Assembly: GCF_000230835.1 (NCBI RefSeq)
Contig: NZ_CM001240.1
Span: forward strand, 3,793,779 to 3,857,778
Origin: Clostridium sp. DL-VIII
Lineage (GTDB): Bacteria; Bacillota; Clostridia; Clostridiales; Clostridiaceae
Length of the DNA: 64,000 nt
Direction: 5' to 3'
The translations under genes were made by a program, and so were the position numbers. The notes under the pieces are model-generated. The model did not search any database. It was given only the letters and a program-made list of their open reading frames with translations, and had not been told where the DNA came from. This document shows positions 1-64,000 of the stretch, in pieces (position 1 is the first letter of the stretch; every line of letters begins with the position of its first letter).

Positions 1-296
1 TTATAAGGATTAATTCCTCTACTTATGGAATTTACTACTTTATGCTTTTTTAAAGCTTTCCCATTTTGAATACCTTGAAGGTATACAGTATATAAGCAAT
101 CTTGTTCAATTAACTTATGAATCTTCCCATGTTCTCTTGGCTGAACTACTACTACACTTCCATTAAAACCAGCTTCATCATTCATCTTATCTATCTGCCA
201 GTCCACAAAAGCTCTTAAAAAATTCCCCTCCCCAAATTGCAATACTTTTTCAGGATAAGTTTTGAAATTTTTATATATTTCCCTGTTTAACCTCAT
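1..296 (-). CDS. Tagaturonate reductase-like protein, second copy (partial, cut by window edge)
   Basis: Only the first 98 codons lie in the window; the rest continues past position 1. The ATG at 296 follows an AGGGGGA ribosome binding site. The N-terminus carries the Rossmann nucleotide-binding segment [20 protein letters not shown] and is close to identical with the start of UxaB encoded at 4130-5578 (same [10 protein letters not shown] lead-in, same [10 protein letters not shown] segment). It is therefore a paralogue in the mannitol dehydrogenase/tagaturonate reductase family, which reduces tagaturonate to altronate with NADH. It lies 150 bp downstream of uxaC and has no LacI-type operator of its own, so it may be read through from uxaC. 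Fructuronate reductase activity (UxuB-like role) is an alternative. Family assignment is firm; substrate is inferred. Confidence 0.85.
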
Positions 297-370
297 TAGT
301 AAATCCCCCTGAGTGTCTATTAATACATATTTTTCTACGACTAAAATTAGATTAATGCATTTTAAGATAA

Positions 371-427
371 AACTATCAAAGCATATTAACAAATTAGTAT
401 CTAAGTTACTAAATAGCTTTGATAGTT
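371..427 (-). terminator. 12-bp perfect inverted repeat between uxaC and the uxaB paralogue
   Basis: AACTATCAAAGC at 371-382 pairs with GCTTTGATAGTT at 416-427 around a 33-nt loop. On the minus strand the stem is followed by TTTTATCTT, so it may act as a weak terminator or processing site after uxaC. The large loop makes it untypical. Confidence 0.4.
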
Positions 428-448
428 CTATTTTACTTAGTAAACTTA

Positions 449-1849
449 CTACATATTAAAGTATTTTTCAGCATTATTGTAACTTATGTCTGCTACAATT
501 TGTCCTAAATGTTCAATATCATCTGGTAATTCTCCATTTTCAACCCATTGTCCGATTACATTACAAAGGATTCTTCTGAAGTATTCATGTCTTGTATATG
601 ATAAGAAACTTCTTGAATCTGTTAACATTCCAACAAATGTACTTAACATTCCTAAGTTAGCTAAAGTTCTAAGTTGATCTTCCATACCTATTTTATGATC
701 GTTGAACCACCATGCTGATCCAAATTGCATTTTACCTTTAATTCCATCTCCTTGGAAACATCCTATTAATGTTCCTATAGTTGAATTATCATTTGGATTT
801 AAACTATATATTATTGTCTTTGGTAATGCTTTTTCAACATTTAATGAATCTAATAATCTTGATAATGGAATTGCAACCTCTGTATCATTTAGTGCGTCAA
901 ATCCTGTATCAGGTCCAAGTTTTTTGAACATTGTTGAGTTATTGTCTCTAACACAGTTCATATGCAATTGCATTGTCCATCCCAAATCATGATATAATTT
1001 TCCGAAGAATTTTAATACATATGCTCTAAGTTTATTTTCATCCTCAAAAGGCACTTGACCATTTTTTAATACATTTGCAAATATTTCTCTTACTTCTTCT
1101 ATTGAAGCATTTCCTACTGGAACAAAATCTAATGCATTATCAGAAACTCTGCATCCAACTTCATGGAAGAATTCTACTCTCTTCTTTAAAGCTGCTAAAT
1201 ATTCATCAAAGTTTGTAATTTTTGTTCCTACAACTTCTTCTAATTTATTAAACCACTCTTTAAATGTTTCTTTATTGATTCCTAATGCCTTATCAGGTCT
1301 AAATGCTGGTAATACTTTCACGTCAAAGCTCTTATCTTCCTTAATTGCCAAATGATATTCTAATGAATCTATTGGATCATCTGTTGTACAAAGCATTTTA
1401 ACATTTGACTTTTTAATAAGATCTCTTACTCTGAATCCATCCCCATTTAACATCTTATTTACCTTTTCCCAGATATCTGGTGCAGTTTTTTCATTTAAAA
1501 CTTCATCTATACCAAAGAATCTTTTAAGTTCTAAGTGTGTCCAATGATAAAGTGGATTTCCGATTGCGTATGAGATTGTTTTCGCCCAAGCTAAGAACTT
1601 TTCGTAATCGCTTCCATCTCCTGTAATGTACTTTTCATCTATTCCAAAGGTTCTCATTTGTCTCCATTTATAATGATCACCATAAAGCCATACTTGAGTT
1701 ATATTTTCAAATTTTTTATTATCTAAAATTTCTTTTGGATTGATATGGCAGTGATAATCAATGATTGGCATCTTTTCTGAATAATCATGATATAGCTTTT
1801 CTGCAGCGCCATTACTTAATAAAAAATTCTCATCCATAAATTTTTTCAT
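449..1849 (-). CDS. uxaC: Glucuronate isomerase
   Basis: 466 residues, the normal length for UxaC (EC 5.3.1.12), which converts D-glucuronate to D-fructuronate and D-galacturonate to D-tagaturonate in the cytoplasm. The amidohydrolase-type HxH metal motif is DYHCHINP (His33, His35). Other family signatures are [29 protein letters not shown] and the C-terminal [20 protein letters not shown]. The ATG follows GGAGAGG. A separate promoter with three operator-like sites lies immediately upstream (1872-1982), so it is expressed under the same repressor as uxaB but from its own start. Confidence in identity is high. Confidence 0.96.
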
Positions 1850-1871
1850 AGTTAAATTCCTCTCCTTATTA

Positions 1872-1982
1872 TGTTCACGTAAACAATTTAAATATCATTC
1901 AATTGTTAACGTGAACAGTACTTTAATATTATTATATTATGATTTTATTTAGAACGCAACACTTTTTTAGTTAACGTTAACA
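1872..1982 (-). promoter_or_regulatory. uxaC promoter with three LacI-family operator sites
   Basis: On the minus strand a TTGCGT box (plus 1954-1959) and TATAAT box (plus 1931-1936) are 17 bp apart. Three near-palindromes with a central CG surround it: AGTTAACGTTAACA at 1969-1982 just upstream of the -35, TGTTAACGTGAACA at 1904-1917 just after the expected start, and TGTTCACGTAAACA at 1872-1885 in the leader. The same motif recurs before uxaB. Binding by the LacI-type protein at 5891-6889 is inferred from proximity and from the LacI-family preference for palindromes with a central CG. Confidence 0.75.
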
Positions 1983-2100
1983 TATTTTTTCTTCTTCTTC
2001 GTTTTTTTTGTAAGATTTTACACTAAAACTCTATTTATTGTATTCTGAAATCTATCTCTAACACTTATATTACCAATTCCAAAGTGTTTAAATATGATTA

Positions 2101-3507
2101 CTATTCAAGAATACCATTTTCCCATTTGCCTTCTTGTAAATCTTGTGCTACTCTTCTATATTTATCATCTGGCAAGTTGTGTAATAAGCCAACTACAATA
2201 GCAGCTATAACTAATGCAACTGCTGGATATAATGTCATTGCACCCTTGATTCCAAGTAATGTTTCTGCACTTTGCTCAGCATTTGCAACATATCCTGTCA
2301 TTCCTAACACACCAGCACTTACTAGTGCAGCTATAGATTGAGCAATTTTTCTTGAGAAATTAAAGGCAGCATATGTTACCCCTTCTTTTCTTATTCCAGT
2401 ATGCCAATGACCATAATCGATAGCATCTGTTACGAACGCCCAAGTAACTCCATTTGGAATTGCTAATCCTACATATCCAATTGTAACAAGTATTGTAAAT
2501 GTTGTAGGATTTGTTGGTATTATAAAGTTTAATCCATTAGCTATAATTCCAATTACGAAACCTATCATAGCTGTTTTCTTTTTACCAAATTTACTTACTA
2601 AAAATGGAATAGAGAATATACCAATTACTGAACATCCAATCATTATACCATTAACTTTTGGTTGAAGAGTAATATCACCTAAGTTATACTGAGCAAAGAA
2701 AATCATCATTTGATTATTTGTATTCATTGCTGAAATTGTGAATAATTGCATTATGATTAAACATAAAAGTGGTCTATTGGTAAATACAACTTTGAAATAA
2801 TCTTTAGCAGTAGCTTTTTCCGATTTTCCTTCTCTATTAACTACAACATGTTCTTTAGTATTACTGAAGCAAATGAAAAATGATACAACTCCAATAACTG
2901 CCATTATTGCAGCTGCAACTGGATAACCGATTTTTTTATTAGGAAACATCATAAGTATTGGTACAAATGCCACACCAACAATCAATTGTGCTCCTAATGA
3001 TCCTGCTTGCCTAAATGTAGCTAATTGGCTTCTTTCATCTATATCTCTTGTCATTACTGATGCTAATGATCCATAAGGAACGTTAGTGAATGAATATACA
3101 AGTCCCCATGCCATATATGTTGCATATCCATATATAATTTTAGCTGACATCGGAATCTCCGCCATTGTAAAAGTAACAACTGTAAGTATAGCTAGAATTA
3201 TACTAGAAATCATCATTACTGGTCTAAACTTACCGCTTTTACCAGCTTTTCTACCATCTATTATTGAACCAGCTAGAGGATCCATGAATGCATCGAATAT
3301 TTTTGTAATCGAGAATATTCCAGCAACTGCTCCCGCACTTATTCCACATGTATCAACAAAAAATTTTGTAAGATATGATTGGCCTAAATCGAACATAAAG
3401 CCATTACCAAAATCACCAAATCCATAAGATATTTTTTCTCTTAAACTTAGTTTAACATTACCTGCATCCGTATTCCGTACTTCAGCATTTTTTTTCAATT
3501 GTTCCAT
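2101..3507 (-). CDS. GPH-family sugar/hexuronide:cation symporter
   Basis: 468 residues with about 12 hydrophobic segments. The N-terminal region (REKISYGFGDFGNGFMFDL, then FDAFMDPLAGSIIDGR) is the signature of the glycoside-pentoside-hexuronide (GPH, MelB/UidB-like) branch of the major facilitator superfamily. DAFMDP carries the acidic residues that bind the coupling cation in MelB. The position between uxaB/HIT and uxaC points to uptake of glucuronate, galacturonate or their glycosides. Start ATG follows GGAGGAATAA. It lies 54 bp downstream of the HIT gene. Family is clear; substrate is inferred from context. Confidence 0.88.
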   Translation of the reverse strand: MEQLKKNAEVRNTDAGNVKLSLREKISYGFGDFGNGFMFDLGQSYLTKFFVDTCGISAGAVAGIFSITKIFDAFMDPLAGSIIDGRKAGKSGKFRPVMMISSIILAILTVVTFTMAEIPMSAKIIYGYATYMAWGLVYSFTNVPYGSLASVMTRDIDERSQLATFRQAGSLGAQLIVGVAFVPILMMFPNKKIGYPVAAAIMAVIGVVSFFICFSNTKEHVVVNREGKSEKATAKDYFKVVFTNRPLLCLIIMQLFTISAMNTNNQMMIFFAQYNLGDITLQPKVNGIMIGCSVIGIFSIPFLVSKFGKKKTAMIGFVIGIIANGLNFIIPTNPTTFTILVTIGYVGLAIPNGVTWAFVTDAIDYGHWHTGIRKEGVTYAAFNFSRKIAQSIAALVSAGVLGMTGYVANAEQSAETLLGIKGAMTLYPAVALVIAAIVVGLLHNLPDDKYRRVAQDLQEGKWENGILE

Positions 3508-3561
3508 TATTATTCCTCCATAGTTATTTCAATTTGATTATTTCTTAATATAAATCAAATT

Positions 3562-3984
3562 TTATAAATTATTTTTTATCTTAGCTATTAAATCGCTATA
3601 TTCCGCATCAGTTAACATAACTTTCTGTGGATTCATCTCAAAAGTTTTTCCCCAGGATGGGCCACCTTCATATTTAGGTACTATATGAAGATGCAAATGC
3701 TTCATAGTATCTGCAAATGCTCCATAATTAACCTTGTCCGGATTAAAAGCCTTATGAATTGCTTTTGCAACCTTTCGTGCATCATTTATGAATAACGCTG
3801 CCTCTTCTTCAGTTAAATCTGTAATTTCACTTTTATGTTCTTTAAAAACTACATTACATCTTCCTCTATACGTTTGTTCTTTGAATAAGTATACTGTCGA
3901 TACCTCTAAATCACAAATCTTAATCATTAAATTGTCAAGATCTTGATTTTTAGAACAATAAAAACAACTCTGATCAAAACTCAT
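3562..3984 (-). CDS. HIT-family nucleotide-binding hydrolase
   Basis: 140 residues. The histidine triad HLHLHIVP (residues 96-103, His96, His98, His100) defines the family, whose members hydrolyse nucleoside phosphoramidates, dinucleoside polyphosphates or AMP conjugates, or act as uridylyl/adenylyl transferases (GalT branch). An N-terminal CFYC pair (Cys7, Cys10) may bind zinc. The gene sits between uxaB and the uronate transporter and is probably co-transcribed with the transporter. Its link with uronate metabolism is not obvious. Upstream, a terminator separates it from uxaB, so it may have its own promoter. The start follows AAGGAGGAAGAAAA. Confidence 0.87.
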   Translation of the reverse strand: MSFDQSCFYCSKNQDLDNLMIKICDLEVSTVYLFKEQTYRGRCNVVFKEHKSEITDLTEEEAALFINDARKVAKAIHKAFNPDKVNYGAFADTMKHLHLHIVPKYEGGPSWGKTFEMNPQKVMLTDAEYSDLIAKIKNNL

Positions 3985-4015
3985 TTTTCTTCCTCCTTAA
4001 TAATAATTTATAATA

Positions 4016-4054
4016 AAAAAACAATCATCATAACTTTTACATTGATTGTTTTTT
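4016..4054 (-). terminator. Intrinsic terminator after uxaB
   Basis: AAAAAACAATCA at 4016-4027 pairs with TGATTGTTTTTT at 4043-4054. On the minus strand the stem ends in a T run. It lies between the uxaB stop and the HIT gene. Confidence 0.75.
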
Positions 4055-4129
4055 AACAAACAATCTTATAAAAATCCTCCAAATATAAATACTAAATAGT
4101 ATTTATATTTTCCAATATTTATATTAGTT

Positions 4130-5578
4130 TTATAGTACTTCTTTAACAGCTTCCTTCATACCTGCTTTTTCAATTATTGCTAAGTATTCAGTAACCTTGT
4201 TTGTTAAACCTGCTATTTCATTTAAATCGCTTCCCCAGTTCTTTTCGTATCCAAGTACTGTTGTAACAACTTTCTTTAATCCTTCAGTACTTCCATCATA
4301 ATTTCTCCATACATTCTTGTATAATTCTAAGATATCTTCATCATCTGAAAGATTAATATCTTCTGTTCCTCTTTTTCCTTTATAGAATTCAATTAAAGCT
4401 GCAAGAGAGAATACTAGTTTCTTAGGAAGTTCTCCTTTTCTCTTTAGGTATTCTGTTAAACTTGGTAAATCTCTTGTTTTATATTTAGACATTGAATTTA
4501 AAGCAATACTCATTAAGTAATGTTTTACATATGGATTTTGGAATCTTTCAATTATTGCATCTGCAAATTCTACTAATTCTTCATGAGGTAAATCTAATGT
4601 TGGAATTATTTCATCATAAATTACTTCATGTACATATTTTCCTATTACTTCGTGATCTACTGATTCTCCTACTGTATTTAATCCATAAAGATATGCTACT
4701 GGTACCATTGCTGTATGAGGCCCATTTAATATTCTTACTTTTCTAGTTCTATAAGGTGTCATGTCATCAACAACTTTGATATTTAATCCTGCTTTTTCTA
4801 TTGGTAATTCATTTTTTATTGATTGTGGTCCTTCAATTACCCATAAGTGGAATACTTCTCCTACATCAACTAGGTTATCATCATATCCTAATTCTGCTCT
4901 TACTTCATCTATTGTATCTCTTGGATATCCTGGTACAATTCTATCTACTAAGCTGCAGCAGAATGTGTTAGCTTCATTTATCCAATTAGCGAAGTCTTGT
5001 CCTAAGCTCCAAATTTCAGCATATTTTAATACTATTTCTTTTAATTTTTCACCATTTCTATCAATAAGCTCACATGGTATTATTATTAAACCTTTATCAC
5101 TAGCCCCATTAAAAGCTTTAAATCTATTGTATAAAAGAGCTGTTAATTTACCTGGATAGCTTTTTTGGCATCCACCTTTAAGTTTATCGTTTTCTTCAAA
5201 AGCTATTCCTGCTTCTGTAGTATTTGATACTATAAATCTTAATTCTGGATTTTCTCCAACCTTTAAATATTCATCATAGTTTGAATATGGGTTAATACCT
5301 CTGCTTATACTGTTAATTACCTTATGAGTTTTCGATGCTTTACCATTTTTCATTCCTTGAAGATATAATGTGTATAAACCATCTTGATCATTTAATTTGT
5401 CAATCAATCCAGCTTCTAATGGTTGGACTACTACCACACTACCATTAAAATCTGCTTCATCGTTCATCTTGTCTATTTGCCAATCAACAAAGGCTCTTAG
5501 AAAATTCCCTTCTCCAAATTGTAAAACTTTTTCTGGATAAGTCTTAAACTCTTTGAATAATGATTTATTTAGCTTCAT
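4130..5578 (-). CDS. uxaB: Tagaturonate reductase (altronate oxidoreductase)
   Basis: 482 residues from the ATG at 5578, which follows GGAGGAGAAAGGA. A longer frame would begin at a TTG inside that ribosome binding site and is rejected. The N-terminal Rossmann fold has [10 protein letters not shown] (21-30). The C-terminal mannitol-dehydrogenase domain holds [14 protein letters not shown] with the catalytic region. The enzyme reduces D-tagaturonate to D-altronate with NADH in galacturonate breakdown, following UxaC. No altronate dehydratase (uxaA) or KDG kinase is in this window, so the pathway must be completed elsewhere. Operators upstream at 5713-5838 indicate repression by the adjacent LacI-type protein. 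Confidence 0.92.
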
Positions 5579-5698
5579 TCCTTTCTCCTCCAAACTTAAT
5601 TTTTAATATATTATCAAAACCCACTTAATAATATTTAATCCTTCTATTATCAAGTGATTATTTGATTTCTTAATTAATATAAATAAAAACTAAATAAT

Positions 5699-5838
5699 AA
5701 TATAGAAATTCTTGTTCACGTTAACAAAAATATTATCAAAATATGTTAACGTGAACAAAAATACATAAATCATACATTTGCAATTTATATTATAGCCTTT
5801 ATGACTTAATAATGCAATACCTTTTGTTAACGTTTAAC
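5699..5838 (-). promoter_or_regulatory. uxaB promoter and LacI-family operators
   Basis: TTGTTA (plus 5722-5727) and TATATT (plus 5699-5704) are 17 bp apart on the minus strand. The -35 box overlaps the operator TGTTCACGTTAACA at 5713-5726. A second operator TGTTAACGTGAACA is at 5744-5757 and a weaker TGTTAACGTTTAAC at 5825-5838, which is closer to the regulator stop codon. Overlap with the -35 fits repression. Confidence 0.75.
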
Positions 5839-5890
5839 CAAAGTTTACAATAATTAGCCATTTTATTAGCTAATTATTGTAATAACTTTT

Positions 5891-6889
5891 TTATAATTTC
5901 TTAACCGAATTCCTTATAATAAGTTTAGATTCAATATATACCTTAGTCTTATTTGCTTCTTTATTGTTTATTAAATTTAATAAGTTTATGCCACCATATT
6001 CACTCATTGTTAATGAATCCTTTTTTACACTTGACAATGTTGGAGTAACATAGTTACAAAAGTTACTATCATCAAATCCTATAATAGATATATCATTAGG
6101 AACACTTAATCCTTCTTCATCTATAGCTTTCATAGCCCCCACTGCAATATCATCATTAGAACAAAATACCGCAGTCGGTCTATCTTTTAACTCTAGCAGC
6201 TTTGTCATATTTATATACCCGCTTTTCATATCATATCTACCACTCATAATATATTCATCTTTAATTGGAATATTATGATCCTCTAGTGCTTTTATATATC
6301 CTTTTCGTCTGTACTCACTAGATTCAAATTCCTTATTTCCTTCGATTAAAGCAATTTTTTGGTGATTATTTTCTATAAAATAAGTAACTGCATCATATGA
6401 TCCTTTCGTATCATTAGACATAATGTTTACCAATTGATTATTTTCTATGTATCTGTTTATAACTACAGTAGGTATACCTTTTTCAATAATATTTTCAATA
6501 AATTTATCATCATCTTTTCTTTGGCTTACTACTATTATTCCATCAAAGTTTTTATTATCAATTGGATATGAATTAGCATAATCGTCAATTCCTCTAATAA
6601 CTAGATTATATTCTTTATCCATTACTTTACTGATACCTTTAACAATTTCATGGAAGAATGTATCAGACGTACCATTTCCTATTGATGAAAAGAAAACACC
6701 TATAACATATGATTTTAATAAAACCAGACTCTTCGCATTGTAATTTGGCACATAATTCAATTCCTTTGCCAAAGTCTTAATTTTAATTTTAGTATCCTCA
6801 TTTATATATGGACTGTTATTAAGCGCTCGGGATACTGTTGTATGTGAAACATTTGCTATTTTGGCTATATCTTTTATCGTTACACTCAT
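5891..6889 (-). CDS. LacI-family transcriptional regulator of the hexuronate genes
   Basis: 332 residues from the ATG at 6889, preceded by GGGGAG. An upstream in-frame start adds 15 residues that do not belong to the fold. The N-terminal helix-turn-helix reads TIKDIAKIANVSHTTVSRAL (4-23), the classic LacI/GalR pattern, followed by the hinge YVPNYNAKSLVLLKS. The rest is a periplasmic-binding-protein-like ligand domain (AVFCSNDDIAVGAMKAIDE, DISIIGFDDSNFCNYV). It is transcribed in the same direction as uxaB and lies upstream of it. Six operator-like sites at uxaB and uxaC are its likely targets. It may respond to a uronate or to 2-keto-3-deoxygluconate (KdgR/UxuR-like role); the inducer is unknown. 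Confidence 0.9.
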   Translation of the reverse strand: MSVTIKDIAKIANVSHTTVSRALNNSPYINEDTKIKIKTLAKELNYVPNYNAKSLVLLKSYVIGVFFSSIGNGTSDTFFHEIVKGISKVMDKEYNLVIRGIDDYANSYPIDNKNFDGIIVVSQRKDDDKFIENIIEKGIPTVVINRYIENNQLVNIMSNDTKGSYDAVTYFIENNHQKIALIEGNKEFESSEYRRKGYIKALEDHNIPIKDEYIMSGRYDMKSGYINMTKLLELKDRPTAVFCSNDDIAVGAMKAIDEEGLSVPNDISIIGFDDSNFCNYVTPTLSSVKKDSLTMSEYGGINLLNLINNKEANKTKVYIESKLIIRNSVKKL

Positions 6890-7032
6890 CTCTCTATACT
6901 CCCCTGTCATAATTGTATAAGTATATTTTACCATAATAACTCAGATATATAAAAATATTTAATTTCTCTTTAATTAATATTAATTATTTTTCTAATTTGA
7001 ATTATTTTTTAATAATATATCAAGCATTAATT

Positions 7033-8274
7033 CTAATTATTTTTGCAATATTCCTCAATAGTCTCTGCTACTATTTTTGCTTGAACTACTGCTTCTACTA
7101 CTGTTTTTGCTCCAGTAACTACATCTCCAGAAGCAAATGTTCCTTTTTTAGTTGTATTTCCTTTATCATCAGTAATTAGCAATCCCCATTTGTTAGTATC
7201 TAGTTCTGTTGTATTAGATACTATATTTGCTCTAGGATTTTGACTTACTGCAATAATTACTGAATCACAATCAAAAAATTCTTCTTTCCCTTCTATTATT
7301 TTTGTTTTAACTTTTCCTTCTGAATCAGTCACATTTTCTGTAACAGCCAATTTTATTCCATTTTCTTTTATTTCAATCGGAGCTCTAAGTAGTTCAAACT
7401 TAATACCATCTTCCTTAGCTTCTCTTATTTCCTGCTTTGTCGCAGGCATTTCCTCAAAGCCTTTCCTATAAAGTATAGTCACATTTTTAGCTCCATATCT
7501 TTTAGCACTTCTAGCCGCATCCATAGCAACATTTCCAGCTCCTATTATAGCTACATTATCTCCTAATCTATAGAATTCTGGTGATTTTAAATAATCTATA
7601 GCATAATGTACATTACCAAGAGTTTCTCCCTTAATATCCAATGTTTTAGGATTCCATACTCCAGTTCCAATAAATGCAGCCTTATATCCATCTTCAAATA
7701 ATCTATCTAATGTAATAACCGGACCAATAAGTGTATTAGGTCTAATTTTTACACCAAGTTCAACAAGTCTTTCTTCTATTGTATCTATTAATTTTTTAGG
7801 TAATCTATATTCTGGTATACCGTATCTAAGTACTCCACCAATCTGACCATGAGCATCAAATATAGTAATATCATATCCTTTTCTTGCTAAAATAAATGCA
7901 ATAGTTATTCCAGCTGGACCGCCACCTATTATAGCAATTCTATCTTTATCTTTCTCAGGATTTTCAAAATGTGTCTCTTCTATGTATTTTTTTGATATCT
8001 CATCCTCTATGTCATGAAAGCTTATTGGTTCTCCTTTAATTCCTCTTACACAATTCCCTTTACATTGGTCTTCATGAGGACATACTAATGAACAGACTAC
8101 TGAAAGAGGATTATTATTAAATAATATTTCCCCAGCCTCTTTAACTTTTCCTTCTTTATAAAGACTTATAATTTCAGGTATAGGTGTATTAATGGGGCAG
8201 TTTGCTGTACATCTTGGATTTTTACACAATAAACATCTATTTGCTTCATCTACTAAAAATTTCTTATTTTCCAT
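7033..8274 (-). CDS. NAD(P)-dependent FAD oxidoreductase, glutamate synthase small-subunit type
   Basis: 413 residues. An N-terminal iron-sulfur domain has Cys14, Cys17, Cys22 and Cys26 in CLLCKNPRCTANC, then a second cluster (VVCSLVCPHEDQCKGNC). An FAD-binding motif IAIIGGGPAGITIA and an NADPH-binding motif VAIIGAGNVAMDAARSA follow. The C-terminal GTFASGDVVTGAKTVVEAV closes the FAD site. Family members are the GltD subunit of glutamate synthase, NfnB and sulfide dehydrogenase SudA. No GltB, NfnA or SudB partner gene is adjacent, so this is a free-standing member, as often seen in clostridia, and its acceptor is unknown. The ATG follows AGGAGATT. Confidence 0.88.
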   Translation of the reverse strand: MENKKFLVDEANRCLLCKNPRCTANCPINTPIPEIISLYKEGKVKEAGEILFNNNPLSVVCSLVCPHEDQCKGNCVRGIKGEPISFHDIEDEISKKYIEETHFENPEKDKDRIAIIGGGPAGITIAFILARKGYDITIFDAHGQIGGVLRYGIPEYRLPKKLIDTIEERLVELGVKIRPNTLIGPVITLDRLFEDGYKAAFIGTGVWNPKTLDIKGETLGNVHYAIDYLKSPEFYRLGDNVAIIGAGNVAMDAARSAKRYGAKNVTILYRKGFEEMPATKQEIREAKEDGIKFELLRAPIEIKENGIKLAVTENVTDSEGKVKTKIIEGKEEFFDCDSVIIAVSQNPRANIVSNTTELDTNKWGLLITDDKGNTTKKGTFASGDVVTGAKTVVEAVVQAKIVAETIEEYCKNN

Positions 8275-8356
8275 ATATAAAAATCTCCTTTTTATTTTTT
8301 ATACTCAGTATAGTATATAGTAACTTAAATTATCCTTTATTTCAACTACTTATAAT

Positions 8357-8397
8357 AAAATATGCTATCCTTTTCCAATAAAATGATAGCATATTTT
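8357..8397 (-). terminator. Terminator after the histidine phosphatase
   Basis: AAAATATGCTATC (8357-8369) pairs perfectly with GATAGCATATTTT (8385-8397). Transcribed from the minus strand, the stem is followed by a short T-rich run. Confidence 0.7.
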
Positions 8398-8444
8398 TTC
8401 ATATTAATTTAGTTTTAGACATAGAAAATATAAAAAGATACAAT

Positions 8445-8996
8445 TTAATTAAATTTCTTGTATAAATATAATATTCCATTTTTAGGGCTATATATTAACT
8501 TCCCTGAAAACCCTCTTTTTTTTAGTTCTTTTTGAAGACTATACATGAAGAAGCCATGTGTAACAACCAGAATATTCTCTGATCCCTCTTTTATTGCCTC
8601 TTCTTGTAATAAATCAACAAATTGCCTAGCCTTTTTTCTTGTTATTGTTCTATTTTCTTCTTGTGATTTATGATTGAAGTACCAAGCAATTCTTCCGCTA
8701 ACCGCCCAAAACCAATAAGGTAGTTTTAAATTACATTTAAATACAGGATCAATTATAGTTTCTCGAATCAAATCATTTGTAACTATATCTTCTTTATAGA
8801 CGTGCTGTGCTGTAACCAATGCTCTTATAAGAGTACTAGAATAACATTTATCCCATTTTATCCCCATGAGCTCTACGTCATTTTTTATAACATCACTTTT
8901 ATTATAATTTTCTTCCCATTCTTTGAATTCTTTTGAGGTCATAAAAAACTTTTTATGGTAATTAACTTTAAAATGTCTTATAAGACCTATTCTCAT
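8445..8996 (-). CDS. Histidine phosphatase family protein (phosphoglycerate mutase-like)
   Basis: 183 residues. The phosphohistidine motif is LIRHF (Arg7-His8); most family members have RHG, so the glycine is replaced by Phe. The second catalytic histidine is in VVTHGFFMYSLQ. Between them lies SSTLIRALVTAQH, which provides the second arginine. The substrate cannot be read from sequence; members act on phosphosugars, cobalamin precursors or other phosphoesters. It lies 29 bp downstream of the metH/metF fusion gene and may be co-transcribed with it. The start ATG follows GAGGGA. Confidence 0.8.
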   Translation of the reverse strand: MRIGLIRHFKVNYHKKFFMTSKEFKEWEENYNKSDVIKNDVELMGIKWDKCYSSTLIRALVTAQHVYKEDIVTNDLIRETIIDPVFKCNLKLPYWFWAVSGRIAWYFNHKSQEENRTITRKKARQFVDLLQEEAIKEGSENILVVTHGFFMYSLQKELKKRGFSGKLIYSPKNGILYLYKKFN

Positions 8997-9025
8997 AAAA
9001 ATCCCTCTTGTCGTAAAATATATTA

Positions 9026-10807
9026 TTAACTTAATTGAAGCTGTTTTACTATATCAATTAACATATTTACTCTATTAAACGGAGTTATGAAATACAGTCC
9101 ATCCGAAACTCCCTTTAGTTTATTTCCAATCTCTACAGCAATTTTAACACCAATTTCTTGTGCTTCTTCCTTACTCATGTTTTCTGAGAACATCTTCATA
9201 TATCTTTCAGGAATTTTAACTCCTGGAAGTTCATTATTTAAAAACACTGCATTCCTATAACTCACAATTGGAAGAAGTCCAGCTAAAATTTTCACATTAG
9301 TTTTTGCCTTTATTTTACTTAGAAATTCAATAGCATCATCTTCATATATAGGCTGTGTTAAAAAGAACTTTGCTCCATTATCTATTTTTTTTAACATGCG
9401 GTTAAATTCAACATCTTTATTTAACACATTTAAATTCAATGCGCCGCCTATATAAATGTTATCTTCTTTGAATAAATCTTCATTCATATCATTTATTAGC
9501 TTCATGAGTCTAAATGAATTTAAGTTGAACACACTTTTAGTTTCAATCTTATTTGCATCAGATATAGGATCTCCTGTAATTGCTAGTATATTCCTTATAT
9601 TTTCAATATGTGAACCTATTAAACTAGACCTTATAGCGTTTGTATTCCTATCTCTGCAGCATATATGCGGCATAACCTCAATTCCTATTTCTCTCTTTAT
9701 TTTAGATGCTATAATCGTCGGATCAGCTCTTACCTTTGACATTGGCGAATCTGGAATTGTTACTAAATCAATGTTATTTTCTTTACATATTTTAGCTCCT
9801 GCCATAAGCTTGGATATATCAGTGTTAATAGGAGCTGATAATTCTATTGCAATTGTAAATTCATTTTTATCAAGTTTATTTTTGAATGCATTTTCTGTTT
9901 TTTCTTTATATTCTTTTATTTCTTCTTTCTTGCTATACGAATTAATTTCATTTGAATTATTTTTAATTAATGAGACTAATTCCTTAATATAATTTGGATT
10001 TGTTCCGCAACATCCACCTATTATAGATACTCCAAGCGTCGTCATTGCATTAACTTTATTAGCAAAGTATACTGGATTATTAGGATATACAGTTCTCTCA
10101 TGAATTATTTCCGGATATCCAGCATTTGGAATAGCTGAAACAATATCATTTTCTATATCTATTGTTCTTATAAATTCAGCCACATGAGTAGGTCCAGATC
10201 CACAATTGAATCCATATGAATCAATCGTTTTAATTTCTTTAACTTTCTTAATTAGTTTACTAGCGCTAATTCCATCCCTTGTGAAGCCATCTGGTTTTAC
10301 TGCAAATTGCGTTAATATAAAACTCTTAGAATCCTTTCCTTTTATGTATTCAGATATTTCTTTTAAATAATTATAATTACTAAAAGTTTCAAATACAAAA
10401 ATATTTATATTATTATCTAAAAAGCAATCTACTATATATTTATATTCCTTTAGTATATCCTCTTGAGATTCATCTATATTATCTTCTTTTATAGGACCAA
10501 TACTTGCTCCTATAAAAACCGAAGTGTTTCGAGTAACCTCCTTTGCTATATCTATTCCACATTTAATTATATTTTTCAACGTTTCATATGATACTCCAAG
10601 ATCATGTGTATTAGCCGAAAAAGTGTTTGTTCTTATTAATTTTGCCCCAGCATTAATATATTCTTTATGTATTTTTTTTATTGTATCTCCATCATCTAAA
10701 TTAGCAAATTCACAGTAAGAAATATCATTCCCTGTTAGCTCCGAATAATATGTCCCCATGGCTCCATCAAATATTAATATATTATTTTGCAAATAATCTT
10801 TTATCAT
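9026..10807 (-). CDS. Fused homocysteine S-methyltransferase / methylenetetrahydrofolate reductase (YitJ type)
   Basis: 593 residues from the ATG at 10807, preceded by GGGGAG; a longer frame would start at a TTG in that site. Residues 1-290 are a Pfam S-methyl_trans domain with zinc ligands Cys202 (NCGSGP) and Cys266/Cys267 (GGCCGTN). Residues about 312-593 are a methylene-THF reductase TIM barrel (NEFTIAIELSAP, then LAITGDPIS and FFLTQPIYEDD). The architecture matches B. subtilis YitJ, which makes 5-methyl-THF and transfers methyl to homocysteine for methionine synthesis. No S-box or T-box precedes it, unlike the methionine transport operon at 46.8-52.5 kb. Confidence 0.92.
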   Translation of the reverse strand: MIKDYLQNNILIFDGAMGTYYSELTGNDISYCEFANLDDGDTIKKIHKEYINAGAKLIRTNTFSANTHDLGVSYETLKNIIKCGIDIAKEVTRNTSVFIGASIGPIKEDNIDESQEDILKEYKYIVDCFLDNNINIFVFETFSNYNYLKEISEYIKGKDSKSFILTQFAVKPDGFTRDGISASKLIKKVKEIKTIDSYGFNCGSGPTHVAEFIRTIDIENDIVSAIPNAGYPEIIHERTVYPNNPVYFANKVNAMTTLGVSIIGGCCGTNPNYIKELVSLIKNNSNEINSYSKKEEIKEYKEKTENAFKNKLDKNEFTIAIELSAPINTDISKLMAGAKICKENNIDLVTIPDSPMSKVRADPTIIASKIKREIGIEVMPHICCRDRNTNAIRSSLIGSHIENIRNILAITGDPISDANKIETKSVFNLNSFRLMKLINDMNEDLFKEDNIYIGGALNLNVLNKDVEFNRMLKKIDNGAKFFLTQPIYEDDAIEFLSKIKAKTNVKILAGLLPIVSYRNAVFLNNELPGVKIPERYMKMFSENMSKEEAQEIGVKIAVEIGNKLKGVSDGLYFITPFNRVNMLIDIVKQLQLS

Positions 10808-10937
10808 TTCTAATCTCCCCAATTTTTCATTAATAATACTAAAGTAAGTATACTATAAAAATCTTTTCTCGTCCTCAATTTTATCTAAAACAACTTAGTT
10901 TAATGGGATATACAGATAGAACTTTATATATTGGTAT

Positions 10938-10974
10938 AAAAAATAGGTTTATCATTTTGATAAACCTATTTTTT
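10938..10974 (-). terminator. Terminator after rsgI
   Basis: AAAAAATAGGTTTA (10938-10951) pairs perfectly with TAAACCTATTTTTT (10961-10974) with a 9-nt loop. Symmetric T/A tails allow it to work in both directions; it ends the sigI-rsgI transcript. Confidence 0.85.
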
Positions 10975-11024
10975 CTAAGGACTATAAAACACATTCATTT
11001 TAGTATTTAAATCCTTAAAATTCG

Positions 11025-12146
11025 CTATTTTTTTGATTGATCTTGTGTTATCACTTGACCTGATGCATTTTCGTTTTTACCTGAAGTAGTACTATTGGGG
11101 GTTGTTCCATTGTTTGGCAGCACATCAATACTATTATCTTTTGGTGGCGTTGTTGAACTACCTGTGTTACCGCTACTACTATTTCCAGTATTGCTGTTTG
11201 AACCATTTTGTACTGGAGCATCTGGCTGTACTTCTATAATAGTATTATTTTTTTCAGGTTTAATAGTATTATCCTTATCTCCTTTTACAGAGTCTACATT
11301 TGATTCCGTATTATCAGAAGCTGCATCTAAATTTGGTCTTTCTATCACTTGCTTGTCACTATTGACTTCTGGATTAACATTTGGATCTTGAGTATTATTT
11401 TTTTGATCTTCTGAATTCCATTGTTGATCTTCAGCGTTATCTCGTATACTTGCAGTAATTTCCTTAACTGGTGCTTTATCAATATTGTTCTTTATACCTT
11501 GATCTTCAACTTTAAGAGCCGCCTCATATCTGCCTAAACTTATGTTTTTTGTTTTTGCTTCATCAACTGCTTCTTTATCACCTTTAACATAGACTACATC
11601 CTGTTCATCGAAAGTTGAATCAATTGTACCTATAAGATCATCTTCATATTTACTATTGTCTTCATTATTAACAAAAGCATAACCAACTAGTACATCTTTA
11701 TTAGTTTTCAAATAATTCTGTTCTTCAAGTTTATCCTTTATTTTTTGCATTCCACTCTCAAGAGAAATATTCTTAATATCGCTGAAATTAATATTTTTTC
11801 CATCATCATTAACGCCCTCTACCTTAATGATGTTAAGCTTGTTATCCGCTTCAATTTGTATACTAGGATTAATATCCAAGCTAACAACTGCATATGCTTC
11901 CTGGGGTTTCATCGTATGAAAGAAGGTGAATACAATTAAAAATACTGCTGCAATTGATCCTAATGTTTTTATAAAATTATTATATCTATGCCTATTACTA
12001 GTACTATTTATAATATCGTCCTCGAAATAAAATATTTTTTGTCCGATTTTCATGTTTTCTTTAAAAATTATTTTGTCCATTACACCATGGTCATTTAAAG
12101 CAATAGCATAATTTTTCTTTACCTCCATTATTATTCCCTTATTCAT
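11025..12146 (-). CDS. rsgI: RsgI-like transmembrane anti-sigma factor
   Basis: 373 residues from the ATG at 12146, preceded by GGTGAAAAA; the longer frame starts at a TTG overlapping the sigI stop. The N-terminal cytoplasmic domain (1-50, MNKGIIMEVKKNYAIALNDH) is the SigI-binding RsgI_N domain. One membrane helix lies at about 61-78. Just outside is AYAVVSLDINPSIQIE with the Asn93-Pro94 autocleavage site known in RsgI-type anti-sigma factors. Residues about 230-373 are an Asn/Ser/Thr/Gln-rich disordered tail ending in KK. There is no carbohydrate-binding module, unlike cellulosomal RsgI proteins. It lies 8 bp after sigI and is surely co-transcribed. Confidence 0.88.
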   Translation of the reverse strand: MNKGIIMEVKKNYAIALNDHGVMDKIIFKENMKIGQKIFYFEDDIINSTSNRHRYNNFIKTLGSIAAVFLIVFTFFHTMKPQEAYAVVSLDINPSIQIEADNKLNIIKVEGVNDDGKNINFSDIKNISLESGMQKIKDKLEEQNYLKTNKDVLVGYAFVNNEDNSKYEDDLIGTIDSTFDEQDVVYVKGDKEAVDEAKTKNISLGRYEAALKVEDQGIKNNIDKAPVKEITASIRDNAEDQQWNSEDQKNNTQDPNVNPEVNSDKQVIERPNLDAASDNTESNVDSVKGDKDNTIKPEKNNTIIEVQPDAPVQNGSNSNTGNSSSGNTGSSTTPPKDNSIDVLPNNGTTPNSTTSGKNENASGQVITQDQSKK

Positions 12147-12154
12147 TTTTTCAC

Positions 12155-12820
12155 CTACTTCCTTATCCAATTCCTTAAAGCATTGAGTCTTTTATCAATT
12201 ATTATTACTACAGAAATTATAAATTTCTTACTTCTTTTTATTACCTTTTCTGTTACAGAAAATTTCAGAACGATTCTCTTTATTGGCAATCGTTTTTTTA
12301 GATACATAAAAGAAGTAAATTCTTCTTCCTTACTTATCTCTTCTGATAAGATAATTGCATTTTTCCTCGTTGCTTGTTGCTTAGGAGCTTCATTAACTAA
12401 GTCTTCAAACGTAAATCCAAATGAACTTATTTCAGTTTTTAGTTTATTGATCTCTTCTATAAGGATACTATTATCCTCTTTAGGTTCAAAATATTCATCT
12501 TTAATGTCTAAACCCTTATCCACTAATTCATCTAACGATGAATGCTGATGTCTATTTTCACCCTTTAAATAATTCTTGATTCTACTTCCTATAACGAGCT
12601 TTGCATAAGATAGAAAATGTCCCTTCTCATTATCATATCTTTCAATTGCCTCGTGGAAACCAAGCAGACCAACACTTAATTCCTCATCATTTTCACATGA
12701 TACATATCTTCCTGTAACATCCGAAATGCTTTTTATTATAAAAGGCATATGCTTTTTAATAAGTTCATTTACATCTGTGTTCTTATCAACATTTAAATCT
12801 ACTAAAACACATTCGAGCAT
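12155..12820 (-). CDS. sigI: RNA polymerase sigma factor SigI
   Basis: 221 residues from the ATG at 12820, which follows AAGGGAGC. The region-2 part reads CENDEELSVGLLGFHEAIERYDNEKGHFLSYAKLVIGSRIKNYL, typical of the SigI subfamily. The C-terminal part (LPIKRIVLKFSVTEKVIKRSKKFIISVVIIIDK) contains the helix-turn-helix for promoter recognition. SigI is held inactive by RsgI and is released after regulated proteolysis; it controls heat or cell-wall/polysaccharide responses in Bacillus and Clostridium. I could not recognise an autoregulatory SigI promoter with confidence in the long upstream region. Confidence 0.88.
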   Translation of the reverse strand: MLECVLVDLNVDKNTDVNELIKKHMPFIIKSISDVTGRYVSCENDEELSVGLLGFHEAIERYDNEKGHFLSYAKLVIGSRIKNYLKGENRHQHSSLDELVDKGLDIKDEYFEPKEDNSILIEEINKLKTEISSFGFTFEDLVNEAPKQQATRKNAIILSEEISKEEEFTSFMYLKKRLPIKRIVLKFSVTEKVIKRSKKFIISVVIIIDKRLNALRNWIRK

Positions 12821-13060
12821 ATCTACGCTCCCTTCTCCGGTCATTAATATATACAATATAAATTATATTTTTTGGTACTTTTTATTGAATAAAAGAAAGA
12901 CTTTATTATATAGTCTAAATTTAACAACTTTATTTAATATAAATGAACAATTAGAATATTTAGTTTGTCCATAAAATTAAACCTTGCAAATAACTATATT
13001 CACCTTAGTCTTATAAATAATTTATAAATTATAAAATCCATATATTTTCAAACCTTATTT

Positions 13061-13163
13061 AAAATATATATGTTGCAATAATAAATTTACATTTGGAAGG
13101 CTTATAGGCTAAGTAAATATCTAGATGTAAAATGCATAAAACTAATTGCAATATATATATTTT
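13061..13163. repeat. Nested AT-rich inverted repeat upstream of sigI
   Basis: An outer pair, AAAATATATATGTTGCAAT at 13061-13079 and ATTGCAATATATATATTTT-like at 13145-13163, encloses an inner pair TTTACAT (13086-13092) and ATGTAAA (13125-13131). The central loop includes GGAAGGCTTATAGGC. It may be a structured leader of the sigI transcript or a small mobile-element remnant. No coding capacity. Confidence 0.4.
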
Positions 13164-13360
13164 AATTATAATATTTAACTATAAAAACTTCTATTTAATA
13201 TTATATCATGTATTAGCTTATTTTTAATTAAAATGATAAATTTTCACATATCACAATTATATTCCATATTAGATTTATAATATGATTAATATGAATATCT
13301 TTATCTGAAGATATATCGTATTTTTTAATTGATTATCCAGAATTTTATAACTATGAATAT

Positions 13361-13430
13361 AACAAAAGGAGCTTAGAGACCGGCGAAGGACACTCTAAGC
13401 TCCACATTAGCACTTTACGTACCAACTGCT
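13361..13430 (-). ncRNA. Candidate stand-alone small RNA (about 70 nt)
   Basis: A consensus-like minus-strand promoter, TTGATA (plus 13459-13464) and TATACT (plus 13436-13441) with exactly 17 bp between, is followed within 70 nt by a perfect 11-bp stem. GGAGCTTAGAG (minus, from 13403) pairs with CTCTAAGCTCC (to 13368) around a 14-nt loop TGTCCTTCGCCGGT, followed by TTTTGTT. A transcript from about 13429 to 13361 would have a 26-nt unpaired 5' part and a pyrimidine-rich loop able to pair with Shine-Dalgarno sequences. No Rfam family was recognised. It lies between the J-like gene and sigI. The loop and stem are GC-richer than their surroundings. Confidence 0.55.
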
Positions 13431-13435
13431 TTTTT

Positions 13436-13464
13436 AGTATAGCATAATTCTTTTATTATATCAA
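13436..13464 (-). promoter_or_regulatory. Promoter of the candidate small RNA
   Basis: TTGATA-N17-TATACT on the minus strand, next to the hairpin at 13368-13403 and not followed by any ribosome binding site plus start codon of a gene. Confidence 0.55.
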
Positions 13465-13543
13465 TCAAATTCTTTATAAATCATTCTAGATAAACTATTC
13501 CAAAATTTGATTTATTACTTGCCATTCGTCACTCGTAACTCTT

Positions 13544-14044
13544 TTAACATGTTCCTCCACTACTACCATTATTGTTTCCACCGCAAGCATTCACATTGTT
13601 GGAATTAGGCTGTACATTTTTTTGAGAATATTTTTTGATATAATCAATAAACCTTGTCTGTAATTTATTTAATCCACTCAAATATTCAATATTATCTGGC
13701 TCCAATTGTGTAGCTTTTGTCAAATAATTCAATCCACTTTCATACCAGCCTTTTTGAACTAGTACAAACCCTTTAAGGTAATTCCATTCTGCAGAATTAG
13801 TATTATTTAATATATTTAATTTTGTTTCTGCATCTAAAAAATTATTACTATCAATCAATGCTCTGATTTCTTTATATAGTTCCTCATTAATAATTAAATC
13901 ATACGCTGTTCTAAGTGTTTGAATTTTTTGTTCTGACGTATTATCTTGATTGTGAGCATATTCTTCAATAACTTCTTTGAATTTACTTTTTATCTCTTCT
14001 TCAGAAGCGGTTCTTTCTATTCCTAAAGCTTCATATGGATCCAC
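13544..14044 (-). CDS. J-domain-like protein with TPR repeats
   Basis: 166 residues. The start is GTG at 14044 after AGAGGTGTATTAGG. Residues 1-60 resemble a J domain (DPYEALGIERTASEEEIKSK), but the HPD tripeptide needed to stimulate DnaK is missing: the loop reads EYAHNQDN at about 29-36. Residues about 60-130 form tetratricopeptide-like helices (EWNYLKGFVLVQKGWYESG, LNYLTKATQLEPDNIEYLSG). The tail is Asn/Gly-rich with three cysteine/glycine features (ACGGNNNGSSGGTC). It probably works as a scaffold or adaptor rather than as a DnaK co-chaperone. It lies downstream of recQ in the same direction with a 115-bp gap. Confidence 0.75.
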   Translation of the reverse strand: MDPYEALGIERTASEEEIKSKFKEVIEEYAHNQDNTSEQKIQTLRTAYDLIINEELYKEIRALIDSNNFLDAETKLNILNNTNSAEWNYLKGFVLVQKGWYESGLNYLTKATQLEPDNIEYLSGLNKLQTRFIDYIKKYSQKNVQPNSNNVNACGGNNNGSSGGTC

Positions 14045-14159
14045 CCTAATACACCTCTTAATATTAAACTTTTATTTCACTATTAAATATATTTATAAAA
14101 GTTATTAATATTCTTAGGTTTTGCGGCTTTTCATGAGTTCTTTATGAAATTTAACCTTT

Positions 14160-16604
14160 CTATATAAAATACTTTTTTAAAATTACTGACCGTATACTCT
14201 CATATTTTATATATGAAGGTAGTTCTCTTTTTATAATATTTATTTTGTCATATCCGTTTTTCTCACAAGCATTTATAATCAATGCTTCATCTTCTTTATT
14301 ATAAAATTCATCTAAATCAATGGTAAAAATATTTTCACCATATTCTTTTATATAATCAGTTACGTATCCCAGAATAGTTGAAATTGAAAGCTCTATCTTT
14401 TCTGATACGTCATGAATACTTATCTTTTCTTTAAGCATATCTATAGCTATTTGATTACTTTCTCTTGTTTCCCCATCTAATATGACTTTTCTTCTTTTTC
14501 TCTCTACCCAATGAATTTCTTTATTATTTTCTAATAAATATTCATTTACTGCTCTTATAAGTCTTTCACCATATTCACTTATTTTCTTAGGTCCCATTCC
14601 ACTTATATCCTTTAGTTTTTCTAATGTGTCCGGGTATCTTCCACTTATTTCTTTTAATGTATTCATTGTTAGAATAGCTTGAGGTAATACATTCTCTTTC
14701 TTCGCAAGTTCTTTTCTTATATTATTCAAAATATTATATAATTCTAAATCTGTTGTTACTTCAAGCTTAAGATCTTCTTTGCCTTTTAAGTCAGAGTTTA
14801 CATCAGTTTCTTTCTGCTCAGGTACTTCTATATTATGTTCTTCTATAAATTTTATTATGGCATCTTCAAAGGCTTTTCCATATTTATTATACTTAACTTC
14901 ACCTACACCTGAAATTTTAAGCATCTTCTCTCTCGTTACTGGGTAATTTATAGCCATTTCTTTTAAAGTAACATCCCCAAACACAATATATGGTGGAACC
15001 CCATTTTCCCTGGCTAATTCTTGTCTTATTGCCCTAAGAGTTTCAAATAATTCATTATCTTCTCTGACTTTCTTTTCTACTTTAAATTCTTTTAGTTCTA
15101 CTTTTTCCTTGGATGTCAAAACATTTCTAGATCTTTCATTTAAACTTAACACTGGATATGTTCCTTCAATAACATTTATAAATCCATGTGAAATCAATGT
15201 GTTAATAAAAGTTTTAAGTTCTTCAGTTGAATATTCCTTCATTAATCCATAAGTTGAAAGTTCATCAAAGTGAAATTGTAAAACCTTTTTATTCTTAGAA
15301 CCTCTAAGCACGTCAACAAGCATTCCAATTCCAAATTTGTGTTTCATCCTATATATACAAGAAAGTACCTTCTGTGCTTCTACAGTCTTATCAACAAGTT
15401 CGCCTTCACTCAAACAATTACTGCATTTATCACATTGTCTATCATATGTTTCTCCAAAGTACTCTAAAATATATTTTCTATAACAATCATTGCTATACAC
15501 AAAATCCATCATTTGCTGAAGTTTTCTATATTGATTATTTTTTCTTTCAAAATCTTCTATGGAATTTTCAATTAAATACTTTTGAACTTGAACATCTTGA
15601 GGTGAAAACAATAGTGTGCACTCACTTTGTTCTCCATCTCTTCCTGCTCTTCCAATTTCCTGATAATAACTTTCTATATTTCTAGGCATATTATAATGAA
15701 CTACATACCTAATATTAGGCTTATCAATCCCCATCCCAAAAGCATTGGTTGCAACCATTATGTTTGCTTTATCATAAATAAAGTTCTCTTGATTTTCTTT
15801 TCTTATTTTTTCTGATAATCCTGCATGGTATGAAGTGACATTATAGCCTTTAGAGTTTAAAATTTCATATAAATTATCAACTTCTTTTCTTGTAGCAGCA
15901 TATATAATTCCTGAAACTTCTTTATTATTCTCAATATAACTTTGTAAATACTCTTTCTTACTCCCACTTTTAATTACATTTATAGTTAAATTTTCTCTAT
16001 CAAAACCAGTTATGAATACATTAGGAGCTTTTAATCTAAGAAGACTTATTATATCTTCCCTTACTTCTTGTGATGCAGTTGCAGTAAAAGCTGTTACTAT
16101 AGGCCTATTACTCAGCAAACTGATAAAATGAGATATTTTTCTATAACTACTTCTAAAATCGTGTCCCCATTGTGAAATACAATGAGCTTCATCTACAGCT
16201 ACCTGAGAAATATTACATCTCGAAATAATATTTAAAAACTCAAAAGATTCTAATCTTTCAGGTGCTATATATAGAATTTTAATATCTCCATTTTCAAGAC
16301 TTTTAATCACTTCATTTTCTTCTACAGCACTTAAAGTACTGTTAATTAATGCCCCTTTAATTCCCATCTCTTTTAAAGTATCTACCTGATCCTTCATAAG
16401 AGATATGAGAGGAGATATTACTATTGTTATTCCTTCTAGAATAAGTGCCGGTATCTGGTAACAAATAGACTTACCACCACCTGTTGGCATTATAGCAAGT
16501 ACATCTTCTCCTTTAATTATTTTATCAATTATTACTTCCTGACCTTTTCTAAAGTTCTTATAACCATAATATTTTTCTAGAACTTCATATGCTAAGTTAT
16601 TCAT
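14160..16604 (-). CDS. recQ: ATP-dependent DNA helicase RecQ
   Basis: 814 residues, longer than E. coli RecQ (609). The N-terminal core has Walker A MPTGGGKS, motif II DEAH and motif VI QEIGRAGRDG. A zinc-binding cysteine set (CYRKYILEYF to CDKCSNC) follows, then the RQC winged helix. Two HRDC domains come next, one around residues 515-590 (LARENGVPPYIVFGDVTL) and one around 625-695 (LAKKENVLPQAILTMNTL). The C-terminus has a helix-turn-helix of the HTH_40 type (MLKEKISIHDVSEKIELSIS). This arrangement is common in Firmicutes. It unwinds 3'-5' in recombination and fork repair. The ATG follows AAGGAG. Confidence 0.95.
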   Translation of the reverse strand: MNNLAYEVLEKYYGYKNFRKGQEVIIDKIIKGEDVLAIMPTGGGKSICYQIPALILEGITIVISPLISLMKDQVDTLKEMGIKGALINSTLSAVEENEVIKSLENGDIKILYIAPERLESFEFLNIISRCNISQVAVDEAHCISQWGHDFRSSYRKISHFISLLSNRPIVTAFTATASQEVREDIISLLRLKAPNVFITGFDRENLTINVIKSGSKKEYLQSYIENNKEVSGIIYAATRKEVDNLYEILNSKGYNVTSYHAGLSEKIRKENQENFIYDKANIMVATNAFGMGIDKPNIRYVVHYNMPRNIESYYQEIGRAGRDGEQSECTLLFSPQDVQVQKYLIENSIEDFERKNNQYRKLQQMMDFVYSNDCYRKYILEYFGETYDRQCDKCSNCLSEGELVDKTVEAQKVLSCIYRMKHKFGIGMLVDVLRGSKNKKVLQFHFDELSTYGLMKEYSTEELKTFINTLISHGFINVIEGTYPVLSLNERSRNVLTSKEKVELKEFKVEKKVREDNELFETLRAIRQELARENGVPPYIVFGDVTLKEMAINYPVTREKMLKISGVGEVKYNKYGKAFEDAIIKFIEEHNIEVPEQKETDVNSDLKGKEDLKLEVTTDLELYNILNNIRKELAKKENVLPQAILTMNTLKEISGRYPDTLEKLKDISGMGPKKISEYGERLIRAVNEYLLENNKEIHWVERKRRKVILDGETRESNQIAIDMLKEKISIHDVSEKIELSISTILGYVTDYIKEYGENIFTIDLDEFYNKEDEALIINACEKNGYDKINIIKRELPSYIKYESIRSVILKKYFI

Positions 16605-16767
16605 AAACGTATTACTCCTTAAATAGATTGCTTCATAAGGTACGTGAGATATTATAACAATTAAAATTATATGTACCTAAATTTATAAGTTTTACATTAT
16701 CTTTAATTATAGACGCAATTATGCAAACTTTAATCATCACTAAAAATTAATTTTGCTTTTTTGAATG

Positions 16768-16810
16768 AAAATAGGATTGATAGTTAATTATTATTTATCA
16801 ATCCTATTTT
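16768..16810 (-). terminator. Terminator after map
   Basis: AAAATAGGATTGATA (16768-16782) pairs perfectly with TATCAATCCTATTTT (16796-16810). It lies between map and recQ. Confidence 0.8.
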
Positions 16811-16836
16811 CTAATATAGTAAATGTAATTTAAACT

Positions 16837-17706
16837 CTACTTAGCTAAAATTTCTACACCATCTTCAGTGATCAGTACTGTATGTTCCCATTGTGCTGAT
16901 AGCTTATCATCATCTGTATAAATTGTCCATTCATTTTCTTCATCAACATATACATCATAAACACCTTGATTAACCATTGGCTCTACAGTAAGGACCATTC
17001 CTGGTACAAGCAGCATTCCAGTTCCTTTTTCCCCCACATGTGGAACAAATGGTTCCTCATGAAATTGATTTCCAACTCCATGTCCTCCTAAAGCTCTAAC
17101 TATTGTATAACCGTTTTTATGAGCATGTTCAGCACAGGCATAACCAATATCACCAAGAAATCCCCATGGCTTTATTGCCTCAATTCCCTTAATCATGCAT
17201 TCTTTAGCCACTGTTACCAATCTTTTTGCCTCTTCACTAACGTCACCAATCATAAACATTCTAGATGCATCAGAATAATATCCATCTAAAATTGTAGATA
17301 CATCAACATTAATTATGTCTCCGTCTTTTAATATAATGCTTTCATCTGGAATCCCATGGCACACCTCATTATTAATTGATGTACACACACTCTTTGGAAA
17401 TCCTTCAAAATTTAAAGGTGCCGGAATTGCGCCATTTTGAATTGTATAATCATATACTATTTTATCTATTTCTGCTGTGCTCATGCCCGCTTTAATTTTA
17501 CTTGCCACTAAATCTAAGACACCATCATTAACTTTACAGCTTTTTTTAATACCTTCTATATCTTTAGGGCTCTTTATTACATCTCTAGGCGGTACTATAT
17601 GCCCTTTGCGTCTATAACTTTCTATTTTTTCATCAAATTCTAAATGGCATTTTTTATATTTCAAACCACTACCACACCAACATTTTGAATTTCTGTCTAA
17701 AATCAT
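16837..17706 (-). CDS. map: Type I methionine aminopeptidase with N-terminal SEC-C zinc motif
   Basis: 289 residues. An N-terminal extension carries the SEC-C motif CWCGSGLKYKKCH (residues 9-21), as in clostridial and actinobacterial MetAPs, thought to help ribosome binding. The catalytic domain has the five metal ligands: Asp in INVDVS, Asp in YYSDASR, His in GGHGVGNQFHEEP, Glu in TVEPM and Glu in QWEHTV. It removes N-terminal methionine from nascent proteins. It is away from the ribosomal protein operon, so this may be the accessory copy of the enzyme. The ATG follows AGGTG. Confidence 0.94.
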   Translation of the reverse strand: MILDRNSKCWCGSGLKYKKCHLEFDEKIESYRRKGHIVPPRDVIKSPKDIEGIKKSCKVNDGVLDLVASKIKAGMSTAEIDKIVYDYTIQNGAIPAPLNFEGFPKSVCTSINNEVCHGIPDESIILKDGDIINVDVSTILDGYYSDASRMFMIGDVSEEAKRLVTVAKECMIKGIEAIKPWGFLGDIGYACAEHAHKNGYTIVRALGGHGVGNQFHEEPFVPHVGEKGTGMLLVPGMVLTVEPMVNQGVYDVYVDEENEWTIYTDDDKLSAQWEHTVLITEDGVEILAK

Positions 17707-18033
17707 TCTTGTAATACACCTCTTTAAATTATCATATTTTCATATTCAAAACCTATTATTCTATTACTATAATACAATAATCTGAATTTAAATGTTCCAC
17801 CTATAAACTGCATGTTAAAATTAGATTTCGCAACCTTTATTATTGCAAATTTGTATAACAAATTGTTACTTCATTCTAATTTTACTGTTATTTATAACTT
17901 ATCTTTCCAAAACTTATAATACACTTTAATGAAATTTAATTCAACAGTCTGAAATGATTCATCTCCAAAAGCATATTATTTTTTATGCCTTAAACTTATA
18001 TTTATTTTACTTGTATAAGTATTAATAAACACC
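17707..18033. other. Intergenic region, no gene seen
   Basis: 327 bp between dbpA and map. It is AT-rich and without a convincing ORF. A small palindrome TAACAAATTGTTA is at 17857-17869, with no known meaning. A map promoter is expected here but no single pair of boxes stands out. Confidence 0.5.
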
Positions 18034-19470
18034 TTATTTATTAGCCTTTTGAACGTTTATTTTTTTACCTTTAATAGTCATATTTTTTAATTCCTTAATA
18101 ACTTTATTACCTTTTCCATTTAATATATCTACATAAGATACAGATTCCTGTACATCAATAATTCCGATATCATCTGCACTTAGCCCTTCTATGTTACAAA
18201 TAGCGCCGACAATATCACCTGGACGAATTTTCTTTTTCTTTCCACCACTTAAATAGATCTTAGTTATATTAGTATTTATAATTTTAGCTTTTTCTCTTTT
18301 CCTCTTAGGTTTACTTTTAAGCAGTTCTATTCCTTCATCAATTTTTATTTTATCATACTCAGATAAGTCATAGACTGGAATTTTAAAGCCAATAAATTCT
18401 TCTATATCACTTAATAATCTATCCTTACCTTCAATGCATAAACTTATGGCTTTTCCCTTTGCTCCAGCTCTTCCTGTTCTTCCTATTCTATGTACATAAG
18501 CTTCTTTTTCTACTGGAAGATCAAAGTTTATAACATGAGTAATTCCTTCAATATCAATTCCCCTTGAAGCCAAATCTGTTGCAACAAGTAATCTAAAATC
18601 TCCACGTCTAAAGTTTTCCATTGTATTTAATCTATCTTTTTGCAGCATACCACCATGAATTTTATTCGTTGAATATCCTTTTAAATTTAAATATTCAAAA
18701 ACTTTATCTACATTTTCTTTAGTTTTAGCAAATATCACTGCAGTCTCAGGCTTTTCATATATTAATATTTTATCTAATGCTTCTAACTTTTTTCCATACT
18801 CAACATAGTACAAATTGTGTTCAATATTAGTTGTAATAAGTTTTTGACTTTTAATGCTTATATCCACTGGCCTGCTCATATGTTTTTCACACAAATCTTT
18901 TATTTCCTCTGGAATTGTGGCTGAAAATAACATAGTGACCTTTTTCTTTGGAATTCTTCTAATGATTCCTTCAACTTGCCCTATAAACCCCATATTTAGC
19001 ATTTCATCTGCTTCATCGATAACAAAGTATTTAATCTTTTCTACATTTAAACTTCCTCTATCTATATGATCTAAAATTCTTCCTGGAGTTCCGACTACAA
19101 TATGAGTCTTTTGTTTTAATTTTCTTTCCTGTTCTGATATTGGTGCCTTACCAAATACAGCAACAGCTTTTATTCTTTTAAATCTTCCTATATTAGATAT
19201 ATCTTCATTTACTTGAATAGCAAGCTCTCTGGTTGGAGTTAGAATCAATGCTTGTGGGCTGTTTTCATCCCAATCTATCTTTTCACATAATGGAATAGCA
19301 AAAGCTGCTGTCTTTCCGCTTCCTGTCTGAGATTTAACTATAACATCTTTATTTAATAGAATCTCCGGTATAACTTTCTCTTGAACTTCTGATGGCTTTT
19401 TATATCCAAGACCTTCAATTGATTTCAAAAGTTCTTCTCCTATTTTGAACTCACTAAATTCACTATTCAT
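18034..19470 (-). CDS. dbpA: ATP-dependent RNA helicase DbpA/YxiN
   Basis: 478 residues, near the 479 of B. subtilis YxiN. Canonical DEAD-box motifs are all present: Q motif region YKKPSEVQEKVIPEIL, SQTGSGKT, PTRELAIQ, TPGRILD, DEADEML, FSAT, ATDLASRGIDIEG and HRIGRTGRAG. The last 75 residues (IYLSGGKKKKIRPGDIVGAI to KGKKINVQKANK) form the RRM-like DbpA RNA-binding domain that recognises hairpin 92 of 23S rRNA. It acts in large-subunit assembly. The neighbouring gene on the other strand (19729-20952) is a second, divergent helicase. The ATG follows AGGAGAATTTT. Confidence 0.94.
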   Translation of the reverse strand: MNSEFSEFKIGEELLKSIEGLGYKKPSEVQEKVIPEILLNKDVIVKSQTGSGKTAAFAIPLCEKIDWDENSPQALILTPTRELAIQVNEDISNIGRFKRIKAVAVFGKAPISEQERKLKQKTHIVVGTPGRILDHIDRGSLNVEKIKYFVIDEADEMLNMGFIGQVEGIIRRIPKKKVTMLFSATIPEEIKDLCEKHMSRPVDISIKSQKLITTNIEHNLYYVEYGKKLEALDKILIYEKPETAVIFAKTKENVDKVFEYLNLKGYSTNKIHGGMLQKDRLNTMENFRRGDFRLLVATDLASRGIDIEGITHVINFDLPVEKEAYVHRIGRTGRAGAKGKAISLCIEGKDRLLSDIEEFIGFKIPVYDLSEYDKIKIDEGIELLKSKPKRKREKAKIINTNITKIYLSGGKKKKIRPGDIVGAICNIEGLSADDIGIIDVQESVSYVDILNGKGNKVIKELKNMTIKGKKINVQKANK

Positions 19471-19728
19471 TACTTAAAATTCTCCTCATCTATATAAATC
19501 TTTCTTATTATACCATTCTTCTCTATTTTTAAAACATACTCTTAAGAAAAAGAATAAAAATATATAACTAGAAAAATAAAGACAATAAGGATATAATTAA
19601 TTGATTATGCGTAGATATAGTCCACTTAAATTTTTAAATGGCTGTTTTTATTGGATTTATATCAGATTGTCATAAGCACAGTTTATGCATTTTATTATAA
19701 ACAAAATCGAATTATAAAGGAGAAATTA

Positions 19729-20952
19729 ATGAGTACTTCATTTACTGATTTAAATTTAAATTCAAATATAATAGAAGGTCTTAAAAAACAGGGAATAACT
19801 ATTCCAACACCTATTCAAGCTTCAGCTATCATGCCAGCTCTTGAAAATAAGGATGTAATTGGTGAAGCATTTACTGGAAGCGGGAAAACCTTAGCATACC
19901 TTATACCACTTTTTCATAAAATAGACACTACTAAAAGAGAAATGCAGGGAATAATTTTGGCTCCAACCCACGAGTTAGCAATACAGATAGAAGACCAAAT
20001 CAAACTTTTGGCTGAAAACTCTGGTGTTCCTCTAACATCTTTATCAATTATTGGAGATGTTAATATAAACAATCAGATAAAAAAATTAAAAGATATTAAG
20101 CCACATATAATTGTTGGATCTACTGGAAGAATCCTTGATCTCATACAAAAAAAGAAGATAACTGCTCATACTATTAAAACTATTGTTATAGATGAAGGAG
20201 ATAATTTATTAGATCCTAAAAGAGATGCTATAACTAAAAATATAATAAAAACAACTATGAAAGATAGACAGCTTATGGTATTTTCTGCTTCTATAAAGCC
20301 TGAAACTTTAGAAACTGCTAAATCTTTAATGAAAGATCCAATTATTTTAAAAACTGAAAGCAAGCCTTCTATAAACCCTAATATTAAGCATATATTTATT
20401 GTATGTGAAAGACGTGATAAATTTGAGACCTTAAGAAAGCTTCTTGTAGCTGTTAATCCTGAGAAGGCAATTATTTTTGTTAATGATAATGATGATATTG
20501 AGCTCACAACAGTAAAATTAAACTATCATAGTAAGGATTGCTTTGCTATGACCGGTAAGATCTCTAAAGAAGATAGAAAACTTGCAATAGAAAGTTTTAG
20601 AAATGGAAAAATTAAAATATTAGTTTCATCGGATGTTACCGCAAGAGGTCTTGATGTTGAGGGTGTAACCCATGTATTCCACTTAGATTTACCATTAAAA
20701 TTAAATGAATATCTACATAGATCAGGTAGAACTGCTAGAGGAAACGCTCATGGTACTTCTATATGTTTAGCTACGACAAAACAACTTAATATAATTAAGA
20801 AGTACGAAAAAGAATTTAATATACAATTTGAGCAAAAGAAGGTCTTTGGTGGTATATTAGAAGATTATTCTTATACACCTGATCAAAATTCAGCTAAAGT
20901 TAAAAGTAATTCTTATAGTAATAAAGCTTCCAAATCAAAATTTCATAATTAA
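19729..20952 (+). CDS. Divergent DEAD-box family RNA helicase (motif II = DEGD)
   Basis: 407 residues from the ATG at 19729 after AAAGGAG; an in-frame ATG 78 bp earlier has no ribosome binding site. Two RecA-like domains are complete but several motifs are altered: Walker A FTGSGKT (48-54) is normal, motif Ia is APTHELAIQ, motif Ib STGR instead of TPGR, motif II DEGD (155-158) instead of DEAD, motif III SAS instead of SAT, and motif VI HRSGRTARG. There is no C-terminal RNA-binding domain, only a short Ser/Lys tail. ATPase residues Asp155/Glu156 are kept, so activity is likely. It is related to CshB-like clostridial helicases. Cold or stress RNA remodelling is an inference. Confidence 0.85.
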   Translation: MSTSFTDLNLNSNIIEGLKKQGITIPTPIQASAIMPALENKDVIGEAFTGSGKTLAYLIPLFHKIDTTKREMQGIILAPTHELAIQIEDQIKLLAENSGVPLTSLSIIGDVNINNQIKKLKDIKPHIIVGSTGRILDLIQKKKITAHTIKTIVIDEGDNLLDPKRDAITKNIIKTTMKDRQLMVFSASIKPETLETAKSLMKDPIILKTESKPSINPNIKHIFIVCERRDKFETLRKLLVAVNPEKAIIFVNDNDDIELTTVKLNYHSKDCFAMTGKISKEDRKLAIESFRNGKIKILVSSDVTARGLDVEGVTHVFHLDLPLKLNEYLHRSGRTARGNAHGTSICLATTKQLNIIKKYEKEFNIQFEQKKVFGGILEDYSYTPDQNSAKVKSNSYSNKASKSKFHN

Positions 20953-20959
20953 TTAAATA

Positions 20960-20999
20960 AAAAAGATTTCTATCTAAGAATTTGGATAGAAATCTTTTT
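20960..20999 (+). terminator. Terminator after the DEGD helicase
   Basis: AAAAAGATTTCTATC (20960-20974) pairs with GATAGAAATCTTTTT (20985-20999). It ends in a T run on the plus strand. Confidence 0.85.
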
Positions 21000-21095
21000 A
21001 TTATTTATACATTTAATTTTTCTCTTGTTTTTTCTGTTAATTTATAGTATATTTACAACATGATGTTCAAATAACAAATTAAAGGAGGTTTAACT

Positions 21096-21185
21096 ATGAA
21101 TATAATAAAATTATTTAATAAAATTGTAAAATTAAACATATTAATTTATTCATCTGTGGAGCCTCGTGAAATCCATATTATTTGA
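21096..21185 (+). CDS. 29-residue leader peptide upstream of the ABC exporter
   Basis: An ATG at 21096 follows a perfect AAAGGAGGTTTAACT ribosome binding site and encodes MNIIKLFNKIVKLNIL, then IYSSVEPREIHII, and a stop at 21183-21185. The short frame ends 36 nt before an intrinsic terminator that precedes the exporter start. The strong ribosome site on a tiny frame, followed by a terminator and then a multidrug ABC pair, is the layout of bmrB-bmrCD in B. subtilis, where antibiotic-stalled ribosomes relieve attenuation. The codons around Ser20-Val21-Glu22 include CTGTG, able to pair with CACAG in the 5' arm of the terminator, a possible (short) antiterminator. Confidence 0.65.
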   Translation: MNIIKLFNKIVKLNILIYSSVEPREIHII

Positions 21186-21221
21186 TATTATTTTTTATTA
21201 TCAATATTTTATTTTGCGTTT

Positions 21222-21250
21222 AACACAGCTCTGAATGGCTGTGTTTTTTT
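21222..21250 (+). terminator. Attenuator terminator between leader peptide and ABC genes
   Basis: AACACAGC (21222-21229) pairs with GCTGTGTT (21238-21245), then a run of T to 21250. It lies inside the leader, 39 nt before the first ABC start codon, so most transcripts would stop here unless readthrough is triggered. Confidence 0.8.
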
Positions 21251-21288
21251 GCGCTCAAAAAATTCATATTTATAAAAGGGGGATTTTT

Positions 21289-23022
21289 ATGACATTATTT
21301 AAAACTTACATTAGCAGGCATTGGAAATTTCTGATCATTCCAATTACTGCAATGATAGGATGCATTTGTGTAGATAGTACTTATCCTTATCTCCAAAAGA
21401 TATTTGTAGATAATATAATACTTGGAGATATGAAAGATGATTTATTTATTTTTATAATAATTCTAATTGTACTATCTCTAACCCAAGGTGTTTTAGGTTA
21501 TTTAAAAGAATATCTATTTGATAAATTTGCCTTAATTGTCTGCAAGAAGGTCAGACAAGATTTATATTTGAAATTTCAATCCTTTGAGTTTTCCTTTTTT
21601 GACAGCAACAATACTGGTGAATTACTTTCTAGAATAATTGAGGATGTTGATATTGTTTGGGATACTTTAGCTTTTGGAATGAGAGTTTTTATTGAAGCTA
21701 TAATACTTTTTTCAATATCTGCAATCATTATGTTTAGCATAAATGTTCCATTAACAATCGTATGTTTAATCGTATTACTGCCAGTAGCCTATATTGGAAC
21801 AATTATGGACAAGAAGTTTTGGACTGTTTATTCAAAGATCAGTGACCAAACTGCTGAAATAAATTCTATTGTTCAACAGGATGTCTCAGGAATTAGGCTA
21901 GTAAAAGCTTTTGCACGTGAAAAATATGAAATATCAAAATTTTTAAAGGTAAATAAAAAGTTCTTCGATTTAAATGTTGAGCAGGCTAAAATAGTCGGTA
22001 CCTATGGTCCTGTAATTGAATTTTTAACAAACGCAGCTCCAATTTTAATGATAATGTTTGGGGGATATTTATGTATTCAGGGTAATTTAAGTTTAGGAAG
22101 CTTAGTTGCATTTACTAGTTATATTTTTAATCTTTCTTGGTGTGTGAGAAATTTAGGTTCTCTTATAAATCTACTTTCTCAAAATAAAGCTTCTATGGAA
22201 AAAATATCAGATATATTAAATAGAAAATCAAGAATAGTCTCCAAAGAAAATGGCTATAATCCAGCTAAAGTTAAGGGAGATATTATTTTTAAAAACGTAA
22301 GCTTTTCTTATAATAATTTAGAAGTATTACATGATATAAATTTAAATATTCCTGCTGGCAGCAGTGTGGCTATAATGGGAACCACAGGCTGTGGCAAAAG
22401 CACCCTGATTTCTTTAATTGGAAGATACTATGATGTAACCAAAGGTGAAATACTAGTTGATAATGTTAATGTTAAAGATTGGAACTTAGAAACCTTAAGG
22501 TCATATATTTCTATTGTTTTTCAAGATACATTTTTATTTTCTGATACAATAAAAAATAATATTGATTTTGGCAGTAATAAATCTGAAAAAGAATTAGTAA
22601 AAGCAGTTAAAGACAGTTGCGCTTATTCTTTTATTCAAGAAATGCCTGAAGGTTTTGATACTATTATAGGTGAAAGAGGCCTTGGATTATCAGGTGGCCA
22701 AAAACAAAGATTATCTATCTCGAGGGCAATGATTAGAAAATCGCCAATTCTCATTCTTGATGATTCAACTTCTGCTCTTGACATGGAAACTGAGTTCAAG
22801 GTGCTCCAAAATCTAAAAAATAATAAAACAAAGACTACAACCTTTATAATTGCACATAGAATATCTGGCGTAAAGGATGCTGATATTATTTTATTCATGA
22901 AAGATGGTAAAATAGTTGAAAAAGGTAATCATGGCAGTTTAATTAATATTAAAGGGTATTATTATAATGTTTACTCCCATCAGTTTCAAGATTTTGATAC
23001 CCTTGCACTGGAGGCAAATTAA
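21289..23022 (+). CDS. Heterodimeric multidrug ABC exporter, half with degenerate catalytic site (BmrC/LmrC-like)
   Basis: 577 residues from the ATG at 21289 after AAAGGGGGA. A six-helix ABC membrane domain (about 1-310) is fused to a nucleotide-binding domain. Walker A is GTTGCGKS (364-371) and the signature is the canonical LSGGQKQR. Walker B ends in LILDDSTSALD, with Asp in place of the catalytic Glu. That substitution marks the degenerate-site subunit of heterodimers such as TM287/288, BmrCD and LmrCD. The stop codon is one base before the start of the partner gene. Drug export is inferred from the family; substrates are unknown. Confidence 0.9.
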   Translation: MTLFKTYISRHWKFLIIPITAMIGCICVDSTYPYLQKIFVDNIILGDMKDDLFIFIIILIVLSLTQGVLGYLKEYLFDKFALIVCKKVRQDLYLKFQSFEFSFFDSNNTGELLSRIIEDVDIVWDTLAFGMRVFIEAIILFSISAIIMFSINVPLTIVCLIVLLPVAYIGTIMDKKFWTVYSKISDQTAEINSIVQQDVSGIRLVKAFAREKYEISKFLKVNKKFFDLNVEQAKIVGTYGPVIEFLTNAAPILMIMFGGYLCIQGNLSLGSLVAFTSYIFNLSWCVRNLGSLINLLSQNKASMEKISDILNRKSRIVSKENGYNPAKVKGDIIFKNVSFSYNNLEVLHDINLNIPAGSSVAIMGTTGCGKSTLISLIGRYYDVTKGEILVDNVNVKDWNLETLRSYISIVFQDTFLFSDTIKNNIDFGSNKSEKELVKAVKDSCAYSFIQEMPEGFDTIIGERGLGLSGGQKQRLSISRAMIRKSPILILDDSTSALDMETEFKVLQNLKNNKTKTTTFIIAHRISGVKDADIILFMKDGKIVEKGNHGSLINIKGYYYNVYSHQFQDFDTLALEAN

Positions 23023-23023
23023 T

Positions 23024-24793
23024 ATGAATGACATTACAAACGAATCTTCTAAAATAGAAATTATAAAAAGATTATTATCTTATGTAAAACCCTATAAGCT
23101 GAAAGTTACTTTTGTTATACTGCTTCTGCTTATTGTCATGGCTTGCAATACCTTAACGCCTTATTTAATGAAAGTCTCTATTGATACTTTCGTAAAAGAA
23201 AAAAACATCAAAGGATTGTTATATATAGGCACTTCCCTAATATTTATTAATGTAATATCTATGATTTTATCTAGAATAAGAACAACTTCTATGTCTAAAA
23301 TAACTAACCAGATATTGGTTGATATAAGACATAGTCTATACACTCATATTCAAACCTTAAGCTTTAATTTCTTTGACAATAGGCCTGTTGGGAAAATTAT
23401 CTCTAGGGTTGTTGGTGATGTAAATGCACTTCAAAACCTATTAAATAATAGCATTGTAAATTTAATTCCAAATATATTTACTATTATTTTAGTAGTTTGT
23501 ATGATGCTTATTTTAAATATGTCACTTGGTGCCATTTGCTTAATTACAATACCATTCTTAACCTTTGTTATGTTTTTTATCGAAATCAAGGCTCATGATA
23601 AGTGGAAACTTTTTAGAGAAAACAGATCTTCCTTAATTGGATACACTCATGAGTCTTTATCAGGTATGAAGGTAATTCAAGGTTTCAGTAAAAAACTATA
23701 TACTAAAGGAATATTTGATATCCATATAGGTAAACATGCTGATGGTTTTATGACAGCAGTATACACTCAGGATTTTTTCTGGCCATTTCTAGATTTATTT
23801 CGTGGTATAAGCATTATAATATTGGTCGTCTCTGGATTTATATTAACTTCAAGAGATAACCTTACTCTCGGTACTTTAATAGCGTTTTTTATGTATATGG
23901 AAATGCTTTGGAGGCCAATAATAAATCTCTCTTCATTTTATAATGCTTTTGTAACCAGTATGTCTGCTGGCGAAAGAATATTTGATATTCTAGATACCAA
24001 AAGTGATATGATAGATTCAGCTTCATCTAATATCCTGCCTAAAATTAAAGGAAATATTGAATTTGATCACGTTACTTTCTCTTATGCTAAAGGAGAAATC
24101 GCTGTCTTAAAAGATACTTGCTTTAATTTAAAAGCAGGAGAAAAAATTGCTTTAGTTGGAGAAACAGGTGCAGGTAAAACTACAATAACCAATTTAATAA
24201 GCAGATTTTACGATCCCACTTTTGGTACTGTAAAGATTGATGGCACTGATATAAAAGGTGTTACTGTTGAAAGTTTAAGAAGTCAGATGGGTATAATGCT
24301 TCAGGATTCATTTTTGTTTTCAACTTCAATAAAGGAAAATATACGTTATGGAAAATTAAATGCTACTGACGCAGAAGTAATTCAGGCTGCTAAAGCTGTC
24401 AATGCTCATGAATTTATTGAAAAACTTGAAGATGGCTATGATACAGAGGTAAATGAAAGAGGTTCTAGGCTTTCTCTTGGACAAAGACAATTAATAGCTT
24501 TCGCAAGAGCATTAATTGCAGATCCTAGAATATTAATCTTAGATGAAGCAACAGCAAATATTGATACCGAAACTGAGTTATTAGTTCAAGCTGGTATTAA
24601 AAAACTTATGGATGGAAGAACTTCTATCGTAATAGCGCATAGGCTTTCTACTATACGTGATTGCGATAAAATTTTCGTTCTCTCTCATGGTAAAATAGTC
24701 GAAGATGGAACCCACGATGAACTCCTTGCAAATCAAGGCTACTATCACAAACTATATTCAGCACAATATAGTTTTTTAAAAAAAGATGCATAA
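23024..24793 (+). CDS. Heterodimeric multidrug ABC exporter, catalytic half (BmrD/LmrD-like)
   Basis: 589 residues from the ATG at 23024, preceded by GGAGGCAAATTAAT inside the end of the partner gene. It has the same six-helix plus NBD layout. Walker A is GETGAGKT and Walker B ends in ILDEATANID with the catalytic Glu. The signature is LSLGQRQ, changed from LSGGQ. The two subunits therefore complement each other: this one gives the competent Walker B, the partner gives the competent signature, and the other site is impaired on both sides. Co-translation with the partner gene is expected from the 1-bp gap. Confidence 0.9.
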   Translation: MNDITNESSKIEIIKRLLSYVKPYKLKVTFVILLLLIVMACNTLTPYLMKVSIDTFVKEKNIKGLLYIGTSLIFINVISMILSRIRTTSMSKITNQILVDIRHSLYTHIQTLSFNFFDNRPVGKIISRVVGDVNALQNLLNNSIVNLIPNIFTIILVVCMMLILNMSLGAICLITIPFLTFVMFFIEIKAHDKWKLFRENRSSLIGYTHESLSGMKVIQGFSKKLYTKGIFDIHIGKHADGFMTAVYTQDFFWPFLDLFRGISIIILVVSGFILTSRDNLTLGTLIAFFMYMEMLWRPIINLSSFYNAFVTSMSAGERIFDILDTKSDMIDSASSNILPKIKGNIEFDHVTFSYAKGEIAVLKDTCFNLKAGEKIALVGETGAGKTTITNLISRFYDPTFGTVKIDGTDIKGVTVESLRSQMGIMLQDSFLFSTSIKENIRYGKLNATDAEVIQAAKAVNAHEFIEKLEDGYDTEVNERGSRLSLGQRQLIAFARALIADPRILILDEATANIDTETELLVQAGIKKLMDGRTSIVIAHRLSTIRDCDKIFVLSHGKIVEDGTHDELLANQGYYHKLYSAQYSFLKKDA

Positions 24794-24803
24794 TATATTT
24801 ATT

Positions 24804-24844
24804 AATGTACGATAATAAAATTGATTTATTATTGTACATTTTTT
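24804..24844 (+). terminator. Terminator after the ABC exporter genes
   Basis: AATGTACGATAATAAA (24804-24819) pairs with TTTATTATTGTACATT (24825-24840) with one G-T pair, followed by T residues to 24844. Confidence 0.85.
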
Positions 24845-25060
24845 CTTTACTAATAATTCATTGCATGGTGAATATATCCTTTATTGATTATTAGTATGAT
24901 ATCCGTAAAATTATTGTAATAAATATTATATCTTTATTACGACTTTCTTAAATAAACAGCTACTAAAAAAAATACTGTTATAATTATTCAATAAGCGATA
25001 CTATTCTTCCTAATTGAGTAGTAATCGTAATCTTAAACAACATATCGGAGGGACAATATA

Positions 25061-25624
25061 ATGAAAAAGAAGATTATTAGTCTATTATTAATTGCAATTA
25101 TTAGTTCAACAGCACTAATTTCTTGTGGTAAAACTAAAGCACCATCAGATTCAAATAAACAACCGTCGGTGACAGAAGAGCAATCACCTAAAGATACTTC
25201 TAAGGATTCTAAGATAGTAGGTGAAAATAATAAGCCAACAGTTGAGGTAAAACAAATTGCAACAATCGCTGATTTTAAAGATAAAAGTAAAGCTGATATA
25301 GAAAAAATTCTAGGTAAGCCTGTAAGTGAAGATGATTCTAAGTCTACATACGAAAAAGACAATTATACTTTTGAAGTCACTTATTTAAATTCAAAATGCA
25401 ATGAAATCAAAATAACACCTAAAACAGATATGAAATTTCCAGCTGATGGAGCAAATATTTTAAATTTAGTCGGAATTAATGCTGGAGATCCTGATAATCT
25501 TTCACCTGCTGGTATGGAATGGGATAATAAATTTGATACGTATAAAATTAACGTAGTTTCAGATAATCAAGTCCAGGGGAAAATTTCATATGCAGACATT
25601 ATCTTAAATAATCCATCAAAATAA
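25061..25624 (+). CDS. Putative lipoprotein of unknown function
   Basis: 187 residues. The start follows GGAGGG. A signal peptide with lipobox ALISC gives lipidation at Cys22. A low-complexity Lys/Ser/Asp/Pro linker (about 25-60) leads to a small globular domain with DFKDKSKADIEKILGKPVSE and YTFEVTYLNSKCNEIKIT. I do not recognise a named family; the fold pattern (short helix, then strands) resembles small clostridial beta-sheet lipoproteins. It is alone between the ABC exporter and the convergent metal-permease operon, with a convergent terminator after it. Confidence 0.75.
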   Translation: MKKKIISLLLIAIISSTALISCGKTKAPSDSNKQPSVTEEQSPKDTSKDSKIVGENNKPTVEVKQIATIADFKDKSKADIEKILGKPVSEDDSKSTYEKDNYTFEVTYLNSKCNEIKITPKTDMKFPADGANILNLVGINAGDPDNLSPAGMEWDNKFDTYKINVVSDNQVQGKISYADIILNNPSK

Positions 25625-25640
25625 GTTAATTACATTAAGT

Positions 25641-25683
25641 AATTTAGGTCACAGGAAATTGTTGCTTTTTAGTGACCTAAATT
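25641..25683. terminator. Bidirectional terminator between convergent genes
   Basis: AATTTAGGTCAC (25641-25652) pairs perfectly with GTGACCTAAATT (25672-25683). The right arm overlaps the last codons of the minus-strand gene at 25669. Confidence 0.7.
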
Positions 25684-26436
25684 CTCCTTTTGAATTTCTA
25701 TTATTTTTACAACAGGTATATTATGAATTATATTATTGTCATCTTTTACTGCTGAACTACCAATTACACCTATAACTTTTACATTGTCATTTTCATTTAA
25801 ATCGTCAACTTTATCATACTCACCTATTATTCCAATAATTTTTGAATCAGCTGCACAGCATGTCATTACAATTTTTCCTATTATAAATTGCTTCTCATTC
25901 AAATAATTTTCCTTGCATACAAAACCGTGAATTTCTAACCTTTTCCCAACATATTTCTCAGGATTTTCTCTAATATCCTCCAGTAACATAGGATTATTAT
26001 CATCAACTTTTATATTTTCATATACACTACTACTTATTTTTTCTATATCATTTTTGCTTAAACTGTCATAAGAAAATTCATGTTTATATAGATATTCTCT
26101 ATCCATTATGCCGACATTATTTTCTGTAAGTTCCTTCCCTAATTCAGCATGTTTGAATGTCTTTAGATTACCCAAAGATATAATTCCTAGTATTAATGCT
26201 ATTATAATTGGAAGCACTTTAATTTTAAGTTTGCTACTTCCCTTGCATGTAAATATATTTTTTATTTGAAAAATGCTAATAACACTTATCATTACTATTG
26301 CTATATAGATATACTTAATCATATTATTACCTATATAAAAGTTTATTTTTTTAGTGAATATTAAGCCAAAAATAAATCCATCTAATAATATTAAAACTAT
26401 AAACCATAAAAATTCATCAAAGTTAAATCTTTTCAT
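25669..26436 (-). CDS. TIGR03943 / DUF1980 membrane protein (YcgQ-like), permease partner
   Basis: 255 residues. Three or four hydrophobic segments (about 10-30, 38-57, 73-92) precede a soluble domain with DIRENPEKYVGKRLEIHGFV and KIVMTCCAADSKIIGIIGEYDK. This TCCAAD segment and the OB-like end are typical for the TIGR03943 family, which pairs with COG0701 permeases. It is the last gene of a four-gene operon with two COG0523 GTPases, which suggests transport or handling of a metal or metal chelate. The transported substrate is unknown. Confidence 0.82.
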   Translation of the reverse strand: MKRFNFDEFLWFIVLILLDGFIFGLIFTKKINFYIGNNMIKYIYIAIVMISVISIFQIKNIFTCKGSSKLKIKVLPIIIALILGIISLGNLKTFKHAELGKELTENNVGIMDREYLYKHEFSYDSLSKNDIEKISSSVYENIKVDDNNPMLLEDIRENPEKYVGKRLEIHGFVCKENYLNEKQFIIGKIVMTCCAADSKIIGIIGEYDKVDDLNENDNVKVIGVIGSSAVKDDNNIIHNIPVVKIIEIQKENLGH

Positions 26437-26489
26437 TTATTATTCTGCCTCCATTCTTGTATTTGAATTTAATTATTATAATCTGTATC

Positions 26490-27491
26490 TTATATTCCGC
26501 ACATCATAAACAAAAATGAAATTAAAAATACAATACACACTGTTACCACACTAAACTTAATAACAAAACTCTTTTTGAAGGCACCAAGAATCATTATGAG
26601 ATTTTTCAAATCAAGCATTGGCCCTAAAATTAAAAAAGCCAATACCCCACTAAATGAATAATTACCTAAAAAGCTCCTCCCTACAAATGCATCTGCTTCT
26701 GAACATAAAGATAAAAAAAATCCTAAGAGCATCATAACAATTATTCCGAAAATTTTATTATCAGAGATAAAATTAATTCTCCCATATGCTATAACAACTT
26801 GAAATACACTTGAAATAAAAGCGCCAAAAATTAGATATCCCATTATATCTAAAAATTCTCTATTTGCATGTTCAATTATAGAAAGTAATTTATTTTGATT
26901 ACCTGAATACAAATTATCACATCCGCAATTGCAATAATTTCCATTATCCAAGAAATCTCTAATTAATGATTGCTTACCTTTTTCAAGTGCGTTTACTATT
27001 ATACCTATTAAAATAGCAGCTGCAAAGCCTCCTGTTATTCTAAGAATAACCATAGCTTGTTTATCATAAAATGCATAATAAGTTGACATTATTACAACAG
27101 GATTAATTATGGGCACCGCAAGCATAAATGTCACTCCAAATCCAACTGGTAATCCCTTTTTCATAAGTCTTCTTGTTACAGGTACAATCCCACATTCACA
27201 AACGGGGAATATAAGTCCTATTAAAGCTGCTCCAAAATATCCCGAGATGCTTGTTTTTGGTATTATCCGAGCTATTAATTCTTCTGATATACAGGTTTGA
27301 ATTATTGCTGACACCAATGAGCCTAAAATAATAAAGGGCATTGCTTCAAGAACAATACTTGTGAATATACTTGCAAAATCTCCAACTTCCTCTATATACA
27401 AATTTATCCCATACTTCTTATAAATATGCCATAATAATATTGCTGCAATCATAATCATAAAAGTAAAAGTTCTGCTTCTAGAAATATTCAT
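26490..27491 (-). CDS. COG0701 (DUF318) permease, YcgR-like
   Basis: 333 residues with about eight to ten membrane helices. Conserved elements are AMPFIILGSLVSAIIQTCISEE, FPVCECGIVPVTRRLMKKGLP and SEADAFVGRSF. A Cys-rich loop NYCNCGCDN near residue 190 may bind metal. The family works together with TIGR03943 proteins (next gene). The neighbours encode COG0523 GTPases. The start lies 39 bp after the previous gene, so it is operonic. Substrate unknown. Confidence 0.85.
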   Translation of the reverse strand: MNISRSRTFTFMIMIAAILLWHIYKKYGINLYIEEVGDFASIFTSIVLEAMPFIILGSLVSAIIQTCISEELIARIIPKTSISGYFGAALIGLIFPVCECGIVPVTRRLMKKGLPVGFGVTFMLAVPIINPVVIMSTYYAFYDKQAMVILRITGGFAAAILIGIIVNALEKGKQSLIRDFLDNGNYCNCGCDNLYSGNQNKLLSIIEHANREFLDIMGYLIFGAFISSVFQVVIAYGRINFISDNKIFGIIVMMLLGFFLSLCSEADAFVGRSFLGNYSFSGVLAFLILGPMLDLKNLIMILGAFKKSFVIKFSVVTVCIVFLISFLFMMCGI

Positions 27492-27530
27492 ATTTCTTTT
27501 TATTGCCTCCTCATTTTTTTATATTCCATA

Positions 27531-28157
27531 TTAAAAACTTAATTTAGAATTTGCTATTTTAATTTTTACTCTTTTTAAATAGCCATTATCTATCATTTTA
27601 GATTCTCTAAGCACCGAGTTTAAAATATACTTATTATTAACTTTAAGTAGAAATGCTTTTGAGTTAAGTTCTTTTATCTTTTTAAATCCTTCCTCCAATA
27701 TTTTTTTATTGCAATTGTCTATATTATTAACAACTATCATATTGGCATATTGTATAAATGGAACAACGAAGCTTCCGATGTTATCAATATATTGCTTCAA
27801 ATTTCTGCCATCTGCAACAAAAAATATTGTAGTGATTTTGCTACATTCCCTATAAATTTTTTCATTTAACATATCAAATAATTCTTTTAAATTATAAGTG
27901 CCATTATACTCAACAATTACTCTATTAGGATTGAATTCTTTAATCAGAAAAATCATTTCCTCTTTAAGATTACTAAGATTTTTTATTGTTTTTACTTTTA
28001 TTAAATCATTATATTGCTTAATACTTCTTTCTCCCTCTTCCAATTGAAAAACCAAAACTTTTTCATCTTCCACTTGGCTCTCCTTCAAAAAAGAATTAAT
28101 AAAAGAAGTTTTTCCTGCTCCTAAAAAACCTGTTACAATCTCAATATGTATTTTCAT
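27531..28157 (-). CDS. Short COG0523/CobW-type GTPase without CxCC motif
   Basis: 208 residues. Walker A is TGFLGAGKTSF (residues 9-19), as in the neighbour, and the NKxD-like element is VVNNIDNC. The metal-binding CxCC motif is absent and the C-terminal CobW_C domain is missing, so the protein is only the G domain. It probably arose by duplication of the upstream gene followed by loss of the metal-transfer parts. It might act as a regulatory partner. It is tightly linked, 62 bp after the full-length paralogue. Confidence 0.78.
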   Translation of the reverse strand: MKIHIEIVTGFLGAGKTSFINSFLKESQVEDEKVLVFQLEEGERSIKQYNDLIKVKTIKNLSNLKEEMIFLIKEFNPNRVIVEYNGTYNLKELFDMLNEKIYRECSKITTIFFVADGRNLKQYIDNIGSFVVPFIQYANMIVVNNIDNCNKKILEEGFKKIKELNSKAFLLKVNNKYILNSVLRESKMIDNGYLKRVKIKIANSKLSF

Positions 28158-28219
28158 TAATTCACCACCCTTTATCTTTTTGATTAAGTATAATATTACG
28201 AGAAACTTATATAATCAAT

Positions 28220-29161
28220 CTAGTTAAATAGTTCAAATAATCTCTTTCTATCTAATTTACTCCCAATTATTGATATAATATTTTTATCAGCCCATCTAAC
28301 TTCTCTACTTTTAAACTCATTTGGAACATAGTCAAATTGATAATAAACTCCATCTTCTCCTTTTATAAATCCTTTTGCTCTTATCACATTTCCAAACTTC
28401 TCATTACCTGCTATAAACTCAAATTTTTTTTCTATCTCCTTTACACTAATTCTTTCTATAATATTTATTGGATAACTTTCAAAAACCTCTTTAGCCTTAT
28501 GTCCACTTTCCCTTCTTAAAATCTTTTTCGATTCTGATTTTATAAATCCTAATTCTGATTCTTTCCTCACATCATTTATCTTCAAAAATTCTTCAGCATT
28601 TACTTTTTCCCACGGCTTATATATTATTTCCGCCTTCGAATTATATTTTTTTAAAGATTCAATTGTTTCTCTAATCCTTTTATCATCAACTAACTGACTT
28701 CTACTTAAAACAATTTTGTTAGCTTTTTTTATCTGATTTTCATAGAATTCCTTAAAATTCTTTAAATACATATCATAATTTCTGATATCAATCAAAGTAA
28801 AAATGTTTCTAATCCCTATTTTAGATTCAAATCTTGCTTCACTAAGTATTTTTAATATTTCACTTAATTTCGCAACTCCTGAAGGCTCAATTATTATGTT
28901 GTTAGGAGAATATTTATCAATCACTTCCAACACTGCTTCTCCAAAATTTCCAGATACCTGACAGCATATACACCCAGAATTAATTTCTTTTACTTGAATG
29001 TTACTTTCTCTTAAGACATCTCCATCTATACCCACTTCGCCAAATTCATTTTCTATAATTATTGTATTTTTTCCATAAGCTTTTTCACTTAGCAGCTTTT
29101 TAATAAGCATGGTTTTTCCAGCGCCCAAAAAGCCTGAGAATATATCTACTTGAACTTTCAT
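28220..29161 (-). CDS. COG0523 GTP-binding metallochaperone
   Basis: 313 residues. Walker A is SGFLGAGKTML (9-19). The metal motif is GCICC (Cys64, Cys66, Cys67), defining the COG0523 family whose members deliver zinc, cobalt or other metals (YciC/ZagA, CobW, YjiA). A C-terminal CobW_C-like domain follows (FGNVIRAKGFIKGEDGVYYQFDYVP). First gene of the operon, reading into the short paralogue and the permease pair. I see no Zur-type palindrome upstream, so the metal is not decided. Confidence 0.87.
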   Translation of the reverse strand: MKVQVDIFSGFLGAGKTMLIKKLLSEKAYGKNTIIIENEFGEVGIDGDVLRESNIQVKEINSGCICCQVSGNFGEAVLEVIDKYSPNNIIIEPSGVAKLSEILKILSEARFESKIGIRNIFTLIDIRNYDMYLKNFKEFYENQIKKANKIVLSRSQLVDDKRIRETIESLKKYNSKAEIIYKPWEKVNAEEFLKINDVRKESELGFIKSESKKILRRESGHKAKEVFESYPINIIERISVKEIEKKFEFIAGNEKFGNVIRAKGFIKGEDGVYYQFDYVPNEFKSREVRWADKNIISIIGSKLDRKRLFELFN

Positions 29162-29265
29162 TTAACATTCTCCTTTTCATATTTATTTAAATTGTCTTCA
29201 CACTTTTATTTATACTATTTTTTATTAATATATATGAATAAAATTTATTTACAATAATAATTGAA

Positions 29266-29309
29266 AAAGCATCCGTAATTAATAAGTAATTATTAATTAC
29301 GGATGCTTT
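29266..29309 (-). terminator. Long-stem terminator after the secreted amidase
   Basis: A perfect 19-bp stem: AAAGCATCCGTAATTAATA at 29266-29284 and its complement at 29291-29309, with a 6-nt loop and A/T tails on both sides. It lies between the divergently organised amidase end and the COG0523 promoter. Confidence 0.85.
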
Positions 29310-29420
29310 CAATTGGTTTTCTAACAATTATATAATAAAAGTATATACTAATCTATGCTTGTCCTAGCATAAAATAAACTTTTGTTTTTAATTTAAAGCT
29401 TAAATCACAGCTCTACATTA

Positions 29421-30899
29421 TTAATATGGATAATAGAAGAAATGCGTTGCTCTATCTGTAGTTGCAGTATCTTGAAGCACTAATCTTGTATGAAGAACTT
29501 GGTTGCCAAAGCTTGTCCTTTGATTATCTACAATATAAGCATATCCATCTTTATCCCAGCACATAAATATGTAAACATGAGAATAGTTATTTGTAAACAC
29601 AATATCTCCTGGCTTAATTTGTGAGAAATCATAGCTATATACAAATCCTAAGCTTTTTAATAAGTTTTCAAATTGATATGTATTACATGTAGCTTGAGGA
29701 ATATTTACACCAACTCTTCTTAATGCTTCGGAAGCAAAATATACACAATTATTGCTTGTATTCCCATCATGTAATGCTACTGCTGCACTATCAACACTCA
29801 ATTGATTATTTACATTAGTCATATATTTAAATAGCTGATAATCTGTATTAGAATGTGAATAATTAGAGTAAGTATTTACAGTTTGACCATTAGGTTGAAC
29901 ATAAGTATAATTGTCAATCCATACATTTGTCATTAACGATCCATCACTGTTAAATCTATACTTTTGTCCACCTATGACTGTGTCGCCAGACGCCATTATA
30001 CCTGTATTGGCATCCAAATAGTATGTCTTTCCATTAGAGGTTATCCATCCATATTCCATACCACCTGATTCCGAAAAACAATACCACTTATTGTCTATCT
30101 GCTGCCAGTCTGTAAGCATTATTCCATTATCATCAAGATAGTATTTAGTACCCTTTATAGTTTGTAATCCTTTTTCCATATATCCATTTTCATTAAAATA
30201 ATACCATTTTCCAGCTATCTGCTTCCAATTATCTTTTATAAGACCATTTTCCATATCATAATATAACTTATTGCCATCTTTATCACTTTCCCATCCTTGT
30301 CTTATACTTCCATCTTCAGAAAACTCATATGTTTTTCCACTTATTCTATGTTCACCTGAAGCAAATCTTTCGCCATTTCTATCTAAATAGGTTAATTTAC
30401 CTTTTAAATAGTACCAGCCTTCATCTAACTTAAACTTATTTCCTTCAACATCGCAATAACTATAGTTATTTTTAACAATTTTTTGTTTTATATTCTCAGG
30501 CAGTTCTTCTAACTTATTATCTCCTAAATCCAAGTGAGATAACATAGGTAAATCTCCTAATTCCTCAGGAATTTTTCCACTTAGCCTGCAATAATTTAAA
30601 TCTAAATACTCCAAATTTTTTAATAATTTAATCTCATCTGGTATAGTGTTATCTATTTTCTGATATCTTAAGTCAATCTTTTTTATACTTAATAAATCCT
30701 GCTCTGTAAGATATCTTACATTTTTATTTAACTGCTTAGCAACTACCTCCGTAAGCCAATTATCATTAATTTTAACTTTACTTTGTTCACTTATTTCCCC
30801 ATTAATTCTGCTATCTTGTGCCTGAGCAATCACTGGAACACTAGTGACACATAAAAATGCAGCCAAAATTGCTAAGTTTATTATCTTATTACGTCGCAT
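29421..30899 (-). CDS. Secreted protein: leucine-rich repeats, cell-wall-binding repeats, CHAP-like amidase domain
   Basis: 492 residues. A signal peptide (MRRNKIINLA to VIAQAQ, about 1-27) is followed by leucine-rich repeats (about 72-140, LKNLEYLDLNYCRLSG, LPMLSHLDLGDNKLEELP). Residues about 160-325 are choline/cell-wall-binding type repeats (GWYYLKGKLTYLDRNGE, KWYYFNENGYMEKGLQTIKG). The C-terminal domain (about 345-492) has a papain-like Cys385 in NNCVYFASEALRRVG and His441 in YSHVYIFM, matching putative amidase/CHAP peptidases. It probably binds the cell wall and cleaves peptide cross-links or amide bonds. The order LRR, wall-binding repeats, amidase is unusual. Confidence 0.82.
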   Translation of the reverse strand: MRRNKIINLAILAAFLCVTSVPVIAQAQDSRINGEISEQSKVKINDNWLTEVVAKQLNKNVRYLTEQDLLSIKKIDLRYQKIDNTIPDEIKLLKNLEYLDLNYCRLSGKIPEELGDLPMLSHLDLGDNKLEELPENIKQKIVKNNYSYCDVEGNKFKLDEGWYYLKGKLTYLDRNGERFASGEHRISGKTYEFSEDGSIRQGWESDKDGNKLYYDMENGLIKDNWKQIAGKWYYFNENGYMEKGLQTIKGTKYYLDDNGIMLTDWQQIDNKWYCFSESGGMEYGWITSNGKTYYLDANTGIMASGDTVIGGQKYRFNSDGSLMTNVWIDNYTYVQPNGQTVNTYSNYSHSNTDYQLFKYMTNVNNQLSVDSAAVALHDGNTSNNCVYFASEALRRVGVNIPQATCNTYQFENLLKSLGFVYSYDFSQIKPGDIVFTNNYSHVYIFMCWDKDGYAYIVDNQRTSFGNQVLHTRLVLQDTATTDRATHFFYYPY

Positions 30900-31173
30900 C
30901 TAATCGTCTCCCCTTTTCTTTTTGCGTATAAATTATACCATTTTCTACATTTAAATTCAAATAATTGTAACACCTAATATTTTAAGTCAATTTACATTAT
31001 TTAACCAACTATAAAATTATACAATAATACTTCTCAATTTATGGCCCTTTATGAAAATTCTTAATTTTTTCTTCATAATCTAAGCAAGTTGCTCTATCTA
31101 AAAAATAAAATTATAATATTTCATACATATATTTATCGTAATATATAAATTTTACTAAATAGTTATAATAATA

Positions 31174-31219
31174 AAAAATGATTTTACATGTATAACTCGA
31201 ATACTGTAAAATCATTTTT
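31174..31219 (-). terminator. Terminator after the opuC operon
   Basis: AAAAATGATTTTAC (31174-31187) pairs perfectly with GTAAAATCATTTTT (31206-31219), followed by T-rich sequence on the minus strand. Confidence 0.8.
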
Positions 31220-31243
31220 CATTATATGATATAACTTCTAATT

Positions 31244-32818
31244 TTATATCAGTTTATTATTCTGTAGAAATTCTAAAGCAACGTCTTTAGGATCTTTTTT
31301 TAATTCATCTACCTCATAATTCAATTCACTCATCACATCATCATTAATTAAACTTCCTACTTGCTCAACCAGTGGTTCTATTTCTGGATATTTTTTTAAC
31401 GTTTCAGCACGTATCACTGGAATAGCATAATATGGAGGAAAAAAGTGTTCATCATCCTTTAAAACAATTAAGTCATATTTCTTTAATAATCCATCTGTTG
31501 AAAAGGCATCTATAACATCGCTTTCTTTATTAATTAATGCTGCGTATCTTGGACTTCCATCAATTCCAATAGTATCTTTTAAATTAAAGCCATATTTCTT
31601 CGAAAGTCCAATTAATCCATCTTCTCTGTTAAGAAACTCTAAGGTTGTAGTTGCAGTAAGCTGATTTGCTACATTAGCAAGATCACTTATTGTTTCTAAA
31701 TTATATTTTTCAGCTGTTTCTTTAGTAACCGCCAGCGTATAAGTATTATTAAAGTTCATCTGTTTTAATACTTCTATATTGAATTTATCTTTATAATCCT
31801 TTTTAACTGTATCATAAACTTTTTCAACATCTGATATTGGTGGATATTTTAGCACATCCCCATAAGCTGTCCCACTATAACTTACATACATATCAACATC
31901 ACCCTTTTGTAATGCTGAAAATATAACCTGTGTACCACCTAATGCAAATTTTCTATTTACCTTAATATCCGTATTTCTTTCAATAAGTTCTGATAATATA
32001 TTTCCCAGAATCTCTTGTTCTGTAAAATCTTTACTACCAATTGTAATTACTTTTTTACTCGAAAGCTTTTGAGATACTCCAGTTACCGCAAATATTCCAA
32101 CAAGTACACATGCGGTAACAGCTAATATAGCCTTTTGTATTTTTCTAGCCTTAATTTTTGAAACTTTTGATTTATTATTAGTTTTTTGCAAACTAATAGG
32201 GGTAACAAGTTTTTCAACAACGCTAAATAACCCATCTACTAATAAGGCTAATATACACGCTGGGATTGCTCCTGCTAAAATTTGATAATTGTTAACAGTT
32301 CTTATACCAGAAAAGACCAGGTACCCTAGACCACCGCCACCGATGAATGCTGCCATAGTCATAAGTCCAACTGCTGTAACTGCTGAAATTCTTATTCCTG
32401 ACATAATTACAGGTAGTGCCAATGGGATTTGAACTTTAACTAAAACTTGAAATTTAGTCAAACCTATTCCCTTTGAAGCTTCTAACATTTCTATATTGAT
32501 ATTGTCAATTCCTGTTGTTGTATTTTTTATAATTGGTAATAATGAATATAAAACTACCATCACAATTGCTGGTGTAGTTCCTATTCCTAAAAACGGTATT
32601 GCAAAGCCAAGTAATGCCATACTCGGAATAGCTTGTACAACACTTGCTATTCCTAAAATCGGTTTATTTAATTTTTTAACATAGCTTATAAGTATTCCTA
32701 GAGGCATCCCTATTATTATCGCTATACCAACAGCTAATGCTGTAAGTTTAATATGCTCAAATAGCAGTGACATTATTTGATCTTTTGCTCCAAATACATA
32801 ACTTAAAAATTCATTCAT
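31244..32818 (-). CDS. Osmoprotectant ABC transporter: permease fused to substrate-binding domain
   Basis: 524 residues. The first 220 are a BPD-type permease with the EAA loop (EASKGIGLTKFQVLVKVQIP) and five or six helices. A further membrane segment at about 228-246 leads to an OpuC/ProX-type binding domain (ITIGSKDFTEQEILGNILSE, GGTQVIFSALQKGDVDMYVSYSGTAY). Substrates of this family are glycine betaine, carnitine, choline and related compounds. It starts 1 bp after the ATPase stop, so the two genes are translationally coupled. The fused arrangement resembles OpuABC/BusAB transporters. Confidence 0.9.
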   Translation of the reverse strand: MNEFLSYVFGAKDQIMSLLFEHIKLTALAVGIAIIIGMPLGILISYVKKLNKPILGIASVVQAIPSMALLGFAIPFLGIGTTPAIVMVVLYSLLPIIKNTTTGIDNINIEMLEASKGIGLTKFQVLVKVQIPLALPVIMSGIRISAVTAVGLMTMAAFIGGGGLGYLVFSGIRTVNNYQILAGAIPACILALLVDGLFSVVEKLVTPISLQKTNNKSKVSKIKARKIQKAILAVTACVLVGIFAVTGVSQKLSSKKVITIGSKDFTEQEILGNILSELIERNTDIKVNRKFALGGTQVIFSALQKGDVDMYVSYSGTAYGDVLKYPPISDVEKVYDTVKKDYKDKFNIEVLKQMNFNNTYTLAVTKETAEKYNLETISDLANVANQLTATTTLEFLNREDGLIGLSKKYGFNLKDTIGIDGSPRYAALINKESDVIDAFSTDGLLKKYDLIVLKDDEHFFPPYYAIPVIRAETLKKYPEIEPLVEQVGSLINDDVMSELNYEVDELKKDPKDVALEFLQNNKLI

Positions 32819-32819
32819 T

Positions 32820-33947
32820 CTATTTCACCTCCTCAGTATCTAAAAACTGACTACTCATAGTTGTTACCAAACTACTTTTTGTAATTATTCCTTTTAATAA
32901 ACCTTTAGTATCAAGAACCGGAACTTGTCCTATTTGATGTTCTTTTACTAATTCAAGAATATCTATAATTGAATCCTCTGGTTTTACTTTAATAAATTCA
33001 TCATTCATTATTTCCTCTACAAGTACGGTTCTATCCTCTTTATTTTGTATTTGCCTTGCCGTTACAATTCCTAATAAATAATTTTCTTTATCTATTACCA
33101 TTAGGCTGTCAACTTTAGAGCTTCTCATTTTTTCAATGCAGCTCAATAATGAAGTACTTTTAAAGCATGTAACCGGATGATCAATCATTATATCTTTAGC
33201 CCTTATGAATTCTGGCGAAGACCATATTCTATTTTTCCCAATAAATTCACTTACAAATTCGTTCTTAGGATTTTTTAGAATATTTTCTGGAGTGTCATAT
33301 TGGATAATTTCTCCTTCATTCATTATACAAATTTTATCCGCTATCTTTATCGCTTCATCCATATCATGAGTTACAAACACAATAGTCCGCTTTAATTTAC
33401 TTTGTAACTCGGTTAACTCTTCTTGAAGTTGTGTTCTAGTAATTGGATCTAGTGCACTGAACGGTTCATCCATTAAAATTATTTCTGGATTTATAGCAAA
33501 TGCTCTAGCGACACCAATTCTTTGTTGCTGTCCACCACTCAGTTCTGTCGGATAACGCTTTAAAAAGTTATCACCTTCCAACCCAATCATTTCCATAAGT
33601 TCTATAGTTCTTCTATTTATACTTTCTTTATTGATCTTCTCAACTCTAGGAATTATTTCAATATTTTCTCTAATTGTCATATGTGGAAACAATCCTGTTT
33701 GTTGAATTACATAGCCAATATTGCGTCTTAACTTTATTACATCTTTTAATGCAATATCCTCACCGTTAATTAAAATCTGACCTGAAGATGGCTTAATAAG
33801 TCTATTTATCATTTTTAAAGTCGTAGTCTTTCCACACCCACTCGCCCCAATAATAGCAACTAATTCTCCTTTATTTATCTTAAATGTAATATCTTTAAGT
33901 ATAGTCTTATTTTTAAAATCTTTTCGTATGTTTTTAAATTCTATCAT
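32820..33947 (-). CDS. Osmoprotectant ABC transporter ATPase with CBS domains
   Basis: 375 residues. Residues 1-240 are the ATPase: Walker A GASGCGKT, signature LSGGQQQR, Walker B ILMDEPFSALD. A tandem CBS module follows (about 255-370, MIDHPVTCFKSTSLLSCIEK and MNDEFIKVKPEDSIIDILEL), as in OpuCA/OpuAA, where it senses ionic strength or c-di-AMP. It is the first gene of the operon. The upstream promoter is overlapped by two palindromes probably bound by the BusR-like regulator at 34222-34848. Confidence 0.9.
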   Translation of the reverse strand: MIEFKNIRKDFKNKTILKDITFKINKGELVAIIGASGCGKTTTLKMINRLIKPSSGQILINGEDIALKDVIKLRRNIGYVIQQTGLFPHMTIRENIEIIPRVEKINKESINRRTIELMEMIGLEGDNFLKRYPTELSGGQQQRIGVARAFAINPEIILMDEPFSALDPITRTQLQEELTELQSKLKRTIVFVTHDMDEAIKIADKICIMNEGEIIQYDTPENILKNPKNEFVSEFIGKNRIWSSPEFIRAKDIMIDHPVTCFKSTSLLSCIEKMRSSKVDSLMVIDKENYLLGIVTARQIQNKEDRTVLVEEIMNDEFIKVKPEDSIIDILELVKEHQIGQVPVLDTKGLLKGIITKSSLVTTMSSQFLDTEEVK

Positions 33948-33966
33948 TTAATTCCATCCCCTTCCA

Positions 33967-34053
33967 ATAAGCAACCTAATTTAATGATTAAGTTGTTACT
34001 TATTCTGTACTAGTAGCAACTTAATTGTATCATTAGGTTGTTACTTTTGTCAA
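33967..34053 (-). promoter_or_regulatory. opuC promoter with two BusR-like operator palindromes
   Basis: On the minus strand TTGACA (plus 34048-34053) and TACAAT (plus 34024-34029) are 18 bp apart. A 34-bp imperfect palindrome at 34012-34045 has arms AGTAGCAACTTAAT and ATTAGGTTGTTACT (12 of 14 match after inversion) around a 6-bp centre and covers the spacer and -10. A second copy at 33967-34000 (ATAAGCAACCTAAT / ATTAAGTTGTTACT) lies downstream of the start point, with centres 45 bp apart. The layout fits repression by a dimer or tetramer. Confidence 0.7.
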
Positions 34054-34141
34054 ATTCACCTATTGCTCAACTACACGATTATAATGACATCTAAATTTTT
34101 ATTACTTCCAGTTTCATCTATATTCCTTATAATAAACATAA

Positions 34142-34196
34142 AAGGATAACATATTAATCATTGCAATAAATACAAATTGATTAATATATTATCCTT
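34142..34196 (-). terminator. Terminator after the BusR-like regulator
   Basis: AAGGATAACATATTAATCA (34142-34160) pairs with TGATTAATATATTATCCTT (34178-34196) with one mismatch. It lies between the regulator and the opuC promoter. Confidence 0.7.
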
Positions 34197-34221
34197 ATAA
34201 AAATCTGATTACATAATCATG

Positions 34222-34848
34222 TTATGGATATAAAAACTTATTTACTCGTTCATAACAGTTTTCATCTCCTACAAAATAAAAAATATCATTTTCACGTAAA
34301 ATTGCATATGGACCAGGAGACATTTCTAAACAACCATTTCTCTTTATACATATAATTGTTGCTGCTGTATTATGCCAAAAGTTGATTTCAGCTATATTTT
34401 TTTCTAAATATGGAGTTTTATCTGTTATATAAATTTCATATGGTATAAATGGATTTATAGATTTAAACCTATCAGTTTTATCTAACAATTCGATTATCTG
34501 CTTTTCTAATAAATCATTCTCTTTCTTTTGTTGTTCTAAGTTTGTTAAAATATCATTTCTTAAATCATTAACTGTCTTTACATCATTATATTGCCTAATA
34601 AACCTTATAGCATTCTCAGTTGACTTTATAATTACGCCGCTTCCTTTAGTAGCATCCACAATTTCCATATCAGCTAATATAGCTATAGCTCTTCTAGCAG
34701 TTTCTGCTGAAACCCCATATTGACTAGCTAATACAGAACGTGCATATATTTTCTCTCCCACTTCATAATATCCACTTGCTATCTTTGAAGCAATATCTGT
34801 TGCAATTTGCTGATATACTGGACTTACTATTCTAATTTTTTTCTCCAT
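34222..34848 (-). CDS. GntR-family regulator with C-terminal RCK_C (TrkA-C) domain, BusR-like
   Basis: 208 residues. An N-terminal winged helix of the GntR type (PVYQQIATDIASKIASGYYEVGEKIYARSVLASQYGVSAETARRAIAIL, about 10-58) is followed by a coiled-coil linker (about 95-120, LRNDILTNLEQQKKENDLLEKQI). The C-terminal 80 residues look like an RCK_C ligand domain (ISKIIGCIKRNGCLEMSPGP-type segment; ILRENDIFYFVGDENCYERVNKFL). BusR of Streptococcus and Lactococcus has this architecture, binds c-di-AMP and represses betaine transport. It lies upstream of the opuC operon in the same direction, with palindromes at that promoter. c-di-AMP sensing is inferred. Confidence 0.83.
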   Translation of the reverse strand: MEKKIRIVSPVYQQIATDIASKIASGYYEVGEKIYARSVLASQYGVSAETARRAIAILADMEIVDATKGSGVIIKSTENAIRFIRQYNDVKTVNDLRNDILTNLEQQKKENDLLEKQIIELLDKTDRFKSINPFIPYEIYITDKTPYLEKNIAEINFWHNTAATIICIKRNGCLEMSPGPYAILRENDIFYFVGDENCYERVNKFLYP

Positions 34849-35137
34849 CTTGACTTCTATCCTTCTTCATAAAACTACAAGCTAATCCCATATATAGTTT
34901 GAACTTTTAAAACTCTTTTATTACATGTATATAAAATAATTTTTGATTGCTTAAGTTATTTATTTACATTAAGTTTTCATATCTTATTATACTTTATATA
35001 AATTTCAATGATAAATTGCTATTACATCTAAATATATAACTAAAGACTTATAATTTAAATTAGCAATATGATAATAAAATTTATATAAATTAATCATAAC
35101 TTAATTCATATTAATAATTAACTTATCTATTTCATGT

Positions 35138-36175
35138 TTAAATTGTTAAATATAAATATAATAATTTAATTGTATTTTCAAAAGCACTATAGTGAGTTCT
35201 TTCCATACCATGAGATGCGCTAACTCCTGGTCCTATTAATGCGCCACGAATATTATTTCCACCCTTTAATGCAGCTCCAACATCTGAGCCATAAAAAGGA
35301 TAAATATCTACAGCGTATTTTAATTCATTTTCTTTTGCTAAATTAACTAAGCTTGTTACCATATTATAATCGTATGGCCCACCAGAATCTTTAGCACAAA
35401 TTGATACATCGTATTCCGTACAGCTTAAATCATCTCCAATGCAACCCATATCAACTGAAATCATCTCTGTTATATCACTTGGTATATAAGATGCTCCATG
35501 ACCAACTTCCTCATAAGTAGAAATTAATATTTTAGTTGTGTATTTAGGAACTATTTTTTCCCTGCTAAATAACTCTAACAATCCTATAAGACATGATACA
35601 CTACCTTTATCATCAATAAATCTAGATTTAATAAATCCATTATCTGTGATTGTAGTCTTAGGGTCTATAAAAACGAAATCTCCAGGACATATTCCTAATT
35701 TCTGTACATCTTCTTTTGAACAAACATTTTCATCAATTCTTATTTCCATATTCTTAGGATCTCTTTTTTTACTTGAACTGTCATCAAATACATGTGCAGC
35801 TGGACTTGTGCTTAAAAATGTACCTGTATATTTTTTCCCTTCTCTCGTTCTAATGGTGCAATATTCTCCATCTAAGGTTGGAACTATTGGCCCTCCAAGT
35901 ACTGTAAATTTCAATTTTCCATTAGAAGTTATCGATCTAACCATGGTTCCTAGAGTATCCACATGTGCAGATAAGCCTACTACCATATCTTCTGATTTAC
36001 CCTTTACAGTGATTATTCCGCAGCCCTTATTATTGGTTTCAAAATCATATCCAAGTTTTTCTGCAATATCCTTTATTTTGTTCATTATCTCAAAGCAAAA
36101 GCCTGTGGGGCTATCATATTCCAATATTTCCTTGGCTGTTTTTAAAACATACTCTTTATTAATATCTAAATTCAT
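35138..36175 (-). CDS. M42-family metallopeptidase (deblocking aminopeptidase/endoglucanase-type)
   Basis: 345 residues from the ATG at 36175 (MNLDINKEY), with AGAGAG nine bases before it; a longer frame runs into an inverted repeat and is rejected. M42 metal-binding residues are visible: His-Asp in SAHVDTLG, Asp in RFIDDKGS, the catalytic pair in TYEEVGHGAS, Asp in SVDMGCIG and His in SASHGMERTH. The family forms tetrahedral dodecamers that trim peptides from the N-terminus. Similar clostridial proteins are sometimes labelled M20/M42. It is monocistronic. Confidence 0.88.
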   Translation of the reverse strand: MNLDINKEYVLKTAKEILEYDSPTGFCFEIMNKIKDIAEKLGYDFETNNKGCGIITVKGKSEDMVVGLSAHVDTLGTMVRSITSNGKLKFTVLGGPIVPTLDGEYCTIRTREGKKYTGTFLSTSPAAHVFDDSSSKKRDPKNMEIRIDENVCSKEDVQKLGICPGDFVFIDPKTTITDNGFIKSRFIDDKGSVSCLIGLLELFSREKIVPKYTTKILISTYEEVGHGASYIPSDITEMISVDMGCIGDDLSCTEYDVSICAKDSGGPYDYNMVTSLVNLAKENELKYAVDIYPFYGSDVGAALKGGNNIRGALIGPGVSASHGMERTHYSAFENTIKLLYLYLTI

Positions 36176-36222
36176 AAAATCCATCTCTCTTTCAAAATTA
36201 AAATTTATAGTACAGGCTTGTA

Positions 36223-36275
36223 GATATTTCTCCATTAAGATATAACTTCTACTTATATCTTAATGGAGAAATATC
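36223..36275. repeat. Perfect 22-bp inverted repeat upstream of the M42 peptidase gene
   Basis: The left arm (36223-36244, starting GATATTTCTCC) is the exact reverse complement of the right arm (36254-36275, ending GGAGAAATATC), with a 9-bp loop. Neither side has a T run, so it is not a typical terminator. It is too long for most operators. It may be a leader hairpin or a remnant of a small mobile element. Confidence 0.6.
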
Positions 36276-36352
36276 CACCAGTCTAGTCTACCACAATTAT
36301 TAATAGCTGCAAGCTTTTCAAAAATTATAATTATTTATTTTCGTGCAAAAAA

Positions 36353-36399
36353 TAAGTTATACAATCAAAAGAATCTAATTCTTAAGGCTGTATAACTTA
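36353..36399 (-). terminator. Terminator downstream of hisC
   Basis: TAAGTTATACA (36353-36363) pairs with TGTATAACTTA (36389-36399), followed on the minus strand by TTTTTTG. It lies 180 bp after the hisC stop, leaving a long 3' stretch. Confidence 0.65.
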
Positions 36400-36580
36400 G
36401 GCATAACTAACTAAATAACGCTTCCATTTGCTAGCCTATTTTCCTATTTCCCATCATGCTACATAAGCAAATTGCTCCAATAGACCTGATATGATAGCAA
36501 CTTGTCTCTTTAACTGATGAAAAATATCCATGACAGCTTTGGACCGGTTATTTATTTTCATGTGCTTATTTTCAAATTCT
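36400..36580. other. 180-bp region of unusual composition between hisC and its terminator
   Basis: The stretch is clearly richer in G and C than neighbouring spacers and reads as a 25-codon frame on the minus strand (36531 to 36454, MDIFHQLKRQVAIISGLLEQ and five more residues), but no ribosome binding site precedes the ATG. Such stretches in clostridial genomes can be dispersed repeats. I could not assign it. Confidence 0.35.
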
Positions 36581-37645
36581 CTACTTATTATTCAATATTA
36601 ATTTGAGCTTCTCAATTAGCTTTTCCATTTCTTCATCTGTACCTATAGTTATTCTTAAAAAATTATCTATTCTATTTTTATTGAAATACCTTACTAATAT
36701 TCCGTTATCTTTTAGAGTTTCGTATAGATACTTACCTGAAACTTCGGAATGTCTTGCAAAAACAAAATTTGCTTTTGATTCTAAAACATTAAAATTTAAT
36801 TTTTTCAGCTCAATACATGTTTTTTCTCTTGTATTTATTATTTTCTTTGTTATTTCTTTAAAATATTCATTATCTTGTATTGCCGCTCTAGCCCCTGCTA
36901 GCGCTGCTCTATCTATTGTGTAGGAATTTATACTGTTCTTTATTCTATTTAAACCTTCAATTAAATCTTTATGACCTAATGCAAATCCAACTCTAAGTCC
37001 AGCTAATGAACGTGATTTTGATAAAGTTTGAATAACTAACAAATTATTATAATCCTTTATATATTTAACCATAGATTCTCCACCAAAATCAACATACGCT
37101 TCATCAATAATAACTACACTGTCATTATTAGCTTCAATTAACTTTTTTAACTCCTCCACATCTATGTATTTTCCTGTAGGTGCGTTAGGATTTGGTATTA
37201 TTACACCACCATTTTGTTTTTTTAATTCATCTAAAGGTATATTAAACTCTTCATCCAATTTTACCAGCTTATAATCTAAGTTTAAAAGCTCGGCATAGAC
37301 TGGATAGAAAGAATAACTTATATCTGGAAACAAAATTTGCTTATCTTTAGAAAAAAACGTCATAAATGAAAAAGCTAATACTTCATCTGAACCATTCCCA
37401 ATAAAGACCTCATCTTTATTTAAGCCATAATACTTAGCAATTTCATTTATAAGGTCACTACAGGTTGGATCTGGATAAAGTTTCAAATCATCATTAACTG
37501 CATTTTTTATAGCTTCAATAACTTTTTTTGATGGCGGATATGGGTTCTCATTAGTATTTAACTTTATGTACTTTTTATCCTTAGGCTGCTCCCCAGGCAC
37601 ATAAGGTTCTATTTCTTTTACTTTATCATTCCAATATTTACTCAT
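36581..37645 (-). CDS. hisC: Histidinol-phosphate aminotransferase (HisC-type)
   Basis: 354 residues. Fold-type I aminotransferase. Conserved parts are INTNENPYPPS-like (LNTNENPYPPSKKV), FIGNGSDEVL, NPNAPTGKYI and VIIDEAYVDFGG. The PLP lysine is in TLSKSRSLAGLRVGFALG. HisC transfers an amino group from glutamate to imidazole-acetol phosphate in histidine synthesis; several family members also use aromatic amino acids. The gene stands alone, away from a his operon, so an aromatic or cobamide (CobD-like) role cannot be excluded. RBS AGGGGG precedes the ATG. Confidence 0.85.
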   Translation of the reverse strand: MSKYWNDKVKEIEPYVPGEQPKDKKYIKLNTNENPYPPSKKVIEAIKNAVNDDLKLYPDPTCSDLINEIAKYYGLNKDEVFIGNGSDEVLAFSFMTFFSKDKQILFPDISYSFYPVYAELLNLDYKLVKLDEEFNIPLDELKKQNGGVIIPNPNAPTGKYIDVEELKKLIEANNDSVVIIDEAYVDFGGESMVKYIKDYNNLLVIQTLSKSRSLAGLRVGFALGHKDLIEGLNRIKNSINSYTIDRAALAGARAAIQDNEYFKEITKKIINTREKTCIELKKLNFNVLESKANFVFARHSEVSGKYLYETLKDNGILVRYFNKNRIDNFLRITIGTDEEMEKLIEKLKLILNNK

Positions 37646-37675
37646 TTAACTGCCCCCTAGTTAATTCTATTTCTT

Positions 37676-37767
37676 AGGCACAATGAATCAAAGCTCCCAA
37701 ATATATTTTCTATTAAATAATTATAAAATAGAGAAATACACTATTAATTCATTTTTTGATTGTGCCT
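37676..37767 (-). promoter_or_regulatory. Possible structured leader of hisC
   Basis: AGGCACA (37676-37682) and ATCAAA (37687-37692) can pair with TGTGCCT (37761-37767) and TTTGAT (37755-37760), enclosing about 60 bases just before the hisC ribosome binding site. A TATACT/TATAAT-rich stretch follows at 37770-37785 on the minus strand. It is a weak candidate with no known riboswitch signature. Confidence 0.25.
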
Positions 37768-37908
37768 TTTTAGTATATTATACATTAATATGCTTTGGAA
37801 ATACAAAACATATCCTCACAAAATTTTTTCATCTCCAGGCTTTATCTTTTAGTTTTTTATAATTTTTTAAATATAAAGCATATATGCTCTTTTACAAAAA
37901 AGAATCTT

Positions 37909-38484
37909 TTAAAATATATACGGAATCAAAGCCCATGATTCTTTTATGTATTTTTTATATTCTTCACCAAATTCCTCTACTAAAAATGTCTGTTCTCTTT
38001 TTATTTTTATGATATATATAACTAACATAATGCAAAATCCAATAAAAGATGATAAATTTCCAATTGCGATAAAGTTTCCTAAAAAGCCACATACTACTCC
38101 TGTATAAATAGGGTTTCTTATATATTTATATGGGCCGCTGCGAACCAGTCTTTGCCCTTCTACCTTTTGAATGGCGCCACTCCAATTTCTTCCTAATACC
38201 ACTCTAGCCCATATAGCAAATAAAAGTGATAATACCAAAATTATAATTCCTATATACCCTGCATATTTATGAGAAGGTAATATTGTTTTCCATAAAAATA
38301 CTTCTTTAAATTCAACAAATGTTAGGAAATAAGAAATTATCACAAGTAATAAATGTAGTCCTCTTACTATACTTTTCTGACCACTTGATTCTTTTTTTAC
38401 CTTTGATCTAGTCTTTATAGCTGCTAACATCCAATAAATCCAAAATATCCCCCAAATATAACCAGCGATAGTAGTATTACTCAT
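37909..38484 (-). CDS. Isoprenylcysteine carboxyl methyltransferase (ICMT) family membrane protein
   Basis: 191 residues from the ATG at 38484, preceded by AGGAGG seven bases upstream; a longer frame begins inside the upstream spacer. Four or five membrane helices. The C-terminal part carries RSGPYKYIRNPIYTGVVCG and EEFGEEYKKYIK, the conserved SAM/phospholipid-binding motif of the ICMT/PEMT superfamily. Bacterial members methylate unknown small molecules or lipids. It lies between hisC and the glycosylation cluster and is not obviously linked to either. Confidence 0.82.
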   Translation of the reverse strand: MSNTTIAGYIWGIFWIYWMLAAIKTRSKVKKESSGQKSIVRGLHLLLVIISYFLTFVEFKEVFLWKTILPSHKYAGYIGIIILVLSLLFAIWARVVLGRNWSGAIQKVEGQRLVRSGPYKYIRNPIYTGVVCGFLGNFIAIGNLSSFIGFCIMLVIYIIKIKREQTFLVEEFGEEYKKYIKESWALIPYIF

Positions 38485-38874
38485 AGAACTTCCTCCTATA
38501 TATCTCATTAGACTTGATTACAGCATCTAATATAATTCTGTAATTCCTGAAACTGTATCATTTATCATCTTATTTTTTGCATAGAAACTTGTAAATAAAA
38601 ATAATTTATCAACTCTAGTATATACTTCTTCATAATTTCTATTAACTAATTAAATATTATTAACTTTGGCAATAGCTTAAAGCATTTTAAATATACATCC
38701 TGATTATTTTTATTTATACACTTTCAATTATTAACACATTCTTTTATTTGCATACAAAAAAAAGACTAAGTTTCCTTAATCTCTTTCTCCTAATATAATC
38801 CTTAACTTTAAAAAAATCTCTATCATACTTACAAGTTAGAAATACAATTTAAAAGTTTATAAGGTTAATAAGTT
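38485..38874. other. Intergenic region, only a terminator seen
   Basis: 390 bp, AT-rich, no convincing coding frame. A hairpin AGACTAAG/CTTAATCT at 38763-38782 with a T run ends the gene at 38875. The promoter of the ICMT-like gene should lie on its distal side. Confidence 0.5.
38755..38782 (-). terminator. Terminator after the GT2-TPR gene
   Basis: AGACTAAG (38763-38770) and CTTAATCT (38775-38782) form an 8-bp stem with one G-U pair and a 4-base loop; the minus-strand transcript then has a run of eight U. Confidence 0.65.
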
Positions 38875-40662
38875 TTAATATTTTAATATGTCTAGACCTT
38901 CCGCATCATATATATCAACTTCTTTTATTGACCTCAATATCTCCTTTTGTGCAAGTTCAATATATCCATATCTGTAATATAATTTACCAAGGTTAAGCAA
39001 TGCATATTTTGTATCTACTAAATTTAATAACTCAATAGCTATTGCCAGTTCATCAAACTTATCATTTATAAGCAATATCTCTATAACTTCTAAAATTATA
39101 TTCATATATTCTTTGTCATTTTCATCATTTGTTAATATCATTGTTGGTTTTTTATCAAATAGTTTTATTAATTCTGAGTATACCTTTAAGTACCTTTTAT
39201 CATAATCGGATAGATTATCCTTATTAATATTATTTACTATATATAATGCATTTTCATTCTTATTTAATAGTATAAAGCACAGAACTTTATACATTAAAGA
39301 AATTATATAATATGAACTTTTTTTATCTATATTATTTATATTTGTATATTCTTCAAAATTACCATTTCTTATAAAACATCGTGATTTTAATACAGTGGTA
39401 CTTTCAGTGACATTTACTGTATCTTCATATTTTTTTATATATTCTAGTGCTGTACTATAATGTCCAACATGATAAAATAAATCAGCAGCAATCTCATAAT
39501 AAGCTTTTTTGTCTTCTGGGAAAAATTCTTCCAGTATCCTTTTCATTTCATCTAAAGATACCTTTTTCTCTTCTAATACCTGAATTATATTATATAAAGG
39601 CTCAATGTAATCAGGTTTCAATTTCAAAGCTTCAATATAACAATTATAAGCCGTATAATTATCTTTATATTTCATATAAACATTGCCTAATTCATAATAA
39701 GCTCTATAACTCCATGTTCCAAATATAAATTTTAATTCAGAAGGCGGTTCACCAAGTTCAATGCACTTCTCCAATGCTCTTATTTGAAGCGTCGGCCTAT
39801 CAAGTTCTTTCCAAATGAGAGATTGATAAAAGTAAAAGTCTGTACATTTAGGATAATATGAGATTCCAATATCTACGAATTTTAAAGCTTCATTATAATT
39901 TTTCAAATTTAAATTTGATATAATTATTCGTAATATCAACAAAGAGCTATAGCCAGTATGTTGATCAAACTTTTCATAAGCTTTATAATAGCATTCTAAA
40001 GCTTTATTCATATCATCTAATGCGCCATATTCACTACCTAGATTAAAATAAACAAATCCATCATCAGGCTTCTTTTTTATTTGTTCATTCAAAATAGCTA
40101 TATTTCTTTTTCTTTTCTCTTTAGAAACAATCCTTTTATCAATATAGCCATAATGATATATCTTTATATCTTTACAGACTGCATTATAATCTCCTTCTGC
40201 TCTAATCAATTGGTTATGGACTTCTCCTTCATAGTGAACGCCACGATTGTTTTTAAATAAACGTGGATTTAAATTTACAGCAATATTATCTTTTTCTATA
40301 CCGCTTCCATAATAACTTAATGTCTCAAAATGATAAATTGCATTTTCATCTAATTCAGTATTTAATAAAGCCTTAAAAGTTTCCCTAGCTTCTGAATTTA
40401 ATTCATCATCTGCATCTAGTATAAGTATCCAGTCTTTTGTAGCATATTTTAAAGATTCATTTCTAGCTTCGCTAAAATTATTATTCCATTTAAAATAATA
40501 AACCTTAGCCCCAAAACTTTTAGAGATTTTTACTGTTTTATCTGTAGATCCTGTATCAACTATTATTATCTCATCAACAACATCTTTAATGCTAGATAAA
40601 CATCTTGGTAAATACTCTTCTTCATCTTTTACAATCATACATAAACTTACCTGATTCTTCAT
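38875..40662 (-). CDS. Family 2 glycosyltransferase with TPR repeats
   Basis: 595 residues. The N-terminal GT-A domain starts MKNQVSLCMIVKDEEEYLPR; the metal-binding motif is LDADDELNS (Asp83, Asp85, Asp86) and the acceptor region is HYEGEVHNQL. Residues about 190-590 are tetratricopeptide repeats (DDGFVYFNLGSEYGALDDMNKALECYYKAYE, NYTAYNCYIEALKLKPDYIEPLYN). The GT2-plus-TPR layout is shared with enzymes that glycosylate peptides and surface proteins (SunS-type and flagellin/spore-coat glycosylation). It follows an acyltransferase and a large glycosyltransferase in the same direction, with a terminator-like hairpin before it. Confidence 0.82.
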   Translation of the reverse strand: MKNQVSLCMIVKDEEEYLPRCLSSIKDVVDEIIIVDTGSTDKTVKISKSFGAKVYYFKWNNNFSEARNESLKYATKDWILILDADDELNSEARETFKALLNTELDENAIYHFETLSYYGSGIEKDNIAVNLNPRLFKNNRGVHYEGEVHNQLIRAEGDYNAVCKDIKIYHYGYIDKRIVSKEKRKRNIAILNEQIKKKPDDGFVYFNLGSEYGALDDMNKALECYYKAYEKFDQHTGYSSLLILRIIISNLNLKNYNEALKFVDIGISYYPKCTDFYFYQSLIWKELDRPTLQIRALEKCIELGEPPSELKFIFGTWSYRAYYELGNVYMKYKDNYTAYNCYIEALKLKPDYIEPLYNIIQVLEEKKVSLDEMKRILEEFFPEDKKAYYEIAADLFYHVGHYSTALEYIKKYEDTVNVTESTTVLKSRCFIRNGNFEEYTNINNIDKKSSYYIISLMYKVLCFILLNKNENALYIVNNINKDNLSDYDKRYLKVYSELIKLFDKKPTMILTNDENDKEYMNIILEVIEILLINDKFDELAIAIELLNLVDTKYALLNLGKLYYRYGYIELAQKEILRSIKEVDIYDAEGLDILKY

Positions 40663-40754
40663 TTAACCCCTCATGTATATATAAAATTTAACATAAACAA
40701 TTATGTCAATCCTCTCTATATAATATGTTCCATGCATGAATATGTGATTAAATT

Positions 40755-40781
40755 GAAAAGCTAAGGTATCCCCTAGCTTTC
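40755..40781 (-). terminator. Terminator after the acyltransferase
   Basis: AAAGCTAAGG (40757-40766) and CCCTAGCTTT (40771-40780) form a stem; on the minus strand it is followed by T-rich sequence. Confidence 0.55.
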
Positions 40782-40884
40782 TTATATTATTCAAAGTTTA
40801 ATATTCTCATTATTTCAAGCATTATCAGTTACATTTCTTATTCTAAATCTAGGTAAAAAAATTTTTCAAATAAAGTGCAACTTA

Positions 40885-41886
40885 TTACTTAATAAATTCT
40901 GATGTGAAAATCGGAATATTTGTGCCAGATAATATAATAGTGTTATTTCTATTTGCAAATTCAATATATTCTGATGTATTTATATTTCTTGTTGCAATAA
41001 AGTAGTCTGCATCTTTAAATAAGGTTTCTTCAGTTTTAATATTTTTATCTACTATTACAACATCAGCTTTATTATATTTATTTAATTCATTCTTAAGCAT
41101 ATCCATATTTTTCTCATAATCAGAATCTATTTTAATTCTTAAAATTAACGTCTTGTCGGGTTTCTCCATAAAAACTTTTGCATATTCCTCTAATACTTTT
41201 CTCCATACGGAATAAGGTTCATTAAAATCTGGGAAAAATAATATTTGGGTTTTATTGTGTTTATATTCTACTTTTTCTAAATTTGACTTTGGAGAATTAT
41301 AAAATTTTTCAGTAAATTCAGCAACATCCTTTTTAAACCACTCAATATTTTCTTTAATTTTATTCACACCCCAATTCCACCATCGTATTTCTAATAATTT
41401 CTTTATTTGTTCTTCATCAAATCTATATTTTATTATTTGTGCTGGATTACCAACCACTATTGCATATGGTGGAATATCTTTTGCAACAACAGAATTTGCT
41501 CCGATTAATGCTCCATTTCCAATTTTAATTCCAGAAATTAGAGTTACATTTGTTCCTATCCAACAATCACTTCCTATAAATATATGCCCTTTCTGTTGTA
41601 TTTTTTTATCTTTAAAGTTGAAAATATCAACTTCATCATTACCACTAGAATAAAAATGCTGGCTTACAGATTTATAATCGTGATTTCTATTAAAATGAGC
41701 ACCTATTCCATTTGATATTGATGTAAAATTTCCAACACATAAATTTGCAGTCTTATCTCCTGGTGTTATCTTAAAATACATATCTGATATATAACTATTT
41801 ATGCCAATACTTCCAATTAAAAAATTTTCATTATTACCATTATTTAAACTTATATACCTTTTAAAATTTTCGGCTGGAATTAACAA
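40885..41886 (-). CDS. Hexapeptide-repeat acyltransferase with a C-terminal extension
   Basis: 333 residues. Residues 40-180 show the left-handed beta-helix of the xenobiotic/CatB-type acyltransferases ([53 protein letters not shown]). The catalytic histidine is probably His69 in [10 protein letters not shown]-terminal part of about 130 residues (PSNL to TSEFIK) lies beyond the typical 210-residue enzyme; it contains a Rossmann-like pattern ([24 protein letters not shown]) and may bind a second substrate. It probably acetylates a sugar of the surface glycan made by the neighbouring glycosyltransferases. It is 16 bp after the large glycosyltransferase. Confidence 0.78.
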
Positions 41887-41902
41887 AGTATACCTCCTAT
41901 TT

Positions 41903-44900
41903 TTACACCATTAATTTCAAAAAATTTTCTAAAACTTTAAACAAACTATAATCTTTTTTATAAGTCTTTACTAATGCATTATAAGATTTTTCCAGTCGCT
42001 CCAATGGCTTGTTTAAATAGTACTCAAACTTTTCTATATATTCATATTCATCGTTAGCTATTACCATGTCATCTTCTGAATATAATTCATAAATTAACTT
42101 AGGATTATCTACTAATTGAAATGCTCCACAAGAAGCAATAGAAAATGTTCTCTCATTAACTTCACTTCTATTCTGCTTCTGTATATCTAGATGATAATTC
42201 AAATTTATTTTTGCTCTATTATAAAAGAAATTAGTATTACTAGGATATAATTCTGGTATATCTTTTCCCCATCCTATACCTCTTAATATTCCATTATTAT
42301 ATTTACTTAGGATTGGAGTTAAATATTTTTCAGTTTCTTTATACTTTACGTAACTATTGGTACCAACAAAGAAATAATCATATATTTTATTTGCATCTTC
42401 TGGATAATAATTTAATGGATTAAATGCAAATGGAAGATTTATAATTTTTATATTATTGCTTATCCAATTATACAGAGTAACATCATTTGTTTCTTCAGCT
42501 AAAGATGAGATTAAAAATTTAAAATTAAATTGTTTAGATAATTGTACATTTATTAAATCCAGCTCATCATTATTAAGCTGCACTGAAATAATTCCTATTT
42601 TATTTTTTATATTAGTTATTGTCTTATTTTTCAAAGAATCATATATATACGTACTTGTACCTATAGTTATATAACTATTATAAAAACTGTAATCAAAAGT
42701 TGTATTGATCTTATAAATTATATCTACTTCAATCCCCATATAGTTTAAAGTTTCCTTCCATGATAAGAAACTATATTTCCAATATCCATTTGTAGGTGAA
42801 TAAATTAAGAGTTTAGAATATTTATTTTTATATTTATCCTTATATTGTTCTAATAAATTTTTTCTTACAACTTTTCCGTCTTTTACAATTTGACTTTGAA
42901 TACTGTACTCTTCCGTAGCTTTATTAAGTCTTACATTCATTTTATATTTATTTAGTTCTTTTAAAACAACATTTATATCTTCACTATATAAATTATTATT
43001 ATGCAAACTTTTTTTTAAATATTTTTCTGCAATATTAATAAGAGGTTGTAAAAATAATTTAATTTGTTCAATATCAAAATTCAACTCATGTTTCCATGGC
43101 ATTCCTTCTCCTCTTAAGTACATAATAAATGTGCGATAATACTTTGTTCCAATTAAATAACCCTTTGTACATTCTACATCTTCCTTAGTCAGCGTACTCC
43201 AATTAATATCTTTTAGATATATGGTTTCACTAAAATTACTTACTATATATTCCATAACATATATAATGGATTTAATTCGATTTTTTAGGTCATAAGTAAT
43301 ATTATTTTCATGTTGTCTATAACAAATTAGATCCTTATCTATATATTCATATCTAATGTTACTTTTTAAAAATATTAAAGAATTTAGTGTATCAACAGCA
43401 ATTCTCATATTTTTACCATCATACCACTTTAAATTATTCATTCTAAAAAATGAAATCTTATAAACCCCTGTTCCTATCGGTATAACCCCTGAGCCACCTC
43501 TATTAAAAGTTTCCGATATTATTTCATTATATTGAAATTGTTTATACTTCCATGTATTCTGATAAATACCATCTTTATCAACTAATTTTAGATTACAATA
43601 GACATAATCTAAATCTAAATTTTCTATAAAAATAGAAATAAATTCATAAAGCGCCCTTTCATTATCCAAATAATCATCAGCATCCAGCTTCATAACATAT
43701 TCACCTTTTGCCTGACTAATAATTTCTTCAATTCCACGCTCTGGACTCCCACTATTTTTTTCATGAAATATTGCTCTAATATTTGAATATTTCTCTTCAT
43801 AGAATTTTATTTTCTTAATTGAATCATCTGTAGAACAATCATCAACGATTATAAGTTCAACATTTTTATAAGTCTGCTTCAATACTGATTCAATACACTT
43901 ATCTAAAAATGTATTATTATTATAGTTTGTAATCCCTACAGTGACCAACGGTTTCTCCAATAATTCTCTATCTTCAATATTTGTATTTTTCAAATTATCA
44001 ATTACTGCCATCACCTTATCTATCTGCTGAGCAAGACTAAAGTTTTTAACAATGTATTTCTTATATTCATTTGAAGCATAATTATCTTCTTCAATCATAC
44101 TAATAGCTTCACCAATTGTATTCCATACATATTTTTTATCATATATATTTTTGGATCCCACAAAATTATGAATTATAGGCTTTATGCCTTTGCACATTGC
44201 CTGCATAACACTTACATTTTGTGATTCAAGAATGCTAGTACACAATATATAATCTTTGTCATTAAGCCATTTGTCTAAATCATCCTGCCACCCTTCATAT
44301 ATCACATTATTTTCTATTCCAAATTCCTGTATCATTTGATTATAATAAAGTACATCTCTATTATCTTGAAAAATTCCTGCAATATATAATTTATATCTGT
44401 TATCTTTATCATAAATTGCTTTGAATGTATGCAATAAAAGCATTGGTCCTTTTTTATAATTTATATATCCTACATAAACTATATTAAATCCATTTTCCCG
44501 TTCTTTAAAACTCCACTTTTTCTCATCTATACCATTAGGGATAATACTAATTATTCTCTCATTTATATTAAAGTTTTTAACTATAAAGTTCTTTATATGT
44601 TCACAAATTACTATTAAGCTATTTACATTGCTCCAATTGACATCATTAATATAACCATTAAAAGCTTCATAACTATGAAGCCTGCATATAATTTTTTTTT
44701 CTTTAGCTAATTCTAACTTACTTCCATATGCTATTAGGTCATCGCACCATTCAAACCAACAAATATCAGCCCATTCCATGCCCTCGTCAATTTGTTTATA
44801 TTCTGTTATTATAACTTTTTTTATATTATATTTTTTGGACACTCCATCAATAATATCATCTAAAAAACTATCCATCCCTTTTTTTACAAAAAATATCAAT

Positions 44901-44968
44901 TTGATTTCATTTCTTATGCTATATGTAACCGCTTCTTTCTTTATAATACTCCCCAAATTTTGTTCCAT
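41903..44968 (-). CDS. Three-module glycosyltransferase (GT4, GT2, CgeB-like), 1021 residues
   Basis: Three domains in order. Residues about 10-330 are GT4-like, with the EX7E-type motif [19 protein letters not shown]. Residues about 345-590 are GT2-like ([20 protein letters not shown], with the metal motif [10 protein letters not shown]). Residues about 690-1021 are CgeB-like GT ([19 protein letters not shown], then [15 protein letters not shown]). CgeB-type proteins glycosylate the outer spore layer in Bacillus. The gene is divergent from two structural-type genes (45176-45460 and 45629-46603), with the acyltransferase 16 bp downstream. It is most likely for polymer or protein glycosylation on the spore or cell surface. 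Confidence 0.82.
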
Positions 44969-45175
44969 TAAATCACTCCAAAATTTTGCTTATAATATTC
45001 TATTCCATAATTATTTAAATTATTTAATTCTTGCGAATTTAATTAAATCTTATTTCACAATACACTATCAATAAAAATCAATTGCACATTGTGAATTGCA
45101 ATATATATAATATTGTCAACATTTAATTAAATAATAATATAATAATACTATATTATTTATAGGAGATGTTATTTA

Positions 45176-45460
45176 ATGACAAGTTTTGATACTCCACTAT
45201 CAAGTACTATTAAAAGAGTTTATGTTTCAGGAACTCTCCCTGCAAACAATGATGTAGGTTACGTTGAGGTTCAAGCTGTTGTTTCCCGTGGGAATGCTAA
45301 AGAGACTTTTTATAAAACATTTCAAATTGCTGCCAGTCCTACAAGAGTTATTCCTTCACTATGGGCAGGTTCTGGCCTCTGCAGTATTGTGATTACCCCT
45401 AAATTAAGCAGTACCCAATCAGTTACTTCAACATTAGTTTTAATAGATTTTAAACACTAA
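45176..45460 (+). CDS. Small DUF6385-like surface protein
   Basis: 94 residues, ATG after ATAGGAGATG. It contains no signal peptide or transmembrane segment. The pattern TLPANNDVGYVEVQAVVSRG and GLCSIVITPKLSSTQSVTST fits small beta-strand-rich domains, as found in DUF6385 proteins of Clostridium. The short C-terminal domain of the next gene is of the same style. A TTGCAC-N18-TATAAT promoter lies upstream. It is probably a subunit of a surface or spore structure modified by the neighbouring enzymes; this is an inference from position. Confidence 0.6.
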   Translation: MTSFDTPLSSTIKRVYVSGTLPANNDVGYVEVQAVVSRGNAKETFYKTFQIAASPTRVIPSLWAGSGLCSIVITPKLSSTQSVTSTLVLIDFKH

Positions 45461-45628
45461 TTTAAAAAAACTTATAATATAAATCTCATGGAGTCATTTG
45501 TACGACTCCATATTCTTACATAATATAAATATAAATAAATATGCTATTCTTAATAAGCAATAAAAGGCGCGCACTGCTTATTCTTTATTACTTTTTATGT
45601 CGCTAGCATTGAAGAAATGGAGATTAAA

Positions 45629-46603
45629 ATGAAAAGCATTATACTACCAGCTATTAAAAGCCTGACAATTACTAATAAACATCCTGATAAAAGCATAAAT
45701 GAAGATACAATAAGCGTAGGCTCTGATGGAGAATATGAGTATTATAGCTATTTGTTTTTTGATATTTCATCAATACCTTCTAATGTTATAATATCTACTG
45801 CAAAGCTTACACTTTTTAAGGTTGATAATTTTTTTAATGATATAAGCAAAAAAATTTCCATAAGTCCGCTTTATGATTATTTTAGTGCTTATACAACTTA
45901 TAACAATCCTCCTGATTATGATCGTTATACTATAATAAATTTTTATCCGTTAACTACTAATGTATCGGTAACAATAAATATTAGAACTATTGTTTCGTCA
46001 TGGATAAAAAACAGCTTAAGGAATAAAGGGATAATACTATATGGAAGAAAGCAAGCTATCCTTGCGAGCTTTGGATCTGTAAAAAGCTCTGATAACTACC
46101 TTGTTCCATTTATAGTAATAAATTATATACCTTATTCTCCTAACAAATGCTATGAAAAAAAGCTTAACGATGAATATATTCATCCTCCAGATGATTATTC
46201 TAAAAAAAATCATAATGATAACTGCTTTCAAGATGATTGTCGTGATAAATATATAAAGATGTGCAAAGAGGAGCTTGAAGATGTTTTATTTAAAGTTTGT
46301 AAGAAGGCTTGCAATTGTAGTTCAAATCCATATCCTTCGAATGCTTCTATAGCCAGAGCAGTAGATGTTACAGGTGTTGTAGCTCCACTATCAATTTATT
46401 ATATAGTTGTTGACTTACAAGTTACCCGTGCTTCAAGTGGACAGATAAATCATTATTATGTATCTGATGAATATGACAATTCCTTAAATAATAATTCACT
46501 TTCTATAGATAAAACTTACAATATTGCTATAAACCCACCTATTCAATCTGGAGATATAGACAATGTGGTCTTATATGGCTCTTATAAAGGTTCTATATCT
46601 TAA
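45629..46603 (+). CDS. DNRLRE-domain protein with a Cys-rich middle part
   Basis: 324 residues from the ATG at 45629 after GGAGATTAAA; an in-frame ATG four codons earlier is worse placed. The first 170 residues have the DNRLRE beta-sandwich pattern (SYLFFDISSIPSNVIISTAKLTLF, VTINIRTIVSSWIKNSLRNKG). A middle part (about 175-240) holds nine cysteines, for example CFQDDCRDKYIKMC and CKKACNCSS. The C-terminal 85 residues resemble the preceding 94-residue protein. No signal peptide is present, which fits spore-coat or intracellularly assembled proteins. It may be the scaffold acceptor of the cluster. Confidence 0.7.
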   Translation: MKSIILPAIKSLTITNKHPDKSINEDTISVGSDGEYEYYSYLFFDISSIPSNVIISTAKLTLFKVDNFFNDISKKISISPLYDYFSAYTTYNNPPDYDRYTIINFYPLTTNVSVTINIRTIVSSWIKNSLRNKGIILYGRKQAILASFGSVKSSDNYLVPFIVINYIPYSPNKCYEKKLNDEYIHPPDDYSKKNHNDNCFQDDCRDKYIKMCKEELEDVLFKVCKKACNCSSNPYPSNASIARAVDVTGVVAPLSIYYIVVDLQVTRASSGQINHYYVSDEYDNSLNNNSLSIDKTYNIAINPPIQSGDIDNVVLYGSYKGSIS

Positions 46604-46676
46604 ATACATGCAATTCAGGGATGCATATTCGCTAATTATGTTTTTATTGTGCTATAAGTAAGAAATATAATAAAAG

Positions 46677-46725
46677 AATGCAATGAGACATTATTTTTAA
46701 ATATATATCTCATTACATTTTCTTT
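46677..46725 (+). terminator. Terminator after the DNRLRE gene
   Basis: AATGCAATGAGA (46677-46688) pairs with TCTCATTACATT (46708-46719) with one G-U pair, then TTTCTTT. Confidence 0.65.
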
Positions 46726-46778
46726 ATATATCTGTTATATCCTAGTTACAAAATTAATATTACAATCATTTTGCATCG

Positions 46779-46828
46779 ATATAAGGATGGCTAAAATCAC
46801 TAATAATCATTTTATGGCATCCTTATAT
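46779..46828 (-). terminator. Hairpin after the FAD oxidase gene
   Basis: ATATAAGGATG (46779-46789) pairs with CATCCTTATAT (46818-46828); the stem extends inwards with TAAAAT/ATTTTA. No long T run follows on the minus strand, but the position suggests the operon end. Confidence 0.55.
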
Positions 46829-46839
46829 GAAATAACAAC

Positions 46840-48207
46840 TTAACAATACACTTTTTCTGGATTTAAGATATTATTCTTATCAAATATCTTTTTTATCTCC
46901 TGCATATACCTTAATTCTTTTTCTCCTGTAACCTTCTTGAAATATTCCTTTTTAGTAATGCCTATGCCATGCTCTCCTGATGGCAGACCATTAAGTTCGT
47001 GACTCTTTATATAAAGTTCAAGAGCCAACCCATGGGATTTTTTCTTCCACTCCATCTCTCCCATACCGTTTCTTATTATGCTTACATGAGTATTTCCGTC
47101 CCCAGCATGTCCAAAATAGATAACCTGAAGCCCATGCTTTTCTCCACATTTACTAGTAAAATCTACAAATTCTGTTGTTTTATCTATAGGAACAACTATA
47201 TCGATAGGAAGCTGTTCATTAAATTCCATAACTGAACTTGCTAAAGCACCTCTTATTTTCCACGTGTCTATGGCTTCATCGCTATTTAAAATTCTAAATT
47301 CTAAAGCTCCGCTGTTTATTGCTGCTTCCTTTGCCTTTGTATAATTGGCTACTATTTCATCATCTTCTCCGTCAAAGGTAAGAATTAAATAAGCATTTCC
47401 CTTATCTGAAGGCAATTTTAAATTTAAATATCTCTCTGAATTCTCAGCAATATTTCTTTCCATAAATTCTATTGCTGTTGGGTTAGCGCTAGATTTTATT
47501 ATTCTACTCACACTGTTTATACCATATTCTAAGTTATCAAATGATATCAATATACTGACTGTGTGTTTAGGTTTGGGTATGAGTTTTAAGACAGCTTTTG
47601 TTATGATTCCTAACGTTCCTTCAGAGCCAATGATTAAATTCTTTACATCTAAACCAGAACTATTTTTTATAGTCTTGCTTCCAACAGTTATGACCTCGCC
47701 ATTTCCTGTAACCACCTCTAATTCACGTACATAGTCACGGGTTACTCCATATTTTACAGCTCTCATTCCGCCAGCATTGGTGCTTATATTTCCACCAATA
47801 GTTGATGTCTTTTCTCCTGGATCTGGAGGATAAAATAAACCTTTTTCTTCAACATACTTCTGAATTTCCTTCAATAAGACTCCTGGTTCCACAGTTATAA
47901 GTAAATTTTCTTCATCTATCTCCAATATTTTATTCATCTTTGATAAATCTAAAATTATTCCCTTTTTAGTTGGTATAGTTGCTCCTGTAAGACAAGAACC
48001 TGCACCTCTAGGTGTAACTGGAATTGAATTTTCATTTGCAAATTTAATTACTTCTGATACTTCCTTAGTATTTTCTACAAAAACTAAAGCATCTGCATCC
48101 CCATAATCTATATTAAGTCCATCCGTTAAGTATTTTTTATCTATTTCCTTTCCAAATATAATTCTTTCTTTATCTTTAATTATATCTTTTAAATCTGAAT
48201 ATTCCAT
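46840..48207 (-). CDS. FAD-linked 2-hydroxyacid dehydrogenase (GlcD/D-lactate dehydrogenase family)
   Basis: 455 residues. A PCMH-type FAD domain (TPRGAGSCLTGATIPTKKG, EPGVLLKEIQKYVEEKGL, STNAGGMRAVKYGVTRDYV) is followed by the FAD-oxidase C domain (YFGHAGDGNTHVSIIRNG, GEHGIGITKKEYFKKV). The family oxidises D-lactate, glycolate or other 2-hydroxyacids; electron-transfer partners such as EtfAB are not adjacent. It is the last gene of the SAM-riboswitch methionine operon, 50 bp after metI. That position suggests a substrate such as 2-hydroxy-4-methylthiobutyrate, to be transaminated by the first gene. This is inference. Confidence 0.87.
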   Translation of the reverse strand: MEYSDLKDIIKDKERIIFGKEIDKKYLTDGLNIDYGDADALVFVENTKEVSEVIKFANENSIPVTPRGAGSCLTGATIPTKKGIILDLSKMNKILEIDEENLLITVEPGVLLKEIQKYVEEKGLFYPPDPGEKTSTIGGNISTNAGGMRAVKYGVTRDYVRELEVVTGNGEVITVGSKTIKNSSGLDVKNLIIGSEGTLGIITKAVLKLIPKPKHTVSILISFDNLEYGINSVSRIIKSSANPTAIEFMERNIAENSERYLNLKLPSDKGNAYLILTFDGEDDEIVANYTKAKEAAINSGALEFRILNSDEAIDTWKIRGALASSVMEFNEQLPIDIVVPIDKTTEFVDFTSKCGEKHGLQVIYFGHAGDGNTHVSIIRNGMGEMEWKKKSHGLALELYIKSHELNGLPSGEHGIGITKKEYFKKVTGEKELRYMQEIKKIFDKNNILNPEKVYC

Positions 48208-48257
48208 ATTTCTGCCCCCTGGTTCAATTTAATGCTTAGATACACACGATGATATAT

Positions 48258-48920
48258 CTATTTTCTAGATAATTTATTGGCAAGAGCATCTCCTGTAAGC
48301 TGAATCGCTTGTACCAACACTAATAATATGAGCACCGTTACAATCATTACTCCTGTTTCATATCTATAATATCCATATCTTATAGCTAAATCACCTATAC
48401 CGCCGCCACCAACAATTCCAGCCATAGCTGAATATCCTATTAAACTAACTAGATTTACTGTAATCCCTCTTATTAAGCTTGGTAGTGCTTCCACTATAAG
48501 CACATCAAATATAATAAGCTTCATACTTGCTCCAGAAGAAATTGCAGCTTCTATAACTCCATTATCAACTTCACTAAAGGCCCCCTCTGATAACCTTGCA
48601 AAAAATGCAATTGCAGCAATTGTTATAGGAACAGTTGCTGCTTCAGGTCCAATATTTGTTCCAACTATAACTTTAGTTAGCGGAAGTAGTAACACTAATA
48701 ATATTATAAATGGAAGTGAACGTATTACATTTATAATAAAACCTGCAATGGAATTAGCTAATTTATTTTTAAAAAACAACCTGCTAGAAGTTAAATATAA
48801 TACAAGTCCTAAAGCTCCTCCAATAATTAAGGATATAATTAATGCTATTCCAATCATTTTTCCAGAATCTAGAGTAGCTTGCCCAAGTTCACTTTTTAAT
48901 ATATCAATTGTAGAATCCAT
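48258..48920 (-). CDS. metI: Methionine ABC transporter permease
   Basis: 220 residues with five or six membrane helices. The family loop is seen in AAISSGASMKLIIFDVLIVEALPSLIRG, and MAGIVGGGGIGDLAIRYGYYRYE is the diagnostic MetI end. It moves methionine (D or L) and related thioether compounds with MetN and MetQ. The stop of metN is 4 bases away, so translation is coupled. It is under the S-box at 52376-52480 if the operon is continuous. Confidence 0.94.
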   Translation of the reverse strand: MDSTIDILKSELGQATLDSGKMIGIALIISLIIGGALGLVLYLTSSRLFFKNKLANSIAGFIINVIRSLPFIILLVLLLPLTKVIVGTNIGPEAATVPITIAAIAFFARLSEGAFSEVDNGVIEAAISSGASMKLIIFDVLIVEALPSLIRGITVNLVSLIGYSAMAGIVGGGGIGDLAIRYGYYRYETGVMIVTVLILLVLVQAIQLTGDALANKLSRK

Positions 48921-48923
48921 ATT

Positions 48924-49952
48924 TTATACCACCTCCAGCTGTTCATTAACAATTCTTTCAGTTTTTATTACATTTTCATTAATGTATTTTTTTGCTCTAG
49001 ATATTTCTTCTTTATCTCCTGTCAAGTTAATAATTAAAGTTCCAATTGGTCTTCCGCTGATATACTCTATCTTTCCATGGATAATACTTATATCTGTCTT
49101 AAAGTTCTTAGCTGCTTCTGAAATTATGGGTTTTAAACTATTATCTCCCTTGTAATAAACTCTGATAACTTCACCTTTACCTACTAATCGTAATATCTCT
49201 TTCGGCACCTCTAAATTAGAATTTCTATTTATCAAAGATTTAGTCACATCATGCTTAGGTTCTGAAAAGATCGAATATACATCATTAATTTCAACAATTT
49301 CTCCTTCACTCATTACCGCTACTCTGTCAAATAACTTCTTAGCCACCTCCATTTCATGAGTTATGAATACTATTGTTATTCCTGTTTTATCTTTTATGTC
49401 CTTTAAAAGTTTTAGTATTTCTTCTGTATTTTCCAAATCCAAAGCTGAGGTTGCTTCATCACAAAGTAATATTTCAGGATTATTAGCAATAGCTCTTGCA
49501 ATTCCGACCCTCTGCTTCTGCCCTCCGCTTAAATTAGATGGATAAGCTTCAGCCTTTTCTTTTAAATTTACAAGCTCTAAAAGTTCGTAAATCCTCTCTC
49601 TTCTCTTTTCCTTAGGATAGTTATCTGCTTTTAATACAAATTCTATATTTTCATAAATTGTTTTTCCACTTATTAAATTAAAATGCTGAAATATCATACC
49701 TATTTTAAGTCTTGTCTTTCTAAGCTGCACTCTGCTTAATTTTGTAATCTCTCTTCCATCAACAAAAACTTCTCCTGAAGATGGCTTTTGCAATAAATTA
49801 ATGACTCTAACCAAAGTGCTCTTTCCAGCTCCGCTTAATCCAACTATTCCAAAAACTTCACCTTTATTAATTTTTAAGTTTACATTCTTTACGGCACTTA
49901 CTAAGTTTCCTTTTAACTTAAAATCTACATTTATATTTCTTAATTCAATCAT
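48924..49952 (-). CDS. metN: Methionine ABC transporter ATPase
   Basis: 342 residues from the ATG at 49952; AGGTGG lies eight bases before it, and a GTG start four codons upstream overlaps that site. Walker A is GLSGAGKST, signature LSGGQKQR and Walker B ILLCDEATSALD. A C-terminal NIL domain (about 265-340, GEVIRVYYKGDNSLKPIISE and GRPIGTLIINLTGD) binds methionine and inhibits transport at high substrate. Confidence 0.95.
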   Translation of the reverse strand: MIELRNINVDFKLKGNLVSAVKNVNLKINKGEVFGIVGLSGAGKSTLVRVINLLQKPSSGEVFVDGREITKLSRVQLRKTRLKIGMIFQHFNLISGKTIYENIEFVLKADNYPKEKRRERIYELLELVNLKEKAEAYPSNLSGGQKQRVGIARAIANNPEILLCDEATSALDLENTEEILKLLKDIKDKTGITIVFITHEMEVAKKLFDRVAVMSEGEIVEINDVYSIFSEPKHDVTKSLINRNSNLEVPKEILRLVGKGEVIRVYYKGDNSLKPIISEAAKNFKTDISIIHGKIEYISGRPIGTLIINLTGDKEEISRAKKYINENVIKTERIVNEQLEVV

Positions 49953-50032
49953 CACTTTCACCACCTATTTAAATCACTGAATAAGGAAAATATATCAAAT
50001 CATATATTTTCCTTTATAATTAACAGTCAGTA

Positions 50033-50875
50033 TTATTTCCACCACTCTGGCTTACTGAAATCTTTAAATTCTCCGTTTTCTATAGCTTCTTTAAATTCTT
50101 TAGATTCTACAGCTTCTTTTAAATCTTTTCCAAGATCTTTATCTAAATCATCTGTTCTTACTGCTATTACATTTTTATAGTTTTCTGATAATTTTTCAAC
50201 AGCTAAAGCTTTAGAATAATCAAATTTAGAGGCAAAAGCAAAATTTCCAGGAATTGCTGCAGCATCAACACTATCTATGCTTCTTGCAAGCTGCGCTCCT
50301 TCAATTGGAGTAAATTTGATATTTTTAGGATTTTCAGCAACATCTTTTTCAGTCGCTTTTGTTTCATCGATATTATCCTTTAATTTAATAACTCCATTGT
50401 CTTTTAATAATTTTAAGGCTCTTGCTAAGTTTGATGCATCATTTGGTATTGCTACTTTTGCTCCATCCTTTAATTGATCTAAAGAAGTTATTGTATTTGA
50501 GAATATCCCCATTCCAAGAGTTGGTACAACTATTACTGGTGAAATATTCAAATTATTATCTGCGCTGAATTTTTTTAAATACTCAGTATGTTGAAATAAA
50601 TTTGCATCTATTTCCTTGTTATCTAATGCTTTATCCGGTTGAATGTAATCACTAAATTCCTTAGTTGTAACTGTATATCCCTTAGCTTTGAGCACTGGAG
50701 CTAACGCTTCCTTAACCATATCCCCATAAGGTCCTGGGCAAACACCTACTACAATATTCTTATTTCCTTCTTTGCTATCTGTTTTTGCACTTTCTTTACT
50801 GCTTCCGCAAGCAGCTAAGCTTGCTCCTATTGTTCCTAAAACAACTAGTACTGCTAACTTTTTTAAAATCTTCAT
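50033..50875 (-). CDS. metQ: Methionine-binding lipoprotein
   Basis: 280 residues. A lipoprotein signal peptide with lipobox SLAACGSS is followed by the NlpA/MetQ domain (VVGVCPGPYGDMVKEALAPVLKAKG, KALDNKEIDANLFQHTEYLK, DAAAIPGNFAFAS). It captures methionine or its analogues outside the membrane for MetNI. The ribosome binding site is GGGGGAATAAAAA. It lies 87 bp after the aminotransferase. Confidence 0.94.
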   Translation of the reverse strand: MKILKKLAVLVVLGTIGASLAACGSSKESAKTDSKEGNKNIVVGVCPGPYGDMVKEALAPVLKAKGYTVTTKEFSDYIQPDKALDNKEIDANLFQHTEYLKKFSADNNLNISPVIVVPTLGMGIFSNTITSLDQLKDGAKVAIPNDASNLARALKLLKDNGVIKLKDNIDETKATEKDVAENPKNIKFTPIEGAQLARSIDSVDAAAIPGNFAFASKFDYSKALAVEKLSENYKNVIAVRTDDLDKDLGKDLKEAVESKEFKEAIENGEFKDFSKPEWWK

Positions 50876-50962
50876 TTTTTATTCCCCCTGAAATTTATTG
50901 TTATTGTATTTAATCCCCAATGTATTGTAACTATAGCTTTTATCATTGGTGTAATTAACTAT

Positions 50963-52123
50963 TTATTTTTTATATTCCTTAAGTTTTTCAAGTCTCTTAA
51001 GAGCTTCTTTTAAAGTTTCTTCCTTCTTAGCAAAATGAAATCTTATATAATTATTTACTTTTTCTCTGAAGAAGCTTGAACCGGGAACTGCTGCTACTCC
51101 AATTTCTTTTGCAAGCCACCTGCAGAATTCATAGTCGTCCTCATATCCAAATTCAGATATATCAACCATGACATAATATGCTCCTTGAGGTTCATAATAC
51201 TTAAGCCCTATTTCATCTAATCCACTTAAAAATAATTTTTTCTTATTTTCATAGAGTTCATTTAGCACTTCATAATACTCTTCTCCAAATTCTAATCCCT
51301 TAATGGCCGCTTCTTGAAGAGGCGCTGCTGCTCCTACTGTTAAAAAGTCATGAACTTTCTTACAATTTTCTATTACTGCTTTACTGGCTATAATATATCC
51401 AAGCCTCCAGCCTGTAATTGAATATGTTTTTGATAAAGAGCTGCAGGATATGGTTCTTTCAAACATTCCGTCTAGTGCTGCTAAATAAGTATGCTTGTAT
51501 GGCTTAAATATTATGTGCTCATAAACTTCATCAGTAATTACAAAAGTATCATATTCTTTAGCAAGACTTCCTATATATAAAAGCTCCTCTTCAGTAAATA
51601 CCTTACCTGTAGGATTTGATGGATTGCAAAGTATAAGTGCTTTTGGCTTTTGCTTAAATGCATTTCTTAAATCTTCTTTATCAAATTTAAATGCTGGTGG
51701 CTTTAGTTCAACATATATAGGTTTTGAACCTGATAGAATTGTGTCCGCAGTATAATTTTCATAAAATGGTGAAAATACTATAACCTTATCGTCTGGATTG
51801 CATACACTCATCATTGCGCACATCATTGCTTCTGTGCTTCCACAGGTCACCAGTACATTTTCCTCTGGATTTATATTAATTCCCATGAACTTTTCTTGTT
51901 TTAATGCTAATTTCTCTCTAAAGTTTTGCGCTCCCCATGTAATTGAATATTGGTGAGGTCCTTTATCTGAAACTTCCTTTAATCCATCTAATATTTCTTT
52001 TGGTGGATCAAAGTCTGGAAATCCTTGTGAAAGATTTATTGCTCCATATTTATTGGCTATTCTTGTCATTTTTCTTATTATAGATTCTGAAAACCAATCT
52101 AACCTATTGCTTAATTCTGGCAT
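50963..52123 (-). CDS. PLP-dependent aminotransferase, class I/II (methionine/aromatic type)
   Basis: 386 residues. Fold-type I aminotransferase of the kynurenine/glutamine-transaminase (YbdL-like) group: AINLSQGFPDFDPPKEI, HQYSITWGAQNFREKLA, NPSNPTGKVFTEEEL, ITDEVYEHI and the PLP lysine in SSLSKTYSITGWRLGYI. Such enzymes use methionine or its keto acid 4-methylthio-2-oxobutyrate. It is the first gene after the SAM riboswitch, with the methionine transporter following. A role in making methionine from the keto acid is inferred. Confidence 0.88.
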   Translation of the reverse strand: MPELSNRLDWFSESIIRKMTRIANKYGAINLSQGFPDFDPPKEILDGLKEVSDKGPHQYSITWGAQNFREKLALKQEKFMGININPEENVLVTCGSTEAMMCAMMSVCNPDDKVIVFSPFYENYTADTILSGSKPIYVELKPPAFKFDKEDLRNAFKQKPKALILCNPSNPTGKVFTEEELLYIGSLAKEYDTFVITDEVYEHIIFKPYKHTYLAALDGMFERTISCSSLSKTYSITGWRLGYIIASKAVIENCKKVHDFLTVGAAAPLQEAAIKGLEFGEEYYEVLNELYENKKKLFLSGLDEIGLKYYEPQGAYYVMVDISEFGYEDDYEFCRWLAKEIGVAAVPGSSFFREKVNNYIRFHFAKKEETLKEALKRLEKLKEYKK

Positions 52124-52320
52124 ATTTTTTCCCCCATTTTTATTTATTTCTATACTTTAATAATTCTTATCAAAATAGTCACATATATTTTGATATAAAA
52201 ATCTCCATTTCACATTAACAGCAAAATAAAGATTGAATGCATGAAAGTAAATAATAGATTGAAATTTATGAAAAATACTTCATTCTATACTATGTTTATT
52301 ATTTTGCGCCTAAAGCTTAT

Positions 52321-52354
52321 TAAAAATAAAGCACTAGAGATTAAACTCTAGTGC
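52321..52354 (-). terminator. SAM-riboswitch terminator
   Basis: GCACTAGAG (52331-52339) pairs perfectly with CTCTAGTGC (52346-52354); on the minus strand a T-rich run follows. It is the expression platform for the upstream aptamer. Confidence 0.9.
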
Positions 52355-52375
52355 ATCATCGCATAAAAATTTGCT

Positions 52376-52480
52376 CTCTTATCTTTCAGCCTAAACTGCA
52401 GGATTTGGCACCTAATTATTTGTATTTTATAATCGGTTGCCGGGTTTCACGGGGCCAGTCCCTCCACCACTCTTGATAAG
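52376..52480 (-). promoter_or_regulatory. SAM-I (S-box) riboswitch aptamer
   Basis: Minus strand, 5' end at 52480. The conserved order is visible: CTTATCAAGAG at the P1 5' strand, GGTGGAGGGACTGGCCC, then GATGAAACCCGGCAACC-like (CGTGAAACCCGGCAACC), a variable P3, GGTGCCAAATCCTGCAG and the P1 3' strand GAAAGATAAGAG. It binds S-adenosylmethionine and stops transcription at the hairpin at 52331-52354 when SAM is plentiful. It controls the aminotransferase-metQNI-dehydrogenase operon. Confidence 0.95.
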
Positions 52481-52511
52481 TTATTTAATTTTCGTTTTTT
52501 CCTATAGGATT

Positions 52512-52540
52512 AGTATATGTTTGTTTTATTATAATGTCAA
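52512..52540 (-). promoter_or_regulatory. Promoter of the SAM-riboswitch operon
   Basis: TTGACA (plus 52535-52540) and TATACT (plus 52512-52517) with 17 bp between them on the minus strand; the aptamer begins about 30 bases further on. Confidence 0.8.
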
Positions 52541-52558
52541 TACCTTCATTAGATATTA

Positions 52559-53098
52559 TCAACATTTATTATATAATCTATAATAATAATAAGATTTTTC
52601 ATATTCTTCACCAGTATTTACAACATGCTTTGTTCCTTGTTTTATGAAGCCGCATTTTTCAATTACCCTTTGAGATTGAACATTATCTGGTTCTATTATT
52701 GCAATTATATAATCTAGCTGAAAATTATTCAGTGCCCATATAGTTATGGCTTTGGAAGCTTCTGTTATATATCCTTTATTACTCAAGTTTTCTGTTATGA
52801 AATAGGCCAGCTCAGTCTCATTATTTACTTCTTCCTTATTTTGTATCGCTATCATTCCTATTAATTTTCCATTATCTTTAAGAGTTACAGCAAGACATAC
52901 TCTTATATTTTCTTTATCTATGCTCTTATATTGCTCAATCAACGCCTTCAGCCATTCTTTTCTGACTTCCATTGAAACTCCCCAGTCTGGCATCCATTTT
53001 AATATGTATTGTTCACCGCATATTTCTTGCAGCTTTGACGCATCATCATTATTAAACTTTCTTAATATAAGTCTTTCTGTTTCTATACAAATATTCAT
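52559..53098 (-). CDS. GNAT acetyltransferase, RimJ/RimL type
   Basis: 179 residues. ETERLILRKFNNDDASKLQ at the start and the acetyl-CoA/substrate core ELAYFITENLSNKGYITEASKA plus IAIIEPDNVQSQRVIEKCGFIKQGT are typical of RimJ/RimL-like N-acetyltransferases. Acceptor unknown. It ends before the SAM operon promoter and is transcribed in the same direction, separately. The start follows a weak RBS GAGGAAAATT. Confidence 0.85.
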   Translation of the reverse strand: MNICIETERLILRKFNNDDASKLQEICGEQYILKWMPDWGVSMEVRKEWLKALIEQYKSIDKENIRVCLAVTLKDNGKLIGMIAIQNKEEVNNETELAYFITENLSNKGYITEASKAITIWALNNFQLDYIIAIIEPDNVQSQRVIEKCGFIKQGTKHVVNTGEEYEKSYYYYRLYNKC

Positions 53099-53474
53099 AA
53101 TTTTCCTCTAAGCTTTCGTATTTATTTTTCCTATTCTTTTTATAATTTACTTAATACTTCAATATTTTAAGAAATACAAGTCAAGCATAACCAAAGCTGA
53201 AATTATTAGTTGCTAAGTTAAGCTATAACCTTTCTTATTTCCATTAGCATTAACTTTACTATATATTTTTCTCTGATATCTATTCAAGCCCAAAAATTAT
53301 TCCACCTTATTTTTTATCCCATTTAACTATAATAAAATGGCCATTTATAACAATTATCCACAGATTTAAATTTATTATAAATTCTAAAGAATAAAAAAAG
53401 TGATGATATTTTACCGATATCATCACTATCAAGCTTACTTTAATACGCCACTTTCACTATACATAAAAATATAT
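53099..53474. other. Intergenic region with terminator and one DnaA-box-like site
   Basis: 376 bp without a coding frame. It holds TTATCCACA at 53354-53362 (an exact DnaA-box match, single copy, no AT-rich unwinding element or box cluster) and the terminator hairpin at 53399-53427. Otherwise nothing seen. Confidence 0.45.
53392..53427 (-). terminator. Terminator after the DUF5050-like lipoprotein
   Basis: AGTGATGATAT (53399-53409) pairs perfectly with ATATCATCACT (53417-53427) with a run of T on the minus strand. Confidence 0.85.
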
Positions 53475-54545
53475 TTATGCTGGTAAGAACATATATCCAT
53501 TATTGACATTAACTCCTTTTCGTGCAAAGATACCTTTGCTAGTTGGATAATATTCATTTATCTCGTATTCAGAAATATCTGTAAAATTCACACTTGGAGT
53601 TGCTTTCGTTAAATCTACAGCCATTTTAGAAAGATGCCTGTTATTGCTTACATTTATAAAATATATTGTTCCATTAATAATCTTCATATCTTCTCCATCC
53701 ATTACTGCCAATCTTTTTGTCGATAAATCGGTTAGATTTATTGAATACAAATTATTGTTATCTGCAGAATTTATAGCTAATATTTGTCCTGAATATGAAC
53801 CAAAGCTATTTACTGAGAAATTTGACAGCTTTTGTTTTTGTGTACCATCAATATTTATCTTATATAAAGTTGAATTATCACTTTTATTTTCATAAAGAAT
53901 TGTATCTTCATCCACTAAATAGCTCCCAATATTATCAGTAGAAATAATTTTATCTGTATTATTGGTTGTATCAAATGCGTGAAGCTTATTTCCATCCCTT
54001 GGATCCACAAAATATATTATGCTACCCGTTGCTATTATATTATGCACTTCTCCTAAGCTTAAATTAGGCTTATATGCTCTATTAGATAAGTCGATTGATG
54101 ACAAAGTACTTTTATTACCAGCATCCGAAAAATAAGCTATATTATTTACAACTGCTAATGAATTTACTTGATAATTATAAAAATCGCTAACATTAGATGT
54201 ATTAACTACATCTTTGGGATATGGTTCTTTTATAATTGAGAGATTATTATTATCATCCCAATTTGGAAAAACCGTTGTAGTACCATTCACCTGAAACAAA
54301 CTTGTATACATTGCTGAGTTCTTTAATGAAAAAGGTGTATATCCATTTTTAAAGGCGTCTTTATCTAAATTGGAAGCAGCACTGCCATTAGTGACCGCGC
54401 TATTATTACTACTACTGTTTACGCTTATCTGCCTTGGAGCACTTGTACTTTGATTTTGACTAGTTTTGCTTGCTGTTTGCTGACTGCTGCAGCTTAATAA
54501 ATTTATACACAGTGCCAAAGGCAATAACAACGATATCTTCTTCAA
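53475..54545 (-). CDS. Lipoprotein with beta-propeller-type (DUF5050) repeats
   Basis: 356 residues. A lipobox NLLSC lies at about residue 19, followed by a Ser/Asn/Thr/Gln-rich linker (about 20-70). The rest has repeating strands such as VVNNIAYFSDAGNKSTLSSI, IIYFVDPRDGNKLHAFDTTN, DTILYENKSDNSTLYKINID, GQILAINSADNNNLYSINL and GTIYFINVSNNRHLSKMAVD. This is the pattern of DUF5050-type six- or seven-bladed beta propellers. The function is unknown, perhaps a cell-surface sensor or scaffold. It is monocistronic. Confidence 0.78.
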   Translation of the reverse strand: MKKISLLLPLALCINLLSCSSQQTASKTSQNQSTSAPRQISVNSSSNNSAVTNGSAASNLDKDAFKNGYTPFSLKNSAMYTSLFQVNGTTTVFPNWDDNNNLSIIKEPYPKDVVNTSNVSDFYNYQVNSLAVVNNIAYFSDAGNKSTLSSIDLSNRAYKPNLSLGEVHNIIATGSIIYFVDPRDGNKLHAFDTTNNTDKIISTDNIGSYLVDEDTILYENKSDNSTLYKINIDGTQKQKLSNFSVNSFGSYSGQILAINSADNNNLYSINLTDLSTKRLAVMDGEDMKIINGTIYFINVSNNRHLSKMAVDLTKATPSVNFTDISEYEINEYYPTSKGIFARKGVNVNNGYMFLPA

Positions 54546-54683
54546 TATTCCACCAACTCTCTTTATACTATATTTACTATAATTCTACATTAATTTTATC
54601 ACTTTTAACAACTTATTTGTATTTTCATAATATATATGTCGAAATAATACGTATTACTCTTTAGCTAAAATTCAAACATTTAT

Positions 54684-54721
54684 ATAAAAAAATGGTGCTA
54701 GTTGTCTAAAACCAGCATCAC
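54684..54721 (-). terminator. Terminator after the CD3324-like gene
   Basis: A stem with GU pairs, GGTGCTAGTT (about 54694-54703) and AACCAGCATC-type sequence (about 54710-54719), flanked by A and T runs. Confidence 0.6.
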
Positions 54722-54740
54722 TTTTTACAGGTATCTAATT

Positions 54741-54998
54741 TTAATATACTATTTTTTTTATGCTTGAAATTGACAAACAATATTCTTCGGCTAAGGCTTC
54801 TTTACTCTCTCCCAGCTTAAACTTTACTTTAATTTCATTATTTCTAATTTCAAGTTCCTTCTTCGATCCTGATATTGTTCCCCATTTACGTCTATGTCCT
54901 TCTTCTCTTGGGATATAAATATATTTTCCCTGACAATACCTTTGTATTTTTTCAATTAATTCTTTAGGCAATATGTTTTCTGCACTTATATACTTCAT
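54741..54998 (-). CDS. CD3324-like small helix-turn-helix protein
   Basis: 85 residues: MKYISAENILPKELIEKIQR, a middle part GKYIYIPREEGHRRKWGT and a C-terminal helix-turn-helix LGESKEALAEEYCLSISSIK. It matches the clostridial CD3324 family, related to the Mor transcription activator. The target is unknown. The start follows AAGGAGTAGAATT-like sequence. It is monocistronic. Confidence 0.8.
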   Translation of the reverse strand: MKYISAENILPKELIEKIQRYCQGKYIYIPREEGHRRKWGTISGSKKELEIRNNEIKVKFKLGESKEALAEEYCLSISSIKKIVY

Positions 54999-55376
54999 AT
55001 TAATTCTACTCCTTAGAATTTTTTTAATCTAAGGGTGCAGAATTCATTTTAAAATATTAGGCCATAATTTTTATAATTAATGACTTTATGCCAAGTTATA
55101 AGCCTAAGCTTTAAATAAACTCTGCACAAAGTGTAACTGGTGTTTCTTTTTGCAAAACAATTCCCCCAATCCTTCTTTCATACATTAAAAAGCTGCTATC
55201 TTATAATATGCTATAAAAAATATATATACACATCGCTCTTTATGTGTATATTTCTCAATAATTATATCATAAATATTGACATATAAGTGAGCTTTATTGG
55301 TATAATATATATTAGGAAAATTAATAATCAAATTATTATATCTATCTTTGACTGATGATATACAATGAGGTGCGTA
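54999..55376. other. Intergenic region, only weak inverted repeats
   Basis: 378 bp between divergent genes. A hairpin ATATACACAT/ATGTGTATAT (55224-55233 and 55242-55251) is seen. Promoters of the two divergent genes are expected but not resolved. No coding frame. Confidence 0.45.
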
Positions 55377-56006
55377 ATGGATAAATTATTTAAAATTATT
55401 GTTTTAATATTTTGGGTTGCAATTTTATTTTTATTTTTTAAATATAAATTATATGTTGATGGAGTTGATAAAGTTATAAACTTTTTAAATACATACAGAG
55501 AATATAGTGTACTATTATTTCTCATAATAGCATCGCTTAGAATCTTTACTCTTATTCCATGTACTGTTTTTATAATTATTGGTGGTGTTCTATTTAATCC
55601 ATTTGAAGCTTTTCTACTTACTGCAGCTGCTAATTTAATTAGTGAAATTTTATTATTTTTCTTTGCAAAACTCACATTTGGTATGAGTTACCAAAATAAA
55701 ATAATAGAAAAGCATCCCAAAATATATAATATGATAAAAAAGAACAATGTACAAATTTTAGCTTTAGGCGTTTCTTCTCCTGTGGTCCCTAGTGATATAG
55801 TTTGTTTCTTTTCAGTGCTTGCTGAAATCACTTTGTTAAAATATATTATAACAATATTGTTAGCTGATACTCCTGTCATCCTTTTATATACTTTCTTAGG
55901 CATAAGTGCAAAGTACTCTATTTATGTTTTTCTATTTATGCTTATACTTGTAATAGTAATTAACTTTATTAATTTTAAAAAATGGAATAATCAAATCGCT
56001 GAATAA
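55377..56006 (+). CDS. TVP38/TMEM64 (DedA-like) membrane protein
   Basis: 209 residues from the ATG at 55377, with GAGGTG before it; an in-frame start four codons upstream is less likely. About five or six membrane helices. The family motif region is LRIFTLIPCTVFIIIGGVLFNPFEAFLLTAAANLISEIL, with the conserved Gly and Asn/Ser. The SNARE-associated/VTT fold is a phospholipid scramblase or flippase-like class; the exact substrate is unknown. Monocistronic. Confidence 0.85.
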   Translation: MDKLFKIIVLIFWVAILFLFFKYKLYVDGVDKVINFLNTYREYSVLLFLIIASLRIFTLIPCTVFIIIGGVLFNPFEAFLLTAAANLISEILLFFFAKLTFGMSYQNKIIEKHPKIYNMIKKNNVQILALGVSSPVVPSDIVCFFSVLAEITLLKYIITILLADTPVILLYTFLGISAKYSIYVFLFMLILVIVINFINFKKWNNQIAE

Positions 56007-56202
56007 AATAAATAATTCATCCAGCCATTACGTCTCATAATTAAATATACGACGTATTCTGACACATGTATCATGTGTAATACTCCCTATTTATAATTGA
56101 TTATATAGTATTTTGATATATTTTTTTGAAATTTTATCAATTCGCAATCCTTTTTTAATGAAAGAGAATATACTATATTAAATCAATTTTCAGGAGTTCC
56201 AT

Positions 56203-56826
56203 ATGATTTTCATATCATCACTTTTACTAGCTATATCTTCAAATCTAGAACCATTATCAGCTTCTTTATCTTATGGGATTAAAAAAATTAATTTACCAAA
56301 ATCAACTATAATTTTACTTTCAATTTTAACTTCAATTTCTGCATTTATCTCTATGCACATTGGTAAATTATTTCTACCTTTCTTCGGTCCTCAATTAGCT
56401 GATATATTTGGTGCCGTTTTATTATGCTTTATTGGAGTTTCATTTATAATTGAATATATAAGAATAGAAAAAAAACGTATTGGATATGATACCTCCTATT
56501 TTTACGAAAATCCATTTGGATACAGAAATATATTGGATAATCCTATAGTTGTCGATGCAGATAAATCAAATCATATAGATATAAAGGAATGTCTTAATCT
56601 CTGCTTGGCCTTTTCATTAAATAATGCATTAGCATTTTTTGCTGGAGGTTTGACAGGTGTAAACATTAATTTAAGTTTACTCTTTTATTTCCTAATTTCT
56701 ATTATTTCAATATGCCTAGGCTCATATTGCTTTAGATGGCTTTCTTTTAGATTGCTCCGAAAATATTCTCATCTAATTTCTGGAGTAATCTTAATACTTC
56801 TAGGAATACTCGAATCACTTATATAG
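56203..56826 (+). CDS. ytaF: Sporulation membrane protein YtaF
   Basis: 207 residues with six hydrophobic segments. The MntP-like repeats read LLLAISSNLEPLSASLSYGIKKINLP and LAFSLNNALAFFAGGLTGVN. A hydrophilic loop (about 85-135) lies between the halves. YtaF is a clostridial and bacillar sporulation-associated membrane protein of unknown substrate. ATG follows CAGGAG. Confidence 0.82.
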   Translation: MIFISSLLLAISSNLEPLSASLSYGIKKINLPKSTIILLSILTSISAFISMHIGKLFLPFFGPQLADIFGAVLLCFIGVSFIIEYIRIEKKRIGYDTSYFYENPFGYRNILDNPIVVDADKSNHIDIKECLNLCLAFSLNNALAFFAGGLTGVNINLSLLFYFLISIISICLGSYCFRWLSFRLLRKYSHLISGVILILLGILESLI

Positions 56827-56849
56827 CTATTTACTATATATCATATAGT

Positions 56850-56886
56850 AAAAAACACTTTCTTCTACTAAAAGAAAGTGTTTTTT
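56850..56886. terminator. Bidirectional terminator between ytaF and the macB-like operon
   Basis: AAAAAACACTTTCTT (56850-56864) pairs with AAGAAAGTGTTTTTT (56872-56886). It serves the convergent ends of ytaF and the permease gene. Confidence 0.85.
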
Positions 56887-56899
56887 TATTTACTAAATT

Positions 56900-58423
56900 T
56901 TATTCATATCTAAGTGCTTCTATCGGATCAAGTTCTGCTGCCTTTTTGGCTGGATAATATCCAAAGAATACACCAATAAACATCGAAAATGAAAAACTTA
57001 TTAAAATTACTACTGGTGATACCGTTGCTGCATATCCCATAGCTCTTGAGCCAAATGCACCTGCAGTTAATCCTAGAATTATTCCTAAAATACCGCCTAT
57101 GGAGCATATAATAATTGATTCAACAATAAATTGCATTTTTATGTGACTGCTCTTAGCTCCAAGTGCTTTTCTTGTTCCTATTTCTCTTGTTCTCTCAGTA
57201 ACAGATACTAACATTATATTCATTACACCAATTCCACCAACTACAAGTGATATTCCTGCAATTGCAGAAATAGCTAGTGCGACTGTTGTCATCATTGATG
57301 TCATTGATTCAAGCATGCTTTCCATATTACTTGCTGAGGCTTCAAATTTACTGTTTCTTGCATAAAGCTGAGATAAATAACCCGATAATTCATTGGTAAA
57401 AGCTTGAACATCTACATTATCTTTAGCTTTAATTGTAAACATCTGATAATTTTTATTACTTGCTGTTTTCTTGACAACAGATACTGGTATGTATATCTCT
57501 GTTGTTAAATTATCATCAGAGGTAGTTCTACTTCCACCTGAAGCCTGATACTTATAGACCCCAATTACAGTGTATGTGTAAATAGCATTTGAAGTATACA
57601 CTTTAATCTTTTGATCTATTGCAGCTACATCACTACCAAATATTTTCTCTGCTAATTTATCAGAAACTACTGCAACACTTTTAGCTCCATCAATATCATT
57701 TTGTAAAAGATATCTTCCTTCTGATATTTCTAAATTTTTAACCCCCTGATATCCAACATTTGTGCCAACAGTGTTAATATTGGAATATGTTGTCTCGTTT
57801 TTAACTTTTCCTGAACTTCCATTTTCAGATACACTTACAGCACTTATCTTATCGCTAAAATTTTCTTCCAACTCATTTATCTGTTCCAGTGTCATTAAAT
57901 CTGTGTCCTTAGTTGTACTGCTTGCTCTTCCTTGTCTTCCACCTGAAGCAGAAGCTCCACCTCTAGGTGCTCCACCTGCACCACCTGCGCCGCCAATTGT
58001 TCTGCCTGCACCACCAATTGCTCTACCAGCTCCTGCAGCTCCTGCAGCAGCACCAGGCGCTCCACCCGAACCTCTTCCTGCACTAGGTGTCCCGCCGCCA
58101 GTTGTTCCACCTGGACCTCTACTCCCTCCAGGTGCTCCTCCACCATTTTGTGAGCCACCAGCTGAACCTCTTTGATTTCCATTACCTCCATAAGCTGGAG
58201 TTACTATGCTTGTCGAACTTCTTTCCTGAACATTAACTGTAATATTTTTTGCCCCCATTGAGGACATTGAACTTGTTAAAGAAGATGTCATTGCATTTCC
58301 TACAGAAACAACACCTATTACAGATGCTATTCCTATTATTATCCCGAGCATTGTAAGTAATGCTCTCATTTTATTAGACTTTAAGCCTGCTATTGCAAGC
58401 ATTATATTTTCTTTTATAAACAT
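56900..58423 (-). CDS. MacB/FtsX-type ABC permease with glycine-rich extracytoplasmic insert
   Basis: 507 residues. N-terminal helix (about 18-40, RALLTMLGIIIGIASVIGVV), large extracytoplasmic MacB_PCD domain, then three C-terminal helices (SLVVGGIGVMNIMLVSVTERTREIGTRKALGA is the FtsX signature). Residues 79-169 are an unusual Gly/Ala/Pro/Ser-rich stretch (AYGG to ASST, e.g. APGGSRGPGGTTGGG, GAPGAAAGAAGAGRAIGG) within the PCD. Its GC content is far above the gene average. The start overlaps the ATPase stop by 10 bases. Together with the adaptor it would extrude peptides or antibiotics. The low-complexity part may interact with wall or adaptor. Confidence 0.85.
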   Translation of the reverse strand: MFIKENIMLAIAGLKSNKMRALLTMLGIIIGIASVIGVVSVGNAMTSSLTSSMSSMGAKNITVNVQERSSTSIVTPAYGGNGNQRGSAGGSQNGGGAPGGSRGPGGTTGGGTPSAGRGSGGAPGAAAGAAGAGRAIGGAGRTIGGAGGAGGAPRGGASASGGRQGRASSTTKDTDLMTLEQINELEENFSDKISAVSVSENGSSGKVKNETTYSNINTVGTNVGYQGVKNLEISEGRYLLQNDIDGAKSVAVVSDKLAEKIFGSDVAAIDQKIKVYTSNAIYTYTVIGVYKYQASGGSRTTSDDNLTTEIYIPVSVVKKTASNKNYQMFTIKAKDNVDVQAFTNELSGYLSQLYARNSKFEASASNMESMLESMTSMMTTVALAISAIAGISLVVGGIGVMNIMLVSVTERTREIGTRKALGAKSSHIKMQFIVESIIICSIGGILGIILGLTAGAFGSRAMGYAATVSPVVILISFSFSMFIGVFFGYYPAKKAAELDPIEALRYE

Positions 58424-59160
58424 AATTCTTCCTCTTCTCGGAATCTTCTATAATACTTTTCGTTTTCTTTAACAGATATTATATTACCATCCTTTAAAGT
58501 TATTATTCTTTGAGTTTCTTCGGCAAGTTCACTATTATGTGTTATAAATACTATGGTTTTTCCTTCTTGTTCATGAACTTTGTGGAATAAGTCCATAACT
58601 AGTCGTCCTGTTGCTGAATCAAGAGCACCTGTTGGTTCATCAGCAAGTATTATACTTGGATTATTAGCTAAAGCTCTTGCTATTGCAACTCTTTGCTTTT
58701 GTCCTCCTGATAATTCATTAGGCTGATGAGACATTCTATCCTTCATTCCAACAAGATCTAAAAGTTCCTCTGCTCGCAATTTTCTATCTTTTCTATTCAT
58801 CCCATAATAAAGCATTGGTAATTCAACATTTTTTAAAGCTGAGCTTCTTGGAATTAAGTTGTAAGTTTGAAATACAAATCCAATTTGTTTGTTTCTAACT
58901 TCCGACAATCCATTATCAGATATCTCACTAATATTGGTACCATCTAACACATATTCTCCAGATGTTGCTCTGTCTAGAGCACCTATAATATTCATTAATG
59001 TACTTTTCCCAGACCCAGACGAACCAACTATTGATACAAATTCTCCCTCTCTTACACTAATATCAATGCCTTTTAAAATATTTAGTTGATTTGGAGTTCC
59101 TATATAAAAACTTTTCGTAATATTTTTCATTTCTATTATATCTTTACTCAAGAAACTCAC
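58414..59160 (-). CDS. MacB/LolD-type ABC ATPase
   Basis: 248 residues. Walker A GSSGSGKST, signature LSGGQKQR, Walker B ILADEPTGALD and H-loop THNSELAEE. The subfamily mark is the NVELPMLYYGMNRKDRKLRAEELL segment typical of MacB/LolD/BceA-like proteins. It powers the FtsX-type permease downstream. The overlap of 10 bases with that gene indicates translational coupling. Confidence 0.93.
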   Translation of the reverse strand: MSFLSKDIIEMKNITKSFYIGTPNQLNILKGIDISVREGEFVSIVGSSGSGKSTLMNIIGALDRATSGEYVLDGTNISEISDNGLSEVRNKQIGFVFQTYNLIPRSSALKNVELPMLYYGMNRKDRKLRAEELLDLVGMKDRMSHQPNELSGGQKQRVAIARALANNPSIILADEPTGALDSATGRLVMDLFHKVHEQEGKTIVFITHNSELAEETQRIITLKDGNIISVKENEKYYRRFREEEELCL

Positions 59161-59163
59161 CTC

Positions 59164-60621
59164 CTACTTTGTTCTTCTAGCATTAATTTCAACTGTGTCC
59201 CCAACTTTATAATTTGCAGGATCACTAAGTATTAGTATGCCATCAGAAAGATCTACACCATCGATTTCAACATTTGCATCTGACTCTATTCCTTTCGTTA
59301 CAGGAATATCTTTTACAATATATTTATCACCTTGTTTTTCTGCTGCATAAACTTCACTTTGTCCATTATTATTAATTACTGCTCCATATGGTACTGCATA
59401 AACATCATCTTTTTCATCTGTAATAATATTTACTACTGAATTCATACCAACTTTAATCAAATCATTTTTTCCTGTTATTTGAATTTTTACTGTAAATGAT
59501 ACATCACTACTTGTAGCATTACTAGTTGAATTACTGCTGCTGCTACTGCTACCGCTACTCTTATTACTGCTGTTACCACTACTTGTACTGCTTGTACTAG
59601 CAGCACTAGAAACCGGCTCCGCACTTACTACTTGGCCTTCAATAATATCATTTCCTGATGCATCTGTCGTTACTTCTACCTTTTGTCCAACTTTTATCTT
59701 AGCTATATCAGTCTCATCAACACTCGCATTTATAATTAAGTTACCTAAATCTTGAATTACAAATAAAGCTCCAGATGCTTCCACTCCAACTACTGCGTTT
59801 ACATTAGTAACTGTGCCATCTACTGTAGCTACTACCTGAGCATCTTTTAATTTTTTCTGTTTATCTTCGAAGGCAAGCTCATCACTTTTATTATCAACGG
59901 CTGCCTGAGCATTATCTACAGCACTCTTAGCTTCAGCTAAATTTTGGTCTGCTGAAACTTTTGCAGCTTCCAATGCAACAGTTGCCTTATCATAGCTTCC
60001 TTGTGCATTATTATAATTAGTTTCTGCTGTATTTAAATCTTCTTTTGAAATTTCTCCCTTATCATACATTACCTTATCGTATTCATAAGTCCTTTGCTTA
60101 CTTTCCATATCACTCTTTGCACTATCAACTGATTTCTCTGCATTTATTATATCTGTCTGTAAGTTATTATCTTTAAGATATTGTAAGTTATCATATTTCT
60201 GCTTTGCACTTTGCAGTGATAATGCATTTTTTTGTTGATTAGCTGTAAGGGTTTGCTGGGCTTCAGCAATTTGCTCCTCTAATTCTGATGTATCTATTGT
60301 TGCAAGAACATCTCCTTTTTTCACTACATCTCCAACAGAAACATTTACGCTTGCAACATTATACTCTAAATTTGAATATATATTTGTTGAATCCCCACTT
60401 TTTATAGCACCTGAAGAACTTATTGTAGTTTGAACATTTGTTTTCTTAAGAACGGTATATTTTACAGTATTTTGAGTTGCCTTAGATTTAGCAAACTTCA
60501 CCTTATAAACTGTGAAGCCTAGAATTATAACTAACAGTATACTAACTATACCTATAATCTTTTTTTTCGTTAGAAATTTATTCTTATTAAATGATTCTTT
60601 TATTTTTGATAATATCTTCAC
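59164..60621 (-). CDS. MacA/HlyD-type membrane fusion (adaptor) protein
   Basis: 485 residues. One N-terminal membrane helix (about 22-42) anchors a biotinyl-lipoyl half motif (VSVGDVVKKGDVLATIDTSELEEQIAE), a long coiled coil (about 112-262), the second half motif (VATVDGTVTNVNAVVGVEAS) and a beta barrel. Residues 338-373 are a Ser/Asn-rich linker (ASTSSTSSGNSSNKSSG) inserted in the barrel region. In monoderms such proteins couple MacB-like ABC pumps with the cell wall side. It starts 2 bp after the TolC-like gene stop, so it is co-translated. Confidence 0.9.
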   Translation of the reverse strand: MKILSKIKESFNKNKFLTKKKIIGIVSILLVIILGFTVYKVKFAKSKATQNTVKYTVLKKTNVQTTISSSGAIKSGDSTNIYSNLEYNVASVNVSVGDVVKKGDVLATIDTSELEEQIAEAQQTLTANQQKNALSLQSAKQKYDNLQYLKDNNLQTDIINAEKSVDSAKSDMESKQRTYEYDKVMYDKGEISKEDLNTAETNYNNAQGSYDKATVALEAAKVSADQNLAEAKSAVDNAQAAVDNKSDELAFEDKQKKLKDAQVVATVDGTVTNVNAVVGVEASGALFVIQDLGNLIINASVDETDIAKIKVGQKVEVTTDASGNDIIEGQVVSAEPVSSAASTSSTSSGNSSNKSSGSSSSSSNSTSNATSSDVSFTVKIQITGKNDLIKVGMNSVVNIITDEKDDVYAVPYGAVINNNGQSEVYAAEKQGDKYIVKDIPVTKGIESDANVEIDGVDLSDGILILSDPANYKVGDTVEINARRTK

Positions 60622-60622
60622 T

Positions 60623-61897
60623 TTAGTATCCTTCTTTCATTTGAATATACTTTAAATAAGCTAAGTAGCAGGCATTTCTGTCTTTTACGAATGCAGCCTT
60701 ATCAGTATCAAATGTTAATTTAGCATTATCTAAATCATTCTTAGCTAAAAAACCATAATCATTTTGTACCTGTTTAGTTTCATATTCTGTTTGCTCTTCA
60801 TTTAATTTATCATAGGTATTTTTTATAGTATTGTAAGCATTCATAAGTGTATCATATTGACCTTTAAAATTAGTTTGTGCGGTATTCTTTGTTTGAGTTA
60901 AGTTAATATTATAATTATCCATATTGTAATCATATATAGTATCATTGTGATCACTTGCATCATCATCCTCTTCATCATTAAGATCATAATCATCCGATAT
61001 ATCATTCTTATATTCTGTTTCATTTATAGTATCTTGTGCTTCTTGTATATCTATATTATTATCTAACATTGATTGCAAATCTTTTTCATAGTTAATATTG
61101 GCTATGTTTTGAAAATCTTCAGTAACATCCACTTCAAATATTACATCTTCTTCATTAACTCCTAATTCATTGCAGAGTTTTGTTTTAGCTAAAGCTTCTG
61201 CATTTGTATAGTCAGATAATTTATTACTTGATGCAGTATTATTTAAAGTTGATGCTACATAATCTTTTTTAGCTGTAAAGCCGCTATCATAAGATACTTT
61301 TGCTATATCATTATCTCTTTCGTCAGCTTTTACCTGATCTTCCTGTAACTCCTTATTAGATAAAGTAACTAAATAATTTAAATAATCACTTTTTGCTGTA
61401 TATACTGCTCCTTCAACATTAGCATTATAATCTTTTTTTGCTTTCCTATAATCATTTTGAGCACTAATTAAACTATTTAAGTTACTTTTAGCATCATTAT
61501 ATTCTTTTTGCAAATTAGTCAAATCAGATGCATTAGTTTGCTTACCATTTTCATCATACTCTGGTGCAAAATTGTCAATTCCAGCCTTTGCATCACTTAC
61601 TTTCTCTTTTAAATCTGAAATCGAACCATATTCATCTGAATAATAATCATAATTTTCTTTAGCTATAGCTAAGTTATTATCGTATTTTTTTAAATCTAAG
61701 CTATTTTCAATCATAATATCTCTAATGTTATCTAATTTCACTTTAATTTTTCCATCTGTATTATCTGTCACTTTGGTAATGCTAGCATTAGTTTTATTAT
61801 CTGTAGTTGCAGCATGAGCATAACTTGTATTAAGCAGAGTTACATTAGATGATGAAATCAAAGTCATTATTAAAAATCCTATTAGTTTCTTTTTCAA
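60623..61897 (-). CDS. Secreted TolC-like coiled-coil protein
   Basis: 424 residues. The start is TTG at 61897, with AAGGAGGA 7 bases before; no ATG is better placed. A signal peptide (1-31, ending AHAATT) precedes several long amphipathic helices (SISDLKEKVSDAKAGIDNF, NLQKEYNDAKSNLNSLISAQ, TLMNAYNTIKNTYDKLNEEQTEYETK), with two-fold repeat spacing as in TolC/OEP. An acidic linker (DYDLNDEEDDDASDHND) interrupts the last third. As a monoderm, the organism has no outer membrane, so it would act as a wall-associated coiled coil beside the MacA-like protein. Family assignment is moderate. Confidence 0.72.
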   Translation of the reverse strand: MKKKLIGFLIMTLISSSNVTLLNTSYAHAATTDNKTNASITKVTDNTDGKIKVKLDNIRDIMIENSLDLKKYDNNLAIAKENYDYYSDEYGSISDLKEKVSDAKAGIDNFAPEYDENGKQTNASDLTNLQKEYNDAKSNLNSLISAQNDYRKAKKDYNANVEGAVYTAKSDYLNYLVTLSNKELQEDQVKADERDNDIAKVSYDSGFTAKKDYVASTLNNTASSNKLSDYTNAEALAKTKLCNELGVNEEDVIFEVDVTEDFQNIANINYEKDLQSMLDNNIDIQEAQDTINETEYKNDISDDYDLNDEEDDDASDHNDTIYDYNMDNYNINLTQTKNTAQTNFKGQYDTLMNAYNTIKNTYDKLNEEQTEYETKQVQNDYGFLAKNDLDNAKLTFDTDKAAFVKDRNACYLAYLKYIQMKEGY

Positions 61898-62281
61898 TTG
61901 CGAATCCTCCTTAAATTTGTAACATAAATGTTTCTATAATCTTGTTTTAAATAAAAGAATAATAAAGATAATACTATTAATTTCTTAAAATAGATGTTTC
62001 TAGTATAGTAAATATTTCTAACTTCATTCTAAAACAAATATAAACAATTTCTAAACGAATGTTAAATTTATGTTAAATTTATTTTTCGCACAGATTCCAA
62101 AAACACAAATTAAAGTTATGTGCCCTTATCAAAATCATATGCTTACTTTTAAAAAATAAAAAGAATATTTTTGCAACAGTTTATCCAAAACACAATTTAC
62201 AAAAACATTCTATAATTTATTAATAAATTCACGCTATATTCAATTTCATCTACTTCTTCACCATAACGAGCAATTCAATAA
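61898..62281. other. Promoter region of the efflux operon with 11-bp direct repeats
   Basis: 384 bp between the response regulator end and the TolC-like start. It holds TGTTAAATTTA at 62060-62070 and again at 62071-62081 (perfect, 11-bp spacing), and a TATACT box (plus 62002-62007) with a poor -35. The direct repeats lie about 55-75 bp upstream of the -10, the place where OmpR-family activators bind. Confidence 0.55.
62060..62081 (-). promoter_or_regulatory. Candidate response-regulator binding site
   Basis: Perfect tandem 11-bp repeat TGTTAAATTTA TGTTAAATTTA. The 11-bp period is what dimeric OmpR/PhoB-type regulators need. Likely bound by the adjacent regulator at 62282-62980. Confidence 0.55.
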
Positions 62282-62980
62282 TCACATATTAAATCTATAT
62301 CCTGCTCCCCATACGGTTTCTATGTATTCAGGATTGCTGCTATCTAATTCAATCTTTTCTCTTATTCGGTTTATGTGTACAGTAACAGTGGAACTATCAC
62401 CTAGGGATTCTTCTCCCCAAATTCTATCTAGTAATGTATCTTTTGAAAATACAATATTAGGATTCGATGCTAGAAACATTAATAATTCGAATTCCTTATT
62501 AGCTAATTTAACTTCTTCTTCTCCAACATAAACTCTTCTTGCTTTTAATAATATTTTAATTCTTCCGATTACTATTGAACTTTTCTCATTTTTAACACTT
62601 TTCTCCATGGTTGTGAGTCTTTCATATCGTGATATATGTGCATTTACTCTTGCCACAAGTTCACTTGGGCTAAATGGTTTTACAATATAATCATCTGCTC
62701 CAATTCCCAATCCTTGTATTTTATAAATATCCTCTTTTTTTGCAGTTACCATTAGGATAGGTATCTCTTTCACTTCCCGTACTTCTTGACAAATTCTAAA
62801 CCCATCTTTGCCTGGCAACATAACATCTAATAAAATTAAATCAAACTCCTCACTTAACGCAAGCTCAAGACCTTTATATCCATTTTGAGCTATTTCAGTT
62901 TCAAATCCACTTATCTCAAGATAATCTCTTTCTAATTCAGCAATGCTTTCATCATCTTCTATAATTAATATTTTTTTCAC
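62282..62980 (-). CDS. OmpR/PhoB-family response regulator
   Basis: 232 residues. Receiver domain with phosphoacceptor Asp52 (LLDVMLPGKDGF), acidic pair Glu8/Asp9 in IIEDDES and Lys in VKPFSPSELVARV. C-terminal winged helix (EVKLANKEFELLMFLASNPNI, STVTVHINRIREKIE, ETVWGAGYRF). It is transcribed after the sensor kinase gene and before the efflux operon; control of that operon is inferred from the 11-bp repeats. Confidence 0.93.
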   Translation of the reverse strand: MKKILIIEDDESIAELERDYLEISGFETEIAQNGYKGLELALSEEFDLILLDVMLPGKDGFRICQEVREVKEIPILMVTAKKEDIYKIQGLGIGADDYIVKPFSPSELVARVNAHISRYERLTTMEKSVKNEKSSIVIGRIKILLKARRVYVGEEEVKLANKEFELLMFLASNPNIVFSKDTLLDRIWGEESLGDSSTVTVHINRIREKIELDSSNPEYIETVWGAGYRFNM

Positions 62981-63102
62981 TTATTCTCCTCCAAACCATA
63001 GAATCAATTTATAATATATATTTACTCATTATTATTTTTATAAACTGAAATTTCATTTATGTTAACTACATTTTTAAATACACTTAACTATTTAGATAAT
63101 TT

Positions 63103-64000
63103 CTAATTACGATTATTATAATTCTTAGGAAATGTTATTTTTATTGTAAGGCCATTCCTATTACAAGCTGTAATTTTCCCACCATGTGCTTCAATGATAT
63201 GTTTAGATATGGCTAGTCCAAGTCCACTTCCTTCATTAGGTTTTGTACGAGAGGCATCTCCCCTATAAAATCTCAAAAACAACTTTGAAAGATCTTCTTC
63301 TGGCACTCCTATTCCATTATCACTTATTTCTAATATAACTAAATTTTCTTTTTCATATAAATATATTTGAATTTTAACCTTTCTATTTTTATTATATTTT
63401 ACACTATTATTCAATATATTTAAAAGAACTCTGTTAATTTCTTGAGGATCAAGCTTTACCATAGTTGAATCATCACATGTGCTGTCAAAGAATATTTCTA
63501 CATCTAAGCCGAGAAATTCTTCCTTTGCACATTCGTAAAACTTCTTTATATGCCCATTAATACTCACTATGTTAAATTTAAACGGAAATTGTCCTGTATC
63601 TAATTTAGAAAATAAGAATAAGCTATCAACTAATCCATCCATATCACAGGCCTTCGTATAAATAGTATCTAAATATTTTTTTTGCTTTTCTGGTGTATTT
63701 GCTACTCCATCCCTAAGTCCTTCAACATAGCCTTTAATTGCAGTTAATGGAGTACGCAAATCATGTGATATTCCTACAACTAACTCTTTTCTATTTTCTT
63801 CATATTTTAGCTGCATATCTATAGAATCCTTTAAACGCATTCTCATTTCATCAAAATCGCCGCAGACTTGTTTAAACTCATCATCACTATCGTAATTCAT
63901 TTCAAAATCTAAATTTCCGTTTTTAATTTGTTCAGCTCCATAGCTTAAAAGCTCTAAAGGTATAATCAGCTTTTTATAAATTTTACTTGATAATATGATG
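63103..64000 (-). CDS. Sensor histidine kinase (5' end cut by window edge)
   Basis: The frame continues beyond 64000, so the sensor part and start are missing; about 299 codons are visible. The first part is the HAMP region (SKIYKKLIIPLELLSYGAEQ, IKNGNLDFEMNYDSDDEFKQ). The H box is VVGISHDLRTPLTAIKGYVEGL, the N box ILNNSVKYN, G boxes DNGIGVPEE and GSGLGLAISKHIIEAHGG. It autophosphorylates and passes phosphate to the regulator downstream. A methionine internal to the frame at 63900 is not the true start, because the frame is open and HAMP-like upstream of it. Confidence 0.9.
   Translation of the reverse strand, partial: IILSSKIYKKLIIPLELLSYGAEQIKNGNLDFEMNYDSDDEFKQVCGDFDEMRMRLKDSIDMQLKYEENRKELVVGISHDLRTPLTAIKGYVEGLRDGVANTPEKQKKYLDTIYTKACDMDGLVDSLFLFSKLDTGQFPFKFNIVSINGHIKKFYECAKEEFLGLDVEIFFDSTCDDSTMVKLDPQEINRVLLNILNNSVKYNKNRKVKIQIYLYEKENLVILEISDNGIGVPEEDLSKLFLRFYRGDASRTKPNEGSGLGLAISKHIIEAHGGKITACNRNGLTIKITFPKNYNNRN

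Follow-up and report, generated by a model that had tools for sequence, protein, structure and literature searches.

A probable ribosome-sensing attenuator with three alternative RNA pairings upstream of a two-subunit ABC exporter in Clostridium sp. DL-VIII

The RNA leading into a two-subunit ABC exporter of Clostridium sp. DL-VIII appears to carry a ribosome-sensing transcription attenuator built on three alternative pairings, a reading to which we assign a probability of roughly three in four. It is based on the parts that are present, their conservation in relatives, paired changes between them and the logic of their folding. The case for an attenuator is strong and that for a switch that reads occupancy of the leader start codon is good; the observed leader elements are real and probably functional. 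The window, by which we mean the whole 64,000-nucleotide stretch that was analysed (contig NZ_CM001240.1, positions 3,793,779 to 3,857,778), comes from a genome of 6.48 Mb in one contig. Its relevant features, in window coordinates, are as follows.

19651-20952, plus strand: DEAD-box helicase gene (Pfam), directly upstream of the exporter unit
21025-21053, plus strand: candidate promoter TTGTTT-17-TATATT, picked by eye, weak and putative, with 8 of 12 consensus matches
21081-21088, plus strand: leader Shine-Dalgarno sequence AAAGGAGG, read from the sequence, 7 nt 5' of the ATG
21085-21102, plus strand: strand 1, GAGGTTT (21085-21091) and the start region ATGAATA (21096-21102), a partner of strand 2
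21096-21185, plus strand: leader frame from the ORF list, 29 codons, ATG to TGA, MNIIKLFNKIVKLNILIYSSVEPREIHII
21147-21165, plus strand: strand 2, TATTCAT-CTGTG-GAGCCTC, the switch strand, leader codons 18-24
21222-21250, plus strand: intrinsic terminator, stem 21222-21245, T-run 21244-21250, hairpin -11.2 kcal/mol
21224-21236, plus strand: strand 3, CACAG...TGAAT, 5' arm and loop of the terminator
21276-21283, plus strand: exporter Shine-Dalgarno sequence AAGGGGGA, read from the sequence
21289-23022, plus strand: ABC half-transporter 1, 577 aa, membrane and ATPase domains, Walker B ILILDDSTSALD
23024-24793, plus strand: ABC half-transporter 2, 589 aa, membrane and ATPase domains, Walker B ILILDEATANID

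The gene order is the DEAD-box helicase, its own terminator-like hairpin (20960-20999), the 29-codon leader, the terminator and the two ABC half-transporters. A second, divergent frame 5' of the exporter unit (18034-19470, minus strand) looks DEAD-box helicase-like by eye, and a frame 3' of the exporter (25061-25624, plus strand) would encode a small lipoprotein-like protein, with a weak, sub-cut-off match to the LytA acidic lipoprotein and no Pfam match. Elsewhere in the window, a SAM riboswitch was detected on the minus strand (52376-52482, 85.6 bits). Among named records, the nearest exporter homologs, at 82-85% identity, belong to Clostridium sp., C. puniceum and C. beijerinckii, followed by those of C. 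neonatale (75%) and C. ihumii (65%).

Both exporter proteins carry PF00664 and PF00005, the domains of membrane ABC exporters. TM287/288 scored 327 and 402 bits against the two subunits, and BmrC/BmrD (YheI/YheH) scored 301 and 312 bits; full-length eukaryotic ABCB proteins, with two matched stretches apiece, outscored both pairs. The last residue of Walker B is Asp in the first subunit and Glu in the second, and we take the Asp to mark a degenerate ATP site. Judged by sequence, the two subunits resemble heterodimeric drug-type exporters. The first-pass annotation had named them a multidrug ABC exporter; a two-subunit ABC exporter resembling multidrug ones stands. Both proteins lie under every NCBIfam cut-off shown, and any cargo assigned to the exporter is presumptive.

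The 29-codon leader with a good ribosome site that had been noticed at first pass is present, and it is presumably translated. As in ribosome-mediated attenuators, a short translatable frame lies upstream of the exporter and an intrinsic terminator lies between the two, in both cases at the level of sequence. The terminator, at which transcription would be expected to end, has a stem of 9 bp and a loop of 6 bases, and its T-run stops 38 bases before the exporter ATG (21289), not 39 as first annotated. The interval 20900-21400 contains two terminator-like sites, compared with a shuffle mean of 0.0 (sd 0.2), and the folding of 21081-21289 beats that of shuffled sequences (z -3.04); a longer stretch around the leader is less striking (z -1.72, with 14 of 200 shuffles equally good). 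A promoter scan around the leader did not list the candidate TTGTTT-17-TATATT, and promoter-like sites there were no commoner than in shuffles. At the corresponding place in relatives, a near-perfect sigma-A-type promoter (11-12 of 12 matches) stands just 5' of the leader in 34 of 75 loci, and none was found in 39 control stretches.

Strand 2 has two mutually exclusive partners. With strand 1 it forms a duplex of -17.0 kcal/mol (hereafter 1:2), in which GAGGTTT pairs with GAGCCTC and ATGAATA with TATTCAT; with strand 3 it forms a duplex of -11.0 kcal/mol with 10 Watson-Crick pairs (2:3), comparable in strength to the terminator hairpin. The core of the latter, CTGTG (21154-21158) with CACAG (21224-21228), had been recognized at first pass; our analysis adds the flanking ATTCA:TGAAT and a larger helix in which the distal leader pairs with the leader's own ribosome site and start codon. 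The antiterminator formed by strands 2 and 3 overlaps the leader and excludes the terminator, which is the arrangement expected of an attenuator. When the leader codons were reordered 300 times, 42 orders matched the ribosome-site pairing, 15 the terminator-arm pairing and 2 both; in this sequence taken alone, neither pairing is rare by itself but their combination is. Rfam had nothing in the leader at its gathering score, and a relaxed search of 21000-21300 gave no family; a relaxed match of the leader to a CRISPR repeat (E 0.62) was rejected.

The nascent window RNA was folded up to the terminator loop, which is when the choice between pairings would fall, with the stretch covered by a ribosome kept unpaired for each codon position in turn. 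In the ribosome-free RNA, the probability of 1:2 was 0.95-0.96 and that of 2:3 was 0.01. The anti-antiterminator holds the leader's own ribosome site, a property of VmlR/CplR-type elements that is seen here in this probability and, in relatives, in the anti-SD helix. With a ribosome at codons 1-6, CTGTG:CACAG formed with a probability of 0.98-1.00, falling to 0.72 at codon 7; at codons 8-12 the 1:2 pairing was back, and at codons 13-15 the 2:3 pairing reached 0.67-0.86. The value of 0.00 for 2:3 at codons 16-26 follows largely from the construction of the mask and is not counted as evidence. At codons 27 and 28 the 2:3 probabilities were 0.53 and 0.35, and with the ribosome on codon 29 or on the stop codon, 1:2 stood at 0.96. 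Across the 75 loci, placing a ribosome on the start codon raised the mean number of 2:3 pairs from 2.95 to 8.24; 49 loci gained at least two pairs and none lost two. Twenty of the 75 relatives form at least seven 2:3 pairs without a ribosome, so the rule that no translation means no expression fails there unless 1:2 forms first. In the finished RNA at equilibrium, the terminator was favoured (0.92-0.93) at every ribosome position, and switching must therefore be kinetic, decided during RNA synthesis.

These pairings suggest how the switch might operate. With no ribosome on the leader, the Shine-Dalgarno sequence and start codon would pair with the distal codons, the terminator arm would be left free, and transcription would end before the exporter. 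Were a ribosome to be held on the start codon or within the first six or so codons, it would cover strand 1 and leave strand 2 free; strand 2 could then capture the emerging 5' arm of the terminator, and polymerase would continue into the exporter. A ribosome crossing the distal codons would occupy strand 2, and the terminator would form again. The inducers expected from this scheme would be drugs that block the start or the first steps of translation, namely lincosamides, pleuromutilins and streptogramin A. The first-pass annotation had instead placed the inducing stall near codons 20-22. These codons (TCT GTG GAG, 21153-21161) are part of the antiterminator strand, which a ribosome there would cover, so that a stall at this position would favour termination; the earlier position is probably the wrong way round, the loss of 2:3 under a ribosome on strand 2 being a physical argument built into the footprint and not a measurement. 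Folding with and without a stalled ribosome, which had been suggested as a check, predicts a switch between pairings with a ribosome at codons 1-6.

Exporter homologs were found in 38 of 68 genus genomes and in 108 of 206 family genomes (E 1e-120, tallies that include more distant paralogs), homology being assigned by search score and not by tree-based orthology. Upstream DNA was taken for 97 of the 98 hits with E < 1e-150. In a first scan, a leader with an SD/anti-SD pairing followed by a terminator was present before 75 of the 97 loci, among which L057, L129 and L132 look like wrong assignments; the scan missed the window, two of whose seven SD/anti-SD pairs are G-T. With stricter thresholds, which were chosen after the results of the first scan, the leader, anti-SD helix and terminator preceded 72 of 96 homologs, and the full layout including a good 2:3 helix preceded 61 of 96; the window passes both tests. 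The full layout turned up in 1 of 960 dinucleotide shuffles and in 0 of 45 other gene-sized window frames (46 were scanned, one of which is the exporter frame read from an ATG in the terminator at 21235). The 35 homologs that fail the strict test (24 lacking the combination of leader, anti-SD helix and terminator, and 11 whose 2:3 helix is not good) are either real exceptions or lie beyond the 450-nt limit, and at least L068, L094, L115, L128 and L139 had shown the layout in the first scan. The leader frames of relatives stand at the same place and are 25-54 codons long. The distance from the end of strand 2 to the leader end is 16-25 nt in 66 of 75 loci, as would be expected if a finishing ribosome must cover part of strand 2.

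Outside the family, the leader, anti-SD helix and terminator were found before 3 of 20 homologs drawn from 391 sampled class genomes (L156, L157 and L158; families f53 and f63). No such leader was seen by eye in a Listeria relative of about 40% identity. Another clostridial locus outside the family (L162, genome G217) has a GGAGGCAGGC:GCCTGTCTCT leader, but the scan found no terminator there. A search for the strand 2/strand 3 pattern of the close clade gave one occurrence in the DL-VIII genome and matches in 10 of 68 genus genomes; an SD/anti-SD pattern gave 2 hits in the DL-VIII genome compared with 5 for its backward control, but this pattern (ACCTC) mismatches the GCCTC of the window and would therefore miss further copies of that kind. 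Two further observations concern the arrangement of these regions. At least two terminator-like hairpins follow the leader in 50 of the 75 relatives (L058-L139), and many of the second hairpins, which lie between leader and exporter, have CCATGG-type stems. At L057, two tandem leader-terminator units were seen by eye between about -450 and -1 relative to the exporter; the leaders end SSVMPSGVYIL and SSVMHFKWRYNIV, each is followed by its own terminator, and the pair looks like a duplicated attenuator with diverged pairings.

Strands 2 and 3 covary between loci. The mean helix score of strand 2 was 16.8 with its own terminator arm and 12.4 with the arms of other loci, and 0 of 10,000 partner permutations reached the former, also after collapsing to 64 distinct pairs, in a test that covers all 75 loci, wrong assignments included, and whose permutations do not count independent evolutionary events. 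In the swap table, only 15 of the 75 loci had their own arm as the best or tied best match, since some arms suit many leaders. Partners at different loci include CTGTG:CACAG, TCAGTC:GACTGA, AATAGCCC:GGGCTATT, ATTAGCCC:GGGCTAAT, TTGTAGCCC:GGGCTGCAA and CAATAGTCC:GGACTATTG, and at L076 both partners of strand 2 differ jointly from those of the window (TCAGTC:GACTGA and TTACCTCT:GGAGGTAA). In 51 loci, alternative standard pairs swap at positions -1 to -4 beside a shared CC (25 G-C and 22 A-T at position -2, 39 A-T and 11 T-A at position -3), counts that use the helix picked as best, so that the swap test is the fairer measure. The pairing between leader and terminator arm, proposed at first pass from the window only, is thus kept through paired changes in relatives. 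Terminators 5' of genes are common, and one could envisage a plain insulating terminator next to a chance short frame, with no switch. The joint changes in strands 2 and 3 argue against this, as does the near-absence of the layout from shuffles (1 of 960) and its absence from other frames (0 of 45), and the upstream gene already has its own terminator-like hairpin; we regard the chance of simple insulation as close to negligible.

The leader peptide was considered as the conserved unit and rejected: a peptide search matched 26 of 68 genus genomes at E 10, the best match outside the window being 7.7e-4. Since the peptide matches were weak and the pairings were shared upstream of exporter homologs, the RNA was examined instead. 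Reading frames were anchored on base pairing with the A of GGAGG, which failed for 3 of 75 leaders; among the other 72, 49 read strand 2 in frame 0, 22 in frame 2 and 1 in frame 1, giving, by frame, SPTS/NPIS, LALS/TLPQ/SVKP and QPCL. With strand 2 read in all three frames, it is the RNA and not the peptide that is conserved there, and the leader peptide, whose conservation had been named at first pass as a point to check, is around codons 20-22 not the unit retained across relatives. SSVxP is nevertheless kept within the close clade and in L076 (whose upstream sequence equals that of the C. ihumii locus L036), in the latter despite the changed letters of strand 2, and this retention may reflect inheritance or local constraint. 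It is the observation that would fit a peptide-specific drug stall at SSV-E-P (codons 19-23) that itself turns the exporter on. Such a stall is improbable in our judgment, given that the ribosome at codons 19-23 covers the antiterminator strand (by construction of the mask) and that the 72 relatives read the same RNA as SPTS, NPIS, LALS, TLPQ or QPCL.

A layout of three pairings is typical of the trp attenuator, and 8 of the 29 leader residues are Ile, which raises the question of whether the leader ribosome is held up by an uncharged tRNA, with the exporter responding to amino-acid starvation. A parallel with trp is also drawn in PMC4191407. By eye, no run of a single amino acid, the mark of that class, is kept across the 75 leader peptides, and the target is an exporter and not a biosynthesis or tRNA-charging gene; starvation sensing is very unlikely. 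We consider just as unlikely a switch that is independent of translation, in which the leader RNA is the target of a protein or small molecule and the short frame has no role of its own. The conserved RNA pairings would suit it, and the lack of an Rfam match leaves room for an undescribed RNA, but a frame of 25-54 codons recurs, complete with start codon and good ribosome site, and strand 1 is the ribosome site itself.

We therefore retain the ribosome-sensing attenuator as the preferred reading. A wider proposal, for which our confidence is evenly balanced, is that it represents an undescribed class, widespread among the Clostridiaceae and present too in at least two further families of clostridia, that senses start-codon occupancy, with a frame that carries the anti-SD/antiterminator strand at a roughly fixed distance from its stop, a peptide that is irrelevant, and a tandem duplication in one species. 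If the start-occupancy reading is right, many clostridia, including the C. beijerinckii group of solvent producers, would silence an intrinsic exporter until the start of translation is blocked, and a testable rule would be at hand for the drugs that induce it. Leaders of the erm type sense drugs through peptide-specific stalls. The present group would separate two modes of drug sensing by leaders, such stalls and the mere occupation of the start codon, and the natural experiment of three reading frames favours the latter.

No description of this attenuator was found in a search of open papers. One reported clostridial sRNA is a possible description of the same element as the window leader. 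It is induced by clindamycin and lies just 5' of an ABC gene (Chen et al. 2011, mBio; via PMC5418344, PMC12101431), and it resembles the window leader in being a short RNA immediately upstream of an ABC gene; it responds to a lincosamide. A homolog of its transporter gives clindamycin resistance in Staphylococcus (PMC5418344), which suggests that the gene is an ABC-F gene, another ABC gene than the window exporter. A 2010 study predicted attenuators upstream of ABC genes (PMC2965389), and PMC8632094 describes other uORF motifs, the words 'ABC transporter' being absent from its main text. Lincosamide, streptogramin A and pleuromutilin drugs stall ribosomes at the start codon of such leaders (PMC12421871).

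The predicted switching logic agrees with that of vmlR of B. subtilis. There, the anti-antiterminator is a first hairpin that contains a short frame together with its ribosome site, a ribosome stalling at initiation releases the antiterminator, and a terminator precedes the resistance gene (PMC9226507). The window shares the SD-holding anti-antiterminator and the terminator before the gene, and is predicted to share the start-stall logic. In contrast, the vmlR frame has 3 codons (MIN) compared with 25-54 in the present group, its target is an ABC-F ribosome protector and not a membrane exporter, and translation of its gene is also controlled (PMC9226507); in the window the switch strand sits inside the long leader frame. 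In cplR of Clostridioides difficile and other clostridia, a 5' hairpin with an anti-SD element sequesters a short frame, and a drug-stalled ribosome on that frame opens the gene (PMC10201436). The clostridial setting and the SD-sequestering hairpin are common to both, as the ribosome-stall logic probably is, whereas cplR has a 3-codon frame (MRI), an ABC-F gene and dual control of transcription and translation (PMC10201436). The very short frame before an ABC-F gene that marks the VmlR/CplR type is replaced here by 29 codons before a PF00664-PF00005 protein. For patAB of Streptococcus pneumoniae, a heterodimeric ABC exporter as here, a terminator, antiterminator and anti-antiterminator are predicted; the term 'leader peptide' is absent from the main text, and the signal was not investigated there (PMC4319486).

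A related system with an exporter as target is bmrB-bmrCD of B. subtilis, induced by lincomycin, erythromycin and chloramphenicol, which likewise combines a leader frame, a terminator and a two-subunit ABC exporter, there a multidrug one, and has an antiterminator and an anti-antiterminator, the role of the latter being left open in that article (PMC4191407). The likeness rests on layout and not on a comparison of leader sequences. Attenuation of the kind found in bmrB-bmrCD or the erm/vga leaders had been claimed at first pass, and what holds of this is a leader-frame attenuator before an ABC exporter, without the stall at codons 20-22. The bmrB terminator lies within a 53-codon frame (PMC4191407), unlike that of the window, which begins at 21222, 36 nt past the leader stop at 21185. 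What sets the present group apart is that the switch strand sits within a long leader frame and the terminator comes after the stop codon of that frame, that the target is an exporter in clostridia, and that the RNA is widely conserved while its peptide drifts.
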